Source: Variovorax sp. PBL-H6 (lineage in GTDB: Bacteria > Pseudomonadota > Gammaproteobacteria > Burkholderiales > Burkholderiaceae_C). Taken from it: DNA of 64,000 nt. A model generated the notes under the pieces. That model was not told the DNA's origin, made no database searches, and saw nothing but the letters and a program-made list of their open reading frames with translations. Numbering within the stretch: the stretch's first letter is position 1; every line of letters starts with the position of its first letter. Of this stretch, positions 1 through 64,000 are shown in pieces. The stretch spans positions 806,001 to 870,000 of the forward strand of contig NZ_LR594659.1 of the NCBI RefSeq assembly GCF_901827155.1, in the 5' to 3' direction. Made by a program: the position numbers and the translations under genes.

Positions 1-510
1 CTCGACGCTGGTCGAGATGGAGAACGCCAGGCGCATCAGCATGCCGGTGGAATAGGTGCGCACCGGCATGTTGACGTACTCGCCCAATCCGCTGAACTCG
101 CAGATCTCGGGGGTGAGCGCGTCGATCTGCTTCTTGCTCATTCCCATGACCAAGCCGCGCAGCATGATGTTCTCGATTCCTGTGGCATCGGATTCGATGC
201 CAAGCGCCGGATCGATCAAGCTCGAGACGGTGCCCTGCCGGACGAACTCTCCTGAGGAAGGCTCGTAGACACCCGCCAGCGCGCGCAGCAGCGTCGATTT
301 GCCCGCGCCATTGTGGCCCACCAGGCCAAGGCGGTCGCCGCTCTTGAGCTCCAGGTTGATGTTGCTCAGTGCCTGCACCACGTTGACGCCGGTTTCCTTG
401 CCGAAGCGCCCGCCGGTCACGGAGGCGGCCAGCGTCTTCTTCAGCGAAGCAGCGCCCGCACCGTAGATGGGGAAGTTGACCGAAACATTCTTGAGGGAAA
501 TGAAAGCCAT
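1..510 (-). CDS. wzt: Polysaccharide ABC exporter, ATP-binding subunit (Wzt-like), partial
   Basis: This is the nucleotide-binding subunit that powers export of an O-antigen or capsule polymer through the ABC-2 permease encoded just upstream. The first 170 residues are in the window and the 3' end is cut off. A Walker A motif (GHNGAGKST) lies at about residues 65-73. A YSTGM motif replaces the classical LSGGQ signature, as is usual in Wzt/TagH-type ATPases. It starts 7 nt after the permease stop, so the two are almost certainly co-transcribed. Whether it has the C-terminal carbohydrate-binding domain of some Wzt proteins cannot be seen. Confidence 0.9.
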   Translation of the reverse strand, partial: MAFISLKNVSVNFPIYGAGAASLKKTLAASVTGGRFGKETGVNVVQALSNINLELKSGDRLGLVGHNGAGKSTLLRALAGVYEPSSGEFVRQGTVSSLIDPALGIESDATGIENIMLRGLVMGMSKKQIDALTPEICEFSGLGEYVNMPVRTYSTGMLMRLAFSISTSVE

Positions 511-517
511 TGTTTTC

Positions 518-1384
518 TCAGAGCCAGTAGACCACGCGGCGGCGATATTTCGCGAACAGCAGGCCCGAGGCGACCACGCTCAGCACCGTCCATCCCAGGA
601 TGCCCCACCAGTTGTGGGCATCGGCCACGCCGCCCATCAGGGGCGTGCGCAGCAGGTCGAGCATCTGCGCGAACGGGTTGTAAAGGATGTACTGCGCGCG
701 ACCGGGGAGGCTCTCCGGGAGCCAGAAGACCGGCGTCAGGAACATCAGCATCTGCATCACGCTGGTGACGATCTGGGTGACGTCGCGAAAGCGCGTGCAG
801 ACCAGGCCCAGCGCCAATCCGAGGGCCTGGGCATTGATGAGCAGCAGCAGGAAGGCCGGTATGAAAAGCAGCGCCGACCAGGACAGCGAGATGCCCGCCC
901 ACAGCGCCACCGGAACATAGAGCACGATCTGGTGCGCGAACTGGATCAGGTTGCGCGCCATGCTGCGCCAGACGAAAAGGCTGATCGGGAAGTAGCCCTG
1001 CTTCAGGTAGTTGCTGGAGCCGATGAAGGCGTTGCAGGCGTCGGTCACCATGCTGGAGAAGAAGCTCCAGAAGATGATGCCGAGCGCCAGGTGCGGGAAG
1101 AACTTCGACAGCTCGGTGCCGAACAGCGAGCTGTACAGCGGCCCCATGCCACCGATCATGGCGCCCATGCTGAGGGTCAGCCACAGCGGACCGAGCATCG
1201 AGCGACGGTAGCGCAGCACGATGTCGAACCAGGCCAGCGTCCACCAGATGTCGGTGCGGCGGGAGCCTTCCCACCAGTCGGACCACGCGCTGCGATGAAG
1301 ATTGGAGTGCGCCTGGCTCACTGGAGTACCTTCGACTTGGGGTGCGGTGCTATTTGCCTTCGGAGCGGCGGTGCTGCTGCTCAT
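518..1384 (-). CDS. wzm: Polysaccharide ABC exporter, permease subunit (Wzm-like)
   Basis: This 288-residue ABC-2 type integral membrane protein forms the inner-membrane channel for export of a lipid-linked polysaccharide. A polar N-terminus is followed by about six hydrophobic segments, the usual size and layout for Wzm/KpsM proteins. I chose the ATG at 1384 (MSSSTAAP). It overlaps the manC stop by 4 nt (ATGA), which indicates translational coupling; a longer in-frame start would run into manC. With the downstream ATPase it makes a complete two-gene exporter. Confidence 0.9.
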
Positions 1385-2801
1385 ACGCGTCCGTAGGTGT
1401 CTACCAGGCGCACGATGTCGTCCTCGCCGAGGTAGCTGCCGCACTGGACTTCGATGAGCACCAGTTCGTCCTGTCCGATGTTCGTCAATCGATGCTTCTC
1501 CTTGAGCGGGATGTATCGGTACTCGCCGGGCAAGGTCTTGTGCTCCACGTCGCCGATCTGGACGATCGCAGTGCCTTGCACCACGACCCAGTGCTCCGCG
1601 CGCTTGTGGTGGTACTGCAGCGAAAGCGCCTCGCCTGGCTTCACGGTGATGCGCTTGACCTTGTAGCCGTCTTCTTCCTTGAGCGATGCGTAGTGCCCCA
1701 GGGACGGTGGACCACGGCGGGCAACTGCACCGTCTCGTGGCTGCGCGCCTTGAGGATGTCCACCACCTTCCTGACCTGCTGGGCGCTGTCCTTGTGGGCC
1801 ACCAGCAGCGCGTCAGGCGTGTCGACGATCACCAGGTCGTGCACGCCCAGCACAGCGACGATCTTGGGTCCATGGCTCTCGACCTGGATGTGGGTGCCGG
1901 TGGTGTCGACCGCCACCACGTGATCGTCGGGAAAGGTGTTGCCGCTCGGGTCGCAGGGCTGCGCCTGGGCGACGGCTGGCCACGTGCCCACGTCGTTCCA
2001 GGCGAACTTGGCGGGCACCACGCGCACGTTGTCGGCGCGCTCCATGACCGCGTAGTCGATGCTGATGTCCGGCTGCAGGCCGAAGGCGTGCAGGTCGAAG
2101 TTGATCGCGTCGCCCTTGGTCTGCGCGCCTTCGAGCGCATGGCGCGCCGCGTCGAGCACCTCGGGCGCATGCTTTTCCAGGGCCGAGAGGATCGCGGCCG
2201 CGGTGAAGCAGAACATGCCGCTGTTCCAGTAGTAGCGTCCGGTCCCCAGGTATTCCACGGCGGTGGCCAGGTCCGGCTTCTCGACGAAGCGCTTCACCGG
2301 CTGGCTCTCGCGCGAGACCCGCTCGACCTCGACGTAGCCGAATCCGGTCTCCGGCACCGTCGGCGGGATGCCGAACAGCACGAGCGCGCCCTGCTGCGCC
2401 AGCCGGAAGGCTTCGCTCGCACTCGCGACAAACGCTTCCACGTCGGGGACGAGGTGGTCGGCCGAGAGCACCAGCATCACCGTGTCACCGCTGAACTGGC
2501 GCTCGCACTGCAAGGCCGCCAGCGCGATCGCCGGTGCCGTGTTGCGGCCCCTGGGTTCGAGCAGGTAGGTGGTTGACGGCGGATCGCTCATCTGGCGCAG
2601 CACGTCCTTGGTGAGGAACTGATGGTCCTTGTTGGTGATGACCATCAGGTCGCCGGTGCCGCAAGCCTGTCCGCGCTCGATGGCCTGCTGCAGCAGGGTG
2701 GAGCCGCCCAGCCTCATGAACGGCTTCGGCAGCGCCTGCCTGGAAACTGGCCAGAGCCTGGAGCCGGATCCTCCCGAGAGCACCACAGAAAGCAATCGCA
2801 T
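1381..2801 (-). pseudogene. manC: Mannose-1-phosphate guanylyltransferase / mannose-6-phosphate isomerase, frameshifted
   Basis: ManC/AlgA/XanB-type bifunctional enzyme that makes GDP-mannose for the polysaccharide. The N-terminal nucleotidyltransferase begins MRLLSVVLSGGSGSRLWPVS, with the GGSGSRLWP signature, and is intact to about residue 360. The C-terminal cupin (isomerase) domain is also intact ([18 protein letters not shown], then an IPLKEKHRL stretch) but lies in another frame. The frames part after RPWG, at the run of four C at 1696-1699 (G on the coding strand). One extra base would give [19 protein letters not shown] and a normal protein of about 473 residues. As it stands the first frame ends at 1641. 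The lesion may be a real mutation or a sequencing error in the run. Confidence 0.85.
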
Positions 2802-2849
2802 TTTTGACCTTCTCTTTGAGAGCGGGCGATTTTACCGGCCGAAGCCGGG

Positions 2850-2873
2850 GCGCATCCGCGCGACGAGATGCGC
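2850..2873. promoter_or_regulatory. Inverted repeat between manC and the acyltransferase gene
   Basis: Perfect 7-bp arms, GCGCATC and GATGCGC, are separated by 10 nt in the divergent intergenic region. The symmetry would suit a dimeric regulator serving both directions. There is no T-run, so a terminator is less likely. The function is inferred from position only. Confidence 0.3.
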
Positions 2874-2966
2874 GCCAGGGGCGCACCACGTTGCGAAGAT
2901 AATCACGCGCTGCGCCGCGACGCCACGTCGCCGACCGACCCGACCCAGCCCAAGACCGCGTTCCGC

Positions 2967-4985
2967 ATGCCCCGACAAGAAGAACAGTCCCTCCTTGCCC
3001 ACCCGAAGTACCGACCGGACATCGATGGCCTGCGCGCCATTGCGGTGCTCTCGGTCGTGGGCTTCCATGCCTTCCCGGGCTGGGTCAAGGGGGGCTTCAT
3101 CGGCGTCGACATCTTCTTCGTCATTTCCGGCTACCTGATTTCCACGATCATCTTCGGCAGTCTGGCGGGCGAGGGCTTCAGCTACCGCGAGTTCTATGCC
3201 AGGCGCATCCGGCGCATCTTCCCGGCGCTGCTGGTGGTGATGGCCGCGACCTTCGCGTTCGGTTGGTATGTGTTGCTGGCCGACGAGTTCCGCCAGCTGG
3301 GCAAGCATCTGCTGGCCAGCGCGGGCTTCGTGGTCAACCTAGCGCTGTGGAACGAGGCCGGCTACTTCGACACCAGCGCCGAGACCAAGCCGCTGCTGCA
3401 CCTGTGGTCGCTGGCGGTGGAAGAGCAGTTCTACATCTTCTGGCCCGTGTTGCTCGGCCTGGCCTGGCGTTTCAGGGGGGGCAACGGCCGACACCTGGGC
3501 ACCTGGATGTGGATCGCGACGGGGCTGTCCTTCCTTCTCAACGTGTATGCCGTGCATCGCCACCCGACCGCGACCTTCTATTCGCCGCTGCCGCGCATCT
3601 GGGAGCTGGCGGCCGGCGCCTTGCTGGCCTGGAACGCGCTGCGGCGCGAGCCGCATCGCAACTGGTACCGGCGCGAGCTGCGCAGCGTGTCCGGCCTGGT
3701 GCTGATCGGGCTGGGGCTGGTGCTGATCACCCGGGGCAAGTCCTTTCCGGGCTGGTGGGCTCTGCTGCCCGTGCTGGGCGCCTGCCTCTGCATCTCGGCG
3801 GGGCCGGGCGCCTGGCTCAACCGGCAACTGCTGGGGTCCCGTCCGATGGTGTGGGTGGGCCTGATCAGCTACCCGCTCTACCTGTGGCACTGGCCGCTGT
3901 TGGCTTACGCGCGCATCGTCGAAGGCGCCGACCCCGATCGCACCACGCGCATCGCGGCCGTGATCGCCTCGGTGCTGCTGGCCTGGCTCACGTATCGCTT
4001 TGTCGAGCTGGGGCTGCGCCGGCGCCGCAGCGAGGGCGTGGTCAAGGGCCTGGCCTCGGGCATGGTGGCGGTGGCCGTCATCGGCATGGTGCTGGCCGGG
4101 CGCCTGCTGCCGCCGCGCAACGACGACCCGGGCGTCCAGGCCATCGTCGCGGCCGGCGGCGACTGGGCCTACCCCGACGGCCTGAAGGAGACCAAGGTCA
4201 GGGGCGAGACCGTCTACACCATCGGCGAGGGCAAGGAGCGCGTGCTGTTGCTGGGCGACAGCCATGTCGAGCAGTTCGGCCCGCGCGCCGTCGAGCTCGC
4301 CCGCATTGCGCCCGGCGCGCTGAAGACCTTGTACTTCGGCACCCGCGGCGCCTGTCCGCCGGTGCCGCAGCTCTTCGAGGACCGCGACCTGGCCTGCGGC
4401 CCGCGCCGCGAGCAGCTGCTGAAGTTCGCCTTCAGCGAGGAAATCGACACGGTCGTGCTCGGCGCCTGCTGGACCTGCTACTTCGACATCGAGGAGACGA
4501 CCCCGGGTTCCAGCGCGCCCCCAGCGCCCGACCACTACTACTTCCTCGACCTCCAGGGCCGTCACATGCTGCGCGGCGGCGATGGCGTGGCGCGCTCGCT
4601 GGTGTCGCTGGAGACGCTGATCAAGCTGCTGCGAGCCGCCGACAAGAAGGTCTACCTCATCCTCAATCCGCCGCTGAGCACCAACTTCGAACCCCGGGGG
4701 CTGATCCACGGCAGCCGTCTCGGCACCATGACGGCTTCGACATCTCCCGTCTCGGCGCCGTTCCCGCCGACGCAGAAGCGACTGCAGGAGCAACTGCGTG
4801 AGCTGGGGCAGCGTGCGGGCGCCGTCGTTCTCGACCCGGCACCCACCGTGTGCGTCACCGACAGCCAATGCATGCTCACGGGTGTGGGCGGCGATCCCGT
4901 CTACAAGGACGGTGCCCACCTGCGCGCCGAGTTCGTGCGCAAGGCGGCGACCTTCCTCGATCCCGCGCTCACGGTGTCACCATGA
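2967..4985 (+). CDS. OafA/YrhL-family acyltransferase with C-terminal SGNH domain
   Basis: This 672-residue membrane protein probably O-acetylates the polysaccharide or lipopolysaccharide. The N-terminal half is an acyltransferase-3 domain with about ten membrane segments, opening with KYRPDIDGLRAIAVLSVVGF and including the GVDIFFVISGYLIS motif. The C-terminal soluble part is SGNH-hydrolase-like, with GDSH at about residue 430 and a late DGAH that would supply the Asp and His. I chose the start at MPRQEEQSLL because the family homology begins right after it; longer in-frame starts add unlikely sequence. The stop overlaps the next start (ATGA). Specificity cannot be read from the sequence. Confidence 0.88.
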   Translation: MPRQEEQSLLAHPKYRPDIDGLRAIAVLSVVGFHAFPGWVKGGFIGVDIFFVISGYLISTIIFGSLAGEGFSYREFYARRIRRIFPALLVVMAATFAFGWYVLLADEFRQLGKHLLASAGFVVNLALWNEAGYFDTSAETKPLLHLWSLAVEEQFYIFWPVLLGLAWRFRGGNGRHLGTWMWIATGLSFLLNVYAVHRHPTATFYSPLPRIWELAAGALLAWNALRREPHRNWYRRELRSVSGLVLIGLGLVLITRGKSFPGWWALLPVLGACLCISAGPGAWLNRQLLGSRPMVWVGLISYPLYLWHWPLLAYARIVEGADPDRTTRIAAVIASVLLAWLTYRFVELGLRRRRSEGVVKGLASGMVAVAVIGMVLAGRLLPPRNDDPGVQAIVAAGGDWAYPDGLKETKVRGETVYTIGEGKERVLLLGDSHVEQFGPRAVELARIAPGALKTLYFGTRGACPPVPQLFEDRDLACGPRREQLLKFAFSEEIDTVVLGACWTCYFDIEETTPGSSAPPAPDHYYFLDLQGRHMLRGGDGVARSLVSLETLIKLLRAADKKVYLILNPPLSTNFEPRGLIHGSRLGTMTASTSPVSAPFPPTQKRLQEQLRELGQRAGAVVLDPAPTVCVTDSQCMLTGVGGDPVYKDGAHLRAEFVRKAATFLDPALTVSP

Positions 4986-6844
4986 AAGCCCTGATCTATC
5001 GTTTTCTCGTCAGTCCCTTCGCGCTGCTTCGCGGGCCGGGACTGCTGGGCCGCGTGCAGCGCGCCTGGCGCATCTTCGGCAAGTCGGGCTGGGCCGGCGT
5101 GCGCTGGGAACTCGGGCGGCGTATCGGCGGCCACAACGACTACGACAAATGGGTCCGCCGCTACGACACGCTGACCCCGGCGCTGCGCCAGAAGATCGAG
5201 CAGCGCGTTTCGCTCATGAAAGAGCGCCCGCTGATCTCGGTGGTCATGCCCACCTACAACCCCAATCCCGCCTGGCTGCGCGAGGCCATCGAATCGGTTC
5301 GCGCGCAGATCTATCCGGCCTGGGAGCTGTGCATCGCCGACGACGCCTCGACCTCCGGCGATGTGCGGCAGATCCTCGAGGAATACACCCGCAGCGATCC
5401 CCGCATCAAGGTCGTGTTCAGGCCGAAGAACGGCCACATCTCGGCGTCGTCGAACAGCGCGATCGAGCTCGCCAGCGGACCCTGGCTGGCGTTGATGGAC
5501 CACGACGACCTCCTGCCCGCGCATGCGCTCTTCTGGGTGGCCGAGTGCATCGCGGCCCACCCGGATGTCCAGTTGATCTATTCGGACGAGGACAAGGTCG
5601 ACGAGCACGGACACCGCTTCGGTCCCTACTTCAAGCCGGACTGGAACGTCGACCTGTTCCGCTCGCAGAACATGTTCAGCCACCTCGGCGTGCTGGCCAC
5701 CGAACTGGTGCGGGAGGTCGGCGGCTTCCGTGTCGGGCTCGAGGGATCGCAGGACTGGGACCTGGTGCTGCGCTGCATGGAGCGCATCGAGACGCGCCAG
5801 ATCCGGCATATCCCGCGCGTTCTCTACCACTGGCGCGTGCACGGCGAGAGCACCGCCAAGTCGATGGATGCCAAGCCCTACGCGGCGATCGCGGGCGAGC
5901 GCGCGCTCAACGAGCACCTCGCGCGCACCGGCGTGCGGGCCAGCGCGGAGCACCAGGGCTTCGGCTACCGCGTGCGCTATGCGCTGCCGGCGAGCCCGCC
6001 GCTCGTCTCGCTGATCATTCCGACCCGCAATGCGCTCGCGCTGGTGCGCCAATGCGTCGGTTCCATCGTCGAGAAGACCACCTACCCCAGCTACGAGATC
6101 CTGCTCGTCGACAACGCCTCCGACGATCCCGCCGCGCTCGCGTACTTTGAATCTCTGGCGCGGCAGCCCAACATCCGCGTGCTGCGAGACGAGCGCCCGT
6201 TCAACTACGCGCAGCTCAACAACACGGCAGTCGCGCAGGCGCGCGGCGAGGTGGTCGCGCTCGTCAACAACGACATCGAGGTGCTCACGCCCGACTGGCT
6301 GTCCGAGATGGTGAGCATCGCGCTGCAGCCCGGCGTCGGGGCGGTCGGTGCGCGCCTGTGGTACCCCAACATGACGTTGCAGCACGCCGGAGTCATTCTC
6401 GGCGTGGGCGGCACCGCCGCCCATTCGCACCGCGGCATGCCGGCCGGCCGCGAAGGCTATGGTGGCCGGGCCGCGCTCATCCAGTCCTTCTCGGCGGTGA
6501 CGGCCGCCTGCCTCGTGATCCGCAAGGCCCTCTACGAGCAGCTGGGCGGCCTCGACGAGGTGCACTTCGCGGAAGCCTTCAACGACATCGACTTCTGCCT
6601 GCGCCTGCGCGAGGCCGGCCTGCGCAACGTCTGGACGCCCTATGCCGAGCTGATCCATCACGAGTCGGCCACCCGCGGCAAGAACGTGTCGCCCGAGCGC
6701 CAGGCCCGCTTCCAGCGCGAGCTCGCCGCGATGCGCGAGCGCTGGGGTGCGCTGCTGGAGAACGACCCCGCCTACAGCCCCAATCTCATGCTGGCGCGCG
6801 AGGACTTCAGCTACGCCTGGCCCCCGCGCCTGGCGCCGCTCTGA
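4982..6844 (+). CDS. Two-domain family-2 glycosyltransferase
   Basis: This 620-residue cytoplasmic glycosyltransferase carries two GT-A (GT2) domains and probably adds two sugars, or elongates, during polysaccharide assembly. The first domain starts near residue 82 (PLISVVMPTYN), with DDAST and a DHDD acceptor for the divalent metal. The second starts near residue 340 (PLVSLIIPTRN), with LVDNAS, LVNNDIEVL and a late DIDFCLRLREAG. The N-terminal 80 residues are poorly conserved. The start overlaps the acyltransferase stop by 4 nt, and the stop shares a base with the next start (TGATG), so the three genes are translationally coupled. The sugar donor cannot be assigned. Confidence 0.88.
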   Translation: MKALIYRFLVSPFALLRGPGLLGRVQRAWRIFGKSGWAGVRWELGRRIGGHNDYDKWVRRYDTLTPALRQKIEQRVSLMKERPLISVVMPTYNPNPAWLREAIESVRAQIYPAWELCIADDASTSGDVRQILEEYTRSDPRIKVVFRPKNGHISASSNSAIELASGPWLALMDHDDLLPAHALFWVAECIAAHPDVQLIYSDEDKVDEHGHRFGPYFKPDWNVDLFRSQNMFSHLGVLATELVREVGGFRVGLEGSQDWDLVLRCMERIETRQIRHIPRVLYHWRVHGESTAKSMDAKPYAAIAGERALNEHLARTGVRASAEHQGFGYRVRYALPASPPLVSLIIPTRNALALVRQCVGSIVEKTTYPSYEILLVDNASDDPAALAYFESLARQPNIRVLRDERPFNYAQLNNTAVAQARGEVVALVNNDIEVLTPDWLSEMVSIALQPGVGAVGARLWYPNMTLQHAGVILGVGGTAAHSHRGMPAGREGYGGRAALIQSFSAVTAACLVIRKALYEQLGGLDEVHFAEAFNDIDFCLRLREAGLRNVWTPYAELIHHESATRGKNVSPERQARFQRELAAMRERWGALLENDPAYSPNLMLAREDFSYAWPPRLAPL

Positions 6845-7827
6845 TGGCGCTCGGCGTCTCGGTCGCGCTGTGCACGCGCAATGGTGCGCGCTATCTGCCG
6901 GCGCAGGTGCACAGCGTCTGCACCCAGGAGCCCCCGCCGCGCGAGATCGTGCTGTCGGACGACGGTTCCAGCGATGACAGCGTGGCGGTCGTGCGGCGGG
7001 CCATGGCGGACTGCGGTGCTGCGTCGAAGCTTGCGTTGACCGTGCTCGAGAACAAGCCGCCGCTGGGCGTCACGCGCAACTTCGAGCAGGCGATACGCGC
7101 CTGCCGGCACGAGCTCATCGCCCTCAGCGACCAGGACGACGTCTGGCATCCCGGTCGCCTCGCGCGCATGGTGGCCCGCTTCGAAGCACAGCCGGAACTG
7201 CTGCTGCTGCACACCGATGCCCGGTTGGTGGACGCCGAACTGAAGCCGCTGGGCGACACGCTGTTCCATGCGCTGGAAGTGCAGCCTGGGGAGCTCGAGG
7301 CCATTTCGCAGGGGCACGCCTTCGACGTGTTCCTGCGGCGCAACCTCGTGACCGGCGCGACCGCGATGTTCCGGCGCCGCCTGCTCGCAGCGGCGCTGCC
7401 TTTTTCCGATGAGTGGGTGCACGACGAATGGCTGGCCGCGCTGGCGGCGGCCACCGGCCGACTGGACGTGCTGCCCGAAGCCCTCATCGACTACCGCCAG
7501 CACGGCAACAACCAGATCGGCGCCAAGCGGCCCACGCTCGCCGACAAGCTCGCCAAGGCGATGCAGGCGCGCGGCAGCAAGCACATGCAGCGTTGGCGCC
7601 GCGCGCAGGCGCTGCTCGATCGCCTGCATGCACTGGGGGCGCAAGTGCCGGAGTCCATCGTCGAGGCGCAGCGAGAAAAGGTCGCGCACCAGCGCTTCCG
7701 GGCCGAGCTGCCGGCCTCGCGCGTGGCACGCCTGCTGCCGGTGCTGCGCGAGGCCGCGAGCGGCCGCTACGAGCGCTTCGGCCGCGGCAAGCAGGCCATT
7801 GCGCAGGATCTGCTGGAACGCGGCTAA
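6844..7827 (+). CDS. Family-2 glycosyltransferase
   Basis: This 327-residue GT-A glycosyltransferase has the start SVALCTRNGARYL, the nucleotide-binding LSDDGSSDDS, the metal-binding LSDQDDVWHP, and a HDEW acid motif near residue 200. This pattern is common in rhamnosyl- or galactosyl-transferases of O-antigen loci. It is coupled to the preceding glycosyltransferase through TGATG. Its 3' end overlaps the 3' end of the converging gene by 4 nt (CTAA), so neither has room for a terminator. Confidence 0.87.
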   Translation: MALGVSVALCTRNGARYLPAQVHSVCTQEPPPREIVLSDDGSSDDSVAVVRRAMADCGAASKLALTVLENKPPLGVTRNFEQAIRACRHELIALSDQDDVWHPGRLARMVARFEAQPELLLLHTDARLVDAELKPLGDTLFHALEVQPGELEAISQGHAFDVFLRRNLVTGATAMFRRRLLAAALPFSDEWVHDEWLAALAAATGRLDVLPEALIDYRQHGNNQIGAKRPTLADKLAKAMQARGSKHMQRWRRAQALLDRLHALGAQVPESIVEAQREKVAHQRFRAELPASRVARLLPVLREAASGRYERFGRGKQAIAQDLLERG

Positions 7828-8591
7828 CGCCCCGCGGAGCGCGACGCCGCCACCAATCGCCGATAGCGCCAGAAGGCGGCCGAACTCCACAGCTTCAGCA
7901 GGCTCGTGATGTGCCAGTACAGGTGCCGCTTGCTGCTGTGGCTCGCACGCTGCGCATCGTGGCGGGTCTGCAGCTGCTCCGCGATCGAGAGCCTCCAGCC
8001 TGCCAGCCGCAGGCGCGCGCAGATGTCGAAGTCCTCGCCGTACATGAAGAAGCGCTCGTCGAAGCCGCCGATCTGGCGGTACGCCTCGCTGCGGAACAGC
8101 ATGAAGAGGCCCGGGATCCAGGCCGGCTCGGCCGGTATCGCGTAGCCCGGCCGCCGTCGCGTGAGGATCTCCAGCGGCGTGATGATCGCCCGGTGCTGCT
8201 CCGCCGTGGTCTTGCCGGGCTCGAGGATGCGCGGGGCCAGCAGGCCGGCATCCGCCGGGGCGTGATCGACCAGAGGCGCCAGCACGTCGGCGTCGAATCG
8301 GATGTCGGGGTTGAGTACCAGGAACCAGGGCGTCTCGCAGCGCGCGAAGGCCTGGTTGTGGTTGGCCCCGAAGCCCATGCGCCGCCGGTTCTCGATGCGC
8401 TCGATCGGAAAGCCCCAGTGCCCGCCCGCCAACGCATCGGGCTCGGGGATGTTCAGCGTGAGCAGCACCTTGGCGGTCGTCGCGCGGCTGAAGCGGTCGA
8501 GCTGATCCAGCAGCGGGCGGATGAGTTCGAGCTGACCATGGCTCACGATCGAGACCGTGACGAGAGGGGGAGGGGACGGAGATGTGGGCAT
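7824..8591 (-). CDS. Family-2 glycosyltransferase, WbbL/rhamnosyltransferase-like
   Basis: A 255-residue GT2 enzyme on the opposite strand to its neighbours. Motifs are TVSIVSHGQ near the start, GFGANHNQAF, FLVLNPDIRFD (the DXD equivalent) and GEDFDICARLRLAGW. This set is typical of dTDP-rhamnosyltransferases such as WbbL and of related GlcNAc-PP-lipid modifying enzymes. It starts 59 nt from the divergent WecA-like gene, and the two may share a promoter region. Confidence 0.86.
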   Translation of the reverse strand: MPTSPSPPPLVTVSIVSHGQLELIRPLLDQLDRFSRATTAKVLLTLNIPEPDALAGGHWGFPIERIENRRRMGFGANHNQAFARCETPWFLVLNPDIRFDADVLAPLVDHAPADAGLLAPRILEPGKTTAEQHRAIITPLEILTRRRPGYAIPAEPAWIPGLFMLFRSEAYRQIGGFDERFFMYGEDFDICARLRLAGWRLSIAEQLQTRHDAQRASHSSKRHLYWHITSLLKLWSSAAFWRYRRLVAASRSAGR

Positions 8592-8650
8592 GGTCTAATT
8601 TCGCCCGGGGATTCTAGGAGCAGCCTCCCGAGCCTTCCCGCCTTCCACCC

Positions 8651-9745
8651 ATGCTTACCCTGATCGTCGTCAGCTTCCTCATCTCCGCCATTGCAGTGCA
8701 GCTGTTCATGCGGCGCGCGCGCCGCCATGCGCGGCGCTACGGCACCGACATGCCGCAGCGCTTCCACAAGGGCCATGTGCCGCGGCTCGGCGGTGCCGGC
8801 ATGTTTCTGGGCACCGGCATCGCCTGGCTGGTGGCGGGATTGCCTTCCGATCCCTTCAACGTCAACTGGCCCGTCAAGGCTTCCGGGGTTGCGCTGCTGT
8901 GCATCGCCCCGGCCGTGCTCGCCGGCATCGTCGAGGACCTGACCCAGCGCGTCTCGGTGCGCTACCGGCTCGGCATCACCGTCGGCTCGGCGCTGCTCCT
9001 GTGCTGGCTGCTCAAGCTCGGCGTCGCGCGACTCGGCATTCCCGCGGTCGACGGCTGGCTGCAAGCCTGGCCCTATGCCGCGATGCTGTTCGCGGTGGTC
9101 GCCATCGGCGGCTTGCCGCACGCCTTCAACATCATCGATGGCTACAACGGCCTGGCCGCTACGGTGGCAATCCTGGTCTGCCTGGCCATCTCCCACGTGG
9201 CCCTGCAGGTGGGAGACCGGCAGCTCGCCGCGATGGTGATCTGCCTCGTCGGCGCGACGGCGGGCTTCCTGATCTGGAACTACCCGCGCGGCAAGATCTT
9301 CGCCGGCGACGGCGGCGCCTATGTCTGGGGCATGGTGGTCGCCCTGGCCGCGGTCACGCTGGTGCAGCGGCACCGCGTGGTCTCACCCTGGTTCCCGATG
9401 CTGCTGCTGATCTACCCGGTCTGGGAAACCGTGTTCTCGGTCTACCGCCGCTTCGTTCGTGGGCAGTCGCCCGGGGACCCCGACGCGCTGCATTTCCACC
9501 AGCTGATCTTCCGCCGCATCGTGCGCGTGGCCTTCGCCGACGACGAGGCACGCCAGCTGCTGGCGCGCAACAACCGCACCTCGCCCTACCTGTGGATCTT
9601 CGCCGCGCTCACGGTGGTGCCGGCCGTGCTGTTCTGGAACAACACGCCGGTGCTGATGGCTTTCTGCGCGCTCTTCGTCGCCACCTACGTGGCGGCGTAT
9701 TTCATGATCGTGCGCTTCAAGGTACCGCGCTGGCTGCGCCCTTAG
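8651..9745 (+). CDS. WecA/MraY-type polyprenyl-phosphate glycosyl-1-phosphate transferase
   Basis: This 364-residue polytopic membrane protein would start polysaccharide synthesis by moving a sugar-1-phosphate onto undecaprenyl phosphate. The family motifs are visible: HKGHVPRLGG near residue 41, FNIIDGYNGLA (catalytic Asp region), FLIWNYPRGKIFAGDGGA (Mg/nucleotide site) and DALHFHQLIFRR near the C-terminus. About ten hydrophobic segments fit the WecA/Rfe fold. It starts the rightward end of the surface-polysaccharide locus and is followed by a repeat cluster. The sugar (GlcNAc or other) is not determined. Confidence 0.88.
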   Translation: MLTLIVVSFLISAIAVQLFMRRARRHARRYGTDMPQRFHKGHVPRLGGAGMFLGTGIAWLVAGLPSDPFNVNWPVKASGVALLCIAPAVLAGIVEDLTQRVSVRYRLGITVGSALLLCWLLKLGVARLGIPAVDGWLQAWPYAAMLFAVVAIGGLPHAFNIIDGYNGLAATVAILVCLAISHVALQVGDRQLAAMVICLVGATAGFLIWNYPRGKIFAGDGGAYVWGMVVALAAVTLVQRHRVVSPWFPMLLLIYPVWETVFSVYRRFVRGQSPGDPDALHFHQLIFRRIVRVAFADDEARQLLARNNRTSPYLWIFAALTVVPAVLFWNNTPVLMAFCALFVATYVAAYFMIVRFKVPRWLRP

Positions 9746-9756
9746 GACTAAGCTCT

Positions 9757-9839
9757 CCCCCAGGTTGGCTCACTTCTTGTAGCCGCCCACCCCCTACCGG
9801 GGGCAACACCAGCGGCCCGGCGAAGCCGGTTCCGCGGTG
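9757..9839. repeat. 83-bp palindromic repeat, copy 1
   Basis: First of three near-identical units. It starts CCCCCAGGTTGGCTCACTTC and ends TTCCGCGGTG. Two internal stems are visible: CCCCC/GGGGG around TACC, and CCGGC/GCCGG around GAA. It differs from the others by CTTCTTGT in place of CTTCGTGT. Confidence 0.9.
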
Positions 9840-9852
9840 GGCATGTTGCTCG

Positions 9853-10973
<1,121 letters not shown>

Positions 10974-11088
10974 GGGAGGCCGGCTCGGCGAGACAGCGCC
11001 TACGAATCCTCGGGCGCCGATCTCACCTTCAGTTGCGGGATCGGCATTTGCTGAGCAAATCGGTGACCTCTCAGCCATCCAGGTGGAG

Positions 11089-11235
11089 ATGGAGCAAGCC
11101 CGCGAGCCGTGGGACTCAGGGCAGTTGGTGTACTCGTTGATCGATCTGGACAAGGCGGTTGCGGAAGCCGACAGGGCTTACCGTGCCTACCGGATGGTGG
11201 CGCGCGAGACCTACCTGCCGGACGCTCAGGCGTAG
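11089..11235 (+). CDS. Small ORF or gene remnant, 48 residues, unknown
   Basis: An open frame encodes MEQAREPWDSGQLVYSLIDL followed by a charged helix (DKAVAEADRAYRAYR). Third codon positions are strongly G/C, as in the real genes here, which argues for coding history. No good ribosome binding site stands before the ATG, and the frame stays open for a short way upstream with poorer codon use, so it may be the 3' remnant of a larger gene. Its stop overlaps the 3' end of galE by 10 bp on the other strand. I do not recognise the family. Confidence 0.35.
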   Translation: MEQAREPWDSGQLVYSLIDLDKAVAEADRAYRAYRMVARETYLPDAQA

Positions 11236-12242
11236 CCCGTCGGATTCCCCTGCTGCCACCGCCAGCTGTCCTCGCACATCTGGTCCAGCCCCCGTCGCGC
11301 ACGCCAGCCCAGGAGTGACTCGGCGAGCGCCGGGTCGCCCCAGTAGGCCGGCACATCGCCCGGTCGCCTCGGTCCGACCTCATAGGCGATGGTCTTTCCG
11401 CTGGCCCGCTCGAAGGCTTTCACAACGTCGAGCACCGAGGCGCCCTGGCCTGTGCCGAGGTTCAGCGTCACCAGGCCCGGCTGCTTTTCGGCATGGCGCA
11501 GCGCCGCCACATGCCCCTCGGCCAGGTCCATCACATGCACGTAGTCACGCACGCCGGTGCCGTCCGCCGTCGGGTAGTCGCCACCATGCACCGAGAGCTT
11601 GTCGCGCAGGCCCACTGCCACCTGGCTCACGAAGGGCATGAGGTTGTTCGGCTTGCCCTGGGGATGCTCGCCGATCAAACCGCTTTCATGCGCACCCACG
11701 GGGTTGAAGTAGCGCAGGAGGGCGATGCGCCAGGCCGGATCGGCGCGACGCAGGTCGCGCAGCGCGTCCTCCACCATCAGCTTCGATCGGCCGTAGGGAT
11801 TGGCAGGGCGCAGTGCCGCGCTCTCGGGGATGGGCGAACTGTCCGGATCGCCGTACACCGTGGCGGAGGAGGAGAAGATCAGCGTGCGCACGCCCGCCGC
11901 CTGCATGGCTTCGGTCAGCACGAAGCTGCCGTGTACATTGTTCTGGTAGTAGGTGATCGGGTCGGCCACCGAGTCGCCCACGGCCTTGAGCCCGGCGAAA
12001 TGGATCACGCCGCTGATGGCCTCCTCACGGAACAGCCGGTCGAGCAGCGCGCGGTCGCGCACGTCACCCTCCACGAAGCGGGGCGCGGTGCCGATGATCC
12101 GGGCCAGCCGGTCGAGCACGCGCACATCGCTGTTGCCGAGATTGTCCAGGATCAGCGGCGCATAGCCTGCAGCGGCCAGCGCGACGCAGGTGTGGCTGCC
12201 GATGAAGCCGGCCCCGCCGGTCACCAGAATCGTTGGGCTCAT
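11226..12242 (-). CDS. galE: UDP-glucose 4-epimerase
   Basis: Interconverts UDP-glucose and UDP-galactose and so supplies UDP-galactose for surface glycans. The 338-residue extended SDR has the NAD-binding GGAGFIGSH at residues 9-17, SSSATVYGD with the catalytic Ser near 125, and YGRSK with Tyr150 and Lys154. NPYGRSK, LRYFNPVGAH and DYVHVMDLA are typical GalE signatures. It is a single gene transcribed towards argB and divergent from slmA. Confidence 0.95.
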   Translation of the reverse strand: MSPTILVTGGAGFIGSHTCVALAAAGYAPLILDNLGNSDVRVLDRLARIIGTAPRFVEGDVRDRALLDRLFREEAISGVIHFAGLKAVGDSVADPITYYQNNVHGSFVLTEAMQAAGVRTLIFSSSATVYGDPDSSPIPESAALRPANPYGRSKLMVEDALRDLRRADPAWRIALLRYFNPVGAHESGLIGEHPQGKPNNLMPFVSQVAVGLRDKLSVHGGDYPTADGTGVRDYVHVMDLAEGHVAALRHAEKQPGLVTLNLGTGQGASVLDVVKAFERASGKTIAYEVGPRRPGDVPAYWGDPALAESLLGWRARRGLDQMCEDSWRWQQGNPTGYA

Positions 12243-12363
12243 CGTTCCCTTTCGAGGATGTCGTTTGGAATCCGTTGATTCTGCGCGACGTTACAGTTCG
12301 GCGTCGGTTGGCACGCGCTCACTGCGCTGTGCGAGAATCATTTTTTTACAATTTGCCCTGCCC

Positions 12364-13017
12364 ATGCAGAACGAAGAGACAAGCGCCCCTGGTGCCCCGC
12401 TGAGTTCCGTGAGTTCAGAGCCGGTGGCCGCACCGACGCGCAAACGTCCGAAGCCGGGCGAGCGGCGCGTGCAGATCCTCCAGGCCCTGGCGGCCATGCT
12501 GGAGCAGCCCGGCGCCGAGCGAGTCACGACCGCGGCGCTTGCCGCTCGGCTCGAGGTCAGCGAGGCCGCGCTGTACCGGCACTTCGCGAGCAAGGCGCAA
12601 ATGTTCGAGGGCTTGATCGACTTCATCGAGCAGAGCGTGTTCACGCTGATCAACCAGATCATCGAGCGCTCCGCCCCGGGACAGGAGCAGGCCGCACGCA
12701 TCATCGCGATGCTGGTCCAGTTCGCCGAGAAGAACCCGGGCATGACCCGCGTGATGGTCGGCGATGCGCTGGTCTATGAGAACGAGCGCCTGCAGAATCG
12801 GATGAACCAGTTCTTCGACAAGATCGAGGCGACGCTGCGCCAGGCCCTGCGCGGCGCCGCCGCGGCCGACGGCTCGGCCACGCCGAGCGTCGATGCGCAA
12901 GTGCGCGCCTCTGCACTCGCGGCGTTCGTGGTAGGGCGCCTGCAACGCTTCGCGCGCTCGGGCTTCCGGCGCCAGCCTTCCGAGCATCTCGAAGCCGCTG
13001 TCGCACTGATGCTTTGA
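12364..13017 (+). CDS. slmA: Nucleoid occlusion factor SlmA (TetR family)
   Basis: A 217-residue TetR-type DNA-binding protein. In this family SlmA binds chromosomal sites and blocks FtsZ ring assembly over the nucleoid. The helix-turn-helix is at about residues 55-75 (TTAALAARLEVSEAALYRHF), followed by the SlmA-typical SKAQMFEGLIDFIE. The N-terminal 35 residues are disordered and Pro/Lys rich. The start is the ATG before QNEETSAPG. The identification rests on the HTH sequence and on proximity to argB; a generic TetR regulator is the alternative. Confidence 0.85.
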   Translation: MQNEETSAPGAPLSSVSSEPVAAPTRKRPKPGERRVQILQALAAMLEQPGAERVTTAALAARLEVSEAALYRHFASKAQMFEGLIDFIEQSVFTLINQIIERSAPGQEQAARIIAMLVQFAEKNPGMTRVMVGDALVYENERLQNRMNQFFDKIEATLRQALRGAAAADGSATPSVDAQVRASALAAFVVGRLQRFARSGFRRQPSEHLEAAVALML

Positions 13018-13075
13018 AGTATTCGAGCCGACAGCCTCGCGCGGCAAACTGAGCCGGTAGCGCAAGGAGCGTCGC

Positions 13076-13600
13076 TCAATTCACCGCCGTCACCGTGATC
13101 TGGTTGTCCACCTTGTCGACGCCATTGACGGTGCGCGCAATCTGTTCGGCGCGCGTCCTTGCCTCGGTGCTCGGCGCAGATCCGCTCAGCCGCACGGTGC
13201 CCGCGCTGGAGGCGACATCGATCTGCCGTGGGCCGAGCTCCGGATCGCGCGCGATCGCGGCCGACACCGAGGCCGTGATGGCCGTGTCGTTGGCCGACGA
13301 ACTCAGCGCGCTACCGGCGTTCCTCAGCGCCTCCTTAGCCGAGTTGACGTCTTCCTTCACGCCCGGTGATTTGAAGTAGTTCACCGTGTTGTCGCGCGCC
13401 TTGTCCGCGAGGTCCGCGGCCTTGTGCGCGGCGGAAACCGTCGCGTCCTTGGATTTCTCGACGGCGGCGTCGACGTTCGCTCGGCTCTCGGCGGCCTGCC
13501 GATCGCTGCAGGCAGAGAGCGAAACGAGCACCGCCCCCGCCAGCAGGAAGGCGCAGTGCAGTCGCAGCAAGCGCGGGAGCAGCGCGTCGTTCACGCTCAT
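13076..13600 (-). CDS. BON-domain lipoprotein
   Basis: A 174-residue envelope protein. A hydrophobic signal ends in the lipobox LSAC, so it should be lipid-anchored. A central Ala/Lys-rich helical stretch is followed by a C-terminal BON domain of about 70 residues (DTAITASVSAAIARDPELG to NGVDKVDNQITVTAV), a fold linked to envelope integrity and osmotic stress (OsmY-like). The ATG at 13600 is chosen because GAGGGGAAC stands just before it. The small membrane-protein gene upstream ends 11 nt before it, so they form an operon. Confidence 0.85.
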   Translation of the reverse strand: MSVNDALLPRLLRLHCAFLLAGAVLVSLSACSDRQAAESRANVDAAVEKSKDATVSAAHKAADLADKARDNTVNYFKSPGVKEDVNSAKEALRNAGSALSSSANDTAITASVSAAIARDPELGPRQIDVASSAGTVRLSGSAPSTEARTRAEQIARTVNGVDKVDNQITVTAVN

Positions 13601-13611
13601 GGTCGTTCCCC

Positions 13612-13869
13612 TCATCGCAGCCATCGGCCGCCGCGAAACTGCTCCAGCATGGCCGCCAGGCGCGCCACACCGCCCGTGCCGCTGGCTGCGCGGCCGATGA
13701 AGGCGCCCGCCGCGGCACCGATCAGCACACGACCGAAAAGGGAGCGGCTGCGCCCGGTTGCCATCATCAGCAGCACGCCGGTGGCCAGGACGATCAGGTG
13801 TTCGCCCGGCAGGTCGGGCCGGCGCGCGTCCGCTTCCTTCAGCGCGGCCAGCCAGGATTTCTGTTCCAT
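13612..13869 (-). CDS. Small hypothetical membrane protein
   Basis: An 85-residue protein with two hydrophobic segments (GEHLIVLATGVLLMMATG and VLIGAAAGAFIGRAA). It starts at MEQKSWLAAL, preceded by the ribosome site AGGAG; an upstream in-frame start lacks one. It is co-transcribed with the BON lipoprotein. I do not recognise a named family. Confidence 0.7.
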   Translation of the reverse strand: MEQKSWLAALKEADARRPDLPGEHLIVLATGVLLMMATGRSRSLFGRVLIGAAAGAFIGRAASGTGGVARLAAMLEQFRGGRWLR

Positions 13870-13996
13870 GAAAACTCCTAGTTCGTCATCTTGTTCATAG
13901 ACGCCGCGCTCCACGCACGGTGTAGGCCGGCTTCGACGATGGAACGGGGAATCGCCCCGCCACCCGCCGCGAGGCGCAGGTCGGCGCGCCGCTGAC

Positions 13997-16057
13997 TCAG
14001 TCGGCGTCGCGCACCTTGTGCTGCGACATCAGCTGCTGCTGTGTCGCGGGTGGCACCGGCTCATAGTGCGACAGCTCGATGGTGTAGCGCCCCTGCCCGC
14101 TGGTCATGGCATTGAGCCGCGACTGATACCCGGAGAGCTCCGACATCGGCACCTGGCCGCGCACCAGCACCATCCCCGCCGCCGCGTTGGCAGTGCCGCT
14201 GACCAGTCCGCGCCGCGACGACAGGTCACCGGTGATGTCGCCGATCGCGCTCTCCGGCGCGGCGATCTCGATCTTCACCACCGGCTCCAGCACGATCGGC
14301 CGCGCTTCCTGGATCGCCGCGACGAAGGCCTTGCGCCCCGCGGTGGCGAAGGCGATGTCCTTGCTGTCCACGGTGTGGCTCTTGCCGTCGTACACCGTCA
14401 CGCGCACGTCCACCACCGGGTAGCCGGCGATCGCGCCGTGCTCCAGCACCTCGCGCACGCCCTTCTCGACGGCAGGGATGAACTGGTAGGGAATGGCCCC
14501 GCCCTTTACCTCGTCCTTGAATTCGAAGCCGGCGCCGCGCGCCAGCGGCTCCACCCGCAGGAACACCTCGCCGAACTGGCCGGCGCCGCCGGTCTGCTTC
14601 TTGTGGCGATGATGGCCTTCGGCCGGCGCGGTCACCGTCTCGCGGTAGGCGATGCGCGGCGGCCGCGTGTTGACCTCGAAGCGGTACACCTCGCGCAGCC
14701 GTTCGAGCAGCACGCGCAGGTGCAGCTCGCCCAGGCCGTAGACGATCGTCTCGTTGGTCACCGCCACGTGCTCCACGCGCAGGCAGGGGTCCTCGTCCAC
14801 CAGCTTGCCCAGAATCTCCCAGAGCCGCTGCTCGTCGCCGTGCCGCTGCGGCTCGATCGCAAGTCCATGCACCGGGATCGGAAAGTCCAGCGGCGCAAGG
14901 TGCACATGGTCGTCCTCGGCCGCGTCGTGCAGTACCGCGTCGAAATGGGCGTCCTCCACCTTCGCCACCGCGACGATGTCGCCCGGCAGCGCGCGCGCCA
15001 CTTCGGTGTACTCCTTGCCCTGCAGCATGAACAGATGGTTCACCTTGAAGGGCTTGCGGCCGTCGCCGGCGAAGAGCAGGCTGTCGCGCGTGACGGTGCC
15101 CTGGTGCACGCGGAAGATGCCCATCTTGCCCACGTACGGATCGACCGTGACCTTGAACACATGCCCCAGCACGTGCAGCGACGGGTCGGGCTTCGCCTCC
15201 ATCGGCCGCGTCTCGTCGCCCTCGCCGACGAGGAAGGCCGGCGGGTTGGCTTCGGTCGGATCGGGGAGCAGCTTGACGATCACGTCCAGCAACTCGCCCA
15301 GCCCTGCGCCGTTGCGCGCGGAGACGAAGCACACGGGGATCAAATGCCCTTCGCGCAGCGCCTGCTCCAGCGGCGCATGCAGTTCGCCGGGGTCGACGTC
15401 GCCCTGTTCCAGGTAGCGATCGACGAAGGCTGCATCCACTTCCACCACCTGCTCGACCAGCGCGCGGTGCGCCGCCTCGACGTCGCCCATCGTGCAGCCG
15501 CCCTCGCGGTTGTAGAAGCAGTCGAGCACCCCGGTGCCGCCGTCGTCGGGCAGGTTCACCGGCAGGCATTCGCGGCCGAAGGCGGCCTGGATCTGCGCCA
15601 GCAGGCCCGCCATGTCCACGCCCTGCGAATCGATCTTGTTGACGATCACCATGCGCGCCAGCTTGCGCCTGGCCGCATGCTCCATCATGCGCACCGCCAT
15701 GGACTCGATGCCGATGGCGGCGTTGATCACGACCGCCGCCGTTTCCACCGCCTCCAGCGCCGGCAGGCTCTGGCCGAGGAAGTCGGCGCCGCCGGGCGTG
15801 TCGAGCAAGTGGATGCGCGTGCCCGCATGCGCGAGATGCATCACCGAAGAATTGAGCGAGTGCTGCATGCGGCGCTCGAGCGGATCGAAGTCGCTGACGG
15901 TGCTGCCGCGCTCCACGCTGCCCGGCGCTCCGATGGCGCCGGACTTGAGCAGCAGGGCCTCCGCAAGGGTGGTCTTGCCGGAGGCAGGCGCTCCGACGAG
16001 CGCCAGGGTTCGCACCGCTTCCATTTCGGCCGCGAGGCCGTTCGATCGGCTTGGCAT
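13997..16057 (-). CDS. EF-G-like translational GTPase (FusA paralogue)
   Basis: A 686-residue EF-G homologue. The GTPase domain shows GAPASGKTTL (P-loop), DTPGG, NKID and a late SARNG. Domains II-V follow, including HHRHKKQTGGAGQFGEVFLR of domain IV. The switch I effector segment reads RRMQHSLNSSV where canonical EF-G has RGITI, so it is probably not the essential elongation factor. Known paralogues of this kind act in ribosome recycling or have no defined role. The ATG at 16057 follows AAGGAG by 6 nt. It stands alone, without rpsL/rpsG/tuf. Confidence 0.88.
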   Translation of the reverse strand: MPSRSNGLAAEMEAVRTLALVGAPASGKTTLAEALLLKSGAIGAPGSVERGSTVSDFDPLERRMQHSLNSSVMHLAHAGTRIHLLDTPGGADFLGQSLPALEAVETAAVVINAAIGIESMAVRMMEHAARRKLARMVIVNKIDSQGVDMAGLLAQIQAAFGRECLPVNLPDDGGTGVLDCFYNREGGCTMGDVEAAHRALVEQVVEVDAAFVDRYLEQGDVDPGELHAPLEQALREGHLIPVCFVSARNGAGLGELLDVIVKLLPDPTEANPPAFLVGEGDETRPMEAKPDPSLHVLGHVFKVTVDPYVGKMGIFRVHQGTVTRDSLLFAGDGRKPFKVNHLFMLQGKEYTEVARALPGDIVAVAKVEDAHFDAVLHDAAEDDHVHLAPLDFPIPVHGLAIEPQRHGDEQRLWEILGKLVDEDPCLRVEHVAVTNETIVYGLGELHLRVLLERLREVYRFEVNTRPPRIAYRETVTAPAEGHHRHKKQTGGAGQFGEVFLRVEPLARGAGFEFKDEVKGGAIPYQFIPAVEKGVREVLEHGAIAGYPVVDVRVTVYDGKSHTVDSKDIAFATAGRKAFVAAIQEARPIVLEPVVKIEIAAPESAIGDITGDLSSRRGLVSGTANAAAGMVLVRGQVPMSELSGYQSRLNAMTSGQGRYTIELSHYEPVPPATQQQLMSQHKVRDAD

Positions 16058-16204
16058 GGACATCTCCTTGCGTGCTCCGCCCAGTGGGCGGCTCAGGGTA
16101 CGGGATTGCCCAGCACGGCGCAAGGCGGGCGAACCTGGGCGCCGGCTGAGCTGAGCTGCCGGACCTTCTCTCCCGCAGGCAGCTTGCGGGCCAGGGCAGG
16201 GGAC

Positions 16205-17104
16205 TCAGCCTTCGCCGAGTTCGAAGGCCGGCACCTGCCGTCCGTCGACATCCGTGAACCCGTATTCGTGCGCGAGATCCGCGACGCAGTACACGCGGCC
16301 GCTCTTGTCCAGCACGCCGGCATCGCCCGCCAGCGCCACTACTGCCCGCCCCAGATACCGCGGCGATTCCGTCCGCGACAGCGCCGGCCGCTCCTGCCAA
16401 TGCGCCTCGTCGGTCTGGTGCCCGGCCAGGACGAACTCCGTGCGCATCCATCCGGGCGACACGGCGATGGAGGCGACGCCGTGGGGCAGCAGCTCCTGCG
16501 CCATTCCGAAGGCCAGTCGCGTCATCGAAGCCTTGGCCAGGTCGTAGAACAGGTTGCCGCGCAGGTAACGATCGCGATCCCGGAAGGTGGTCGTGACGAT
16601 CAGCCCGCGCCCGCGGCGCACCATCATGGGCGCTGCGAAGCGGCTGGCCAGCAGATGGTTGCGCACACCGCGGTCGAACATCGAGTCCCAGTTGGAAAGC
16701 GGATGCTCCCAGAACGGCGCGTCGAACACGCCATTGAAGGTCTCGTGCCCGCCCCAGGCGTTGTTCACCAGCAGATCGATGCGGCCGGCCTCGTGCTCCA
16801 CGCGGGCGAACAGCGCCGCGACCTCCTCCTCGCGCGTGTGGTCGCAGCGCACCGCGATGCCTCGCCCGCCCATCTGGGTGACTTCCTCTGCCGTCTCGTC
16901 GATGCTGCCGGGGAGGGTGTCGAGGCCCGACAGTCCCATCAGCTGCCCGTAGCTCCGGGCCGGCTCCCCGCGCGTGCTGCGCCCAGTCACGTACACGGTC
17001 GCGCCGGCCGCGCCCAGCTCCTGGGCAATCGCGCGCCCGGCGCCGCGGCTCGCGCCGGTCACCACGGCCACGCAGTCCTTGAGAGTTGATGGCTGTTGCA
17101 GCAT
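16205..17104 (-). CDS. SDR-family oxidoreductase
   Basis: A 299-residue short-chain dehydrogenase. It has the cofactor motif TGASRGAGRAI (residues about 16-26), LVNNAWGG in place of NNAG, and YDLAKAS holding the catalytic Tyr and Lys. The usual catalytic Ser position reads TTT. Length and pattern resemble the DHRS1-like group. The TGRST after the second strand suggests NADP preference. It starts 52 nt downstream of the AraC-type regulator on the same strand, so the two may be one unit. The substrate is unknown. Confidence 0.8.
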   Translation of the reverse strand: MLQQPSTLKDCVAVVTGASRGAGRAIAQELGAAGATVYVTGRSTRGEPARSYGQLMGLSGLDTLPGSIDETAEEVTQMGGRGIAVRCDHTREEEVAALFARVEHEAGRIDLLVNNAWGGHETFNGVFDAPFWEHPLSNWDSMFDRGVRNHLLASRFAAPMMVRRGRGLIVTTTFRDRDRYLRGNLFYDLAKASMTRLAFGMAQELLPHGVASIAVSPGWMRTEFVLAGHQTDEAHWQERPALSRTESPRYLGRAVVALAGDAGVLDKSGRVYCVADLAHEYGFTDVDGRQVPAFELGEG

Positions 17105-17156
17105 CCGCTGTTCCTTTCTTCGCTTCCTTGCCGAGTCCGGGAACGATAGGGTGCCT

Positions 17157-18014
17157 TCAATCCGGTGTCTTGGAAGAACCCGAAACGGCGCGTCCCAGGA
17201 ACTCGGTCGGCGTCAGCCCGCAGAGCGCGCGGAACTCGTTGGCCAGGTGCGACTGGTCGTAGTAGCCGTGGTCGATCGCCATCTGGGCCCAGTCGGGATT
17301 CGTCTGCCGACGCAGTGCGCGCAGGCAGCCGTGCAGCCGCGCCAGCCTGCTCCACGCACGCGGCGGCAGGCCGACGTGGGCATGGAACAGCTGCTGCAGA
17401 CGCCGTTCCCCGACGCCGACGGTCTCCGCCACCTCGCGCAGCGGCCGCCCTCCGCCCGAGGCGGCGATGAGCCGCGCCGCATGCGTGGCGGCTCGCTGCG
17501 ACCTAGCGTTGCCGTCCGCCTCGCACAGCCGGCGCTGCAAGGCAGCATGCAGCATCGCCATGCGTGCGGCGTCGTCCGGCGTCCGGGCCATTCGCTCCAG
17601 CAACCGGGTGCCTTCGCCTCCCCACAGCGTTTCCAGGTGAACGGTCGTTCCCGCCAACTCGCCTGCGGGAAGCCCGAGCAGGCCGGCCGCCCTGCCGGGC
17701 CGCAAGGTGAGCGACACGCCATCGATCCGGCCGCGCAGCCGCACCAGTGCCGGGGCCGTCGAAGCGCCGACCACGACCGCGGAAGGACTGCAGACCTCGC
17801 CGAGGTTGAAGATCAGCCGCACCGCCCCGTCGGGCAGCACGCGTTCGAGCACCTCATGCCCTGCCGCCACGCGCTCGCTGCACAGCAGGATGTGCGAGAT
17901 ATGCAAGCGCAGCGCCGTGCTCACCGGCGCGGCCTGCAGCGTGCCCGCGGGTGCATCCGCCTCCGGCCCTTGCACCGGGTCGTCGTCGAGGCGGAGGAAG
18001 AGGCGTTCGCTCAT
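17157..18014 (-). CDS. AraC-family transcriptional regulator
   Basis: A 285-residue regulator. The N-terminal part resembles the cupin-like sensor found in many AraC proteins (ERVLPDGAVRLIFNLGE). The C-terminal 100 residues hold the double HTH, including RPLREVAETVGVGERRLQQL and the signature DHGYYDQSHLANEFRALCGL TPTEF. The chosen ATG gives MSERLFLRL. It lies between gcd and the SDR gene on the same strand and may control the SDR. Confidence 0.85.
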   Translation of the reverse strand: MSERLFLRLDDDPVQGPEADAPAGTLQAAPVSTALRLHISHILLCSERVAAGHEVLERVLPDGAVRLIFNLGEVCSPSAVVVGASTAPALVRLRGRIDGVSLTLRPGRAAGLLGLPAGELAGTTVHLETLWGGEGTRLLERMARTPDDAARMAMLHAALQRRLCEADGNARSQRAATHAARLIAASGGGRPLREVAETVGVGERRLQQLFHAHVGLPPRAWSRLARLHGCLRALRRQTNPDWAQMAIDHGYYDQSHLANEFRALCGLTPTEFLGRAVSGSSKTPD

Positions 18015-18069
18015 GGGTCGAGTGCGCCCGAATGCTACTGCTTCGCGGCGTGCGGTCTGATGCCGCAGT

Positions 18070-20499
18070 TCAGGGCTTCGGCAAGGCATACGCCAGCACG
18101 TAGTCACCCGCCTTCGTACCGGTCGAGCCGTGGCCCCCCGCTGCCACCAGCAGGAATTGCCGGCCGTCTGCGCCGGTGTAGGTCATCGGCGTGGCCTGGC
18201 CGCCGGCGGGCAGCCGGCTTCGCCACAGTTCGCGGCCGTCGCTCACGTCGTAGGCGCGCACGTAGTAGTCCAGCGTGCCTGAGAGAAAGGCCACGCCACC
18301 TGCCGTCATGATCGGCCCGCCAAGATTCGGCACGCCCATCTTGAAAGGCAGCGGCACCGGCGCCAGGTCGCGCACCGTACCGTTGCGATGCTTCCAGGCG
18401 ATCTGCCCCGACGCCAGGTCGATCCCGGCCACGTAGCCCCACGGCGGCGCGTGGCAGGGTATGCCGAGCGGCGAGGTGAAGGCGCTGAGCTTGACCGCAA
18501 ATGGGGCACCGAAGTTTTCGTTGAGCGAGGGCAGCGCGTTCTTGGGGCGCTCCTTGCCCTGGACCATCAGCGACGTATCGTCGGGCCGCGCCACCAGCTT
18601 CGACACGAAGGCCAGGTAAGCCGGCGTCGTGAAGGCGACCTGCCGGACCGGGTCCACGGCCACGCTGCCCCAGTTGAAGACGCCGAAGTTGCCCGGGTAG
18701 ACGAGCGTGCCCTGCGTGGATGGCGGAGTGAAGCGGCCTTCGTAGCGAAGGCGCTGGAAGGCGATGCGGCAGTAAAGCTGGTCGAACATGGTCGCGCCCC
18801 ACATGTCGCTGCCCGACAGCTTCGGCGGGTCGAAGGACAGCTGCGTCTTCGGCTGCGACGGCGCCGTGTGGTCGCCCTTTGCCGCGCCGCCGGGCGCCGG
18901 CACCTCTGACACCGGGTGCAGCGGCGCGCCGGTGCGGCGGTCCAGCACGAAGAGCTCGCCTTGCTTGGTCGGCTGCACCAGCGCCGGCACCGTCTGGCCG
19001 CCGATGCGCAGGTCGACCAGCGAAGGCTGCGAGGGCACGTCGTAGTCCCAGAGATCGTGATGCACGGTCTGGTACGCCCAGCGCACCCGTCCGGTGGCGA
19101 GCTCGAGAGCGACGACCGAAGAGGAGTAGCGCTCCACCGCCTCGCTGCGGTCGCCACCCCACACGTCGGGCGTGTGGTTGCCCATCGGCACGTAAACCAG
19201 GCCCAGCGCCTCGTCCACGCTCGAGATCGACCAGCTGTTCGGCGAGTTGGGCGTGTAGGTCTGGCCTGCCGCGATCGGCGCGGTCGCATCTGGATTGGCT
19301 GAATCCCAGTTCCACACCAGCGCGCCCGTTTCGATGTCGAAGGCGCGGATCACGCCCGACTGTTCATGCGTGGAGACGTTGTCCAGCACCGTGCCGCCGA
19401 CGATCAGCAGCTTCTTCGTCACCACCACCGGCGAGGTCGAGTAGTAGGCGCCCGGGCGGTGGTTGGGCATGTTGGCCCACAGGTCGATCTGGCCCTGGCC
19501 CTTGCCGAAACTCGAGCAGGATTCGCCGTTCTCCGGATTGAGCGCCACCAGGCGGCCATCGGCTGTCGGCATGAAGAGCTTGGAAGCGCACCCGCCCGGC
19601 CCCGTGCCTGCAACGGCTTCGGCCGGCGGCTGGTACGACAGGCCGCGGCAGGTGAGATGCTGCAGCGCCAGCCCCTTCTCGACGTGCAGGTCGCGACGCC
19701 AGATCTGCGCGCCCGTAGTGGCATCGAGCGCCACCACCGACTGATGCGGCGTGCACAGGAAGAGGCGGTTGCCGATCTTCAGCGGCGTGACCTCGAACGT
19801 CGTCTCTTCCGGGTCCCCCGGCTGGCCGCGCACGTCGCCGGTGCGGAACTCCCAGGCCAGTTGGAGCTGACCTGCGTTGGCAGGCGTGATCTGCGTCAGA
19901 GGCGAATAGCGCTGCCCCATGCCGGTCCGTCCATAGGCCTGCCACTCGCCCGGCGGCACGCTGTCGCCGCCGGCAGTCGCTGCCCGTGCTGGCGGAAGCG
20001 CGCCTTTCACGGTGTGTGGGTCATGCATCCAGGACCACGCCGCGACGCCTGCGAAGGCGAGCAGGCCGAGCGAAAGCAGCATCCCGCCGCCGCGCCAGGG
20101 CGACGCCTCGTGGCGACGGATGCGCCGCCGTTCGGGCTCGGCGCTCGGAACGCGCCTGGCAGCCCCCGAGAGTGGACGCGTGATCCAGGGGGTCAGCAGC
20201 AGCGCACCGACAAGGAAGGGCACGCCGAGCCGGGCCGCGAGTGGCCACCAGTCGATGCCCACTTCCCACACGCTCCAGAGCAGCGTGGCGATGAAGAAGA
20301 TCCCATACACCCACAGCGCCGACGCAGAGCGGCGCCACAGCAGCAGGCCCGTGGCCGCGAAGGCCAGCGCCGCCCCGATGTAGTACCAGCTGCCTCCCAG
20401 CGCCGCGAGCCAGATCCCCGCGGCGGCCAACACCAGGCCGATGATGATCAGCAGCAGGCCCGTCACGCCTGTCCCGTGTGCCCGTTCCGGAATATCCAT
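18070..20499 (-). CDS. gcd: Membrane-bound PQQ-dependent glucose dehydrogenase
   Basis: Oxidises glucose (or related aldoses) to gluconolactone in the periplasm and passes electrons to ubiquinone. The 809 residues match the family length. The first 130 residues contain about five membrane helices; then comes an eight-bladed quinoprotein propeller with GEWQAYGRTGMGQRYSPL, AWEFRTGD, YVPMGNHTPDVWGG and repeated W-motifs. The start at MDIPERAHG is chosen since membrane homology begins just after it. No pqq biosynthesis genes are in the window, so the cofactor must come from elsewhere. Confidence 0.92.
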   Translation of the reverse strand: MDIPERAHGTGVTGLLLIIIGLVLAAAGIWLAALGGSWYYIGAALAFAATGLLLWRRSASALWVYGIFFIATLLWSVWEVGIDWWPLAARLGVPFLVGALLLTPWITRPLSGAARRVPSAEPERRRIRRHEASPWRGGGMLLSLGLLAFAGVAAWSWMHDPHTVKGALPPARAATAGGDSVPPGEWQAYGRTGMGQRYSPLTQITPANAGQLQLAWEFRTGDVRGQPGDPEETTFEVTPLKIGNRLFLCTPHQSVVALDATTGAQIWRRDLHVEKGLALQHLTCRGLSYQPPAEAVAGTGPGGCASKLFMPTADGRLVALNPENGESCSSFGKGQGQIDLWANMPNHRPGAYYSTSPVVVTKKLLIVGGTVLDNVSTHEQSGVIRAFDIETGALVWNWDSANPDATAPIAAGQTYTPNSPNSWSISSVDEALGLVYVPMGNHTPDVWGGDRSEAVERYSSSVVALELATGRVRWAYQTVHHDLWDYDVPSQPSLVDLRIGGQTVPALVQPTKQGELFVLDRRTGAPLHPVSEVPAPGGAAKGDHTAPSQPKTQLSFDPPKLSGSDMWGATMFDQLYCRIAFQRLRYEGRFTPPSTQGTLVYPGNFGVFNWGSVAVDPVRQVAFTTPAYLAFVSKLVARPDDTSLMVQGKERPKNALPSLNENFGAPFAVKLSAFTSPLGIPCHAPPWGYVAGIDLASGQIAWKHRNGTVRDLAPVPLPFKMGVPNLGGPIMTAGGVAFLSGTLDYYVRAYDVSDGRELWRSRLPAGGQATPMTYTGADGRQFLLVAAGGHGSTGTKAGDYVLAYALPKP

Positions 20500-20731
20500 C
20501 GCCTTCACTCCAGCAAGTGGCGCCAGCACGCCTGCGAGTGCGGGCGCGCCATCGCGGTGCAACAAGGGATGCAGCGTGGGTGATGGAGATCGCAGGCATT
20601 GTCAGCGCGCGCCCGCAGTCGATGTAGTGGGCCGGTGCGATGTCTGCAGAGTTGCCCGCCCGCAACTCATCCAGGAGCTGCTGACAGGTTCCGGCGGCGG
20701 CCCTTTGCAGCCGTTGCCGCCCCGGCTCTAC

Positions 20732-21808
20732 CTACTTCCGTGCGGCGTCGACCGCCAGCGGCTCGGCATCGTGCAGCCAGGCGTGGACCAGCGTGTACGA
20801 CACGGCCAGCATCACCGGCCCGACGAAGATGCCGACGAGGCCGAAGCCCAGCAGCCCGCCGATCACCCCGGCGAAGATCAGCACCAGCGGCAGGTCGGCG
20901 CCGCGGCGGATCAGTATCGGGCGCAGGAAGTTGTCCATCGTGCCGACGATCACCGTCCACACCAGAAGGAAGATGCCCCAGCCGGTCGATCCGCTCCAGA
21001 AGACCCAGATCACCGCCGGCGCCAGCACCAGCGTCGGGCCGACCTGCACGATGCACAGCATGAACATCACGGCCGTGAGCAGCGCCGCGAAGGGCACGCC
21101 CGCGATCGCCAGGCCGATGCCGCCCATCACCGCCTGAACGAAGGCCGTGACCCCCACGCCCAGCGCCACGCCGCGGATTGCCTTGCCGGCCAGCACCACC
21201 GCATCTTCCCCGCGCTGGCCGCCGAGCTTGAAGCCGAAGCGCCGCACCACATCCGCCGCCGACTCGCCGCCCGCATACATCATCCCGGCGATCACCACCG
21301 TGAGCAGGAACTGCAGCGTGAGAGCCCCCACCACGCCGGCTTGCGCAAGCAGCCATGCGGTGACCTGCCGGATGTAGGGCGTGACCTTGGCTTCCAGGCC
21401 TGCGACGCCGGCCGCAACCAGCTCGTTCCAGGCCTGCGTCAGCCGCGCCCCGACCACCGGCAGGCGCTCCACCCAGCCAGGCAGCGTGGGCGCGCCCTGG
21501 CTGATCAGCAGTCGGACCCACGCGACCACTTCCTCCGTATTGGCCACGATGGTCGAGATCGCCAGCGTGAGCGGCAGCACGAACAGCAGCAGCAGGATCA
21601 CGACCATCACCAGCACGGCAAGGCTGCGGCGCTTCCATAGCCGCGCCTGGATCCAGAGGAAGGCGGGCCAGGTGGCGACGACGACCATGGCGGCCCAGAT
21701 GGTGGCACCCAGGAAGGGCCGCAGGATCCACAGCGATGAGCCGATGAGCAAGGCGAGCGTGAGGACACTGAAGGTTGTTCTGGCGAGGTCGGGGCGGGGG
21801 GCGGACAT
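20732..21808 (-). CDS. AI-2E-family transporter (PerM/YdiK-like)
   Basis: A 358-residue inner-membrane protein with about eight hydrophobic segments. The C-terminal block TMDNFLRPILIRRGADLPLV is diagnostic of the AI-2E exporter family. Some members export autoinducer-2 and others are Na+/H+ antiporters, so the substrate is open. I chose the start MSAPRPDLARTT; a longer frame would overlap the divergent response-regulator gene. About 230 bp without a gene separate its 3' end from the gcd start. Confidence 0.85.
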   Translation of the reverse strand: MSAPRPDLARTTFSVLTLALLIGSSLWILRPFLGATIWAAMVVVATWPAFLWIQARLWKRRSLAVLVMVVILLLLFVLPLTLAISTIVANTEEVVAWVRLLISQGAPTLPGWVERLPVVGARLTQAWNELVAAGVAGLEAKVTPYIRQVTAWLLAQAGVVGALTLQFLLTVVIAGMMYAGGESAADVVRRFGFKLGGQRGEDAVVLAGKAIRGVALGVGVTAFVQAVMGGIGLAIAGVPFAALLTAVMFMLCIVQVGPTLVLAPAVIWVFWSGSTGWGIFLLVWTVIVGTMDNFLRPILIRRGADLPLVLIFAGVIGGLLGFGLVGIFVGPVMLAVSYTLVHAWLHDAEPLAVDAARK

Positions 21809-21956
21809 GAGTGCAGGCGTGGAATGGGCAACCCGGAGTGTGCGCGAAGTGCGCCACCCGAGGTATGCGTCCCGCGCGGTGCAACCCATGCAGGCGGTAC
21901 GCGCGAGGGACTTGGGGTTAGCATCGCCGGGAGGGAGACATGCAGTCAGGAATTCA

Positions 21957-22631
21957 ATGCGGATATTGCTCGTCGAGGATGACCGGGTGCTGGCGGATGC
22001 GCTCTCGCGCGCGCTGGTGCAGTCTGCGCATGCCGTCGACGTCGTCTCCACCGGCGAGGAAGCAGACCATGCGCTCGCCCCGGGCACCTACGACCTGGCC
22101 ATCCTGGACATCGGCCTGCCTGGACTGAGCGGTCTCGACGTGCTGAAGCGGCTGCGGGGCCGCAAGTCCACCATGCCCGTGCTGATGCTCACGGCCTTCG
22201 ACACGCTCGCAGACCGTGTTCGCGGCCTCGATCTGGGCGCCGACGATTACCTGGCCAAGCCCTTCGACCTCCCCGAGCTCGAAGCACGCGTGCGGGCGCT
22301 GCTGCGTCGCAGTACCCAGTCCACCCCCGATCTCGAACATGGCCAGCTGCGCTTCGACACCGTAGGCCGCCGCGTCTTCCACGACAAGCGGCCGTTGGAC
22401 CTGTCGCCGCGCGAGCTCGCCTTGCTCGAACTGCTGCTCATGCGCGCGGGGCGTGTCGTGAGCAAGGAGCACATGGTCAACCATCTCTACGGCTGGGGCG
22501 AAGAGGTTGGCGACAACGCGATCGAGGTCAACGTCTACCGCTTGCGAAAGAAGCTGGAGCCGCTCGGTTGCGAGATCCGGACCGTGCGCGGCATGGGCTA
22601 CCTCATCGACAGCAGCGATGTGGGTGCCTGA
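21957..22631 (+). CDS. OmpR-family response regulator (TctD/QseB-like)
   Basis: A 224-residue two-component regulator. The receiver domain has VEDD near the N-terminus, the phosphoacceptor Asp51 (ILDIGLPG) and KPFD with the conserved Lys. A winged-helix DNA-binding domain follows (DNAIEVNVYRLRKKLEP, RTVRGMGYLID). Its 3' end overlaps the sensor kinase by 14 nt, so they are translationally coupled. The kinase partner is of TctE type, often linked to carboxylate uptake, but no such transporter is adjacent. Confidence 0.92.
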   Translation: MRILLVEDDRVLADALSRALVQSAHAVDVVSTGEEADHALAPGTYDLAILDIGLPGLSGLDVLKRLRGRKSTMPVLMLTAFDTLADRVRGLDLGADDYLAKPFDLPELEARVRALLRRSTQSTPDLEHGQLRFDTVGRRVFHDKRPLDLSPRELALLELLLMRAGRVVSKEHMVNHLYGWGEEVGDNAIEVNVYRLRKKLEPLGCEIRTVRGMGYLIDSSDVGA

Positions 22632-24030
22632 GCCTCGGCTGCAGCGCAAGCTGCTGGCCTGGCTGCTCGGGCCGCTCGCCGTGCTGCTGGTGCTCGATAC
22701 CGGCGTGGCCTACTGGAATTCGCTGCGCTTCTCCAACCTGGCCTACGACCGAGCGCTGCACGAGATCGGACGCGAGATCGCGCTGCATGTGAAGCTCGAC
22801 GGAACGCGGCCGCGGCTCGAGCTCTCGGAGCCCGCGGCCAACATCCTCCTGCTCGACCAGGAAGACCAGCTCTACTACCGCGTGCTCGGCGAGGACGGCG
22901 CCGACCTGGGCGGCGATGCGCAGTTGCCGCCGCGGCGCATCGAAAAGACCGCCAAGCCGGTCTTCTATGGCGACGCGGTGCGCGGCGAGCCCGTGCGAAT
23001 GATGGTCGGGTGGATGCCGATCGGCCCGGACGCGGGGCCTCCGCTGGTCCTGGTGCAGGTGGCCGAAACGCTCAACAAGCGAGCGCGCTTCACCTGGGAG
23101 ATGGTTGCCAACGTGGTGCTGCCGCAGCTGCTCTTGATCGTCATGGCGACTGCGGTGGTCTGGTTCGGCGTTTCGCGCGGGCTCGAGCCGCTGCAGCGCC
23201 TGCGCCGCGCCGTATCCGACCGTTCGCACCTGGACCTCAGTCCGATCGACACGCACGACGTGCCTGGAGAAGTGCGCCCGCTGGTGGACGACGTCAACGA
23301 GTTGATGGCACGCCTCGGTCGCACCTTCGACTTCCAGAACCGCTTTGTCGCAGACGCCGCGCACCAGCTGAAGACGCCGGTCAGCGGCCTGAAGGCGCAG
23401 ATCGAGCTGGCCCTGCGCGAGAGCGATCCGCAACGCGTACGCCATTCGCTCGCGCAGCTCTATATCAGTGCCGACCGGCTGTCGAGGCTGGTGCGCCAGC
23501 TGCTTTCGCTGGCGCGCAACGAGCCCGGCGCGCTCGACTCCATGCAACTGCAGCCGCTGGACCTGAATGCCCACGCCCTGGCGGTGAGCATGGACTGGGT
23601 GCCGCAGGCCATCAGACGGAACATCGACCTGGGCTTCGAAGGTGCGGACCATCCGCTGATGATCGACGCCGACGGGGACCGCCTGCGCGAGCTGGTCAAC
23701 AACCTCATCGACAACGCGATCCGCTACAGCCAGGCGGGCGGCCGGGTGACTGTGCAAGCCGGCCCGGCCGGAATCGACCAATGCCGCCTGGCCATCAGCG
23801 ACGACGGTCCGCGAATTCCCATCCAGGAGCGCGTGCGCATCTTTCATCGCTTCCATCGCCTCCTCGGGACGCAGGAGGACGGCAGCGGCCTCGGTCTCGC
23901 CATCGTCAGCGAGATCGCCACGATGCATGGCGCGCGCATCACGCTGGAGGAAGACGCCGATGGCGTGGGAAACACCTTCAGCGTCTTCTTCCCCCTGCGC
24001 GATGCCGATCGGCCCGGCGGCGCCTTGTAA
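22618..24030 (+). CDS. Sensor histidine kinase (TctE-like)
   Basis: A 470-residue membrane kinase partner of the preceding regulator. A first membrane helix at about residues 12-30 and a second near 170-187 flank a periplasmic two-component sensor domain of about 135 residues. A HAMP-like linker leads to the phosphoacceptor His249 (ADAAHQLKTPVSG), then the ATPase with NLIDNAIRYS (N-box) and GSGLGLAIV (G-box). The D/G1 box reads SDDGPRIP, with Pro where many kinases have Gly. Confidence 0.92.
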   Translation: MWVPEPRLQRKLLAWLLGPLAVLLVLDTGVAYWNSLRFSNLAYDRALHEIGREIALHVKLDGTRPRLELSEPAANILLLDQEDQLYYRVLGEDGADLGGDAQLPPRRIEKTAKPVFYGDAVRGEPVRMMVGWMPIGPDAGPPLVLVQVAETLNKRARFTWEMVANVVLPQLLLIVMATAVVWFGVSRGLEPLQRLRRAVSDRSHLDLSPIDTHDVPGEVRPLVDDVNELMARLGRTFDFQNRFVADAAHQLKTPVSGLKAQIELALRESDPQRVRHSLAQLYISADRLSRLVRQLLSLARNEPGALDSMQLQPLDLNAHALAVSMDWVPQAIRRNIDLGFEGADHPLMIDADGDRLRELVNNLIDNAIRYSQAGGRVTVQAGPAGIDQCRLAISDDGPRIPIQERVRIFHRFHRLLGTQEDGSGLGLAIVSEIATMHGARITLEEDADGVGNTFSVFFPLRDADRPGGAL

Positions 24031-24036
24031 GCTTTT

Positions 24037-24087
24037 TGACAGCTGGCAGACAACCGGCTGTCAGCGCGCCGGCAGAAAGGTGACAGC
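24037..24087. promoter_or_regulatory. Three TGACAGC half-sites ahead of the terC-like gene
   Basis: TGACAGC occurs at 24037-24043, inverted at 24057-24063, and again direct at 24081-24087. The first two form a perfect inverted repeat. They lie just after the histidine kinase gene and about 65 bp before the TerC start, so they could be an operator, possibly for the adjacent response regulator. Inference only. Confidence 0.3.
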
Positions 24088-24153
24088 ACAGGTCTCTACC
24101 CTCGGACGTGGCGGAACCGCCGTGGTTCCGGACCCATCCACCAAGGAGACACC

Positions 24154-24873
24154 GTGTCGTTTTTGTCGAGTCCCGATTTCTGGATCGCCCTGTCGCAGAT
24201 CATCCTCATCAACATCGTCCTGAGCGGCGACAACGCCGTCGTCATCGCGATGGCCTCCCGCTCGCTGCCGCCCGCCCAGCAAAAGAAGGCGATCCTGTTC
24301 GGGAGCGTGGGCGCCATCGTGCTGCGCGTCGTCCTGACCTTCTTTGCCGTCTATCTGCTCACGCTGCCGTACCTGAAGCTGGTCGGCGCGGCGCTGCTGG
24401 TCTGGATCGGCATCGGCCTGCTTCGCGAGGAGGAAGAGGAAGCGAACCTCGAAGGCCACTCCGGCCTGGCCGCGGCCATCAAGACCATCGTGGTGGCCGA
24501 CCTCGTCATGAGCCTCGACAACGTCGTCGGCGTTGCCGCTGCGGCCAAGGGCAATGTCCCGCTGCTGGTCTTCGGTCTCGTGATCAGCATTCCCCTCATC
24601 ATCTTCGGCAGCACCCTCATCCTCAAGCTGATGGACCGTTTCCCGGTCATCATCGTCTTCGGTGCTGCGCTGCTCGGCTGGGTCGCCGGCGAAATGGCGA
24701 TGTCGGATCCTTCCATTGCCGGCTGGGCTGCCAACCAGCACGCGCTGCACACGGTGGTCCCAGCGCTCGGCGCCATGTTCGTGGTGGCGATCGGCAAGTG
24801 GCTGAGCAGCCGGCGCGCAGCCCGCGCCGAGGCGCCGCAAGCGGCCAAGGCGTCCAAGCGCCCCGCCGTCTGA
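24154..24873 (+). CDS. TerC-family integral membrane protein (YjbE-like)
   Basis: A 239-residue membrane protein with about seven helices. NIVLSGDNAVVIAMA near residue 20 and DLVMSLDNVVGVAAA carry the conserved acidic residues of the family. Members are linked to metal (Mn2+) efflux or tellurium resistance. It starts with GTG after AAGGAG. A universal stress protein gene follows 10 nt later and is surely in the same operon. Confidence 0.87.
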   Translation: MSFLSSPDFWIALSQIILINIVLSGDNAVVIAMASRSLPPAQQKKAILFGSVGAIVLRVVLTFFAVYLLTLPYLKLVGAALLVWIGIGLLREEEEEANLEGHSGLAAAIKTIVVADLVMSLDNVVGVAAAAKGNVPLLVFGLVISIPLIIFGSTLILKLMDRFPVIIVFGAALLGWVAGEMAMSDPSIAGWAANQHALHTVVPALGAMFVVAIGKWLSSRRAARAEAPQAAKASKRPAV

Positions 24874-24883
24874 AGGTGCCCGC

Positions 24884-25321
24884 ATGACGCGCATCCTGGT
24901 CCCCATCGATCCGGAGGAGCCGGCACGAACGCGCTCGGCCATCGAGCAGGTCGTGCGCATGCGTCGAAGCGACCGCGTGACCGTTCGCCTGCTGCGGGTG
25001 CAGCCCAGGGTCTCGGGCCATGTCGCGATGCTCTTCAATGCCCGCGAGCTGCTCGAGCTGCAGCTCGACGCAGGCGCCGAGGATCTGCAGTACGCGCAGA
25101 GCCTGCTCGACCTGGCTGGCGTGCCCTACGCCAGCACCGTGCTGGTGGGGCGCACTGCAGAGACCATTGCGATGGCCGCGCGCGACTATGGCTGCGACCG
25201 CATCGTCTTCGGCGACGATGAACCGGGCGTGGCTGGAAGAATCTTCGGCTCGCTGGCGCAGCAGGTGCGCCAGCACCTGAGCGCGAGCGGGGACCCGCAT
25301 CCGCAGGTCATCGGCTCTTGA
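24884..25321 (+). CDS. Universal stress protein (UspA family)
   Basis: A 145-residue single Usp domain (MTRILVPIDPEEPARTRSAI). The C-terminal stretch around FGDDEPGVAGRIFGSLAQQV only loosely fits the G-2x-G-9x-G(S/T) ATP motif, so nucleotide binding is uncertain. It is co-transcribed with the TerC-like gene. Confidence 0.82.
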   Translation: MTRILVPIDPEEPARTRSAIEQVVRMRRSDRVTVRLLRVQPRVSGHVAMLFNARELLELQLDAGAEDLQYAQSLLDLAGVPYASTVLVGRTAETIAMAARDYGCDRIVFGDDEPGVAGRIFGSLAQQVRQHLSASGDPHPQVIGS

Positions 25322-25379
25322 AGGAGTCGCTGGGGGTGAGGGCGTACACTGCCGCCCGCAGACTCTTCAGGAGACACGA

Positions 25380-25859
25380 ATGACCAGCAAGAACACCGTG
25401 TGCCTTTGGTACGACGGCACTGCTCTCGAGGCCGCAACCTTCTACGCCGAAACCTTCCCCGAGAGCGCTGTCGGCGCCGTCATCCACGCACCAGGCAACT
25501 ATCCCGACGGCAAGCAGGGCAATGTCCTGGTGGTCGAGTTCACTGTCGCCGGCATCCCCTGCATCGGGCTGAACGGCGGCCCCCTCTTCAAGCACAACGA
25601 GGCCTTCTCCTTCCAGATCGCGACCGACGACCAGGCCGAGACCGACCGCCTGTGGAACGCGATCGTCGGCAACGGCGGCCAGGAAAGCGAATGCGGCTGG
25701 TGCAAGGACCGGTGGGGGCTGTCGTGGCAGATCACCCCGCGCGTGCTCACCGAGGCGCTGGTCAACCCCGATCGCGCGGCAGCCAAGCGCGCGTTCGACG
25801 CGATGATGACCATGCGGAAGATCGATGTCGCTGCGATCGAGGCGGCGCTGAAGGGCTGA
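25380..25859 (+). CDS. VOC-family protein (PhnB / 3-demethylubiquinone methyltransferase-like fold)
   Basis: A 159-residue protein of the glyoxalase/PhnB superfamily, recognised by CLWYDGTALEAATFYAETFP at the start and GWCKDRWGLSWQITPR near the C-terminus. The fold is known; the catalytic role of this subgroup is not, and despite database names it is not a methyltransferase. A ribosome site (AGGAG) precedes the ATG. It is probably a single gene. Confidence 0.85.
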   Translation: MTSKNTVCLWYDGTALEAATFYAETFPESAVGAVIHAPGNYPDGKQGNVLVVEFTVAGIPCIGLNGGPLFKHNEAFSFQIATDDQAETDRLWNAIVGNGGQESECGWCKDRWGLSWQITPRVLTEALVNPDRAAAKRAFDAMMTMRKIDVAAIEAALKG

Positions 25860-25917
25860 GGCCTGCCGAGCCACTGCCGATTCGGGCGGGGCTCCTCGGT
25901 TGCAGGAGAGCCACCCG

Positions 25918-26868
25918 ATGAACATCACCCTGCGCCAGCTCCGCTACTTCGTCGAGATTGCCCAGAGCCGCAGCTTCTCTCGTGCGGCCGAGCATCTCAG
26001 CATCGCCCAGCCCGCGCTGAGCCAGAACATCGCCGCGCTGGAGGAAGACCTCGAGGTGGTGCTTTTCAAGCGCCATGCCCGCGGCGCGGAGCTCTCCCCC
26101 GCGGGCCGGCTGCTCTTCGACAAGGCCGTTGACCTGCTGGCGCGCACGGACGCGCTCAAGGAGCAGGTCGCGGGCCGCGACGTGCGGCCCTCCGGCACGG
26201 TGCGCCTGTCGATCGCCGGCTCGCTCGCCGGCCTGCTGGTCGCGCCGCTGCTGCGGGCGGTGGCCGAGCGATTCCCCGAGGTCGAGCTGACGGTGCGCGA
26301 AGGGATGTCGTCCGAAGTGCGCACGCAGGTGGAGTCGGGCCAGGCGCAGCTGGCGGCGATGCCGAGCCCGTCGGAGCTGCAAGGCATGGAGTCGCTGCCG
26401 GTGTTCGAGGAGCGCTTCATGCTTTTCGGCACCTGTGCGGCGATGCGCCGGAAGCCGGCGCAGATACCCTTTGCCGAGGTCGCGGCGCTCGCGCTGGCGG
26501 AGCCCGACGGCGCCCACGACCTGCGCAAGATCATCGAACGGGCCGCGAGCGCCGCTGACAAGCGGCTCGACGTGCGCTACGAGCTCAACAGCCCGGCCAT
26601 GCTGATCTCGGTGGTGCGCGAAGGGCTGGCGTTTTCGATCATGCCGCCCAGTGCCTGCCAGGAGGCGGTGGCGGCGAAGGCCATCGCGGGGCGACTGGTG
26701 GTCGAGCCGGAGCTCACGCGCATGCAGGCGGTTGTGTGGCCGCGCGACCGCCCGCTCAGCCTCGCGGCGCTGGCGGTGCGCGACACGCTGGTCGAGGTCG
26801 TGCGCGGCATGGTGCGCGAAGGCCGGCTGAACGGCCGCATCCCCGGCGCGAGCCATAAGAAAAAATGA
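25918..26868 (+). CDS. LysR-family regulator
   Basis: A 316-residue LTTR. The N-terminal HTH reads LRQLRYFVEIAQSRSFSRAA and HLSIAQPALSQNIAALEEDL; the rest is a periplasmic-binding-type effector domain. The ATG at 25918 is preferred to an upstream TTG because AGGAG precedes it at good distance. It lies 109 nt upstream of the sulfatase gene on the same strand and most likely controls that cluster. It resembles NAC/CbnR-type regulators of hydroxyacid or aromatic catabolism. Confidence 0.87.
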   Translation: MNITLRQLRYFVEIAQSRSFSRAAEHLSIAQPALSQNIAALEEDLEVVLFKRHARGAELSPAGRLLFDKAVDLLARTDALKEQVAGRDVRPSGTVRLSIAGSLAGLLVAPLLRAVAERFPEVELTVREGMSSEVRTQVESGQAQLAAMPSPSELQGMESLPVFEERFMLFGTCAAMRRKPAQIPFAEVAALALAEPDGAHDLRKIIERAASAADKRLDVRYELNSPAMLISVVREGLAFSIMPPSACQEAVAAKAIAGRLVVEPELTRMQAVVWPRDRPLSLAALAVRDTLVEVVRGMVREGRLNGRIPGASHKKK

Positions 26869-26977
26869 AAGCGGCGTATCCCGAGACAGTATTGGATTCC
26901 TGGCGCAGCAGCGATCACAGTCTCCACCAGGCGCCGGTGCCGACGCACGGCGCACGGCGCACCAGGAGACACAACGC

Positions 26978-28417
26978 ATGGCACAGAAGAGAAACGTCGT
27001 GGTCATCATGTCCGATGAGCACGACCCGCGGATGATGGGATGTTCCGGCCATCCCTTCGTCCAGACACCCCACCTCGACGCGCTCGCGCACCGCGGCGTG
27101 CGCTTCACCAACGCGTACACGCCCAGCCCGATCTGCGTGCCGGCACGGGCCGCCTTCGCGACCGGCCTGCGGGTACACCAGCTGCGCCTCTGGGACAACG
27201 CGATGCCCTACACCGGCGAGCAGCGCGGCTGGGGCCATGTGCTGCAGGAGCATCGCATTCGCGTGGAGAGCATCGGCAAGCTGCACTACCGCAGCGAGGA
27301 AGACCCGGCGGGCTTCGACGCCGAGCACTTGCCCATGCATGTGGTCGGCGGCCACGGGATGGTGTGGGCGTCGATTCGCAACCCTTTCCGCCCGCGGTCC
27401 GACGGCCCGCGCATGCTGGGCGAGCGCATCGGCCCCGGCGAATCGTCGTACACGCAGTACGACCGCGCGGTGACGCAGCGCGCCGCGCAATGGCTGGGCG
27501 AGGCCGCCCAGCGCGCCGAGCAGGGCTTCGTGCTGTACGTGGGCCTGGTGGCACCGCATTTCCCGCTGGTGGTGCCCGAGGCCTTCTACAACCTCTACCC
27601 CACCGACCGCCTGCCCGAGCCCAAGCTGCACCCCGCCACCGGCTATCAGCGCCACCCCTGGGTGCAGGAGTACTGCGACTTTATGGCCTCCGAAGAGCGC
27701 TTCGTCGATGCCAACGAGCGGCGGCGCGCCTTCGCGGCCTACTACGGCCTGTGCACCTGGCTCGACCACAACGTGGGCCAGATGATGGCGGCCCTGCACA
27801 CCGCGGGGCTGGAAGACAGCACCCAGGTGATCTACACCTCCGACCATGGTGACAATCTGGGCGCGCGCGGCGTGTGGGGCAAGTCGACGCTGTACGAAGA
27901 GAGCGTGAAGGTGCCGATGCTGCTGGCCGGTCCGGGCGTCACGCCCTCGGTGTGCGACACGCCGGTCGACCTGCTGGATCTCTTCCCCACCATCCTCGAA
28001 GGTGCGGGGCTCGACCCGGCACCGGAGATGGCGGGGCGGCCTGGCCGCTCGCTGTACGAAGTGGCCGCGTCCGCGCCGGAGCCCGAGCGCCCGATCTTGA
28101 GCGAATATCACGCCGCCGGCAGCAACACGGGCGGCTTCATGCTGCGCAAGGGCCGCTGGAAGTATCACTACTACGTCGGCTTCCGGCCCGAGCTCTTCGA
28201 CCTGCAGGACGATCCGGAAGAGCTGGCCGACCTCGCCGGCAGCGCGGCGCATGCGGATGTGCTGGAGGCCATGCACGAGGCGCTGCTGGCGATCTGCGAC
28301 CCCGATGCGGTCGACCGCCAGGCGCAGGTCGACCAGGCGCGGCTGATCCAGCACTACGGTGGGCCGGATGCGGCGCACCGGCTGGGATCGTCCACGTCGA
28401 CCCCGGTCAAGGTGTGA
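26978..28417 (+). CDS. Type I sulfatase-family hydrolase
   Basis: A 479-residue alkaline-phosphatase-superfamily enzyme. Metal ligands are seen in MSDEHDP near the N-terminus and SDHGDNLG further on. ICVPARAAFATG contains the C-x-P-x-R signature, so Cys53 should be matured to formylglycine. There is no signal peptide, so it acts in the cytoplasm. Choline-sulfatase-like sulfatases and phosphonate monoester hydrolases share this pattern and cannot be told apart here. Only 10 nt separate it from the FAD dehydrogenase gene, so both probably act on one imported compound. Confidence 0.85.
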   Translation: MAQKRNVVVIMSDEHDPRMMGCSGHPFVQTPHLDALAHRGVRFTNAYTPSPICVPARAAFATGLRVHQLRLWDNAMPYTGEQRGWGHVLQEHRIRVESIGKLHYRSEEDPAGFDAEHLPMHVVGGHGMVWASIRNPFRPRSDGPRMLGERIGPGESSYTQYDRAVTQRAAQWLGEAAQRAEQGFVLYVGLVAPHFPLVVPEAFYNLYPTDRLPEPKLHPATGYQRHPWVQEYCDFMASEERFVDANERRRAFAAYYGLCTWLDHNVGQMMAALHTAGLEDSTQVIYTSDHGDNLGARGVWGKSTLYEESVKVPMLLAGPGVTPSVCDTPVDLLDLFPTILEGAGLDPAPEMAGRPGRSLYEVAASAPEPERPILSEYHAAGSNTGGFMLRKGRWKYHYYVGFRPELFDLQDDPEELADLAGSAAHADVLEAMHEALLAICDPDAVDRQAQVDQARLIQHYGGPDAAHRLGSSTSTPVKV

Positions 28418-28427
28418 GGCACGCAAC

Positions 28428-29801
28428 ATGATCACGACCGGCATCGACGAGCGCTACCTGAAGGACTGGAGCGGCCTGCCGCACGGCATGCCGAGCGAGC
28501 TGCACCGGCCGACCACCACGGAGGAGGTCGCTGCCCTGGTGCGCCGCTGCCGCGACGAGAAGCGGCGCATTACCGTGCAGGGCGGCATGACCGGCCTGGC
28601 CGGCGGCGCGGTGCCTGGCGACGGCGACGTGGTGATCAATCTCGAGCGCATGAACCGCATCGAGGACATCGACGAGCTCGAAGGCGTGATGCAGGTCCAG
28701 GCCGGCGCCACGCTGCAGCAGGTGCAGGAAGCGGCGGCCGCACAGGGCTGGATGTTCGCGGTCGACCTGGGCGCGCGCGGCAGCTGCACGGTGGGCGGCA
28801 ATGCGGCGACCAATGCAGGCGGCATCCGCGTCATCCGCTACGGAACCATGCGCGATTCGGTGCTGGGCGTCGAGGCGGTGCTGGCCGACGGCACGGTGGT
28901 GTCGTCGCTCACGCGGCTGGTCAAGAACAGCACGGGTTTCGATCCGCGCTTCCTTTTCATCGGCACCGAGGGCACGCTGGGCATCATCACTCGGCTCACG
29001 CTGCGGCTGCATCCGCCGATGGGGGAGGTGGCGGCGGCCTGGGTGACGGCCGCTCGCTTCGAGGCGCTGCCGGCATTGCTGCGCGCGCTCAAGAGCCGCA
29101 TGGGGCCGGGGCTGTGCGCCTTCGAGTTCATGTCGGGCCGCTTCGTGCAAATGGCGTCGGAGCTCTGCAAGCAGGAGCCCCCGCTGGGCAGCGCGGCGCC
29201 CTGGCACGTGTTGATCGAGGCCGCCGGATCGGCCGGCCAGTCGATGGAAGACGAGCTGCAGTCGGCCCTGGCCGATGCGCTGGAGAACGAAGAGATCGCC
29301 AACTGCGCCTTCGCCGCCACGCTCGCCCACCGCGAGGCCTTCTGGCGCCTGCGCGAGTCGATTCCCGAGTTGCTGTCGCACCTCAAGCCCACGGCTGCGC
29401 TGGACATCGGCATGCCCTGGGCCGAGACGGCCGGCTACATCGGCGAGGTCGAGGCGGCCTTGCGGCAGCGCATTCCGTCGGCCGATCACCTGTTCCTCGG
29501 CCACCTTGGTGACAACAACCTGCACCTCATCAGCGGCCCGGTCGATGCACAGGCCCTGCACGAGGTCGACGAGATCGCCTACGGCGCGCTGCGCGGGCGC
29601 CGCGGAACTATCAGCGCCGAGCATGGCATCGGTCGCTTGAAGAAGGAGTTCCTGCAGGTGTCGCGCAGCCCGGCGGAAGTCGAGCTGATGCGTCGGCTGA
29701 AGCAGGCGCTCGATCCGGCCCGGTTGCTCAACCCCGGCCGCATATTCGATCAGAACGAAGGAGACATCGCATGCAACGCAGAACCGTCCTCGCTGGCCTA
29801 G
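28428..29801 (+). CDS. FAD-linked 2-hydroxyacid dehydrogenase (GlcD/D-lactate dehydrogenase family)
   Basis: A 457-residue flavoprotein of the FAD_binding_4 plus FAD-oxidase C-terminal family. Motifs: GGMTGLAGGAVP and GARGSCTVGGNAATNAGG (FAD), GTEGTLGIIT, then HLGDNNLHL and EHGIGRLKKEFL in the catalytic C-terminal half. Relatives oxidise D-2-hydroxyacids such as D-lactate, glycolate or 2-hydroxyglutarate. It overlaps the next gene by 31 nt. With the sulfatase it suggests desulfation followed by oxidation of a hydroxyacid. Confidence 0.88.
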   Translation: MITTGIDERYLKDWSGLPHGMPSELHRPTTTEEVAALVRRCRDEKRRITVQGGMTGLAGGAVPGDGDVVINLERMNRIEDIDELEGVMQVQAGATLQQVQEAAAAQGWMFAVDLGARGSCTVGGNAATNAGGIRVIRYGTMRDSVLGVEAVLADGTVVSSLTRLVKNSTGFDPRFLFIGTEGTLGIITRLTLRLHPPMGEVAAAWVTAARFEALPALLRALKSRMGPGLCAFEFMSGRFVQMASELCKQEPPLGSAAPWHVLIEAAGSAGQSMEDELQSALADALENEEIANCAFAATLAHREAFWRLRESIPELLSHLKPTAALDIGMPWAETAGYIGEVEAALRQRIPSADHLFLGHLGDNNLHLISGPVDAQALHEVDEIAYGALRGRRGTISAEHGIGRLKKEFLQVSRSPAEVELMRRLKQALDPARLLNPGRIFDQNEGDIACNAEPSSLA

Positions 29802-30748
29802 GCGCCTCCCTGTTCGGGGGCATCGGCACGGCCTTCGCGCAGGGCTACCCCAACGCGCCCGTCAAGATGATCGTGCCCTATTCCGCCGGGGGCGGCATCG
29901 ATGCGGTCGCCCGTCTGATGGCGCAAGGATTGGGCGAGGAGCTGAAGCAGAACTTCGTGGTCGACAACCGCGCGGGCGCCGGCGGCATGCTCGGTGCCGA
30001 GGCCGCGGCCAGGGCGGCGCCGGACGGCTACACCGTGCTGCTCGCGGGCAACCCCGAGCTGACCATCACGCCCTCTCTCCACGCCAGGATGTCGTATGCG
30101 CCGCTGACCGACTTCACGCCGGTGGCGCTGGTGTCCCAGTCGCCCAACCTGCTGGTTGCCAACGCGTCGCTGGGCGCGAAGACGTTGCGCGAGGCGCTCG
30201 ATGCGGCGCGCAAGACATCGGGCGGCATCACCATCGGCACCCCCGGCAACGGCACGCCGCAGCACATCGCGGTGGAGCTGATGCGCTCGCAGACGGGCCT
30301 GGACATCGTGCACGTGCCCTACAAGGGCGCCGCGCCGGCAACGGTCGGGGTCCTGGGCGGCGAGGTGTCCTTCGCGCTGGTGGGCGCGCCGCCGCTGCTG
30401 TCGCACCTCGCGACGGGGAAGCTGCTGGCGCTGGCGGTGACGCAGCCGAAGCGCTCGCCGCTCGTGCCTGCGGTGCCGACGGTGGGCGAGGCGTTGGGCA
30501 TCATGCGTGACGAGGACTTCGTCGCGTGGTACGGGGTGCTGGTGCCTGCGCGCACGCCGGCGGAGATCGTCCAGCAGCTGGAGAAGGCCGCCTTTGCGGT
30601 GCTTCAGCGGCCCGACACGCGCACCAAGCTCACCGCGCTGGGCACCGACCTGGTCGCGATGCGCGGCAAGGAGTTTGCCGAGCGCATGCGTGCGGAGACG
30701 AAGCAGTACGGGGACATCATCAAGCGGTTTGCGATCAAGGCGACGTGA
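29771..30748 (+). CDS. Bug-family periplasmic receptor (tripartite tricarboxylate transporter)
   Basis: A 325-residue solute-binding protein. The signal peptide MQRRTVLAGLGASLFGGIG has a twin Arg and ends at AFA-Q. The mature part shows the family start YPNAPVKMIVPYSAGGGIDA and VPYKGAAPA. Bug proteins bind carboxylates for TctAB-type transporters; no TctA/TctB gene is adjacent, as is common. GAAGGAGACATCGC provides the ribosome site inside the preceding gene. Confidence 0.9.
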   Translation: MQRRTVLAGLGASLFGGIGTAFAQGYPNAPVKMIVPYSAGGGIDAVARLMAQGLGEELKQNFVVDNRAGAGGMLGAEAAARAAPDGYTVLLAGNPELTITPSLHARMSYAPLTDFTPVALVSQSPNLLVANASLGAKTLREALDAARKTSGGITIGTPGNGTPQHIAVELMRSQTGLDIVHVPYKGAAPATVGVLGGEVSFALVGAPPLLSHLATGKLLALAVTQPKRSPLVPAVPTVGEALGIMRDEDFVAWYGVLVPARTPAEIVQQLEKAAFAVLQRPDTRTKLTALGTDLVAMRGKEFAERMRAETKQYGDIIKRFAIKAT

Positions 30749-30890
30749 GGCGCGCAGCCTCAAGCATTCGCAAGCCTGCTGCGGTGAGAAAACGCGGCGC
30801 GCCCTCGGCCGCATAGCGCTCGGCGGCTGCAGATCAGGCGCGGAAAAGTCCGTTCGTGACCCAAGTGGCGAAGCCGGGCCGGAAGCACGT

Positions 30891-31787
30891 TCATGCGCCC
30901 GCTCCACTGCGCTTGGCGGCGTGGTAGCGGCCGGTGCCGCGCGTGACCACCGTATCGGCAGGCAGTACCTCCCCCGGCTCGAAGTCGTTGGCGCCGCCGA
31001 CCCGCTCGTACAGCGGAGCGAAGTCGATGTGCGCCAGCCGCAGCAGGTCGTCCAGATGGTCCAGCACGAAGTAGCTTTCCTGGAAGTCGTCGATGCGGTA
31101 GCGGGTGCGCATCACGCGCTCGAGGTCGAAGCCGATCCGGTTGGGCGAGGCATCCTCGACGCTGAAGAGCGTCTCCGTTGCCGAGGAGGCGATGCCAGCG
31201 CCGTAGATTCGCAAGCCATCGGGCTGCTTCACGAGCCCGAATTCGACGGTGTACCAGTACACGCGCGCGAGCTTTTCAAGCACGCCCATGCGCTTCGCTC
31301 GCAGACCGCCTTCGCCGTAGGCCTGGATGTAGTCGGCGATCACCGAGTTCATCAGCATGGGAACGTGGCCGAACACGTCGTGAAATACGTCGGGCTCCTC
31401 CAGGTAGTCCAGCTCGGATGGCTTGCGGATGAAGTTCCCCGCCGGAAAGCGACGGTTTGCCAGGTGCTCGAAGAAGACGTCGTCGGGAACCAGTCCGGGC
31501 ACGGCAACGACCTGCCAGCCTGTGCGCTTCATCAGCGTCTCGGACAACTGCTCGAAATGCGGGATCTGATCGGGCCCGATCGGCAGGTTCTGCATGCCGC
31601 GGACGAACTCGTCGCATGCGCGCCCGGGCAGCAGCTTGCTTTGCCGCTCGAACAAGGTCTTCCACACCGCGTGTTCCTGCGGCGTGTACCTGTCCCACCC
31701 TTGGTCGATCGTCCAGTTCGGCCGCACGGGCTGTTCGGTGCCGGCCGCCAGGCCGTGCCTGGTGATTTCCTTCAATTGTTGGAGCAT
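30891..31787 (-). CDS. phhA: Phenylalanine 4-monooxygenase
   Basis: Hydroxylates phenylalanine to tyrosine with tetrahydropterin, Fe2+ and O2. The 298 residues match the bacterial enzyme. The iron ligands are visible: His136 and His141 in FHDVFGH, and Glu182 in YWYTVEFGLV. It is the last gene of the hppD operon, 15 nt after the end of a truncated phhB. The two downstream enzymes of tyrosine degradation (hmgA, fahA) are not nearby. Confidence 0.96.
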   Translation of the reverse strand: MLQQLKEITRHGLAAGTEQPVRPNWTIDQGWDRYTPQEHAVWKTLFERQSKLLPGRACDEFVRGMQNLPIGPDQIPHFEQLSETLMKRTGWQVVAVPGLVPDDVFFEHLANRRFPAGNFIRKPSELDYLEEPDVFHDVFGHVPMLMNSVIADYIQAYGEGGLRAKRMGVLEKLARVYWYTVEFGLVKQPDGLRIYGAGIASSATETLFSVEDASPNRIGFDLERVMRTRYRIDDFQESYFVLDHLDDLLRLAHIDFAPLYERVGGANDFEPGEVLPADTVVTRGTGRYHAAKRSGAGA

Positions 31788-31802
31788 CGTGCTACCTCGG
31801 GA

Positions 31803-31979
31803 TCAATGCACGGCAGCCTGCGTCATGAAGCCGATTGCCTGCGCGAAGTCGTGAAACACGAACTCGCGCTTCAAGGTCCCGCCGCGTTCGGGGCTCAGCT
31901 TCCATTGCGGCAGGCCCGCCAGAAGAGGATCGAGCTGGTGCGCGTCGAGCTTCTGGGCAGCTTCGGTCGCGCGCGTCAT
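31803..31979 (-). pseudogene. phhB: Truncated pterin-4a-carbinolamine dehydratase
   Basis: This 58-residue frame begins [20 protein letters not shown] and contains LPQWKLSPE and LKREFVFHDFAQAIGFMTQ, which match the N-terminal half of PhhB/DCoH. It then stops after AAVH. The catalytic part with the HHP motif and the later His/Asp is absent, and the following bases do not encode it in any frame, so this looks like a deletion rather than a frameshift. Its ATG overlaps the hppD stop (ATGA). PhhB normally recycles the pterin for PhhA, so that role would need another copy in the genome. Confidence 0.8.
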
Positions 31980-33064
31980 GCCGCATCCTTCTCGACTTGC
32001 AGCACGCCACGGCGGATCTGGTCGCGCTCCAGGGACTCGAACAGCGCCTTGAAGTTGCCGTTGCCGAAGCCCTCGTCGCCGGCGCGCTGGATGAACTCGA
32101 AGAACACCGGGCCCAGCAGCGTCTCGCTGAAGATCTGCAGCAGCAGGCGTTGCTGACCATTGCCGGTGTCGCCATCGAGAAGAATGCCCCGGGCCTGCAG
32201 TTGCGGGACGGGTTGACCGTGGCCGGGCAGCCGCTGTTCCAGCATCTCGTAGTAGATGTCATTCGGGGCTGTCATCAGCGGCACGCCGGCCATCTGCAAC
32301 TGGTCCACCGTCTCGATCAGGTTGTCCGTCGACAGGGCGATGTGCTGGATGCCCTCGCCGCTGAACTTCATCAGGAATTCTTCGATCTGGCCCGAGGTCT
32401 TGCCGGCCTCCTCATTGAGCGGGATGCGGATCAGGCCGTCCGGCGCGGTCATGGCCTTGGAGGTCAGGCCGGTGTATTCACCCTTGATGTCGAAGTAGCG
32501 GATCTCGCGGAAGTTGAACAGCCGCTCGTAGAAGGCGGCCCAGTGGGCCATGCGGCCGCGGTAGACGTTATGCGTGAGATGGTCCATCACCTTGAGGCCC
32601 ACGCCCTTCGGGTGCCGGTCGACACCCGGCAGGAACTCGAAATCGATGTCGTAGATCGACTTGCCGTCCTCGAAGCGGTCGATCAGGTAAAGCGGGGCGC
32701 CGCCGATGCCCTTGATGGCGGGCAGGCGCAGTTCCATCGGACCGGTGGGCACTTCGACGGGCTGCGCCCCGAGCTCCAGCGCCCGGGCATAGGCCTTGTG
32801 GGAATCCTTGACACGAAAGGCGAGCGCGCAGGCCGCGGGGCCGTGCTCCGCTGCGAAGTAGCCGGCCAGGCTCTTGGGCTCACGGTTGACGACGAAATTG
32901 ATGTCGCCCTGGCGGTAGAGCACCACATCCTTCGACCGGTGCTTCGCGATGAGGGAGAAGCCCATCTTCTTGAACAAGGGCTCCAGCAGGTTGGCGTCGG
33001 GCGACGCGAATTCGACGAACTCGAATCCGCACAGTCCCATGGGGTTGTCAAACAGGTCGGCCAT
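31976..33064 (-). CDS. hppD: 4-hydroxyphenylpyruvate dioxygenase
   Basis: Converts 4-hydroxyphenylpyruvate to homogentisate in tyrosine degradation. The 362-residue protein has two vicinal-oxygen-chelate domains. Iron ligands lie in MDHLTHNV (His162), GIQHIAL and FFEFIQR (Glu near the C-terminus). The start at [10 protein letters not shown] is preferred because GGAG stands just upstream, whereas the MQNPTSPEQ start 33 nt further up has none. It is first in the hppD-phhB(truncated)-phhA operon. Confidence 0.95.
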
Positions 33065-33157
33065 GTCTCTTTGCTCCGGTGAAGTGGGGTTCTGCATGAA
33101 TGGTTCACTGTAGGCACTTCGGCCTGCAGTTATCGTGCAGATCAGCGGCAAGGATCG

Positions 33158-33174
33158 GATTCGACGCACGAATC
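33158..33174. promoter_or_regulatory. Inverted repeat between hppD and the Lrp-type gene
   Basis: GATTCG and CGAATC are perfect 6-bp arms around a 5-nt centre, lying 17 nt before the regulator start and about 95 nt from hppD. This is a reasonable autoregulatory or shared operator for the Lrp-type protein, inferred from its position. Confidence 0.35.
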
Positions 33175-33190
33175 ATGCAACAATGGGCGA

Positions 33191-33670
33191 GTGGAAGACT
33201 CAGTCGAACTGGACGCGATGGATCAGCGCATTGTTGCTGCGCTGCAGCGGAGCGGTCGCCTGTCCTACGAGGAGTTGGGCGGCAAGGTGGGCCTTTCTGC
33301 ATCCGCTACCTTGCGCCGGGTCAAGCGCCTGGAAGACGCCGGCGTGATCGCGGGCTACGTGGCCCTGGTGCGCGCGCGGCGCATCGGCCTGGGCCTTACT
33401 GCCTACATCAACGTGCGCATGGAAAAGCAGAGCGGCCGCGAGAAGCGCAATCCGATGGACCTGTTCGCCGTGGCCGTGGAGACCTGGCCCGAAGTGGTGG
33501 AGTGCGTGTCTCTCACGGGAGAAATGGACTTCCTGCTGAAGGTGGTAGTGGCCGACATGGACCACTACACCCGGTTTGTCATGGACACGCTGCTCAAGCA
33601 TCCCAGCGTGCAGGATTGCCGCACGAGCTTCGTCATGCGGCCGTTCAAGAGCAACTTGAGCTGGGTCTGA
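33191..33670 (+). CDS. Lrp/AsnC-family regulator
   Basis: A 159-residue feast/famine regulator. The N-terminal HTH reads SGRLSYEELGGKVGLSASAT; the C-terminal RAM ligand domain contains CVSLTGEMDFLLKVV, with the GxxDxxL amino-acid-binding motif. It is divergent from hppD, and amino-acid-sensing control of the aromatic amino acid operon is the obvious role. It begins at a GTG; an internal ATG nine codons in (MDQRIVAAL) is possible. Confidence 0.88.
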   Translation: MEDSVELDAMDQRIVAALQRSGRLSYEELGGKVGLSASATLRRVKRLEDAGVIAGYVALVRARRIGLGLTAYINVRMEKQSGREKRNPMDLFAVAVETWPEVVECVSLTGEMDFLLKVVVADMDHYTRFVMDTLLKHPSVQDCRTSFVMRPFKSNLSWV

Positions 33671-33696
33671 AAGGCGCAGCGTCCAGTCCGTCGTCG

Positions 33697-34863
33697 CTAT
33701 CGAGGTATTCCTGGATGGCTTGACTCACGACCCAGGGTCCGAAGGAAGAAATCGGCAATTCGCGAATTGAGTGTGGGTACCACCCGTCCCCGGTCAAAAT
33801 CAGGCGGGTCACTCAGGAGGCGTTGCGCCACGCTGCCAGCCTCCAACGGAGGCATTGGCGAGAGCATCGCACCATGGCCACCTTCCGGCAGGCGCATGAC
33901 GACTTCGCAGCGAGGTTCACATGCAGCAAGGATTGCTTCCGCGTGGAAGCGAGGCACCTGGTTGATGTCTTTTTCCGCAATCACGAGCCCGAGGGCAGTC
34001 GTAGGTTGCTTCAAGCTTTCGGGATCGAAGTCCGCGCCGAATGGAACCATGGCCAGCACGGACCTGATTCGCGGGTCGAAGCCGCCTTGAACTGTGTCGT
34101 CGGAGAAACGCGCCGCGATGACGGACTTAGCCAGCCAAATCTTTGGGCCGTCCAGCCAGTTGCCCTTGAGTAGCGTGAAGAAACCGACGCACGATGAGAA
34201 GTCGTCTCGAATGTGCTCTTCGCAATGGTTCCTGAAGCGCGCCTTTGACCATTTCCCGCCCGCTAAGGACAAAGCCGTATGTCCACCAGCAGACCCTCCA
34301 AGCATGCCTACCGAATCAAGGCGCAGCGTCGCTGCCAGTGGCTTGCTACCGGCTACAGCATCGATTGACCGAGAGACTTCGATGGGCCGTTTGATCCAGC
34401 TCGCAGGCCCTGGCTCCGATGGGTCAAGATAGTTGTCGCCTTCGTGCTGAGGCATGGCGACCGTGAATCCCCTCTGCACCAATACCCGCGCCAAGTCCAC
34501 ATGCACCCAAGGGCTGCCACCCGAGCCGTGCGAGATCACGATGAGGTGTCCATTGCCCTTCAACACGTGGCCGTTGGCAGCCCACGACAGCCTGAACGGC
34601 CCCTGCATGAAAGGCGCCTCAGTGTCGGACGACGGATAAAAGACAGTGACGAGACCGCCGCCGGGTTGTGGCAACTGCATGAAGCCCAGTGTGGGCAACT
34701 GCGCATGCCCCAGCTGCCCGAATGCGAGTAGGCACAGACCTATGGTCAACGGCAGAGAACGTCGGACGACGGCTTTCCAGATTGCCGCGGAATCGATGGC
34801 GACGAGGAAGCTGGAAGCAGCAATGAACGAGAGAATTCTTGCTGCATTTCGGAGTGGTGTCAT
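33697..34863 (-). CDS. Predicted secreted alpha/beta hydrolase (dienelactone hydrolase-like)
   Basis: A 388-residue hydrolase. An N-terminal hydrophobic region (SLPLTIGLCLLAFGQLGHA) suggests a signal peptide, although a charged segment precedes it and the true start may be internal. The oxyanion region is IVISHGSGGSPW and the nucleophile elbow is GMLGGSAGGHT; GGHGAML supplies a candidate His. It resembles the predicted dienelactone hydrolases of COG4188. It is slightly less GC-rich than its neighbours. It stands alone, and its substrate is unknown. Confidence 0.75.
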   Translation of the reverse strand: MTPLRNAARILSFIAASSFLVAIDSAAIWKAVVRRSLPLTIGLCLLAFGQLGHAQLPTLGFMQLPQPGGGLVTVFYPSSDTEAPFMQGPFRLSWAANGHVLKGNGHLIVISHGSGGSPWVHVDLARVLVQRGFTVAMPQHEGDNYLDPSEPGPASWIKRPIEVSRSIDAVAGSKPLAATLRLDSVGMLGGSAGGHTALSLAGGKWSKARFRNHCEEHIRDDFSSCVGFFTLLKGNWLDGPKIWLAKSVIAARFSDDTVQGGFDPRIRSVLAMVPFGADFDPESLKQPTTALGLVIAEKDINQVPRFHAEAILAACEPRCEVVMRLPEGGHGAMLSPMPPLEAGSVAQRLLSDPPDFDRGRVVPTLNSRIADFFLRTLGRESSHPGIPR

Positions 34864-35051
34864 GTCTCAGGCGTTTTCAGGGGTTAGGGCGCCGGCAAGG
34901 CACATGTGGATTGTGATGACGTCGAGTTCATTGCAACTCCGCGTAGAACCATAAGCCTTTTAGGAGACGGCAATCAGCAAGCCCGAAGCACTTACCATGG
35001 TCTCTGGCATGCCAGAGTACGTCCGCAACCGATGAACAGGAGAGCCTTGCG

Positions 35052-35705
35052 ATGACCATCACCATGACCGCCTTCGAACGATCGCCCGATGGCGGCAAGG
35101 GTTTGGCGCGCGACACGCGCGTTCGGTGGGCGCTCGAAGAAGTCGCCCAGCCTTACGAGGTTCGTCTCGTTTCTTTCCGTGCAATGAAGGAACCCGCCCA
35201 CCTGGCCCTTCATCCTTTCGGCCAGATTCCCACTTATGAGGAAGGCGATCTCACCCTGTTCGAGACGGGCGCGATCGTCCTGCATCTCGCCGAGCGGCAT
35301 GCGGGCCTGTTGCCGGACGATGCGAATGCGCGTGCACGTGCAATCACGTGGATGTTCGCTGCGCTCAACACCGTAGAGCCGGTGATTCTCGACCTCGTCA
35401 CCGCGAGAATCCTGGAGCGCGACAAGTCGTGGAGCAAGGAGCGCCTGCCTCTGGTGGTGGATCGCATCCGCGATCGGCTGGGCCAGCTTGCTGCTCGCCT
35501 CGGCGATGCCGAATGGCTCGACGGCGGTTTCAGCGCGGGCGACCTGATGATGGTGTCGGTGCTGCTCAGGCTGAGGCCTTCGGGCATCCTCGACGAATTC
35601 CCAAGCCTGGCAGCCTATGTCGCGCGCGGGGAAGCGCGGCCCGCATACAAGCGCGCATTCGCCGCGCAATGGGCGGTCAACGCCGGCCGGCCATCCCCGG
35701 GCTGA
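35052..35705 (+). CDS. Glutathione S-transferase family protein
   Basis: A 217-residue GST-fold protein. The thioredoxin-like N-terminus includes HPFGQIPTYEEGDLTLFETGAI with the cis-Pro and the Glu-Thr glutathione contacts; the all-helical C-terminal domain contains the DGGFSAGDLMMVSVL N-cap motif. The catalytic Ser/Cys/Tyr is not obvious near residue 11. Its 3' end overlaps the converging monooxygenase gene by 29 bp. Confidence 0.82.
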   Translation: MTITMTAFERSPDGGKGLARDTRVRWALEEVAQPYEVRLVSFRAMKEPAHLALHPFGQIPTYEEGDLTLFETGAIVLHLAERHAGLLPDDANARARAITWMFAALNTVEPVILDLVTARILERDKSWSKERLPLVVDRIRDRLGQLAARLGDAEWLDGGFSAGDLMMVSVLLRLRPSGILDEFPSLAAYVARGEARPAYKRAFAAQWAVNAGRPSPG

Positions 35706-37200
35706 TGGGGCAGTTCATGGGCCCTGAGCCCAATCGCTCCAGCTTCTGCAACTCCGCAGTGCAGAACTCGGGGGACCGCACGCACCCGAACGCCATGGCC
35801 TCGCTGGCAAACCGGCTCGCCGCGTCGGGCAGCGCATCCCGGCCTTGCAGTCGAAATGAAATCGGCGCGAGCGGGCCGAAGAGCAGGGCACGCTGCAGCC
35901 CAGGCCAGCGTTCCAGGTCGGGCTCCACGCCGGCGGCGCGCGCGAACAGCAACGCCATCAGGTTCATCTTCGTTTTCCGCGGCTTGTCGCCAAGGGCGCG
36001 ACATTCGGCAAGGCCCAGATGCATCGCTTCGGGCGTCGGAAATGCGATGGCGCCGCTCCAGACGTAAGCCAGCCATCGCGCCTGTAGTTCAAGCGGTGGG
36101 AACATCGGCCCGGACTGGTCCCACATGCCCACGAATGCCAGGCCCGGCAGTTCCGGATGGAAGGTGTGCTTGTACAGGTCGAGGCGCTGTGCAGCCATGT
36201 CGAGCGTGCGGCGGATCGGTTCGCTCAGGAACGGCAGACGCAGTTCGAAGCCCGTGCCGAAGAGAATGCCGTCGAACGCCTCGGTTCGCCCGTCGACGAA
36301 GCGGACCTGCGTGCCATCGACACGGTCGAACCACGGACGCACCTCGATGCGGCCTTCTGCGACCAGCGGGAGATAGTGCTGGCTGAGCGTCAGGCCAGCG
36401 TCGAAGATGCTGTCGGCGGGCTTGGGTGCGCCGTACTGTTCGGGGCTGCCCACCGCATCGAGCACCAGTTCCTTCAGCATCGCACCGAACTCGGCGGGTG
36501 GCAGCGACTCTTCTGCCAGGGCCTGGTAGCGCGTGAACACGCGATGGTCGGACGGGACCCCGGCGATCAGCTTGGGAAGCACGTAGCGCTGTCGCCGGTT
36601 GCAGACGACGACGCGGTCCGCGCCGAGCATGCAGAGATCGCCGGCGATTTCGAGGGCGCTGATGGCACAGCCCGCCACGAGAACGCGCTTGCCTCGGTAT
36701 CGCTCCGGGTCCTTGTAGGCGCTGGTATGCGCCACGCCGGCATCGCCTGCGAACGACTCCAGGCCCGCCACCTGGGGAACGCACGCCTGCTGGAACCGGC
36801 CGCTGGCGACCACGACCTTCTCGAAGACTTCCTCCCGAGCGCCGTGCCGAACCGCCCATCCGCCGGGTGCTGCACGGATCTCGCGCACGGGCGTACCCAG
36901 ACGAGTCCGGCCGGGCAGCCCGAAACTGCCCGCATATCGCTGGAGGTATTCGCCGATCTCGCGGTTCGAGGGGTAGGTGGCCAGCCCCGGCGCGTGCGGC
37001 AGGTCGCTGAATTGCGTGAGCACGCGGCTGGTGTTCGTGCGCATGGACGGCCATACGCCGCTGCAACTCGCGTCGCCACTCCACTGGCCGCCCGGCATCG
37101 CCGCCTGCTCGAACAGGACGGGCGCGAAGCCTTCGGATTGAAGGTAGCGCGCGGCGACCAACCCGCCGGGCCCGGAACCGATGACTGCAACTTTTTGCAT
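35677..37200 (-). CDS. Flavin-containing monooxygenase-like FAD/NAD(P) oxidoreductase
   Basis: A 507-residue flavoprotein. The FAD motif is VAVIGSGPGGLVAARYL (residues 4-20) and the NADPH-side motif is VLVAGCAISALEIAGDL. PGGQWSGDASCSGVWPSM and ILFGTGFELRLPFL are typical of FMO/Baeyer-Villiger-related enzymes. AGGAGGG lies ahead of the ATG. The C-terminal 60 residues are less conserved. The substrate is unknown. Confidence 0.83.
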   Translation of the reverse strand: MQKVAVIGSGPGGLVAARYLQSEGFAPVLFEQAAMPGGQWSGDASCSGVWPSMRTNTSRVLTQFSDLPHAPGLATYPSNREIGEYLQRYAGSFGLPGRTRLGTPVREIRAAPGGWAVRHGAREEVFEKVVVASGRFQQACVPQVAGLESFAGDAGVAHTSAYKDPERYRGKRVLVAGCAISALEIAGDLCMLGADRVVVCNRRQRYVLPKLIAGVPSDHRVFTRYQALAEESLPPAEFGAMLKELVLDAVGSPEQYGAPKPADSIFDAGLTLSQHYLPLVAEGRIEVRPWFDRVDGTQVRFVDGRTEAFDGILFGTGFELRLPFLSEPIRRTLDMAAQRLDLYKHTFHPELPGLAFVGMWDQSGPMFPPLELQARWLAYVWSGAIAFPTPEAMHLGLAECRALGDKPRKTKMNLMALLFARAAGVEPDLERWPGLQRALLFGPLAPISFRLQGRDALPDAASRFASEAMAFGCVRSPEFCTAELQKLERLGSGPMNCPISPGMAGRR

Positions 37201-37264
37201 TGCTTTCCCTCCTGGGCGCATTCTCGACGCGGCACGCCTGTCCGGGATCTGCAACTGCCCTGCC

Positions 37265-38080
37265 TTAGCCCGCTCTGTCTCCGCTGTCGCGGGAATCCGT
37301 CCTTTTCGCACGCAGCACCCAATGCGCCATCAGCAGCCAACCGGTGGCCCATGCGGCCCCGAGCGCCCAGCCCGCCAGCACATCCGTCGCCCAGTGCACC
37401 CCCAGCGCCACGCGGCTCACGCCCACCAGGAAGGTCGCCACGGCGGCCATCGCCAGAATGAACACGCGCTCCACCCGGCGGCTGCGCGTGTTCGCCAACA
37501 ACGCCCCGAGCGTGAGGAACACGATCGCCGACATGCTCGCGTGCCCGCTCGGAAAGCTCATGCCCCACGCCGCATGATCGGCAAAGGCGAGGTCGGGCCG
37601 CAGGCGCCCGAAAGCGGGCTTGAGCAGCAGGTGGATCAGCACGGCACCAGCCGCCGTAGAAGCGGCCACCAGGACCGCGGAGGTGCGCGCCGAAAGCAGC
37701 GCCAGGTAGATCACGGTGGCGACGACCAGAAAGCTCAGCACCACGGCGCTGCCCAGGCCGCTCAGGTCTCGCATGACCACGCCGAAGCGCGGGTGTGCCG
37801 ACCTGATGCGCTCGGCGGCCTCGAGCAGTTGCATGTCGAGGCTGTGGGTGTCGCCCTCGAGCACTTCGCTGGCCAGGAGCGAAAACGCCAACAGCAACAA
37901 CACGACGCCCAACCCGGCGACGAGCGGCAAGACCAGCGTGCGCAGGGCAGCGAAGGGGCGCGACCCCAGGCGCACTGCGAGAGCTCGGCGAAGAGGCATG
38001 GGTCGGGTTGCGCGGGGCCCCGCGGACTCTCCCGCGGAAGGGGGAGGGCGTTGTTCGGGTTGGCGGTCGTCTGGAGGCAT
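37265..38080 (-). CDS. PAP2-family membrane phosphatase
   Basis: A 271-residue membrane protein with about six helices. The three phosphatase motifs are complete: KPAFGRLRP, PSGHAS and SRVALGVHWATD. Such enzymes dephosphorylate undecaprenyl pyrophosphate or phosphatidate at the membrane. The start is uncertain: the first 28 residues are Pro/Arg rich and come from a GC-rich palindromic stretch, so MPLRRALAV further in may be the true start. Confidence 0.82.
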   Translation of the reverse strand: MPPDDRQPEQRPPPSAGESAGPRATRPMPLRRALAVRLGSRPFAALRTLVLPLVAGLGVVLLLLAFSLLASEVLEGDTHSLDMQLLEAAERIRSAHPRFGVVMRDLSGLGSAVVLSFLVVATVIYLALLSARTSAVLVAASTAAGAVLIHLLLKPAFGRLRPDLAFADHAAWGMSFPSGHASMSAIVFLTLGALLANTRSRRVERVFILAMAAVATFLVGVSRVALGVHWATDVLAGWALGAAWATGWLLMAHWVLRAKRTDSRDSGDRAG

Positions 38081-38166
38081 CTGCGCATCGTGACGCAATC
38101 CGATGCAGGCGAGTGTCAGTCCAAAGCGCCGCCGCATGCAACGGGGTCCCGCCCCGGAGCACTGCC

Positions 38167-38487
38167 TCAGTTGAGCGCGGCTCCCCGGTACTCGGCGAGC
38201 TCGGTCCGCTGGAACTCGCCCACCGGCAGCCGGCGGTCCTCCAGCCCCGGAAAGCGCCCGACGACCTCGCCGCGCTCCCGCACCCAGCAGCCCTTCACGG
38301 TCTCGCTGCCCCACCAGGTCAGGTAGGCGACGCGGGCGAGGCCCTCGCAATCGCCCTGGGCATCCGTGAGGCTCATCACGTCGAAATCGGCGCCGTTGGT
38401 GGTGTAGAGGATGCCCGGCTGCAAGTTGCAGGCTGCGAGCAGCGCGCAGCCCAGCGCGAGCGCGGGTACGGAAACTGGTGACTTCAT
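38167..38487 (-). CDS. Small hypothetical lipoprotein
   Basis: A 106-residue protein with signal peptide MKSPVSVPALALGCALLAAC; the lipobox LAAC predicts lipidation at Cys20. The mature part has two further Cys residues and no family I recognise. It is transcribed away from the KaiC-like gene and precedes the PAP2 gene on the same strand by about 90 nt. Confidence 0.65.
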   Translation of the reverse strand: MKSPVSVPALALGCALLAACNLQPGILYTTNGADFDVMSLTDAQGDCEGLARVAYLTWWGSETVKGCWVRERGEVVGRFPGLEDRRLPVGEFQRTELAEYRGAALN

Positions 38488-38699
38488 GTCGTGCTCCCTC
38501 GCGGCCGAACCCTCGACCGCGTGAGCCGATTGGGCCCCGGCGCGGCCCGGCCGTCATCCTCCGGGAGGACGAGAACACGAGCGGGGCAGGCGCCGGCGGA
38601 CACAAGGAAGGGGATGACCCCCTACAACGTGTTTGGCCGACAAGCCTTAAATTCGGCGCCTATTTGATTTATTTTTTATAACGTCTTTTGGAACTGGAA

Positions 38700-40214
38700 A
38701 TGAGCGCAAGCACCCTGCCACGCGGCGGCGGCAACCACCATGAGCATGAGGACCGGCTGCTCAAAATGGGCGTGCCCGGCCTCGACGACGTGCTCGGCGG
38801 GGGGCTCACCGCCCACCGGCTCTACCTTCTGGAGGGGGCGCCTGGCGCGGGCAAGACGACTGTGGCGATCCAGTTCCTGCGCGAGGGGGTCGCCAATGGC
38901 GAGGCGGTGTTGTACATCACCCTTTCGGAAACGATGCAAGAGCTGCAGGGCGTGGCGAGCTCGCATGGCTGGGACCTCACCGGCATCGAGGTGCGGGAAA
39001 TGCTGCCGTCGCAGGACGCACTGGAGCCAGACGACCAATACACGATGTTTCACCCCTCGGAGGTGGAGCTCGGCGAGACCACCATCAGGATCCTGGCCGA
39101 CGTCGACAAGATCAAGCCCAGCCGGGTGGTGTTCGACTCGCTCTCCGAGCTGCGCCTGCTGGCGGGCGGGTCGCTGCGCTACCGCCGGCAGATCCTGGCG
39201 CTCAAGCAGTTCTTCACCGGCCGGCAATGCGCGGTCCTGCTGCTGGACGACCTCACGGCCACGGACCAGGACCTGCAGGTGCAGAGCATCGCGCACGCGG
39301 TGATCCGGCTGGAGCAGCTCAACCCCGAGTACGGCACATCGCGCCGGCGGCTGGTGGTCACCAAGTACCGCGGCAAGGAGTTCCGCGCGGGCTATCACGA
39401 CTACAAGATCACCCGCGGCGGGCTGCAGGTGTTTCCGCGGCTGGTCGCCTCGGAGCACGCGCTGCCGGTGCAGCAGACGCGCATGGCCAGTGGGCTGCCC
39501 GCGCTCGATGAGTTGCTCGGTGGTGGCATCGAGAGGGGCACCAGCACGCTCTTCGTGGGTGCGCCGGGCACCGGGAAGTCGACCGTGGCGGTCCAGTTCG
39601 CGCTTTCAGCGGCAAAGCGGGGCGAATGCGCGGCGCTCTTCATCTTCGACGAGAGCATCAACACCCTGCGCACGCGCTGCCTGGGCCTGGGCATGGACCT
39701 CGGGCCCTTCCTCGAGTCAGGCCAAATCCGCGTGCGCCAGGTCGACCCCGCGGAGCTGTCGCCCGGCGAGTTCGTCCATGAGATCCGCGAGGCCGTCGAG
39801 CAGCACCATGCGACGGTGGTGGTGATCGACAGCCTGAACGGCTATCTCAATGCCATGCCGGACGAACGCTTCCTGATCGTCCAGCTGCATGAGCTGCTGA
39901 CCTACCTCGGTCAGCATGGCGTGGCCACCATGCTGATCGGCGCGCAGCATGGCTTGATCGGCATGCAGATGCAGACGCCGGTGGACGCGAGCTACCTGGC
40001 GGACTCCGTGGTGCTGCTGCGCTATTTCGAGGACGAGGGCGAGGTGAGGCAGGCCATCTCGGTGCTCAAGAAGCGCAGCGGCGCGCACGAGCGCAGCATC
40101 CGCTCCTTCTCGCTGGATGCGCAGGGCATCCATGTCGGCCTGCCGCTGCGCAACTTCAGAGGCATCCTCACCGGTATCCCTATCCCGATCGACGGCGTCC
40201 GGACGCCATCGTGA
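38700..40214 (+). CDS. KaiC-like two-domain ATPase
   Basis: A 504-residue RecA/KaiC-fold protein with two tandem domains. Walker A motifs are GAPGAGKTT (Lys52) and GAPGTGKST (Lys293); Walker B regions are VVFDSLSE and VVVIDSLNG. The paired catalytic Glu that follows Walker A in cyanobacterial KaiC is reduced to SET and DES. There is no kaiA or kaiB, so a circadian role is unlikely. Its stop overlaps the kinase start (GTGA), so the two are made together. A long AT-rich stretch precedes the start and may hold the promoter. Confidence 0.88.
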   Translation: MSASTLPRGGGNHHEHEDRLLKMGVPGLDDVLGGGLTAHRLYLLEGAPGAGKTTVAIQFLREGVANGEAVLYITLSETMQELQGVASSHGWDLTGIEVREMLPSQDALEPDDQYTMFHPSEVELGETTIRILADVDKIKPSRVVFDSLSELRLLAGGSLRYRRQILALKQFFTGRQCAVLLLDDLTATDQDLQVQSIAHAVIRLEQLNPEYGTSRRRLVVTKYRGKEFRAGYHDYKITRGGLQVFPRLVASEHALPVQQTRMASGLPALDELLGGGIERGTSTLFVGAPGTGKSTVAVQFALSAAKRGECAALFIFDESINTLRTRCLGLGMDLGPFLESGQIRVRQVDPAELSPGEFVHEIREAVEQHHATVVVIDSLNGYLNAMPDERFLIVQLHELLTYLGQHGVATMLIGAQHGLIGMQMQTPVDASYLADSVVLLRYFEDEGEVRQAISVLKKRSGAHERSIRSFSLDAQGIHVGLPLRNFRGILTGIPIPIDGVRTPS

Positions 40215-41746
40215 GCGCGGCGCCTTCCGATCGCGACGAGCGCATCCTGCTGCGGACGGCGACCTCGAGGGACGCCGCAATGGCAAGCGCGGTGCTCGAC
40301 CGCGCGCACTTCGTCTCCCACGTGTGCGAGGACATGGGCGCGCTGGTGCGTGAGCTGGCGCTTGGTGCCGGCGCCATCATGCTCGCGGAGGAGGTGCTCG
40401 CGGGCCCGCCCCTGGTCGAACTCACGGGTGCGCTCGGCGCGCAGCCGGCCTGGTCCGACGTGCCGGTGCTGGTCCTGGCGCGGCAGGGGGCAGACTCCCG
40501 CGCAGTGGCCAACGCCATGGACGAGTTCGCCAACGTCACGGTGATCGAGCGGCCGATGCGCGTGGCCGCGCTGGTGAGCGCCGTGCGCACGGCACTGCGC
40601 TCGCGCCGCCGCCAGTACGAGCTGCGCAGCCTCCTCGAAGGGCTGCGCGATGCCGACCAGCGCAAGACCGAATTCCTCGCCACCCTGGCCCACGAGCTGC
40701 GCAACCCGCTGGCACCCCTGGGCACGGCGCTGTCGCTGCTGTCGCGCAAGAAGCCTCCGCCGGACGAGGCCGTGAAGTATTACGAGCTGATGAGCCGCCA
40801 GGTCGAGCACATGGTGCGGCTGGTGAACGACCTGATGGAGGTCTCTCGCATCACGCGCGGCAAGATCGAGCTGCACCTGGGCCCCGTGCTGCTCGACGCG
40901 GTGATCGAGGACGCGATCGAGCTGAGCCGGCCGCTGTTCGATCGCGCCGGCCATTCGCTCACCCTCGAGTTGGGGCCCGACCCGCTGGTGGTGCGGGGCG
41001 ATGCGGTGCGCCTCACCCAGGTCTTTTCGAACCTGCTGAACAACGCCGCCAAGTACACGCCGCCGGGAGGCCGGGTGACGGTCACCGCGCGGCAGGAAAG
41101 CCGGCAGGCCGTCGTTGCGGTGAGCGACACGGGAACCGGCCTGGCGCCGGACATGCTCAAGTCGATCTTCGAGATGTTCGTCCAGGTGAGCGGCACCTCA
41201 CGCGAGGCGCAAGGCGGGCTCGGCATCGGCCTGACGCTGGTGAAGAGCCTGGTCGAACTGCAAGGCGGCAGCATCGAGGCCACGAGCGAGGGGCTGGGCC
41301 GCGGCGCGACCTTCACGGTGCGCCTGCCACTGGCCAAGAGCACGTCCGTGTCCCGGCGGCGCACGCGGGTGTCGCAGGACGGCTGGGCGCCCTCTATCGA
41401 AGGCACGATCCTGGTCGTCGACGACAACCGGGACGCGGCCGACAGCCTGGCCGAGCTGCTGGGGACGATGGGCGCGAACGCGCTGGTGGCCTACGGCGGC
41501 GAAGAAGCGCTGCAAGTGGCTCGGGAGCACGAGATCGACATCGCCGTGCTCGACATCGGCATGCCGGGCATGGACGGCTGCGAGCTGGCGCGCCACCTGC
41601 GCGCCGAGCCCCGAGGCGCAAACCTGAAGCTGATTGCGCTGACGGGCTGGGGGCAGCAGGGCTACCGGGACCGCATCGCGTCGGCCGGCTTCGACCACCA
41701 CCTGCTGAAGCCGCTGAACCTGAGCGAGTTCATGGCCTTGCTGTAG
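40211..41746 (+). CDS. Hybrid sensor histidine kinase/response regulator
   Basis: A 511-residue soluble protein with no membrane segments. Residues 1-135 look like a degenerate receiver: the acidic pocket is lost and the late Lys is Arg (VIERPMRV). Then come a HisKA domain with His161 (LAHELRNPLAPLG), an ATPase with NLLNNAAKYTPPGG, VSDTGTGLAPDML and GGLGIGLTLVKS, and a C-terminal receiver with VVDDNRDAA, phosphoacceptor Asp448 and the late Lys in LLKPLNL. It starts with GTG inside the KaiC-like stop. KaiC-like proteins often sit beside such kinases, and it probably senses or relays the ATPase state. Confidence 0.9.
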   Translation: MSAAPSDRDERILLRTATSRDAAMASAVLDRAHFVSHVCEDMGALVRELALGAGAIMLAEEVLAGPPLVELTGALGAQPAWSDVPVLVLARQGADSRAVANAMDEFANVTVIERPMRVAALVSAVRTALRSRRRQYELRSLLEGLRDADQRKTEFLATLAHELRNPLAPLGTALSLLSRKKPPPDEAVKYYELMSRQVEHMVRLVNDLMEVSRITRGKIELHLGPVLLDAVIEDAIELSRPLFDRAGHSLTLELGPDPLVVRGDAVRLTQVFSNLLNNAAKYTPPGGRVTVTARQESRQAVVAVSDTGTGLAPDMLKSIFEMFVQVSGTSREAQGGLGIGLTLVKSLVELQGGSIEATSEGLGRGATFTVRLPLAKSTSVSRRRTRVSQDGWAPSIEGTILVVDDNRDAADSLAELLGTMGANALVAYGGEEALQVAREHEIDIAVLDIGMPGMDGCELARHLRAEPRGANLKLIALTGWGQQGYRDRIASAGFDHHLLKPLNLSEFMALL

Positions 41747-41762
41747 GCAGGCTCCCGGCCGG

Positions 41763-42908
41763 TCAGCCGATCGCCACGCCCACCTTTGCGCCGGCGGCCA
41801 CGATCTCGCCCCAGGTTGCGTCGTCGATCCAGATGCCCTCGCGCTCGCGCGCCGCGCGCGCCTGGCGCTCGGGCTCGCCGGCGATCTGCACGCCCTCGAA
41901 GCCCTGGCCCGGCGGGCTTTGGCGCAGCCATTCGATGAAGAGGCGGGCCTCCTGCTCGAAGCTGGCCTGGGTGCCGAGTTTCGCCGGGTCGATGACGATG
42001 GCGAGCATGCCGTTGAGCACGGTGCGAGCGGTGTCGGGCTGGCGATGCCAGGTGCCGCCGCCCGTGAGCGCGCCGCCCAGCAACTCGCAAGCCACGGCCA
42101 TGCCGTAGCCCTTGTGCTCGCCGAAGGTCATCAACGCGCCGAACAGTCCGTTGCTCTGCGGCACCACGACGACGCCCGGGTCGTCCGTGGGGGCGCCGTG
42201 CTCGTCGATGAGGTAGCCAGGCGGCACCCGCTCGCCCTTGTTGTGGGCGACGCGCATCTTGCCCTGGGCGACGCGGCTGGTCGCGTAGTCCAGGATGAAA
42301 TGTTGGCCCCCAGGCTCCCCCACTGCGTGTGGGTCGCCACTCCCCGAGGGGGCTGCCCCGCCTTGGGGCGGCCCGGCGGCGGGGCGGGTCTCGGCGCCCT
42401 TCAGCGGAATCCCGATGCAGCAGGGATTGGTGCCGAAGCGCCCGTCACCGCCGCCCCACGGCGCGACCACCGGACGCGAAAGCACGTTGACGAAGTGCAT
42501 GGAGACCAGGCCCTGCCCCGTCGCCATTTCCGCGAAGTGCCCGATGCGGCCCAGGTGGTGCGCATTGGCAAGTGAGAGCACGCAGCTGCCGTGCTGCTTC
42601 GCGCGTTCGATGGCCATCTGCATGGCCTGCACGCCGACGATCTGCCCGTAGCCGCGCTGGCCGTCGAGGGCGAGCATGGGCCCGCTGTCGAGGTTGATCT
42701 TGACGGCAGTGTTGGGCTTCAGGCCGCCCTCGGCCGCCGCGTCGACGTAGCGCGGCACCATGCCGACGCCGTGCGAGTCATGGCCGCTGAGGTTGGCGAG
42801 CACGAGGTTGGCGGCGACCTGCTCGGCTTCGGCAGCGGTGCTGCCGGTGCCGGCGATGATGGCGGCGACCTGCGTGCGGAGGGTGGAGGCGGAAAGTGTC
42901 CGGGCCAT
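41763..42908 (-). CDS. Ldh2-family malate/L-lactate-type dehydrogenase with repeat-derived insertion
   Basis: A 381-residue NAD(P)-dependent 2-oxoacid reductase / 2-hydroxyacid dehydrogenase. Family marks are NLSGHDSHGVGMVPRY near residue 45, RPVVAPWGG, HFILDYATSRVAQGK and HKGYGMAVACELLGG. Typical members have about 350 residues. The excess is a Pro/Gly/Ala-rich block at about residues 174-201, encoded by a palindromic repeat read in frame. Its ATG shares a base with the uxaA stop (TGATG). In the cluster it may oxidise the hydroxyacid released by the FAH-type hydrolase, or reduce a pathway keto acid. Confidence 0.87.
   Translation of the reverse strand: MARTLSASTLRTQVAAIIAGTGSTAAEAEQVAANLVLANLSGHDSHGVGMVPRYVDAAAEGGLKPNTAVKINLDSGPMLALDGQRGYGQIVGVQAMQMAIERAKQHGSCVLSLANAHHLGRIGHFAEMATGQGLVSMHFVNVLSRPVVAPWGGGDGRFGTNPCCIGIPLKGAETRPAAGPPQGGAAPSGSGDPHAVGEPGGQHFILDYATSRVAQGKMRVAHNKGERVPPGYLIDEHGAPTDDPGVVVVPQSNGLFGALMTFGEHKGYGMAVACELLGGALTGGGTWHRQPDTARTVLNGMLAIVIDPAKLGTQASFEQEARLFIEWLRQSPPGQGFEGVQIAGEPERQARAAREREGIWIDDATWGEIVAAGAKVGVAIG
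42307..42388. repeat. Palindromic repeat inside the Ldh2-family gene
   Basis: This element begins CCCCCAGGCT, contains CACTGCGTGTGG, the stem CCCCGAGGGGGC and CTTGGGGCGGCCCGGCG, and has the layout of the repeats before argB. Translated on the minus strand it has no stop and gives a stretch with AAGPPQGGAAPSGSGDPH, absent from normal family members. Confidence 0.8.
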
Positions 42909-44434
42909 CACATCACCGCCCCGACCTGCCACGGCACGAACTCGTTCTGCCCGTACCCGTGCTTCTCGCTCTTGCTCGGCGCGCCGGATGCCGTCGCCAG
43001 CACCAGCTCGAAGATGCGCTGGCCCATCTCCTGGATCGACACGCTGCCCTCGACGATCTCGCCGCAGTTGATGTCCATGTCCTCCTCCTGCCGCTGCCAC
43101 AGCGCCGAGTTGGTGGCCAGCTTGAGCGAAGGGGAGGGCGCGCAGCCGTAGGCCGAGCCGCGGCCCGTGGTGAAGCAGATCATGTTGGCGCCGCCCGCCA
43201 CCTGCCCGGTCGCGCTCACCGGGTCGTAGCCCGGCGTGTCCATGTAGACGAACCCGTGCGCGCTCACCGGCTCCGCGTATTCGTACACCGCCTCGAGGTT
43301 GCTGGTGCCGCCCTTGGCCACCGCGCCCAGGCTCTTCTCGAGGATGGTGGTGAGCCCGCCGGCCTTGTTGCCGGGCGAGGGGTTGTTGTTCATCTCGCCT
43401 TCGTTGATGGCGGTGTAGTGCTCCCACCAGCGGATGCGCTCCACCAGCTTCTCGCCCACTTCGCGCTGAACCGCGCGGCGCGTGAGCAGGTGCTCGGCGC
43501 CGTAGATCTCTGGCGTCTCCGAGAGGATGGCGGTTCCGCCGTGCGCCACCAGCAGGTCCACCGCCGCACCGAGCGCCGGGTTGGCACTGATGCCGGAATA
43601 GCCGTCGGAGCCGCCGCACTGCAGGCCGATGGTGATGTGCTCGGCGCTGCAGGGCTCGCGCTCCGACGCGTTGGCGCGCGGCAGCATCTCGTTGATCAGC
43701 GCCACGCCCTTGTCCACCGTCTTGCGCGTGCCGCCCGTGTCCTGGATGTTGAAGACGCGCAGGTTGTCGCCCTCGCGCAGGTTGCCGGTGGCCAGCCAGG
43801 CATTGATCTGGTTCGCCTCGCAGCCCAGGCCCACCACCAGCACGGCGGCGAAGTTGGCGTGCGTCGCATAGCCGGTGAGCGTGCGTTCCAGCAGCTGCAT
43901 GCCCATGCCGCCGGTGTCCATGCCGCAGCCGGTGCCGTGCGTGAGCGCGACGACGCCGTCGACGTTGGGATACGGCGCGAGTGCCGACGGGTTGGTCCGG
44001 CGCGAGAAGTGGTCGGCGATCGCGCGTGCCGCGGTGGCCGAGCAGTTCACGCTCGTCAGCACGCCGATGTAGTTGCGCGTGGCCACGCGGCCGTCGGCGC
44101 GCCGGATGCCCATGAAGCTCGCCTCGCGCCGCGCGGGCGGCGGCTTCACGTCGGCGCCGAAGGCGTAGTCGCGCTCGAAGTGGCCCTTGTCGGGGCCCAT
44201 GTCGAGGTTGTGCGTGTGTACGTGCTCGCCGGGTGCGATCGGCCGGCTCGCGAAGCCGATGATCTGGTTGTAGCGGCGCACCGGTTCGCCCTGGGCGATG
44301 GCGCGCACGGCGACCTTGTGGCCGGGCGGGACCAGGCCGCGGGCAGTCACGCCTTCGATGGGCGTGCCGCCGACCAGCTGGCCCCGGGCGATCACGACGT
44401 CGTCAGCCGGGTGGAGTCGAATAAAGGGATTCAT
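42908..44434 (-). CDS. UxaA-family altronate/galactarate-type dehydratase
   Basis: A 508-residue sugar-acid dehydratase expected to turn an aldonate into a 2-keto-3-deoxy acid. An N-terminal SAF domain (residues about 8-95) is followed by the catalytic domain with RRADGRVATRNYIGV, HGTGCGMDTGG, GLGCEANQI and LQCGGSDGYSGISANPALG, whose Cys and His likely bind the metal. It starts 23 nt after dctM and is coupled to the dehydrogenase downstream. The substrate (altronate, fuconate, arabinonate or galactarate) is not fixed by sequence; the adjoining SDR and FAH genes favour a non-phosphorylative aldonate route. Confidence 0.88.
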   Translation of the reverse strand: MNPFIRLHPADDVVIARGQLVGGTPIEGVTARGLVPPGHKVAVRAIAQGEPVRRYNQIIGFASRPIAPGEHVHTHNLDMGPDKGHFERDYAFGADVKPPPARREASFMGIRRADGRVATRNYIGVLTSVNCSATAARAIADHFSRRTNPSALAPYPNVDGVVALTHGTGCGMDTGGMGMQLLERTLTGYATHANFAAVLVVGLGCEANQINAWLATGNLREGDNLRVFNIQDTGGTRKTVDKGVALINEMLPRANASEREPCSAEHITIGLQCGGSDGYSGISANPALGAAVDLLVAHGGTAILSETPEIYGAEHLLTRRAVQREVGEKLVERIRWWEHYTAINEGEMNNNPSPGNKAGGLTTILEKSLGAVAKGGTSNLEAVYEYAEPVSAHGFVYMDTPGYDPVSATGQVAGGANMICFTTGRGSAYGCAPSPSLKLATNSALWQRQEEDMDINCGEIVEGSVSIQEMGQRIFELVLATASGAPSKSEKHGYGQNEFVPWQVGAVM

Positions 44435-44457
44435 CGTGGATGTCCTGCGTCGGAAGA

Positions 44458-45852
44458 TCAGAAGAACATTTTCGGCAGCCACAGTACCAACTTGGGCATG
44501 TAGGTGATGATGCCCAGGCTCAGCAGCAGCGGCACCAGCCAGGGCAGGATCGCCATGGTGGTGCGCTCGAAGCTCAGGCCGGCCACCCGCGCCAGCACGA
44601 ACAGCACCATGCCCATCGGCGGGTGCAGCAGGCCGATCATCAGGTTCAGCACCATCACCAGGCCGAAGTGGATCGGGTCCACGCCCAGCTGCGTCGCAAT
44701 GGGCAGCAGGATGGGCACCAGGATCGTGATCGCCGCGGTCGGCTCCAGGAAGCAGCCGACGAACAGCATCAACAGGTTGGCCAGCAGCAGGAAGACCCAG
44801 GCCTCCTTGGTGAAGCCCAGAACCCAGCTGGCGATGTCGGTGGTGACGCCGGTGGCCGTCAGCATCCAGCCGAAGATGGAGGCCGCGGCGACGATGAAGA
44901 GCACCGTGGAGGTGGTCTCGATGGTGTCGAGGCAGACCTTGACGAACATCTTCCACGACAGCGTGCGGTACCACCCGAAGCCGAGGATCATGGCCCACAC
45001 GCAGGCGGCGATCGCGCCCTCCGTGGGCGTGAAGAGGCCGGTGCTCATGCCGCCGATCAGCAGCACCGGCGTCATGATGGGCAGCAGCGCCTCGAACGCG
45101 AAGATCCGGTCGAGCACGAAGAGCAGCGCCAGGCCCACGAAGACGGTGATCTGCGCCGGCGCGCCCAGCTTCGTCACCGCGACCCACAGCAGGAGCGGCC
45201 AGCCGATCACCACCGCCAACTCGCACAGCGCCTTGAAGAGCCGCGTGCTGGAGAACTTGACGTCGCCGCCCCAGCTGTTGCGGTGCGCGTACCAGCCGAC
45301 GGTGAACATCATCAGCAGCGCCAGAAGGGCGCCGGGCAGGATGCCCGCCAGGAAGAGCGCGCCGACCGAGACGTTGGCCATCATTCCGTAGATCACGAAG
45401 GGCAGGCTCGGGGGGATGATCGGCCCCAGCGTGGCCGAAGCCGCCGTCACGCCCACCGCAAACTCGGTCGAGTAGCCGTGCTCCTTCATCGCCTTGATCT
45501 CGATGGTGCCGAGGCCCGCGGCGTCGGCGATGGCGGTGCCGCTCATGCCCGCGAAGATGACCGAGCCCAGCACGTTCACATGCCCCAGTCCGCCCTTGAG
45601 CCAACCCACCAGTGCCAGCGCGAAGTTGTAGATGCGGGTGGTGATGCCGGCGTTGTTCATCAGGTTGCCGGCCAGGATGAAGAAGGGCACCGCCAGCAGC
45701 GGAAAGCTGTCGATGCCGCTGACCATGCGGTGGATGACGACGAAGGGCGGGAGACTTTCCGACAGCAGGATGTAGACCAGCGAGGCGCCGGCCATGGCGA
45801 TGGCGACGGGAACGCCGCCGGCCATGAAGAGCAGGAAGAAGATCTTGAGCAT
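44458..45852 (-). CDS. dctM: TRAP transporter large permease
   Basis: A 464-residue membrane subunit with about 12 helices. MSGTAIADAAGLGTIEIKAM and ASATLGPIIPPSLPFVIYG are strong DctM signatures. It drives Na+-coupled uptake of the acid delivered by DctP. The start MLKIFFLLF is chosen because the longer frame reads into dctQ. It lies 34 nt after dctQ. Confidence 0.94.
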   Translation of the reverse strand: MLKIFFLLFMAGGVPVAIAMAGASLVYILLSESLPPFVVIHRMVSGIDSFPLLAVPFFILAGNLMNNAGITTRIYNFALALVGWLKGGLGHVNVLGSVIFAGMSGTAIADAAGLGTIEIKAMKEHGYSTEFAVGVTAASATLGPIIPPSLPFVIYGMMANVSVGALFLAGILPGALLALLMMFTVGWYAHRNSWGGDVKFSSTRLFKALCELAVVIGWPLLLWVAVTKLGAPAQITVFVGLALLFVLDRIFAFEALLPIMTPVLLIGGMSTGLFTPTEGAIAACVWAMILGFGWYRTLSWKMFVKVCLDTIETTSTVLFIVAAASIFGWMLTATGVTTDIASWVLGFTKEAWVFLLLANLLMLFVGCFLEPTAAITILVPILLPIATQLGVDPIHFGLVMVLNLMIGLLHPPMGMVLFVLARVAGLSFERTTMAILPWLVPLLLSLGIITYMPKLVLWLPKMFF

Positions 45853-45886
45853 TTTTGGGTTGGTTATAGGCGGGCCGGAGGCGCGC

Positions 45887-46444
45887 TCACGAATCGGCCA
45901 GCGTGGACTCGGGGCGTTCGAGCACGCTATAGCCGCGCCGCCAGTGCACCCGTGCCACCTGCAGCGAGCGCCAGGCCATCGCCGCGAAGCCGAGCAGGCA
46001 CAGGCCATACACGAGGTTCATCGGCAGGTCGACAATGGTCATGCGCGTCTGGTTGCCGATCTTCAGCATCATCTGCACGGTCATCACGACCGCCGCCGCG
46101 AAGAAGGCGACGCGCAGCACGTCGACCGCGCGCGATATCCAGAGGCCGATCGCGCCGGGCAGGTAGCGGTAGAAGAAGTCGACCTGGATCTGGTTGTTCT
46201 TCGAGACGCCGATGGCGGCGCCGATGAAGACGACGCCGATGAGCATGTAGCGCGCCACCTCCTCGGTCCACGCGGCGGAGTCGTTCATCACGTAGCGGGT
46301 GACGAATTGGTAGAAGACGGTGAGCCCCAGGAGCCAGAAGATCGCGAGCGCGGCCCAACCCTCGACGATGGTGTCGGAGAGGTCCACCTCCTCGTCCTCG
46401 GCGTGGAAGTGGCCTTCGTCGTCGATGATTTTTTGTTCGGTCAT
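45887..46444 (-). CDS. dctQ: TRAP transporter small permease
   Basis: A 185-residue four-helix membrane subunit. It has a longer acidic N-terminus than usual (DDEGHFHAEDEEVDLSD), then FVTRYVMNDSAAWTEEVARY, the family signature in the second helix region. It pairs with DctM. A GC-rich hairpin separates it from dctP. Confidence 0.92.
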   Translation of the reverse strand: MTEQKIIDDEGHFHAEDEEVDLSDTIVEGWAALAIFWLLGLTVFYQFVTRYVMNDSAAWTEEVARYMLIGVVFIGAAIGVSKNNQIQVDFFYRYLPGAIGLWISRAVDVLRVAFFAAAVVMTVQMMLKIGNQTRMTIVDLPMNLVYGLCLLGFAAMAWRSLQVARVHWRRGYSVLERPESTLADS

Positions 46445-46452
46445 GGCTTGGT

Positions 46453-46473
46453 CTCCCCCACCCGGAGGGGGAG
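46453..46473 (-). promoter_or_regulatory. Hairpin between dctP and dctQ
   Basis: CTCCCCC and GGGGGAG are perfect 7-bp arms around a 7-nt loop in the 38-nt dctP-dctQ gap. Such a stem can protect the dctP transcript and lower readthrough, giving more binding protein than permease. It is also similar to dispersed repeats seen elsewhere in the window. Confidence 0.45.
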
Positions 46474-46482
46474 GGAGTGAAG

Positions 46483-47472
46483 TCACTTGATCGCGGTGAT
46501 CCGGTCGTAGTCCTGCTGCCGGTAGCCATGGTCCGTCGGCTTGGTGTTCTTCAACACCGCCTCGCGGAACGCGTTCTTGTCCACCGTGATCACGTTGTTC
46601 CCCTTCTTCTTGAACTCCTCCACCAGCCGCGCTTCCGAGGCGATGATCTCGCGCCCGGTCTTCTCCGCGGCCTCCTGCATCACCTCGGTGAAGATCTTCT
46701 TCTCGTCGGCGGAGAGCTTGCCCCACAGCTGCCCGGAGGTGATGGTCAGCAGCGAATCGACGATGTGCCCCGTCAGCGAGATGTTCTTCTGCACCTCGAA
46801 GAACTTCTTGGCCTCGATGGTCGGCAGCGGGTTCTCCTGCGCATCGACCGTGCCGTTCTGCAGCGCGAGGTACACCTCCGCGAAGGCGATCGGCGTCGGG
46901 TTGGCACCCAATGCCTTCGGGAAGGCCAGGTACGCCGGCGCATCCGGCACGCGGATCTTCAGGCCCTTCATGTCCTCGGGCTTGGCCACCGGCCTGGCGG
47001 CGCTGGAGGTGACGTGGCGCGCGCCGTAGTAGGTCAGCGCCGTGATGTGGTTGCCGCTCTTGTCGTCGTAGCCCTTGGCCAGTTCCTTGAAGACATCGCT
47101 CTTGGCGTACTTCAGCTGGTGCTCCGCGTCGCGGAAGATGAAGGGAAAGTACGACACCGCCAAAGGCTGGTACGTGCGCCCCGCAAAGCTCGCGCCCGAG
47201 AGGATGATGTCGACGGTGCCCAGCGTCAGGCCCTGGTTGATGTCGGCCTCCTTGCCCAGGGTGGAGGCCGGGAACACCTGGACTTCGTACTTGCCGTTGG
47301 TGCGCTTCTTGATCTCCTCGCCGGCCCAGACCGAGTACTTGTGGAAGGGCTCCGAAGTCTCGTAGACGTGGGCCCACTTGAGCTTGGTTTGCGCCTGCGC
47401 GGCGCCGAGGGCACCCGCGGCGAGAAGGCAGGCGGCGATCGTCTTGAGTGCGACTCGCTTGGCAGGGGTCAT
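46483..47472 (-). CDS. dctP: TRAP transporter solute-binding protein
   Basis: A 329-residue periplasmic receptor of the DctP family. The signal peptide runs through TIAACLLAAGALGAAQAQ. The mature part has KKRTNGKYEVQVFPASTLGK, GLKIRVPDAPAYLAFPKALG (with the Arg that binds the carboxylate) and FAEVYLALQNGTVDAQENPL. Its ligand is an organic or sugar acid. Its ATG overlaps the gntR stop (ATGA). Confidence 0.94.
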   Translation of the reverse strand: MTPAKRVALKTIAACLLAAGALGAAQAQTKLKWAHVYETSEPFHKYSVWAGEEIKKRTNGKYEVQVFPASTLGKEADINQGLTLGTVDIILSGASFAGRTYQPLAVSYFPFIFRDAEHQLKYAKSDVFKELAKGYDDKSGNHITALTYYGARHVTSSAARPVAKPEDMKGLKIRVPDAPAYLAFPKALGANPTPIAFAEVYLALQNGTVDAQENPLPTIEAKKFFEVQKNISLTGHIVDSLLTITSGQLWGKLSADEKKIFTEVMQEAAEKTGREIIASEARLVEEFKKKGNNVITVDKNAFREAVLKNTKPTDHGYRQQDYDRITAIK

Positions 47473-48209
47473 TTTCTTGTCTCCATCGGTGGTTGAAAGA
47501 AGAGGTTGGCGCGGCGCCAGCTGGCGCTGAAACGCTGGTGCGACTTGTCCATGTGGGCGTGCATCGCGCGGCGGGCACCTTCGGCGTCCCGCCCGGCAAT
47601 GGCGTCGCGGATCGCCTCGTGCTCGGCGATTGCCGAGCGCCAGGATTTCATGCTCTCGAAGTAGCCCCCCAGCCGCGTGAAGATCGGCCCGCGGCGCGAA
47701 TCCCAGAAGCCTTGCACCGTCTCCGACAACACCACGTTGCCGCAGCATTCGACGATGGCCATGTGGAAGGCGCGATCGCCCTCCAGCGGCATCACGTTGC
47801 GGTCGGCCAGGCCGCGCATGAGCTCGATGGCGCGCGTCATCGCCTCGATGTCCTTGCGCCTGGCCGTGGTCGCCGCAATGGCCGCGGTCTCGCCCTCGAC
47901 CACGCGGCGTGCACGAATCAGCTCGAGCGGGCCCCATTCGGTGCTGGCCTCCGGCGCGGGCGCCGGCGCAGGCCGCGGGCGGTCGAGCACGTACACGCCG
48001 GAGCCCGTGCGCACCTCGACCCAGCCCTCGACCTCGAGCGCGATGAGCGCCTCGCGCACCGAGGGCCGGCTCACGCCCAGCTGCTTGGCCAGGTCGCGCT
48101 CGGCTGGTAGGCGCGCACCCGCGGCAAACTCGCCCTTCGCGATCAGCGCACTGAGCTGGTCGGCGATCTGGCGGTAGAGGCGTCGGGGTTCGAGAGTCTG
48201 CAGCGGCAC
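47469..48209 (-). CDS. FadR-subfamily GntR regulator
   Basis: A 246-residue regulator. The winged HTH is RLYRQIADQLSALI and LPAERDLAKQLGVSRPSVRE; the C-terminal FCD ligand domain shows the metal-binding residues in DRAFHMAIVECCGN and AIAEHEAIRDAI. It is the first gene of the minus-strand operon and divergent from the two SDR genes, so it probably represses both arms until the sugar acid or an intermediate binds. A clear palindrome lies in the shared upstream region. Confidence 0.92.
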   Translation of the reverse strand: MPLQTLEPRRLYRQIADQLSALIAKGEFAAGARLPAERDLAKQLGVSRPSVREALIALEVEGWVEVRTGSGVYVLDRPRPAPAPAPEASTEWGPLELIRARRVVEGETAAIAATTARRKDIEAMTRAIELMRGLADRNVMPLEGDRAFHMAIVECCGNVVLSETVQGFWDSRRGPIFTRLGGYFESMKSWRSAIAEHEAIRDAIAGRDAEGARRAMHAHMDKSHQRFSASWRRANLFFQPPMETRK

Positions 48210-48225
48210 TTAGGGGTTGTCCTGG

Positions 48226-48248
48226 ATTGGCCAGGTGGTCAGGCCAAT
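48226..48248. promoter_or_regulatory. Probable GntR operator
   Basis: ATTGGCC and GGCCAAT are perfect 7-bp arms with a 9-nt centre in the 129-bp divergent region, 17 nt upstream of the gntR start. Size and symmetry fit a FadR-type dimer site controlling both operons. Confidence 0.5.
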
Positions 48249-48338
48249 TCAGAATACGAGGCGCCGCGCGATGCAGCCATCGGGCCAAACCCTGAACGCC
48301 GGCATCGTCGATCCGTTCCACAGCGACAAGGACATCCC

Positions 48339-49073
48339 ATGAGACTCAAGGGCAAGACCGCGCTCGTCACCGCGGCCGGTCAGGGCATCGGCCACGCGAG
48401 CGCGCTCGCATTGGCCGCCGAGGGCGCGCAGGTCTGGGCGACCGACATCAACGAGGCACTCCTGGCGCGCTTTGCGGGCGTCGACAACATCACCATCGCG
48501 AAGCTCGACGTGCTCGACAAGGCCGCGATCGACGGCTTCGCGAAGACGCTGCCCGCGCTCGACATCCTCTTCAACTGCGCCGGCGTGGTCCACAACGGCG
48601 CCGCGCTGCAGGCCACGGACGAGGACCTGGACTTCGCCTTCCGGCTCAACGTGCGCGCCCAGCTGTGGACCATCCAGGCCGTGCTCCCGGGCATGCTGGC
48701 CGCGGGGCGAGGCAGCATCATCAACATGGCGAGCGTGTGTTCCAGCATCAAGGGCCTGCCGAACCGCTGCGTCTACGGCACCACCAAGGCGGCGGTGCTG
48801 GGGCTGACGAAGAGCATCGCGGCCGACTACGTGGGCCAGGGCATCCGCTGCAACGCGGTGTGCCCGGGCACGGTGGACACCCCCTCGCTGGCCGACCGCA
48901 TCAACGCCAATGCCGACCCGGCGGAGGCGCGCAAGGCCTTCATCGCCCGCCAGCCCATGGGCCGGCTGGCGCAGGCCGAGGAGATCGCGCCGCTGGTGGT
49001 CTTCCTCGCCAGCGACGAGTCGCAGTTCGTCACCGGCCAGGCCTATGCGGCCGACGGCGGGATCACCATATGA
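48339..49073 (+). CDS. SDR oxidoreductase, 2-keto-3-deoxy-L-fuconate dehydrogenase-like
   Basis: A 244-residue classical SDR. It has TAAGQGIGHASALALA (cofactor), ATDIN with an Asp that favours NAD, NCAGVVHNG, INMASVCSSIKG (Ser) and YGTTKAAVLG (Tyr, Lys). RCNAVCPGTVDTPSL is also typical. It resembles DHRS6-like enzymes and bacterial 2-keto-3-deoxy-L-fuconate/rhamnonate 4-dehydrogenases, which fits the FAH-type hydrolase downstream. It overlaps the next gene by 4 nt. Confidence 0.85.
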   Translation: MRLKGKTALVTAAGQGIGHASALALAAEGAQVWATDINEALLARFAGVDNITIAKLDVLDKAAIDGFAKTLPALDILFNCAGVVHNGAALQATDEDLDFAFRLNVRAQLWTIQAVLPGMLAAGRGSIINMASVCSSIKGLPNRCVYGTTKAAVLGLTKSIAADYVGQGIRCNAVCPGTVDTPSLADRINANADPAEARKAFIARQPMGRLAQAEEIAPLVVFLASDESQFVTGQAYAADGGITI

Positions 49074-49816
49074 ACCAGCTCGACTTTCGCGACCGGCATG
49101 CGGTCGTGACCGGCGGCGCCACCGGGCTCGGGCGCGGTATTGCGCAGCGGCTCATCGAGTCGGGCGGCACCGTCACGCTGTGGGACCGCGATGCCGAAGC
49201 CGCGGAGAAGGCGGCCTGGGCCCTCGGCCCAGGGGCTTCCGCGCTGAAGGTCGACGTCGCACAACAGCCCTCGGTCGCCGCTGCAGTGGAGGCGACGCTT
49301 TCGCAGGCCGGGCGCATCGACGCGCTGGTCAACAGCGCGGGCATCACCGGCCCCAACGTCAAGCTGTGGGATTACCCGGTGGATGCCTGGCGCCAAGTCA
49401 TGGAAGTCAATCTCAACGGCCTCTTTCTCTGCTGCCGCGAGGTGGTGCCGCAGATGCGCAAGCAGGGCTCCGGGCGCATCGTCAACATCGCCTCGGTCGC
49501 GGGCAAGGAGGGAAATCCCAATGCCAGCGCCTACAGCGCGAGCAAGGCGGCGGTGATCGCGCTCACCAAGTCGCTGGGCAAGGAGCTGGCCGACACCGGC
49601 GTGCGCGTCAACTGCGTGACGCCGGCCGCGGTCAAGACGGCGATCTTCGATCAGATGACGCCGGAGCACATCGGCTTCATGCTTTCCAAGATCCCGATGG
49701 GCCGCTTCGGAACGGTGGAGGAGGTTGCCGCCATGGTGGCGTGGCTTTGCACCGATGATTGCTCTTTTTCCACGGGCGCGGTGTTCGACCTGTCGGGCGG
49801 CCGCTCCACCTATTAG
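49070..49816 (+). CDS. SDR oxidoreductase
   Basis: A 248-residue classical SDR. It has TGGATGLGRGIAQRL, DRDAE after the second strand (NAD-type acidic residue), NSAGITGPN, IVNIASVAGKEGNPN and YSASKAAVIALTK. It may be the aldose 1-dehydrogenase or a second C4 dehydrogenase of the pathway; the sequence alone does not decide. It is coupled to the preceding SDR through ATGA and is followed 23 nt later by the hydrolase gene. Confidence 0.85.
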   Translation: MNQLDFRDRHAVVTGGATGLGRGIAQRLIESGGTVTLWDRDAEAAEKAAWALGPGASALKVDVAQQPSVAAAVEATLSQAGRIDALVNSAGITGPNVKLWDYPVDAWRQVMEVNLNGLFLCCREVVPQMRKQGSGRIVNIASVAGKEGNPNASAYSASKAAVIALTKSLGKELADTGVRVNCVTPAAVKTAIFDQMTPEHIGFMLSKIPMGRFGTVEEVAAMVAWLCTDDCSFSTGAVFDLSGGRSTY

Positions 49817-49839
49817 TTTTTCCCAGAAGAAAGGACCTC

Positions 49840-50688
49840 ATGAAACTCGTTCGCTATGGCAATCCGGGAAAGGAGAAGCCCGGGCTCGTCGACGACAACG
49901 GCCAGCTGCGCGACCTCAGCGCGGTGGTCAAGGACATCGGCCCCGAGCAGCTCGGCGATGCCGCCCTGGCCAAGCTGCGCAAGGTCAAGCTCGACAAGCT
50001 GCCGCTGGTCAGGGGCAAGCCGCGCTACGGCTGCCCGGTGGCCAACGTCGGCAAGTTCATCGCCATCGGCCTCAACTACGCCGACCATGCGGCCGAATCG
50101 GGCCTGCCGATTCCGGCCGAGCCCGTCGTCTTCATGAAGGCCAACAGCTGCGTCCAGGGCCCGAACGATCCGGTGATGCTGCCCAAGAATTCGGTCAAGA
50201 GCGACTGGGAAGTGGAGCTGGGCGTGGTGATCGGCGCGAACGCGCGCTATGTCTCGCAGAAGAGCGCGCTCGACTGCGTGGCCGGCTACTGCGTGATCAA
50301 CGATGTGAGCGAGCGCGAGTACCAGATCGAGCGCGGCGGCACCTGGGACAAGGGCAAGGGCTGCGACACCTTCGGCCCCATCGGCCCCTGGCTGGTGACG
50401 CGCGACGAAGTGCCCAACCCGCAGAAGCTCGCGATGTGGCTGGACCTCAACGGCAAGCGCATGCAGACCGGCAATACCAAGACCATGATCTTCAACATCG
50501 CCAAGATCGTGAGCTATGTGAGCCAGTTCATGACGCTGGTGCCCGGCGACGTGATCACCACCGGCACCCCGCCCGGCGTGGGGCTGGGCATGAAGCCGCC
50601 GCTCTATCTGAAAAAGGGCGACGTGATGACGCTGGGAATCGACGGGCTGGGCGAGCAGCGACAGGAAGTGATCGGGTTCAAGGCCTGA
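49840..50688 (+). CDS. Fumarylacetoacetate hydrolase-family protein, diketo-acid hydrolase
   Basis: A 282-residue enzyme. The FAH fold is clear from FIAIGLNYADHAAESG, the metal ligands in SDWEVELGVVIG (Glu) and NDVSEREYQ (Asp), and TGTPPGVGLGMKPPLYLKKG. Relatives hydrolyse 2,4-diketo-3-deoxy-fuconate or -rhamnonate to pyruvate plus lactate, or act on ureidoglycolate or acylpyruvates. The cluster context favours the diketo-deoxy acid. It is the last gene of the plus-strand arm, followed by a strong hairpin. Confidence 0.88.
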   Translation: MKLVRYGNPGKEKPGLVDDNGQLRDLSAVVKDIGPEQLGDAALAKLRKVKLDKLPLVRGKPRYGCPVANVGKFIAIGLNYADHAAESGLPIPAEPVVFMKANSCVQGPNDPVMLPKNSVKSDWEVELGVVIGANARYVSQKSALDCVAGYCVINDVSEREYQIERGGTWDKGKGCDTFGPIGPWLVTRDEVPNPQKLAMWLDLNGKRMQTGNTKTMIFNIAKIVSYVSQFMTLVPGDVITTGTPPGVGLGMKPPLYLKKGDVMTLGIDGLGEQRQEVIGFKA

Positions 50689-50693
50689 CGCTT

Positions 50694-50720
50694 GTTCCCT
50701 CCCTTCTCGAGGGAGGGAAC
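50694..50720. terminator. Bidirectional hairpin between converging genes
   Basis: GTTCCCTCCCT and AGGGAGGGAAC are a perfect 11-bp stem with a 5-nt loop, placed exactly between the stops of the FAH-type hydrolase and mmsA. There is no long T-run, but position and strength support a shared terminator. Confidence 0.65.
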
Positions 50721-50725
50721 AATGC

Positions 50726-52264
50726 CTACTTGGCCGTCGGCATCACGAACTCGGCCCCCTTGGGCGTGCTCTCCGGCCAGCGCTGCATGATCGACTTCTG
50801 GCGCGTGTAGAAGCGCACGCCTTCCTCGCCGTAGGCGTGCATGTCGCCGAACAGCGAGCGCTTCCAGCCGCCGAAGCCGTGCCAGGCCATGGGCACGGGG
50901 ATCGGCACGTTGATGCCCACCATGCCCACTTCGATGCGCCGCGAGAACTCGCGCGCCACGTTGCCATCGCGGGTGAAGCAGGCCACGCCGTTGCCGAACT
51001 CGTGTGCGTTGACGAGCTCCACCGCCTCTTTCAGGTCGCGCACGCGCACGCACGAAAGCACCGGGCCGAAGATCTCTTCCTTGTAGATGCGCATCTCGGG
51101 CGTGACATGGTCGAAAAGCGTGCCGCCCATCCAGAAGCCGCCGGACGTGTCGGCTCCGTTGCCTTCACCCGCTTGCCTGCCGTCGAACTTGCGCCCGTCG
51201 AAGACCAGCTTGGCGCCTTCCTGTTCGCCGAGCGCGATGTAGCCGGCGATGCGCTCGTGCGCAGCGCGGGTGACGATCGGGCCCATTTCGGCCGCGAGGT
51301 TCATGCCGTCGAGCACCTTCAGGGTGCGGGCTCGCTCGGCCAGCATCGGCACCAGCTTGTCTGCCACGTCGCCCACCAGCACGGCGACGCTGATCGCCAT
51401 GCAGCGCTCCCCGGCCGAGCCGTAGCCGGCGCCGATCAGTGCGTCCACCGCCTGCTCGAGGTCGGCATCCGGCATGACCACCATGTGGTTCTTGGCGCCG
51501 CCCAGCGCCTGTACGCGCTTGCCGTGGCGCGCGCCGGTCTCGTAGATGTAGTTGGCGATCGGGGTGGAGCCGACGAAGCTCACGGCCTTCACCTCGGGGT
51601 GCTCCAGCAGCGCGTCGACCGCTTCCTTGTCGCCCTGGACCACGTTGAACACGCCATCGGGCAGGCCTGCCTCCTTCAGCAGCTCGGCCATGCGCAGCGA
51701 GGCGCTGGGATCGATCGGGCTGGGCTTGAGGATGAAGCAGTTGCCCGCTGCGATGGCGACCGGGAACATCCACATCGGCACCATCACCGGAAAGTTGAAG
51801 GGCGTGATGCCGGCCACCACGCCCAGCGGCTGGCGCATCGTCCAGTTGTCGATGCCGGTGGAGACCTGGTCGGTGTAGTCGCCCTTCAGCAGCTGCGGGA
51901 TGCCGCAGGCGAACTCGACGATGTCGATGCCGCGCGAAACCTCGCCCTGCGCATCGGTGAAGACCTTGCCGTGCTCGGCGGTGATCAGGCGGGCCAGCTC
52001 GTCGCGGTGCTTGTTGAGCAGCTCCAGGAACTTGAACATCACCCGTGCGCGCCGGATCGGCGGCGTGTCGGCCCAGGCCGGGAAGGCGGCGCGGGCGGCC
52101 GCAACGGCTGCATCCACGTCGGCACGGCCGGCCAGCGACACGCGGCCGGTGACGGCGCCGATGGCGGGGTTGAAGACGTCCTGCGCACGCTCGGACGTGC
52201 CGCCGGCGCGCTGGCCGCCGATGTAGTGCGCGATGGGCGTGGGGGTCGAGGGCTGCTTGGTCAT
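50726..52264 (-). CDS. mmsA: CoA-acylating methylmalonate-semialdehyde dehydrogenase
   Basis: Oxidises (methyl)malonate semialdehyde to propionyl- or acetyl-CoA in valine, beta-alanine or inositol breakdown. The 512-residue aldehyde dehydrogenase has [30 protein letters not shown] and the nucleophile Cys288 in [11 protein letters not shown], a motif specific to MmsA. The start is [10 protein letters not shown]. No mmsB or valine genes adjoin. A LysR gene is divergent, with a palindrome between, and is likely its regulator. Confidence 0.94.
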
Positions 52265-52353
52265 GGCGGATCTCCTGCGGTTGCTGCTGCGTACTGGAAG
52301 TCTGGCGAGTCTAGGAAGCACGATGCATCCTGCCAAGGCGACAGGACTGAATT

Positions 52354-52377
52354 GATTGTTCGCAATGGTGAACAATC
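52354..52377. promoter_or_regulatory. LysR operator between mmsA and the LysR gene
   Basis: GATTGTTC and GAACAATC form a perfect inverted repeat with 8-bp arms and an 8-nt centre, containing the T-N11-A pattern of LysR boxes. The centre is about 100 bp from the mmsA start, a usual distance for activation. An ATG within the loop (52365) is therefore an unlikely start for the regulator. Confidence 0.6.
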
Positions 52378-52382
52378 CAGCC

Positions 52383-53321
52383 ATGGATGCCAAAAATATC
52401 GAGCTGCTCTGGACCCACATCCACTGGCTCACCGTGCTGGAGCAGCAGGGCAGCTTCACGGCCGCTGCCGCTCGCCTGGGCGTGAGCAAGGCAGCGATGA
52501 GCCAGCGCATCGCCGAACTGGAGCGCGCCGCCGGCGTGCCGCTGGTGCGCCGCACCACCCGGAGCGTGCGCCTGACCGAGGCCGGCCAGCGGCTGGTGGA
52601 CGACACGCGCGCGCCCTTCGATCAGATTGCCCACAGCTTCGCCGGCGTGCGCGACCTCGCGGGCGTGCCGCGCGGTCTCTTGCGGGTGACTGCACCGGTT
52701 GCCTTCGCGCGCCAGCAACTGGTGCCGCGGACCGCTGATTTCCTGCGCGCCAATCCCGAGGTGCGCCTGGCGCTCGACCTGTCGGACCGGCTCAGCGCGC
52801 TGGCGGTGGAAGGCTTCGACCTCGCGATCCGGCATGCCGCCTCGGTCCCCGACACCCACGTCGCCTGGCGGCTGTGCGCCACGCGATCGGTGCTGGTCGC
52901 GAGCCGGGCCTACCTGCGCCGCCGTCCCGCGCCGCAAACGCCGCAGGCGCTGTCGCAACACGACTGCCTGCATTACCCGCGCGCGCAGGACCAGCCGGCG
53001 TGGACGCTGGAGTCGTCGAACGGCCGCCGCCCGCTTGAACGCGTCACGATCCCGGTGGCCGGCCCCTTCGCCGCGAACAACAGCGAGGCCCTGCGCGATG
53101 CAGCGCTGGCCGGCTTGGGCATCGCGCTGGTCCCTGACTTCAGCGCACAAGGCGCACTGCAGGCCGGCAAGCTGGTGCAGGTGTTGCCGCAATGGACGCC
53201 CGTGGGCGCCTTTGCGGAGCAGCTCTTTGCCGTGCGCCCCTACGCCAGCCATGTGCCGACGGCGGTGACGGTGTTCGTGGCCTGGCTGAGGGAGTCGTTG
53301 AAGGACGGGTTCGCGGCCTGA
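52383..53321 (+). CDS. LysR-family regulator divergent from mmsA
   Basis: A 312-residue LTTR. The HTH includes [20 protein letters not shown] and [17 protein letters not shown]. The effector domain is of the CrgA/DsdC-like group that often regulates a neighbouring divergent dehydrogenase. I chose the ATG at 52383 (MDAKNIELL), not the one at 52365, because the latter lies in the operator palindrome. Neither has a clear ribosome site. Confidence 0.86.
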
Positions 53322-53428
53322 GCGGTGATGGCGGACAAAGAACCTGATGAGTCGCCTGACCCAGGTCCATAACCTTCTGCCGCTGTCGGGCTTTCATCGA
53401 GCCGGCGGCGAAAGGCCTGCAAAATAGC

Positions 53429-53440
53429 ACGATCGTTCGT
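53429..53440. promoter_or_regulatory. Probable TetR operator/promoter of the beta-oxidation operon
   Basis: ACGATCGTTCGT, with the perfect palindrome ACGATCGT, lies in an AT-richer patch 24 nt before the TetR gene. Such short palindromes are usual for autoregulated TetR repressors. Inference from sequence and place. Confidence 0.35.
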
Positions 53441-53463
53441 TTTATTGCCAGGCCCGATCGCTC

Positions 53464-54150
53464 ATGCCAACCCCCGGCTCCTCCAAACTTTCCCGCGCGC
53501 CCCAGAAAGGCCAGCAGACCAAGGCCGTCATCGTCGACGCGGCACTGAACCTGGCCGCGCAGATCGGCCTGGAGGGCTTGTCGATCGGCGCTCTGGCCGA
53601 GGTCACCGGCATGAGCAAGTCGGGCGTGTTCGCCCATTTCGGCTCGCGCGAGGAACTGCAGATCTCGGTGGTGCGCGAATACCACGCGCGCTTCGAGCAG
53701 GAGGTGTTCTATCCGGCGGTGCAGGCGCCGCGCGGGCTGCCGCGGCTGCGTGCGCTGTTCGCCAACTGGATGAAGCGCACCTCGGCCGAGATCGACTCCG
53801 GCTGCATCTACATCAGCGGCGCCGTCGAGTTTGACGACCGGCCCGGGCCGGTGCGCGACGCGCTGGCCGAATCGGTGAACACCTGGCTGGCCGCCATGCT
53901 GCGCGCCGTGCTGCAGGCGCAGGAGGAAGGCCAACTGCACGCCGATGCGGACGCCAAGCAGATCTCCTTCGAGATCCACGCGCTGATCCTCGCGCTGCAC
54001 TACGAAGCACGCTTCCTTCGCTCTCCCGACTCGCTGGCACGTGCCAACGCCGGCTTCGACAACATCCTCGCGCGCTGCGCAACGCCCGATGCGCTGGCCG
54101 CCTCCGCAGCGGCCACCGCCTCGTCGCGCAGGTTCAAGCCGGTGCGCTGA
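53464..54150 (+). CDS. TetR-family regulator of fatty-acid degradation operon
   Basis: A 228-residue TetR protein. The HTH is IGALAEVTGMSKSGVFAHFG at about residues 40-60; the C-terminal domain matches the TetR_C_13-like type (GCIYISGAVEFDDRPGPVR). It is the first gene in a same-strand series of acyl-CoA enzymes, so it probably represses them and responds to acyl-CoA. The gap to the dehydrogenase is 60 nt. Confidence 0.85.
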   Translation: MPTPGSSKLSRAPQKGQQTKAVIVDAALNLAAQIGLEGLSIGALAEVTGMSKSGVFAHFGSREELQISVVREYHARFEQEVFYPAVQAPRGLPRLRALFANWMKRTSAEIDSGCIYISGAVEFDDRPGPVRDALAESVNTWLAAMLRAVLQAQEEGQLHADADAKQISFEIHALILALHYEARFLRSPDSLARANAGFDNILARCATPDALAASAAATASSRRFKPVR

Positions 54151-54210
54151 GCGCACGCGACTCGACAACTTTTTCAAACTCTTTTCCTCTTTCTTCCGGA
54201 GACTTTTTCC

Positions 54211-56007
54211 ATGCCCGCCTACACCCCGCCCCTTCGCGACATGCAGTTCGTGATGCACGAAGTGCTCAAGGTCACCGATGAACTCAAGGCACTGCCCAAG
54301 CATGCAGAGGTCGACGCCGACACCATCAACGCAGTACTCGAAGAGGGCGGCAAGTTCGCCGCCGAGGTGACCTTCCCGCTCAACATCTCGGGCGACGAGG
54401 AAGGCTGCGTGCTCGACAAGACCACGCACGAGGTGAAGACGCCCAAGGGCTTCAAGGAGGCCTACGCCAAGTACGTCGAGGGCGGCTGGGCGGCGCTGTC
54501 CTGCGACCCGCAGTACGGCGGACAGGGCCTGCCCTTCGTGGTCAACCAGTGCTTCTACGAGATGCTCAACTCGGCCAACCAGGCCTGGACCATGTATCCC
54601 GGCCTCTCGCATGGCGCCTACGAGGCGCTCGTTGCGCATGGCACGGACGAGCAGAAGAAGACCTACCTGCCCAAGCTCACCAGCGGCGAATGGACCGGCA
54701 CCATGTGCCTGACCGAGCCACACTGCGGCACCGACCTGGGCCTGCTGCGCACCAAGGCCGAGCCGCAGCCGGATGGCACCTACCGGCTGACCGGCAACAA
54801 GATCTTCATCTCGGCCGGCGAGCACGACATGGCCGAGAACATCATCCACCTGGTGCTGGCCCGCCTGCCGGACGCGCCCAAGGGCAGCAAGGGCATCAGC
54901 CTGTTCGTGGTGCCCAAGTTCAACGTCAAGCCCGATGGCTCGCTCGGCACACGCAACGGCATCTACTGCGGCGGCCTGGAGCACAAGATGGGCATCCACG
55001 GCAACGCCACCGCACAGATCGTGCTCGAAGGCGCCAGCGGCACGCTGGTGGGTGATCCCAACAAGGGGCTGGCCGCGATGTTCGTGATGATGAACGCGGC
55101 GCGCCTGGGCGTGGGCAACCAGTCGCTGGGCCTGACCGAGGTGGCCTTCCAGAACGCGCTGGCCTATGCCAAGGACCGCATCCAGATGCGCTCGCTCTCG
55201 GGCGTGAAGGCCAAGGACAAGGACGCCGACCCGATCATCGTGCACCCCGACGTGCGCAAGATGCTGATGACGGCCAAAGCCTATGCCGAAGGCGGCCGCG
55301 CGCTGGCCATCTTCTGCACGCTGCTGCTCGACAAGGAGCATCACCACCCCGACGAGAAGGTGCGCAAGGAGGCGGGCGAGCTGGTCGCGTTGCTCACGCC
55401 CATCGTGAAAGCCTTCATCACCGACAACGGCCACATCTCGACCAACGCCTGCATGCAGGTCTTCGGAGGGCATGGCTACATCAAGGAATGGGGCATGGAG
55501 CAGTTCGTGCGCGACAACCGCATCAACATGATCTACGAGGGCACCAACACCATCCAGTCGCTCGACCTGCTGGGGCGCAAGGTGCTGGGCAACAACGGCG
55601 CCACGCTCAGGAAGTTCGGCAAGCTGGTGGCGAAGCTGGTGGAGGAAGAGGGCGTGAACGAAAAGATGAGCGAGTTCATCACACCCATCGCCGTGCTCGG
55701 CGAGCAGCTCACCAAGTTCACGACCGAGCTGGGCTTCCGCGGTTTCCAGAACCCCGATGAGGTGGGCGCCGCGGCGGTCGACTACCTGCGCGTCGCGGGC
55801 CATTTCGTGTTCGGCTACATGTTCGCGCTGCAGGCACGCGTGGCGCTCGCCGCCATCGCAGCGGGCAATGCCGACCCGTTCTACCAGGCCAAGCTGCAGA
55901 CCGCGCGTTTCTATTTCGCGAAGCTCTTTCCCGAGACCGCAACGCTGATGCGCACCGCACGCGCGGGCGCGGCGCCGCTCATGAACACCGACGCCGCCCT
56001 GGCTTGA
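54211..56007 (+). CDS. Acyl-CoA dehydrogenase (FadE/DmdC-type, about 600 residues)
   Basis: Catalyses the first, FAD-dependent step of fatty-acyl-CoA beta-oxidation. The 598-residue size, with an extra C-terminal domain, places it with the long acyl-CoA dehydrogenases that include DmdC. Motifs: MCLTEPHCGTDLGLLRTKAE, KIFISAGEHDM, GGHGYIKEWGMEQFVRD and IYEGTN holding the catalytic Glu. The chain length is unknown. It is followed within 5 nt by a small secreted-protein gene. Confidence 0.92.
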   Translation: MPAYTPPLRDMQFVMHEVLKVTDELKALPKHAEVDADTINAVLEEGGKFAAEVTFPLNISGDEEGCVLDKTTHEVKTPKGFKEAYAKYVEGGWAALSCDPQYGGQGLPFVVNQCFYEMLNSANQAWTMYPGLSHGAYEALVAHGTDEQKKTYLPKLTSGEWTGTMCLTEPHCGTDLGLLRTKAEPQPDGTYRLTGNKIFISAGEHDMAENIIHLVLARLPDAPKGSKGISLFVVPKFNVKPDGSLGTRNGIYCGGLEHKMGIHGNATAQIVLEGASGTLVGDPNKGLAAMFVMMNAARLGVGNQSLGLTEVAFQNALAYAKDRIQMRSLSGVKAKDKDADPIIVHPDVRKMLMTAKAYAEGGRALAIFCTLLLDKEHHHPDEKVRKEAGELVALLTPIVKAFITDNGHISTNACMQVFGGHGYIKEWGMEQFVRDNRINMIYEGTNTIQSLDLLGRKVLGNNGATLRKFGKLVAKLVEEEGVNEKMSEFITPIAVLGEQLTKFTTELGFRGFQNPDEVGAAAVDYLRVAGHFVFGYMFALQARVALAAIAAGNADPFYQAKLQTARFYFAKLFPETATLMRTARAGAAPLMNTDAALA

Positions 56008-56012
56008 TCACC

Positions 56013-56444
56013 ATGAAGCGACTGTTGGCAGTGATGGCCTTCGCATGGGCCGGCACGGTTTTCGCGCAGACGACACCCGTGGGCGTGTGGCAGAGCATCG
56101 ACGACAAGACCGGGGAGGCCAAGTCGCAGATCCGCATCGGCGAAGCGGATGGCGCGCTCAGCGGGCGAATCGAGAAGCTGCTGCGCAAGGAAGCGAAGCA
56201 GGACGCGGTGTGCGACGAATGCACCGACGACCGCAAGGGCAAGCCGCTCGTGGGCCTCGAGATCATCCGCGGCGCGAAGAAGGCCGATGGCAAGGAGGTC
56301 TGGGAAGACGGAAAGATCCTCGACCCCGAGAACGGCAAGAGCTACACGCTGCGGCTCACACCCATCGACGGTGGCAAGAAGCTCGAAGTGCGCGGCTCGG
56401 TGCTGGGCATCGGCCGCACGCAGACCTGGGTCCGCGTCCAGTAA
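56013..56444 (+). CDS. DUF2147 secreted protein
   Basis: A 143-residue protein. The signal peptide MKRLLAVMAFAWAGTVFAQ is followed by TTPVGVWQSIDDKTGEAKS, the usual start of DUF2147 domains (a lipocalin-like barrel). A CDEC pair could form a disulfide. The ATG at 56013 is preferred over a TTG three codons earlier. It lies between two beta-oxidation genes in the same operon, although it should be periplasmic; its role there is unknown. Confidence 0.85.
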   Translation: MKRLLAVMAFAWAGTVFAQTTPVGVWQSIDDKTGEAKSQIRIGEADGALSGRIEKLLRKEAKQDAVCDECTDDRKGKPLVGLEIIRGAKKADGKEVWEDGKILDPENGKSYTLRLTPIDGGKKLEVRGSVLGIGRTQTWVRVQ

Positions 56445-56467
56445 GACACCTATTTGTTGGAAATTCC

Positions 56468-58867
56468 ATGTCCAAGTTTCAAGTGAAGAAGGTCGCCGTG
56501 CTCGGCGCCGGCGTGATGGGCGCGCAGATCGCGGCGCATCTCGTCAATGTGCGCGTGCCCGTCGTGCTGTTCGATCTTCCTGCGAAGGAGGGGGCCAGGA
56601 ACGGCATCGTGGCGCGCGCCATCGACAACCTCAAGAAGCTCAAGCCCGCGCCGCTCGGCGACGTCGCCGATGCCGAGCTGATCGAGCAGGCCAACTACGA
56701 GGACGACCTCGCGAAACTCGGCGAGTGCGACCTGGTGATCGAAGCCATAGCCGAGCGCATGGACTGGAAGCTCGATCTCTACAAGAAGATCGCGCCCCAT
56801 GTCGCCAGGCACGCGATCCTGGCCTCCAACACCTCGGGCCTGTCGATCACCAGGCTGAGCGAGGCACTGCCCGAGCCACTCAAGCCGCGCTTCTGCGGCA
56901 TCCACTTCTTCAATCCGCCGCGCTACATGTTCCTGGTCGAGCTGATCGATACGCCGACCACCGAGGTGCAGGTGCTGGACCAGCTCGAGGCCTTCGTCAC
57001 CAGCGCGCTCGGCAAGGGCGTGGTGCGCGCGCACGACACGCCCAACTTCATCGCGAACCGCGTGGGCATCGCCGGCATGCTGGCCACCTTGAAGGAGGTC
57101 GAGAAGTTCGGCCTCACGCCCGACGTGGTGGACGATCTCACCGGCAAGAAGCTGGGCCGTGCGAGCTCGGGCACCTTCCGCACGGCGGACGTGGTGGGCC
57201 TGGACACCCTGGCCCATGTCGTGAAGACGCTGCAGGACAACCTGAGCGCCGACACCGATCCCTTCTATGCGAACTTCGCGACGCCGCCCGTGCTGGCCAA
57301 GCTGCTGGAGCTGGGCAACCTGGGGCAGAAGACGAAGGCGGGCTTCTACAAGAAGGCGGGCCGGGACATCCTTCGCTTCGACTTGGCGAAGGGTGACTAC
57401 GTACCCTCGGGCGAGAAGGCCGACGAGGTCTACGGGCGCATGCTCAGGAAGCCGGCAGCGCAACGGCTGAAGCTGCTGCGCGAGAGCGAGGGCGCGCAGG
57501 GCCGCTTCCTCTGGGCGATCCTGCGCGACAGCTTTCACTATGCGGCCGTGCACCTGGCCAACATCGCCGAGAGTGCGCGCGACGTCGACTTCGCAATGCG
57601 CTGGGGCTTCGGCATGAAGCAGGGCCCGTTCGAGCTCTGGCAAGAGGCGGGCTGGACGCAAGTCGCACAGTGGATCCAGCAGGACATCGATGCCGGCGAG
57701 GCACTGTCGAACGCGCCACTGCCGAAGTGGGTGTTCGAAGGCCCGGTGGCCGAGGCCGGCGGCGTGCACACGCCCGAGGGTTCATGGAGCGCCTCGGAGA
57801 GCCGGTTCGTCACGCAGCGCCGACTGCCGGTGCACGCGCGCCAGCTGTTCCCCGAGAGCGTGCTGGGCAGCAACGCGCCCGTCCCGACCCAGGCCGGCAC
57901 CACCATCCAGGACGAGGGCGACGTGCGCCTCTGGACGCTGGACGGCGAGGTGCTCATCGCGAGCATCCATTCGAAGATGCACGCCATCAGCCCCGATGTG
58001 GCCGACGCACTGGCGGCCGGTGTCGAGCTGGCCGAGCGCGAGTACAAGGCGATGGTGATCTGGTCGCCCGACGAGATGTTCTCCGTGGGTGCCGACCTGC
58101 AGGCCATGCTGCCGGCCTTCGTGGTCGCCGGCATCGGCGCGGTCGAGGGGGCGGAGCAGGAGCTTCAGAGCGTGATGCTCAAGATCCGTTACGCCGGCGT
58201 GCCGGTGGTTTCGGCGGTGCGCGGCATGGCGCTCGGCGGTGGCTGCGAGCTGGCCATCCATTCGGCACGGCGCGTCGCGGCGATGGAGAGCTACATCGGC
58301 CTGGTCGAGGTCGGCGTGGGCCTGGTGCCCGGCGCGGGCGGACTGACCTACATCGCGCGCCGCGCGGCCGAGAACGCGGCAGCCTCCACCGGCAGCGACC
58401 TGTTGCCCTTCCTGACCGAAGGCTTCACCGCCGCTGCGATGGCCAAGGTCGGCACCAGTGCGCTCGAATCGAGGAAGCTGGGCTACCTGCTGGACAGCGA
58501 CGTGATCGTGCCCAACAAGGACGAACTGCTGTACGTCGCGCTGCAGGAGGCCAAGGCGATGGCCGACGGCAGCTGGCGTGCGCCGATGCGGCGGCGCTTC
58601 AAGGTCGCCGGACGCAGCGGTGCCGCCACCATCAAGGGGCAGCTGGTCAACATGCGCGACGGCGGCTTCATCAGTGAGCACGACTTCCACATCGCGAGCC
58701 TCATCGCGGGCGTGGTCACCGGCGGCGATGTCGATGCGGGCAGCCTCGTGAGCGAGGAATACCTGATGGCGCTGGAGCGCAAGGCCTTCTGCTCGCTGAT
58801 TCTTCATCCCAGGACGCAGGAGCGGATCATGGGGATGCTCAATACCGGCAAGCCGCTGCGCAACTGA
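56468..58867 (+). CDS. Bifunctional 3-hydroxyacyl-CoA dehydrogenase/enoyl-CoA hydratase (FadN-type)
   Basis: A 799-residue beta-oxidation enzyme with the domain order dehydrogenase then hydratase, the reverse of FadB/FadJ and as in FadN. The NAD site is VAVLGAGVMGAQIAAHL; SNTSGLSI and HFFNPPRYM contain the catalytic Ser, His and Asn regions. The C-terminal crotonase part shows IWSPDEMFSVGADLQAM, MALGGGCELAIHS and a late SYIGLVEVGVGLVPGAGG with Glu. It is 10 nt ahead of the thiolase, its natural partner. Confidence 0.92.
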   Translation: MSKFQVKKVAVLGAGVMGAQIAAHLVNVRVPVVLFDLPAKEGARNGIVARAIDNLKKLKPAPLGDVADAELIEQANYEDDLAKLGECDLVIEAIAERMDWKLDLYKKIAPHVARHAILASNTSGLSITRLSEALPEPLKPRFCGIHFFNPPRYMFLVELIDTPTTEVQVLDQLEAFVTSALGKGVVRAHDTPNFIANRVGIAGMLATLKEVEKFGLTPDVVDDLTGKKLGRASSGTFRTADVVGLDTLAHVVKTLQDNLSADTDPFYANFATPPVLAKLLELGNLGQKTKAGFYKKAGRDILRFDLAKGDYVPSGEKADEVYGRMLRKPAAQRLKLLRESEGAQGRFLWAILRDSFHYAAVHLANIAESARDVDFAMRWGFGMKQGPFELWQEAGWTQVAQWIQQDIDAGEALSNAPLPKWVFEGPVAEAGGVHTPEGSWSASESRFVTQRRLPVHARQLFPESVLGSNAPVPTQAGTTIQDEGDVRLWTLDGEVLIASIHSKMHAISPDVADALAAGVELAEREYKAMVIWSPDEMFSVGADLQAMLPAFVVAGIGAVEGAEQELQSVMLKIRYAGVPVVSAVRGMALGGGCELAIHSARRVAAMESYIGLVEVGVGLVPGAGGLTYIARRAAENAAASTGSDLLPFLTEGFTAAAMAKVGTSALESRKLGYLLDSDVIVPNKDELLYVALQEAKAMADGSWRAPMRRRFKVAGRSGAATIKGQLVNMRDGGFISEHDFHIASLIAGVVTGGDVDAGSLVSEEYLMALERKAFCSLILHPRTQERIMGMLNTGKPLRN

Positions 58868-58877
58868 AGGAATCCCC

Positions 58878-60077
58878 ATGAGCAAGCAACTCCAAGACGC
58901 CTACATCGTCTCCGCCACCCGCACTCCCATCGGCCGCTCGCACCGTGGCTACTTTCGCAACACCCGCCCCGACGACTTGCTCGCGACCACGCTGAAGGCG
59001 GCGCTCGCGGCGGTGCCGAACCTGGACCCGAAGCTCATCGAGGACATCGTCTGCGGCTGTGCCATTCCCGAGGGGCAGCAGGGCCTGAACGTGGCACGCA
59101 TCGGCGCCGTGCTGGCCGGGCTGCCGACCAGCATCGGCGGCATCACCGTCAATCGCTTTTGCGCCTCGGGTCTCTCGGCGGTGCAGATGGCGGCTGACCG
59201 CATCCGCGTCGGCGAGGCCGAGGTGATGATCGCCGCAGGGGTCGAAAGCATGAGCATGGTGCCGATGATGGGCAACTCGCCATCGCTGTCGCCTTCGATC
59301 TTCGAGCGCGACGGCGACGTCGGCATCGCCTACGGCATGGGCCTCACGGCCGAGAAGGTGGCGCAGCAGTGGAAGGTGAGCCGCGAGGCGCAGGACGCCT
59401 TTGCGCTGCAGTCGCACCAGCGCGCGCTGGCGGCGCAGCAGGCCGGCGAATTCAACGGCGAGATCACGCCGGTCGAGGTGACGGAGCGCACACCCGACCT
59501 GGACAGCGGCGAGGCTGTCGTCAAGACCCGCGTGGTGACTCTCGACGAAGGCCCGCGCCCGGACACCAGCCTCGAGGGCCTGGCGAAGCTGCGCACCGTT
59601 TTCGCCGCGCGTGGCACCGTCACCGCCGGCAACAGCTCGCAGACCTCCGACGGCGCCGGCGCGCTGATCCTGGCGAGCGAGAAGGCCTGCCAGCAGTTCG
59701 ACCTGAAGCCGCTGGCGCGCTTCGTGAGCTTTGCGAGCAAGGGCGTGCCGCCGCAGATCATGGGCATCGGGCCGATCGAGGCCATTCCCGCTGCGCTGCG
59801 CTACGCGGGCCTGACGCAGGACGCCCTCGACTGGATCGAGCTCAACGAGGCCTTCGCCGCGCAGTCGCTGGCGGTCATCGACACCCTGGGCCTGGACCCG
59901 GCCAAGGTCAATCCGATGGGCGGCGCGATCGCGCTGGGTCATCCGCTGGGTGCGACCGGTGCGATCCGCTCGGCCACCGTGGTGCACGCGCTGCAGCGCA
60001 GGAAGCTCAAGTACGGCATGGTCACGATGTGCGTGGGCATGGGGCAGGGCGCCGCCGGCATTTTCGAACGGGTGTGA
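58878..60077 (+). CDS. fadA: Acetyl-CoA C-acyltransferase (thiolase)
   Basis: Cleaves 3-ketoacyl-CoA in the last step of beta-oxidation. The 399-residue thiolase has nucleophile Cys95 (VNRFCASGLSAVQMA), the NEAFAAQ motif, GHPLGATG and CVGMGQGAAGIFERV with the second catalytic Cys. It ends the core enzyme set of the operon; 106 nt then lead to the thioesterase gene. Confidence 0.94.
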   Translation: MSKQLQDAYIVSATRTPIGRSHRGYFRNTRPDDLLATTLKAALAAVPNLDPKLIEDIVCGCAIPEGQQGLNVARIGAVLAGLPTSIGGITVNRFCASGLSAVQMAADRIRVGEAEVMIAAGVESMSMVPMMGNSPSLSPSIFERDGDVGIAYGMGLTAEKVAQQWKVSREAQDAFALQSHQRALAAQQAGEFNGEITPVEVTERTPDLDSGEAVVKTRVVTLDEGPRPDTSLEGLAKLRTVFAARGTVTAGNSSQTSDGAGALILASEKACQQFDLKPLARFVSFASKGVPPQIMGIGPIEAIPAALRYAGLTQDALDWIELNEAFAAQSLAVIDTLGLDPAKVNPMGGAIALGHPLGATGAIRSATVVHALQRRKLKYGMVTMCVGMGQGAAGIFERV

Positions 60078-60183
60078 TCGCTGGCACGGCCTGCAGCGGA
60101 TCGCACCCTTGAGCTCCTCCTTGGCAACAGCAAACGTCCCGCAAACGACTGCCTCAGTTCTTCAGCCGGAGCACACTCCCGAC

Positions 60184-61014
60184 ATGAGCACACACCCCCT
60201 GGACAAGGCGCTTGCGCTCGCACACAGCGACGTGCGCGCCGGCCACTTCAGCGGCGCCACCAGCCCCGACTACTGGAACATGGTCGGGCCCTTCGGCGGC
60301 ACGACCGCGGCGGTGATGCTGCAGTCGGTGCTGAAGCATCCCGAGCTGCTCGGAGCACCGGTCGCATTGACGGTGAACTACGCAGCCGCGCTCGAGGCGG
60401 GTGCCTTCGAAGTGCTGGCCGTACCGGTGCGCACCAACCGCTCCACGCAGCACTGGACGATCCAGCTGTCGCAAGCTGATGCCGAGGGCCAGTCGCAGGT
60501 GGTGGGCACCGGGACCGCGGTGACGGCCCTGCGGCGCGAGACATGGGGCGCCAACGACCTGCCGATGCCCGAGGTGCCGCCGCCGATGGAAGTCGAGCGC
60601 CTGAGCATCGGGCCGGCCAAGGTGGCCTGGATCGAACGCTATGAGATGCGCCCGATCAGCGGAACGCTTCCCAAGCGGTGGGACGGCAGCGGCGATCAAA
60701 GCGAGACCCGGATGTGGGTACGCGATGTGCCGCCCCGGCCGCTCGACTTCGCGGCGCTCGCAGCGCTGAGCGACTGCTTCTTCCCGCGTGTCTGGCTGCG
60801 GCGCGCCAAGCCGGTGCCGATCGGCACGGTGTCGATCACCACCTATTTCCATGTCGACGCAGTGCAACTGGCCGAGGTGGGCGACGGCCACCTGCTCGGC
60901 CGCGCCACCGGCCAGCAGTTTCGCAACGGCTACTTCGACCAGGCTGCCCAGCTGTGGAGCGAGGCCGGTGCCCTGCTCGCCACCTCGAACCAGATCGTCT
61001 ACTTCAAGGAGTGA
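60184..61014 (+). CDS. Acyl-CoA thioesterase, TesB-like double-hotdog
   Basis: A 276-residue protein with two hotdog halves. GHFSGATSPDYWNMVGPFGG marks the N-terminal half, LSDCFFPRVW and a late GQQFRNGYFDQAAQLWSEAG the C-terminal half. Such enzymes release free acid from acyl-CoA and may clear dead-end intermediates of the beta-oxidation operon it sits in. It is 53 nt ahead of the enoyl-CoA hydratase gene. Confidence 0.85.
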   Translation: MSTHPLDKALALAHSDVRAGHFSGATSPDYWNMVGPFGGTTAAVMLQSVLKHPELLGAPVALTVNYAAALEAGAFEVLAVPVRTNRSTQHWTIQLSQADAEGQSQVVGTGTAVTALRRETWGANDLPMPEVPPPMEVERLSIGPAKVAWIERYEMRPISGTLPKRWDGSGDQSETRMWVRDVPPRPLDFAALAALSDCFFPRVWLRRAKPVPIGTVSITTYFHVDAVQLAEVGDGHLLGRATGQQFRNGYFDQAAQLWSEAGALLATSNQIVYFKE

Positions 61015-61067
61015 GAGCCTCCGCGAGGCCCGATACTCTGCCCACTTCTTTGCAGCAAGGACCTTTC

Positions 61068-61832
61068 ATGAGCGACATCCTCGTCCACACCGAAGCCGGC
61101 GTGATGACCCTGACCTTCAACCGGCTCGACAAGAAGAACTCCATCACTCGCGCCATGTATGTGGATCTGGCCGACGCGCTGGAGAAGGCCGCCGGGGACA
61201 GCGCGGTGCGCGCCGTGCTGATCCAGGGCGATGCCACCATCTTCAGCGCCGGCAACGACATCGGCGACTTCTTGAACGCGCCGCCCTCGACATCGGATTC
61301 GCCGGCGTTCCGATTCCTGCATGGCATCGCGGCCTTTCCGAAGCCGCTGGTCGCCGCAGTGTGCGGCCCGGCGGTGGGCATCGGCACCACGATGCTTTTC
61401 CATTGCGACCTGGTCTACGCCGGCGACAACGCGGCCTTCTCGATGCCTTTCGTCAACCTCGGCTTGTGTCCCGAGGCCGCGTCCAGCCTGCTGGTGCCGC
61501 AGATGTTCGGCTACCACCGTGCGGCCGAGGCGCTGCTGCTGGGCGAGCCCTTCATGGCCGAGGCGGCCCTCGAGGTCGGCCTGGTCAACCGCATCTTGCC
61601 GCCCACGGAGGCCAATTCCATCGCTCAGGCCCAGGCGCGCAAGCTGGCCGCCAAGCCGCTGTCGGCGCTGATGGAGATCAAGCGCCTGATGAAGAAGGGC
61701 CAGCAGGCGAGCGTGGTCGAACGCATGGGTGAAGAGGGCGAGACCTTCGGTCGCTTGCTGCGCGAGCCGGCCGCCAAGGAGGCGTTCACCGCGTTCATGG
61801 AGAAGCGCAAGCCGGACTTCTCGAAGGTGTGA
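61068..61832 (+). CDS. Enoyl-CoA hydratase/isomerase family protein
   Basis: A 254-residue crotonase. The oxyanion-hole motifs are FSAGNDIGDFLN and CGPAVGIGTTM. The position of the catalytic Glu reads NLGLCPEAASS, with Glu at the place usual in isomerases rather than the two-Glu hydratase pattern, so a delta3-delta2 isomerase (PaaG-like) is possible. It is the last gene of the operon. The 191 bp after it hold nothing I can assign. Confidence 0.87.
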   Translation: MSDILVHTEAGVMTLTFNRLDKKNSITRAMYVDLADALEKAAGDSAVRAVLIQGDATIFSAGNDIGDFLNAPPSTSDSPAFRFLHGIAAFPKPLVAAVCGPAVGIGTTMLFHCDLVYAGDNAAFSMPFVNLGLCPEAASSLLVPQMFGYHRAAEALLLGEPFMAEAALEVGLVNRILPPTEANSIAQAQARKLAAKPLSALMEIKRLMKKGQQASVVERMGEEGETFGRLLREPAAKEAFTAFMEKRKPDFSKV

Positions 61833-62023
61833 TGGCAAGGCGACCGAAGGTCGAAGAGCGCGCTTGATGGGCTGCGCGCTGCAAAGGCGCCTGCGGGTGT
61901 GCGGGGCGGCGTGCCACTGTGGCGGTCGTCGCTTCGCGCCGACTGCCCTGCGAGGCTCGCGCAGCCGGCCTGCCGCGGCACGCAGGCCGCCTCACCGCAT
62001 CCCCGTCTGACCGCGCGGCGCAA

Positions 62024-62440
62024 TCACTCCCTGACGATCGCCCGCGGCCTTCCGTTCTCGTCGATCGCAACATAGGTGAACGTGGCCTCGGTCACCTTGA
62101 TGTACTCGCCCTGCGCCTTGAAGCGCTCCGCGAAGACCTCGACCAAGACCGTCACCGAGGTCCGGCCGATCCGCACCAGCTTCGAATAGAAGGACAGGAT
62201 GTCCCCCAGCCGCACCGGCTGCTTGAAGACGAACTCGTTGACGGCGACGGTGGCCATGCGGCCCTTGGCGTAGCGCGCCGGGATGACCGAGCCCGCGAGG
62301 TCGCACTGGGCCATGACCCAGCCGCCGAAGATGTCCCCGTTGGCGTTGACGTCGGCCGGCAGCGGGATCACCTTGAGCACGAGTTCCATATCGGCAGGCA
62401 GGCTCTTGAGGGTGGCGGAGACGTTGGCGGGAACAGACAT
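62024..62440 (-). CDS. YciA-type acyl-CoA thioesterase
   Basis: A 138-residue single hotdog enzyme. ANGDIFGGWVMAQCDLAG carries the catalytic Asp, and FKQPVRLGDILSFYSKLVR follows as in YciA/BACH-type thioesterases. The start is MSVPANVSA, 41 nt from the divergent ABC exporter gene. It probably hydrolyses a broad range of acyl-CoAs in the cytoplasm. Confidence 0.88.
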   Translation of the reverse strand: MSVPANVSATLKSLPADMELVLKVIPLPADVNANGDIFGGWVMAQCDLAGSVIPARYAKGRMATVAVNEFVFKQPVRLGDILSFYSKLVRIGRTSVTVLVEVFAERFKAQGEYIKVTEATFTYVAIDENGRPRAIVRE

Positions 62441-62481
62441 GGGCACAATCCGGGGAAAGCAACAGCCACGATTGTCTCCCT

Positions 62482-64000
62482 ATGCGCCGCAGCGGCGAAG
62501 CCCTTTCCCATCCCCATCACGCCTCGGCCAGCGAGCCGGCCCGGAGCGACCGCTCCGACTGGGCCACGCTTCGCCGGCTGTTTCCCTACCTCTGGCGCTA
62601 CAAATGGCGGGTGCTGGCGGCGCTGCTCTTCATGGTGGGTGCCAAGGTGGCCAACGTCGGCGTGCCGGTGCTGCTCAAGAACCTGGTCGACACGATGACG
62701 CCCAAGCCCGACATCGCGCAGGCGCTGCTGGTGGTGCCGATCGCGCTGCTGGTCGCCTACGGGTTGCTGCGCTTTTCGACCTCGCTGTTCGGCGAGCTCC
62801 GCGAACTGGTCTTCGCCAAGGCGACCGAGGGCGCGGCGCGCAGCATCTCGCTGGAGGTGTTTCGGCACCTGCATGCGCTGTCGCTGCGTTTTCATCTGGA
62901 GCGGCAGACCGGCGGCATGACGCGCGACATCGAGCGCGGCACGCGCGGCGTGCATTCGCTGATCTCGATGTCGCTCTACAGCATCGTGCCCACCATCATC
63001 GAGCTGACGCTGGTGCTGACGATATTGGGCGTGAAGTTCGATGCGCTCTTCGTCTGGATCACGGGTGCCGCGCTGGTGCTCTACATCGCCTTCACCGTCA
63101 CGGTGACCGAGTGGCGCACGCAGTTCCGCAAGACCATGAACGAGCTCGACTCGCTGGCGCAGAGCCGTGCCATCGATTCGCTGCTGAACTACGAGACCGT
63201 CAAGTACTTCAACAACGAGGAGTTCGAGGCGACGCGCTACGACGCCAGCCTCGACCGCTACCGCCGCGCCGCCATCAAGAGCCAGAGAACGCTGAGCCTG
63301 CTCAACACCGGCCAGCAGATGCTGATCGCGGTGAGCCTGGTGCTGATGCTGTGGCGCGCGACCGCGGGCGTGGTCGAAGGCCGCATGACGCTGGGCGACC
63401 TGGTCATGGTCAACGCCTTCATGATCCAGTTGTACATCCCGCTCAACTTCCTGGGCGTGATCTACCGCGAAATCAAGCAGAGCCTGACCGACCTCGACAA
63501 GATGTTCGTGCTGATGGAGAAGGAGCGCGAGGTGCGCGATGCCCCGGGCGCCCGGCCGCTCGCGGGGCGTGACGCCAGCGTGCGCTTCGAGGACGTGAGC
63601 TTTGCCTACGAGCCCTCGCGGCCGATCCTGAAGCATGTGAGTTTCGAGATTCCGGCCGGGAAGACCGTGGCGGTGGTCGGGCCGTCGGGCTCTGGTAAGT
63701 CCACCTTGGCGCGGCTGCTCTATCGCTTCTACGACGTCGGTATCGAGCCCCCACGGTCGCCCGCTACGCGTGGCTCCCTGCCCCCCGAGGGGGCCGCCGC
63801 CGGCTTGGGGCGGCCCGGCGCCGGCGGGGGCCGCATCCTCATCGGCGGCGAGGACATCCGTGAGGTGACCCAGGCCAGCGTGCGCCAGGCCATCGGCATC
63901 GTGCCGCAGGACACGGTGCTCTTCAATGACACCATCGAATACAACATTGCCTATGGCCGCCCGGGCGCCAGCCGAGCCGAGGTCGAGCAGGCGGCGCGGG
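62482..64000 (+). CDS. Atm1/HMT-type ABC exporter, partial, with repeat-derived insertion
   Basis: A fused permease-ATPase half transporter, cut by the right edge after 506 residues. Six membrane helices occupy about residues 40-320, with LNYETVKYFNNEEFEATRY typical of Atm1 proteins that export glutathione-type sulfur compounds or metals. The ATPase has VVGPSGSGKST (Walker A) and IVPQDTVLFNDTI (Q-loop); the signature and Walker B lie outside. Between them, after YRFYDV, about 28 extra residues (PPRSPATRGSLPPEGAAAG and more) are encoded by a palindromic repeat and precede GGRILIGGEDI. Confidence 0.92.
   Translation, partial: MRRSGEALSHPHHASASEPARSDRSDWATLRRLFPYLWRYKWRVLAALLFMVGAKVANVGVPVLLKNLVDTMTPKPDIAQALLVVPIALLVAYGLLRFSTSLFGELRELVFAKATEGAARSISLEVFRHLHALSLRFHLERQTGGMTRDIERGTRGVHSLISMSLYSIVPTIIELTLVLTILGVKFDALFVWITGAALVLYIAFTVTVTEWRTQFRKTMNELDSLAQSRAIDSLLNYETVKYFNNEEFEATRYDASLDRYRRAAIKSQRTLSLLNTGQQMLIAVSLVLMLWRATAGVVEGRMTLGDLVMVNAFMIQLYIPLNFLGVIYREIKQSLTDLDKMFVLMEKEREVRDAPGARPLAGRDASVRFEDVSFAYEPSRPILKHVSFEIPAGKTVAVVGPSGSGKSTLARLLYRFYDVGIEPPRSPATRGSLPPEGAAAGLGRPGAGGGRILIGGEDIREVTQASVRQAIGIVPQDTVLFNDTIEYNIAYGRPGASRAEVEQAAR
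63748..63830. repeat. 83-bp palindromic repeat inside the Atm1-type exporter gene
   Basis: It runs from CCCCCACGGTCGCCC to GGCGCCGGCGGGGG, with stem CCCCCGAGGGGG and the shared block CTTGGGGCGGCCCGGCG. It has the same length as the repeats before argB and is closely related to the one in the Ldh2 gene. It is translated on the plus strand without a stop. Confidence 0.82.

Follow-up and report, generated by a model that had tools for sequence, protein, structure and literature searches.

The window, a stretch of 64,000 nucleotides from the genome of Variovorax sp. PBL-H6, ends inside a gene for an Atm1-type ABC exporter, read on the plus strand from 62482 to 64000, where the window end cuts the open reading frame (639 amino acids in the genome). 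Its product has the Pfam domains ABC_membrane and ABC_tran, its best PDB relatives are Atm1, ABCB7 and ABCB6, which places it among the Atm1-type exporters, and the gene's nearest named relatives are those of Variovorax. The motif GPSGSGKST, which we take to be Walker A, is read from the sequence at 63679..63705 (plus strand). Further along the same strand, at 63739..63828, a loop of 30 codons, GIEPPRSPATRGSLPPEGAAAGLGRPGAGG, replaces the QQ of uninserted relatives, such that the exporter reads YRFYDV-GIEPPRSPATRGSLPPEGAAAGLGRPGAGG-GRILI, with the frame open on both sides of the loop. From GPSGSGKST to QDTVLF the exporter has 82 residues, as opposed to 54 in short-turn relatives, a net gain of 28; compared with PDB chains, the loop has 29 residues against 1 (7n58) and 31 against 3 (4mrn). 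Rereading the open reading frame confirms the sequence and frame described for this element in the earlier note, together with its figure of about 28 residues added after YRFYDV.

Within the loop, genome matches and alignment delimit a repeat copy that opens with CCCCCACG and closes with the outer arm (63748..63827, plus strand). At the loop site, 68 of the 80 named homologues fetched have a short turn (QQG in 52), as do 26 of the 30 best loci of the genus, own genome included (QQG in 20). The remaining 12 homologues carry either the repeat (L063, L064, L099 and L112) or another, longer loop (L104, L108, L117, L118, L124, L125, L126 and L130), and the remaining 4 genus loci are those of this genome (G000), G030, G052 and, in a partial form, G069. 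The nearest homologue, in G096, is 99% identical over residues 1–419 and reads DVQQGRI, with no loop, so that the extra length is not a general feature of close homologues. An insertion is thus present relative to uninserted relatives, as had been proposed, but it is not a clean one: the difference from the uninserted allele extends to nine more bases, 63739–63747 (GGTATCGAG), and the CAGCAG codons of that allele are missing.

A structure model was made for the protein of V. paradoxus ISL-3, whose insert differs by one residue from that of the window. The modelled insert stands between a helix (residues 404–413) and a strand (residues 451–454). Residues 414–450 form no secondary structure, pLDDT is below 50 for residues 414–448, and the means of 10-residue blocks are 24–46 over residues 411–450, in a model that is weak as a whole (mean pLDDT 63.9, pTM 0.47). 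The insert, which follows the Walker A helix and precedes the next strand, is accordingly predicted to be disordered, and the suggestion that it forms a loop fits this unstructured stretch, at the confidence of a model with a mean pLDDT of 63.9.

The repeat is not confined to the exporter. With the exporter copy as query, the genome yields 31 places at E ≤ 1, including the copy itself and a last few at chance level, so that the recurrence on which the earlier note depended is found at about 30 further places; with a typical copy as query, there are 34 places at E ≤ 0.05. A 17-base core, with up to 2 mismatches allowed, occurs once in the window, as compared with 0.05 expected by chance. Beyond this genome, the repeat is found in 98 of 101 genomes of the genus (E ≤ 0.001) and in at least 19 of the 300 searched from the order, this one among them, with nine family codes represented (E ≤ 1e-8; a lower bound, as at most three candidates were scored per genome). 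Eight records of a plasmid collection match, from Variovorax, Acidovorax, Rhodoferax, Burkholderia, Paraburkholderia and Azoarcus, and none of 50,697 phage records does (E 1e-5).

Some of the copies in this genome lie within genes. Among the 31 loci read, tandem partners and the weakest search places being set aside, 12 were placed inside genes and 11 of these are in frame, in the genes for the exporter, UvrA, Ldh_2, M16, T2SSE, RND, HutH, an ABC ATPase, a hydrolase, a FAD hydroxylase and PEPcase. Pfam or PDB matches flank or span the copy in the exporter, UvrA, Ldh_2, T2SSE, RND (ACR_tran), HutH, the FAD hydroxylase (FAD_binding_3) and PEPcase; in the M16 peptidase, ABC ATPase and alpha/beta hydrolase genes, Pfam covers one side and the other was judged by eye. 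One of these copies, at 42306..42388, is the second copy of the window; it is read in frame, on the minus strand, within a gene for a malate/L-lactate dehydrogenase (Ldh_2; 41766..42908, minus strand; assigned by Pfam and PDB, with the start codon chosen by eye). Its insert has 33 residues where 2g8y has 4, and similar comparisons with PDB relatives give 33 residues against 10 for UvrA and 32 against 5 for PilB (T2SSE), while the two halves of HutH meet at residue 454 of 1gkm, with a net gain of 28 residues. The names PilB-like, HrpA and SsuD are used here as presumed gene nicknames that go beyond the Pfam and PDB titles. Two weak matches were taken as chance: L029, and L030 (E 0.555), a 30-base match inside a DUF2239 gene.

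In G052, another genome of the genus, at least 6 of 23 sampled loci are in-frame copies in genes, namely MoaE, FemAB_like, UvrA, an HrpA-type helicase, a 2Fe-2S protein and the hydrolase; 35 open reading frames span copies at these 23 loci and 6 were given to Pfam, MoaE and the hydrolase matching on one side. In G030, a gene for a luciferase-like monooxygenase holds two separate in-frame copies (L164, 1508–1592 and 1786–1870). Two loci with copies at gene borders were also observed. At L006 (1501–1664), two tandem copies occupy the junction of two genes; ATGAGC recurs both at the borders of the copies and at the start codon that follows, so that stop and start codons seem to survive. At L182 (about 1498–1578), a copy with an in-frame ATG lies just before a hydrolase gene, to which it could add an N-terminal extension; this copy was left out of the in-gene count.

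The architecture of the repeat was read from 60 copies in this genome and ten relatives. It is about 84 bp long with a GC content of about 80%, and comprises three hairpins in the layout CCCCCACGCTC..CACTTCGTG..TCGCTGCCCCCCGAGGGGGC, arm X, TTGGGGCGGCCCGGC, arm X'. In the exporter copy, on the plus strand, the central hairpin GCCCCCCGAGGGGGC (helix 2 of the comparative structure) lies at 63780..63794, followed by the variable arm X (CCGCCGGC, 63797..63804), the conserved loop between the arms (TTGGGGCGGCCCGGC, 63805..63819, from the alignment and RNAalifold) and the variable arm X' (GCCGGCGG, 63820..63827), the exact complement of X with which it forms helix 3. X and X' differ among loci yet pair with each other: removal of 13 tandem copies and 6 at already counted loci from the 60 leaves 41, in which arms score 6.61 with their own partner as opposed to 4.79 (sd 0.148) when swapped, and none of 5000 shuffles reaches the former value.

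Five further copies were dropped for lack of a clean start, which leaves an alignment of 36 one-per-locus copies. In this alignment 88.2% of cells are paired under the three-helix structure, compared with 77.4% in shuffles (0/500), and 72 cells are changed on both sides, compared with 24.9 (sd 3.6; 0/500). Two of the five covariation measures fall short of a clear excess over shuffles: pairs with a two-sided change (9 against 7.0; 47/500) and further pair types (29 against 26.0; 63/500). RNAalifold, to which the structure was not supplied, recovers the same three hairpins with 11 pairs showing two-sided changes. Helix 3 of this alignment has 68 cells with two-sided change, 6 with one-sided change and the pair kept, and 53 unpaired. 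The scarcity of G–U type intermediates is odd for slow covariation and hints at copying of one arm from the other, a reading weaker than the ratio of 68 to 6 implies because the 53 unpaired cells include one-sided changes.

The word palindromic, as first applied to the element, is loose, since a single 93-nt piece folded as DNA shows no signal over dinucleotide shuffles (z 0.13), although structure is visible when copies are compared; the structural evidence is therefore comparative. Four loci submitted to Rfam returned nothing at the curated threshold and two matches, both far below the gathering score. One of these, to Xoo8 (26.4 bits; gathering 90), lies just past a repeat copy (L004, 1576–1726) and is probably chance. 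The unremarkable folding of a single copy, together with a GC content that leaves most frames open anyway, is what a chance GC-rich sequence or an assembly error would give, but the presence of the same insert in other genomes and a repeat family with complementary arms make this explanation scarcely credible.

Presence of the repeat at given loci is patchy between close relatives. Copies are absent from G096 or G094 at loci L001, L004, L023, L192 and L195, and at L019 this genome has one copy where G096 has two. At 36 non-tandem loci, the similarity between the left and the right flank is slightly above expectation (4.81 against 4.19, sd 0.175; 0/5000), a weak hint of target duplication. We also considered that the outer arm X' might be a captured host target; judged by eye, the arm is absent from the empty sites at L001, L004, L192 and L195, and the idea was rejected for these four.

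How the element might move is a related question. A Y1_Tnp match occurs in 97 of the 101 genus genomes, and G043, the only genome without one among 87 of good quality, has few copies (3 repeat matches, from 11 and 12 candidates), as would be expected if a genus-wide Y1 (REP-type) transposase moved the element in the manner of a REP/RAYT system. This genome has a sole Y1_Tnp gene (L143, 1462–2154; G000:C1:1335236-1335562), and the 3.3-kb locus around it contains no repeat copy, so that the repeat does not flank the putative RAYT. The low-copy genomes G012, G060, G071, G073 and G097 do have a Y1_Tnp gene, so that the number of copies shows no clear dependence on the gene, and the consensus of the repeat carries no GTAG or CGTC end; the REP/RAYT explanation is in our view unlikely. 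As a guess, a hairpin-based, single-strand mechanism acting in trans could move the repeat.

The exporter site itself has a history of its own. With the insert peptide as query (E ≤ 1e-12), the 101 genus genomes comprise 3 with a full-length match (G000, G030 and G052), a partial one (G069), 23 more in which the match is confined to the part right of the insert, and 74 with no match; individual reading of the loops covered 30 genus loci. Among 399 genomes of the family, five carry the full-length insert (G000, G104, G114, G154 and G230), each in a different genus, G307 has a partial form and 15 others with a match carry other loops. On a tree of 116 exporters from which the insert columns were removed, the full insert requires at least 7 state changes, and the three carriers in the genus do not form one clade (p-AU 7e-56). 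By contrast with the genes, 6 of the 7 insert sequences group together, and a single origin for them is not rejected (p-AU 0.21). Between G104 and G000, the insert is 92% identical over the element, as compared with 67–93% for the flanks in 60-nt windows, and the flanks are native to each lineage right up to the insert. A long recombinant tract as the source of the insert was therefore rejected.

These sequence relationships suggest that one old insert may have persisted, been lost, or moved from lineage to lineage in very short tracts. We lean towards a single arrival at this site, followed by recombination over very short tracts or many losses, and not repeated insertion: besides the clustering of the inserts, all seven share the same 9-nt spacing at the left junction, the same orientation and the same frame. 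The native flanks would hold any recombination tract to less than about 60 nt, the copy at L112 differs at both junctions and falls outside the insert group, and distant clades share short turns of the QQG type, all of which count against such a history. A single arrival concerns the history of the site and is compatible with our best explanation of the repeat. Because the exporter copies of different genera are related, the exporter site is no proof of recent movement.

Copies within genes do not use all reading frames equally. At the central hairpin, the SLPPEG frame is the one used by each of the 8 forward coding sites scored (the exporter, T2SSE, HutH, MoaE, FemAB_like, the 2Fe-2S protein and both monooxygenase sites). 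Reverse copies use two of three frames, one in 6 genes (UvrA, Ldh_2, M16, the ABC ATPase, RND and the helicase) and another in 3 (the hydrolase, the FAD hydroxylase and a dehydratase), and the third frame is absent from the set; the tally omits PEPcase and a second reverse copy in the open frame of the dehydratase (L167). A copy has on average 5.38 of its 6 frames open, compared with 5.00 in shuffles, and as copies are open in nearly all frames, stop codons alone do not explain the choice. It could reflect selection against Arg- or Cys-rich peptides, or insertion that depends on phase.

The twelfth in-gene locus of this genome, FemAB_like (L017), holds two tandem copies with an 82-bp period, and the frame is broken in the assembly. 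The break comes from a one-base shortfall in a run of C near 1501–1574 of the locus (G000:C1:3697181-3697340) and may be real or a sequencing error. At the same site, relatives have one copy (for example, G029, L170), two (G048, L152), three (G069, L150) or four (G052, L252), all in frame, and the tandem periods in three relatives are 81 or 84. Eight arrays at other loci, coding or not, have periods of 81, 82, 83, 86, 87 and 88. Across the genus the FemAB_like site presents a series, from intact copies through degraded-looking ones (for example, G072 and G015) and short loops with some likeness to the repeat (G059 and G041) to loops with no likeness (G091 and G097), as read in the 20 of 30 loci that fitted the reading pattern (10 did not). 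Read in this presumed direction, the series suggests that insert copies decay into ordinary loop sequence. A tentative extension, on which we place limited weight, is that the end hairpin is re-templated at each locus and that the repeat acts as a recurring source of in-phase loops in unrelated enzymes, with preferred frames, tandem growth, occurrence at a single codon position in several genera, and final erosion.

Taken together, the copies belong to a repeat family, lie in frame in many genes, have complementary arms and are patchily present. We consider it highly probable that they represent a non-autonomous structured repeat that is tolerated, where it lies in a gene, as a disordered loop on the protein surface, and that erodes in frame. 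The repeat would be a non-autonomous structured DNA element of Comamonadaceae and other Burkholderiales, with many copies at gene ends and starts and some inside genes, where the survivors would be those in frame at positions at which the protein can take an extra loop. Translation of such a copy would yield a loop of about 28 residues with a high content of Pro, Gly, Ala and Ser, probably without ordered structure. The exporter copy would make the turn that follows the Walker A helix longer while leaving the catalytic motifs untouched, and the exporter therefore most likely still works. Over time, copies in genes would erode in frame to ordinary loop sequence, and some would amplify in tandem. 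Translation, tolerance, mobility and the direction of decay are the parts of this explanation that we infer. Against it, the sole out-of-frame array in a gene, that of FemAB_like, belongs to this very genome.

The copies in genes could instead be kept for a function, either as mRNA hairpins that affect stability, pausing or termination control, or as a loop that tunes the protein. The core and the pairing are conserved between copies, five genera retain related alleles of the insert at a single site in the exporter, and the G104 and G000 inserts share 92% identity, against 67–93% in 60-nt windows of the flanks, each of which could be read as a sign of maintenance. The patchy presence among close relatives, the FemAB_like loops with degraded copies or none, and the occurrence of the repeat in unrelated proteins speak against such a function, which we regard as very unlikely.

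Several known systems resemble this repeat. Rickettsia palindromic elements, as described in PMC10969869, are short palindromic repeats of about 150 bp that lie in frame in unrelated genes and encode peptide inserts. The present repeat likewise lies in frame inside several unrelated genes, so that the parallel with Rickettsia drawn at the outset is apt. The host here is not a member of Rickettsiales, the closest relatives of the exporter gene being in Variovorax, and the repeat differs from the description of the Rickettsia elements in its length of about 84 bp, its three hairpins, its GC content of about 80%, its locus-specific arms and its in-frame tandem arrays. Palindromic repeats within genes are already published outside Rickettsia, Thauera included (PMC3733652). 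That paper (BMC Genomics 2013) reports intragenic GTAG/CGTC REPs in open reading frames of many bacteria, with uvrA and helicases among their targets. Their units are 20–40 bp long, some lie close to the ends of genes, and their stems occur in variants that complement each other. Palindromes inside open reading frames, uvrA and helicase targets, complementary stems and copies at gene ends are thus shared with those REPs, whereas the present repeat is two to four times longer and composite, and the consensus of 36 one-per-locus copies, inspected by eye, has no GTAG or CGTC end. MITEs, according to PMC10969869, are non-autonomous, dispersed, hairpin-forming and sometimes fused in frame to open reading frames, all of which applies to this repeat; its consensus, unlike theirs, has no terminal inverted repeats, and the sign of target duplication is only weak. 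A search of the open-licence PubMed Central literature yielded no paper that we recognised as describing this repeat, and full-text matching of three of its strings of 11–13 bases in the same collection returned unrelated papers only. The repeat, like several of its habits, appears to be undescribed.

The locus-specific yet complementary arms pose a mechanistic question of how the element copies itself. In-frame palindromic insertion is extended from intracellular Rickettsia to bacteria with large genomes, in which some hundred genomes from a single genus are available for comparison; the FemAB_like gene alone offers none to four in-frame copies and degraded-looking remnants within that genus. 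Whether repeats of this type supply proteins with new loops, a question of long standing, becomes testable.
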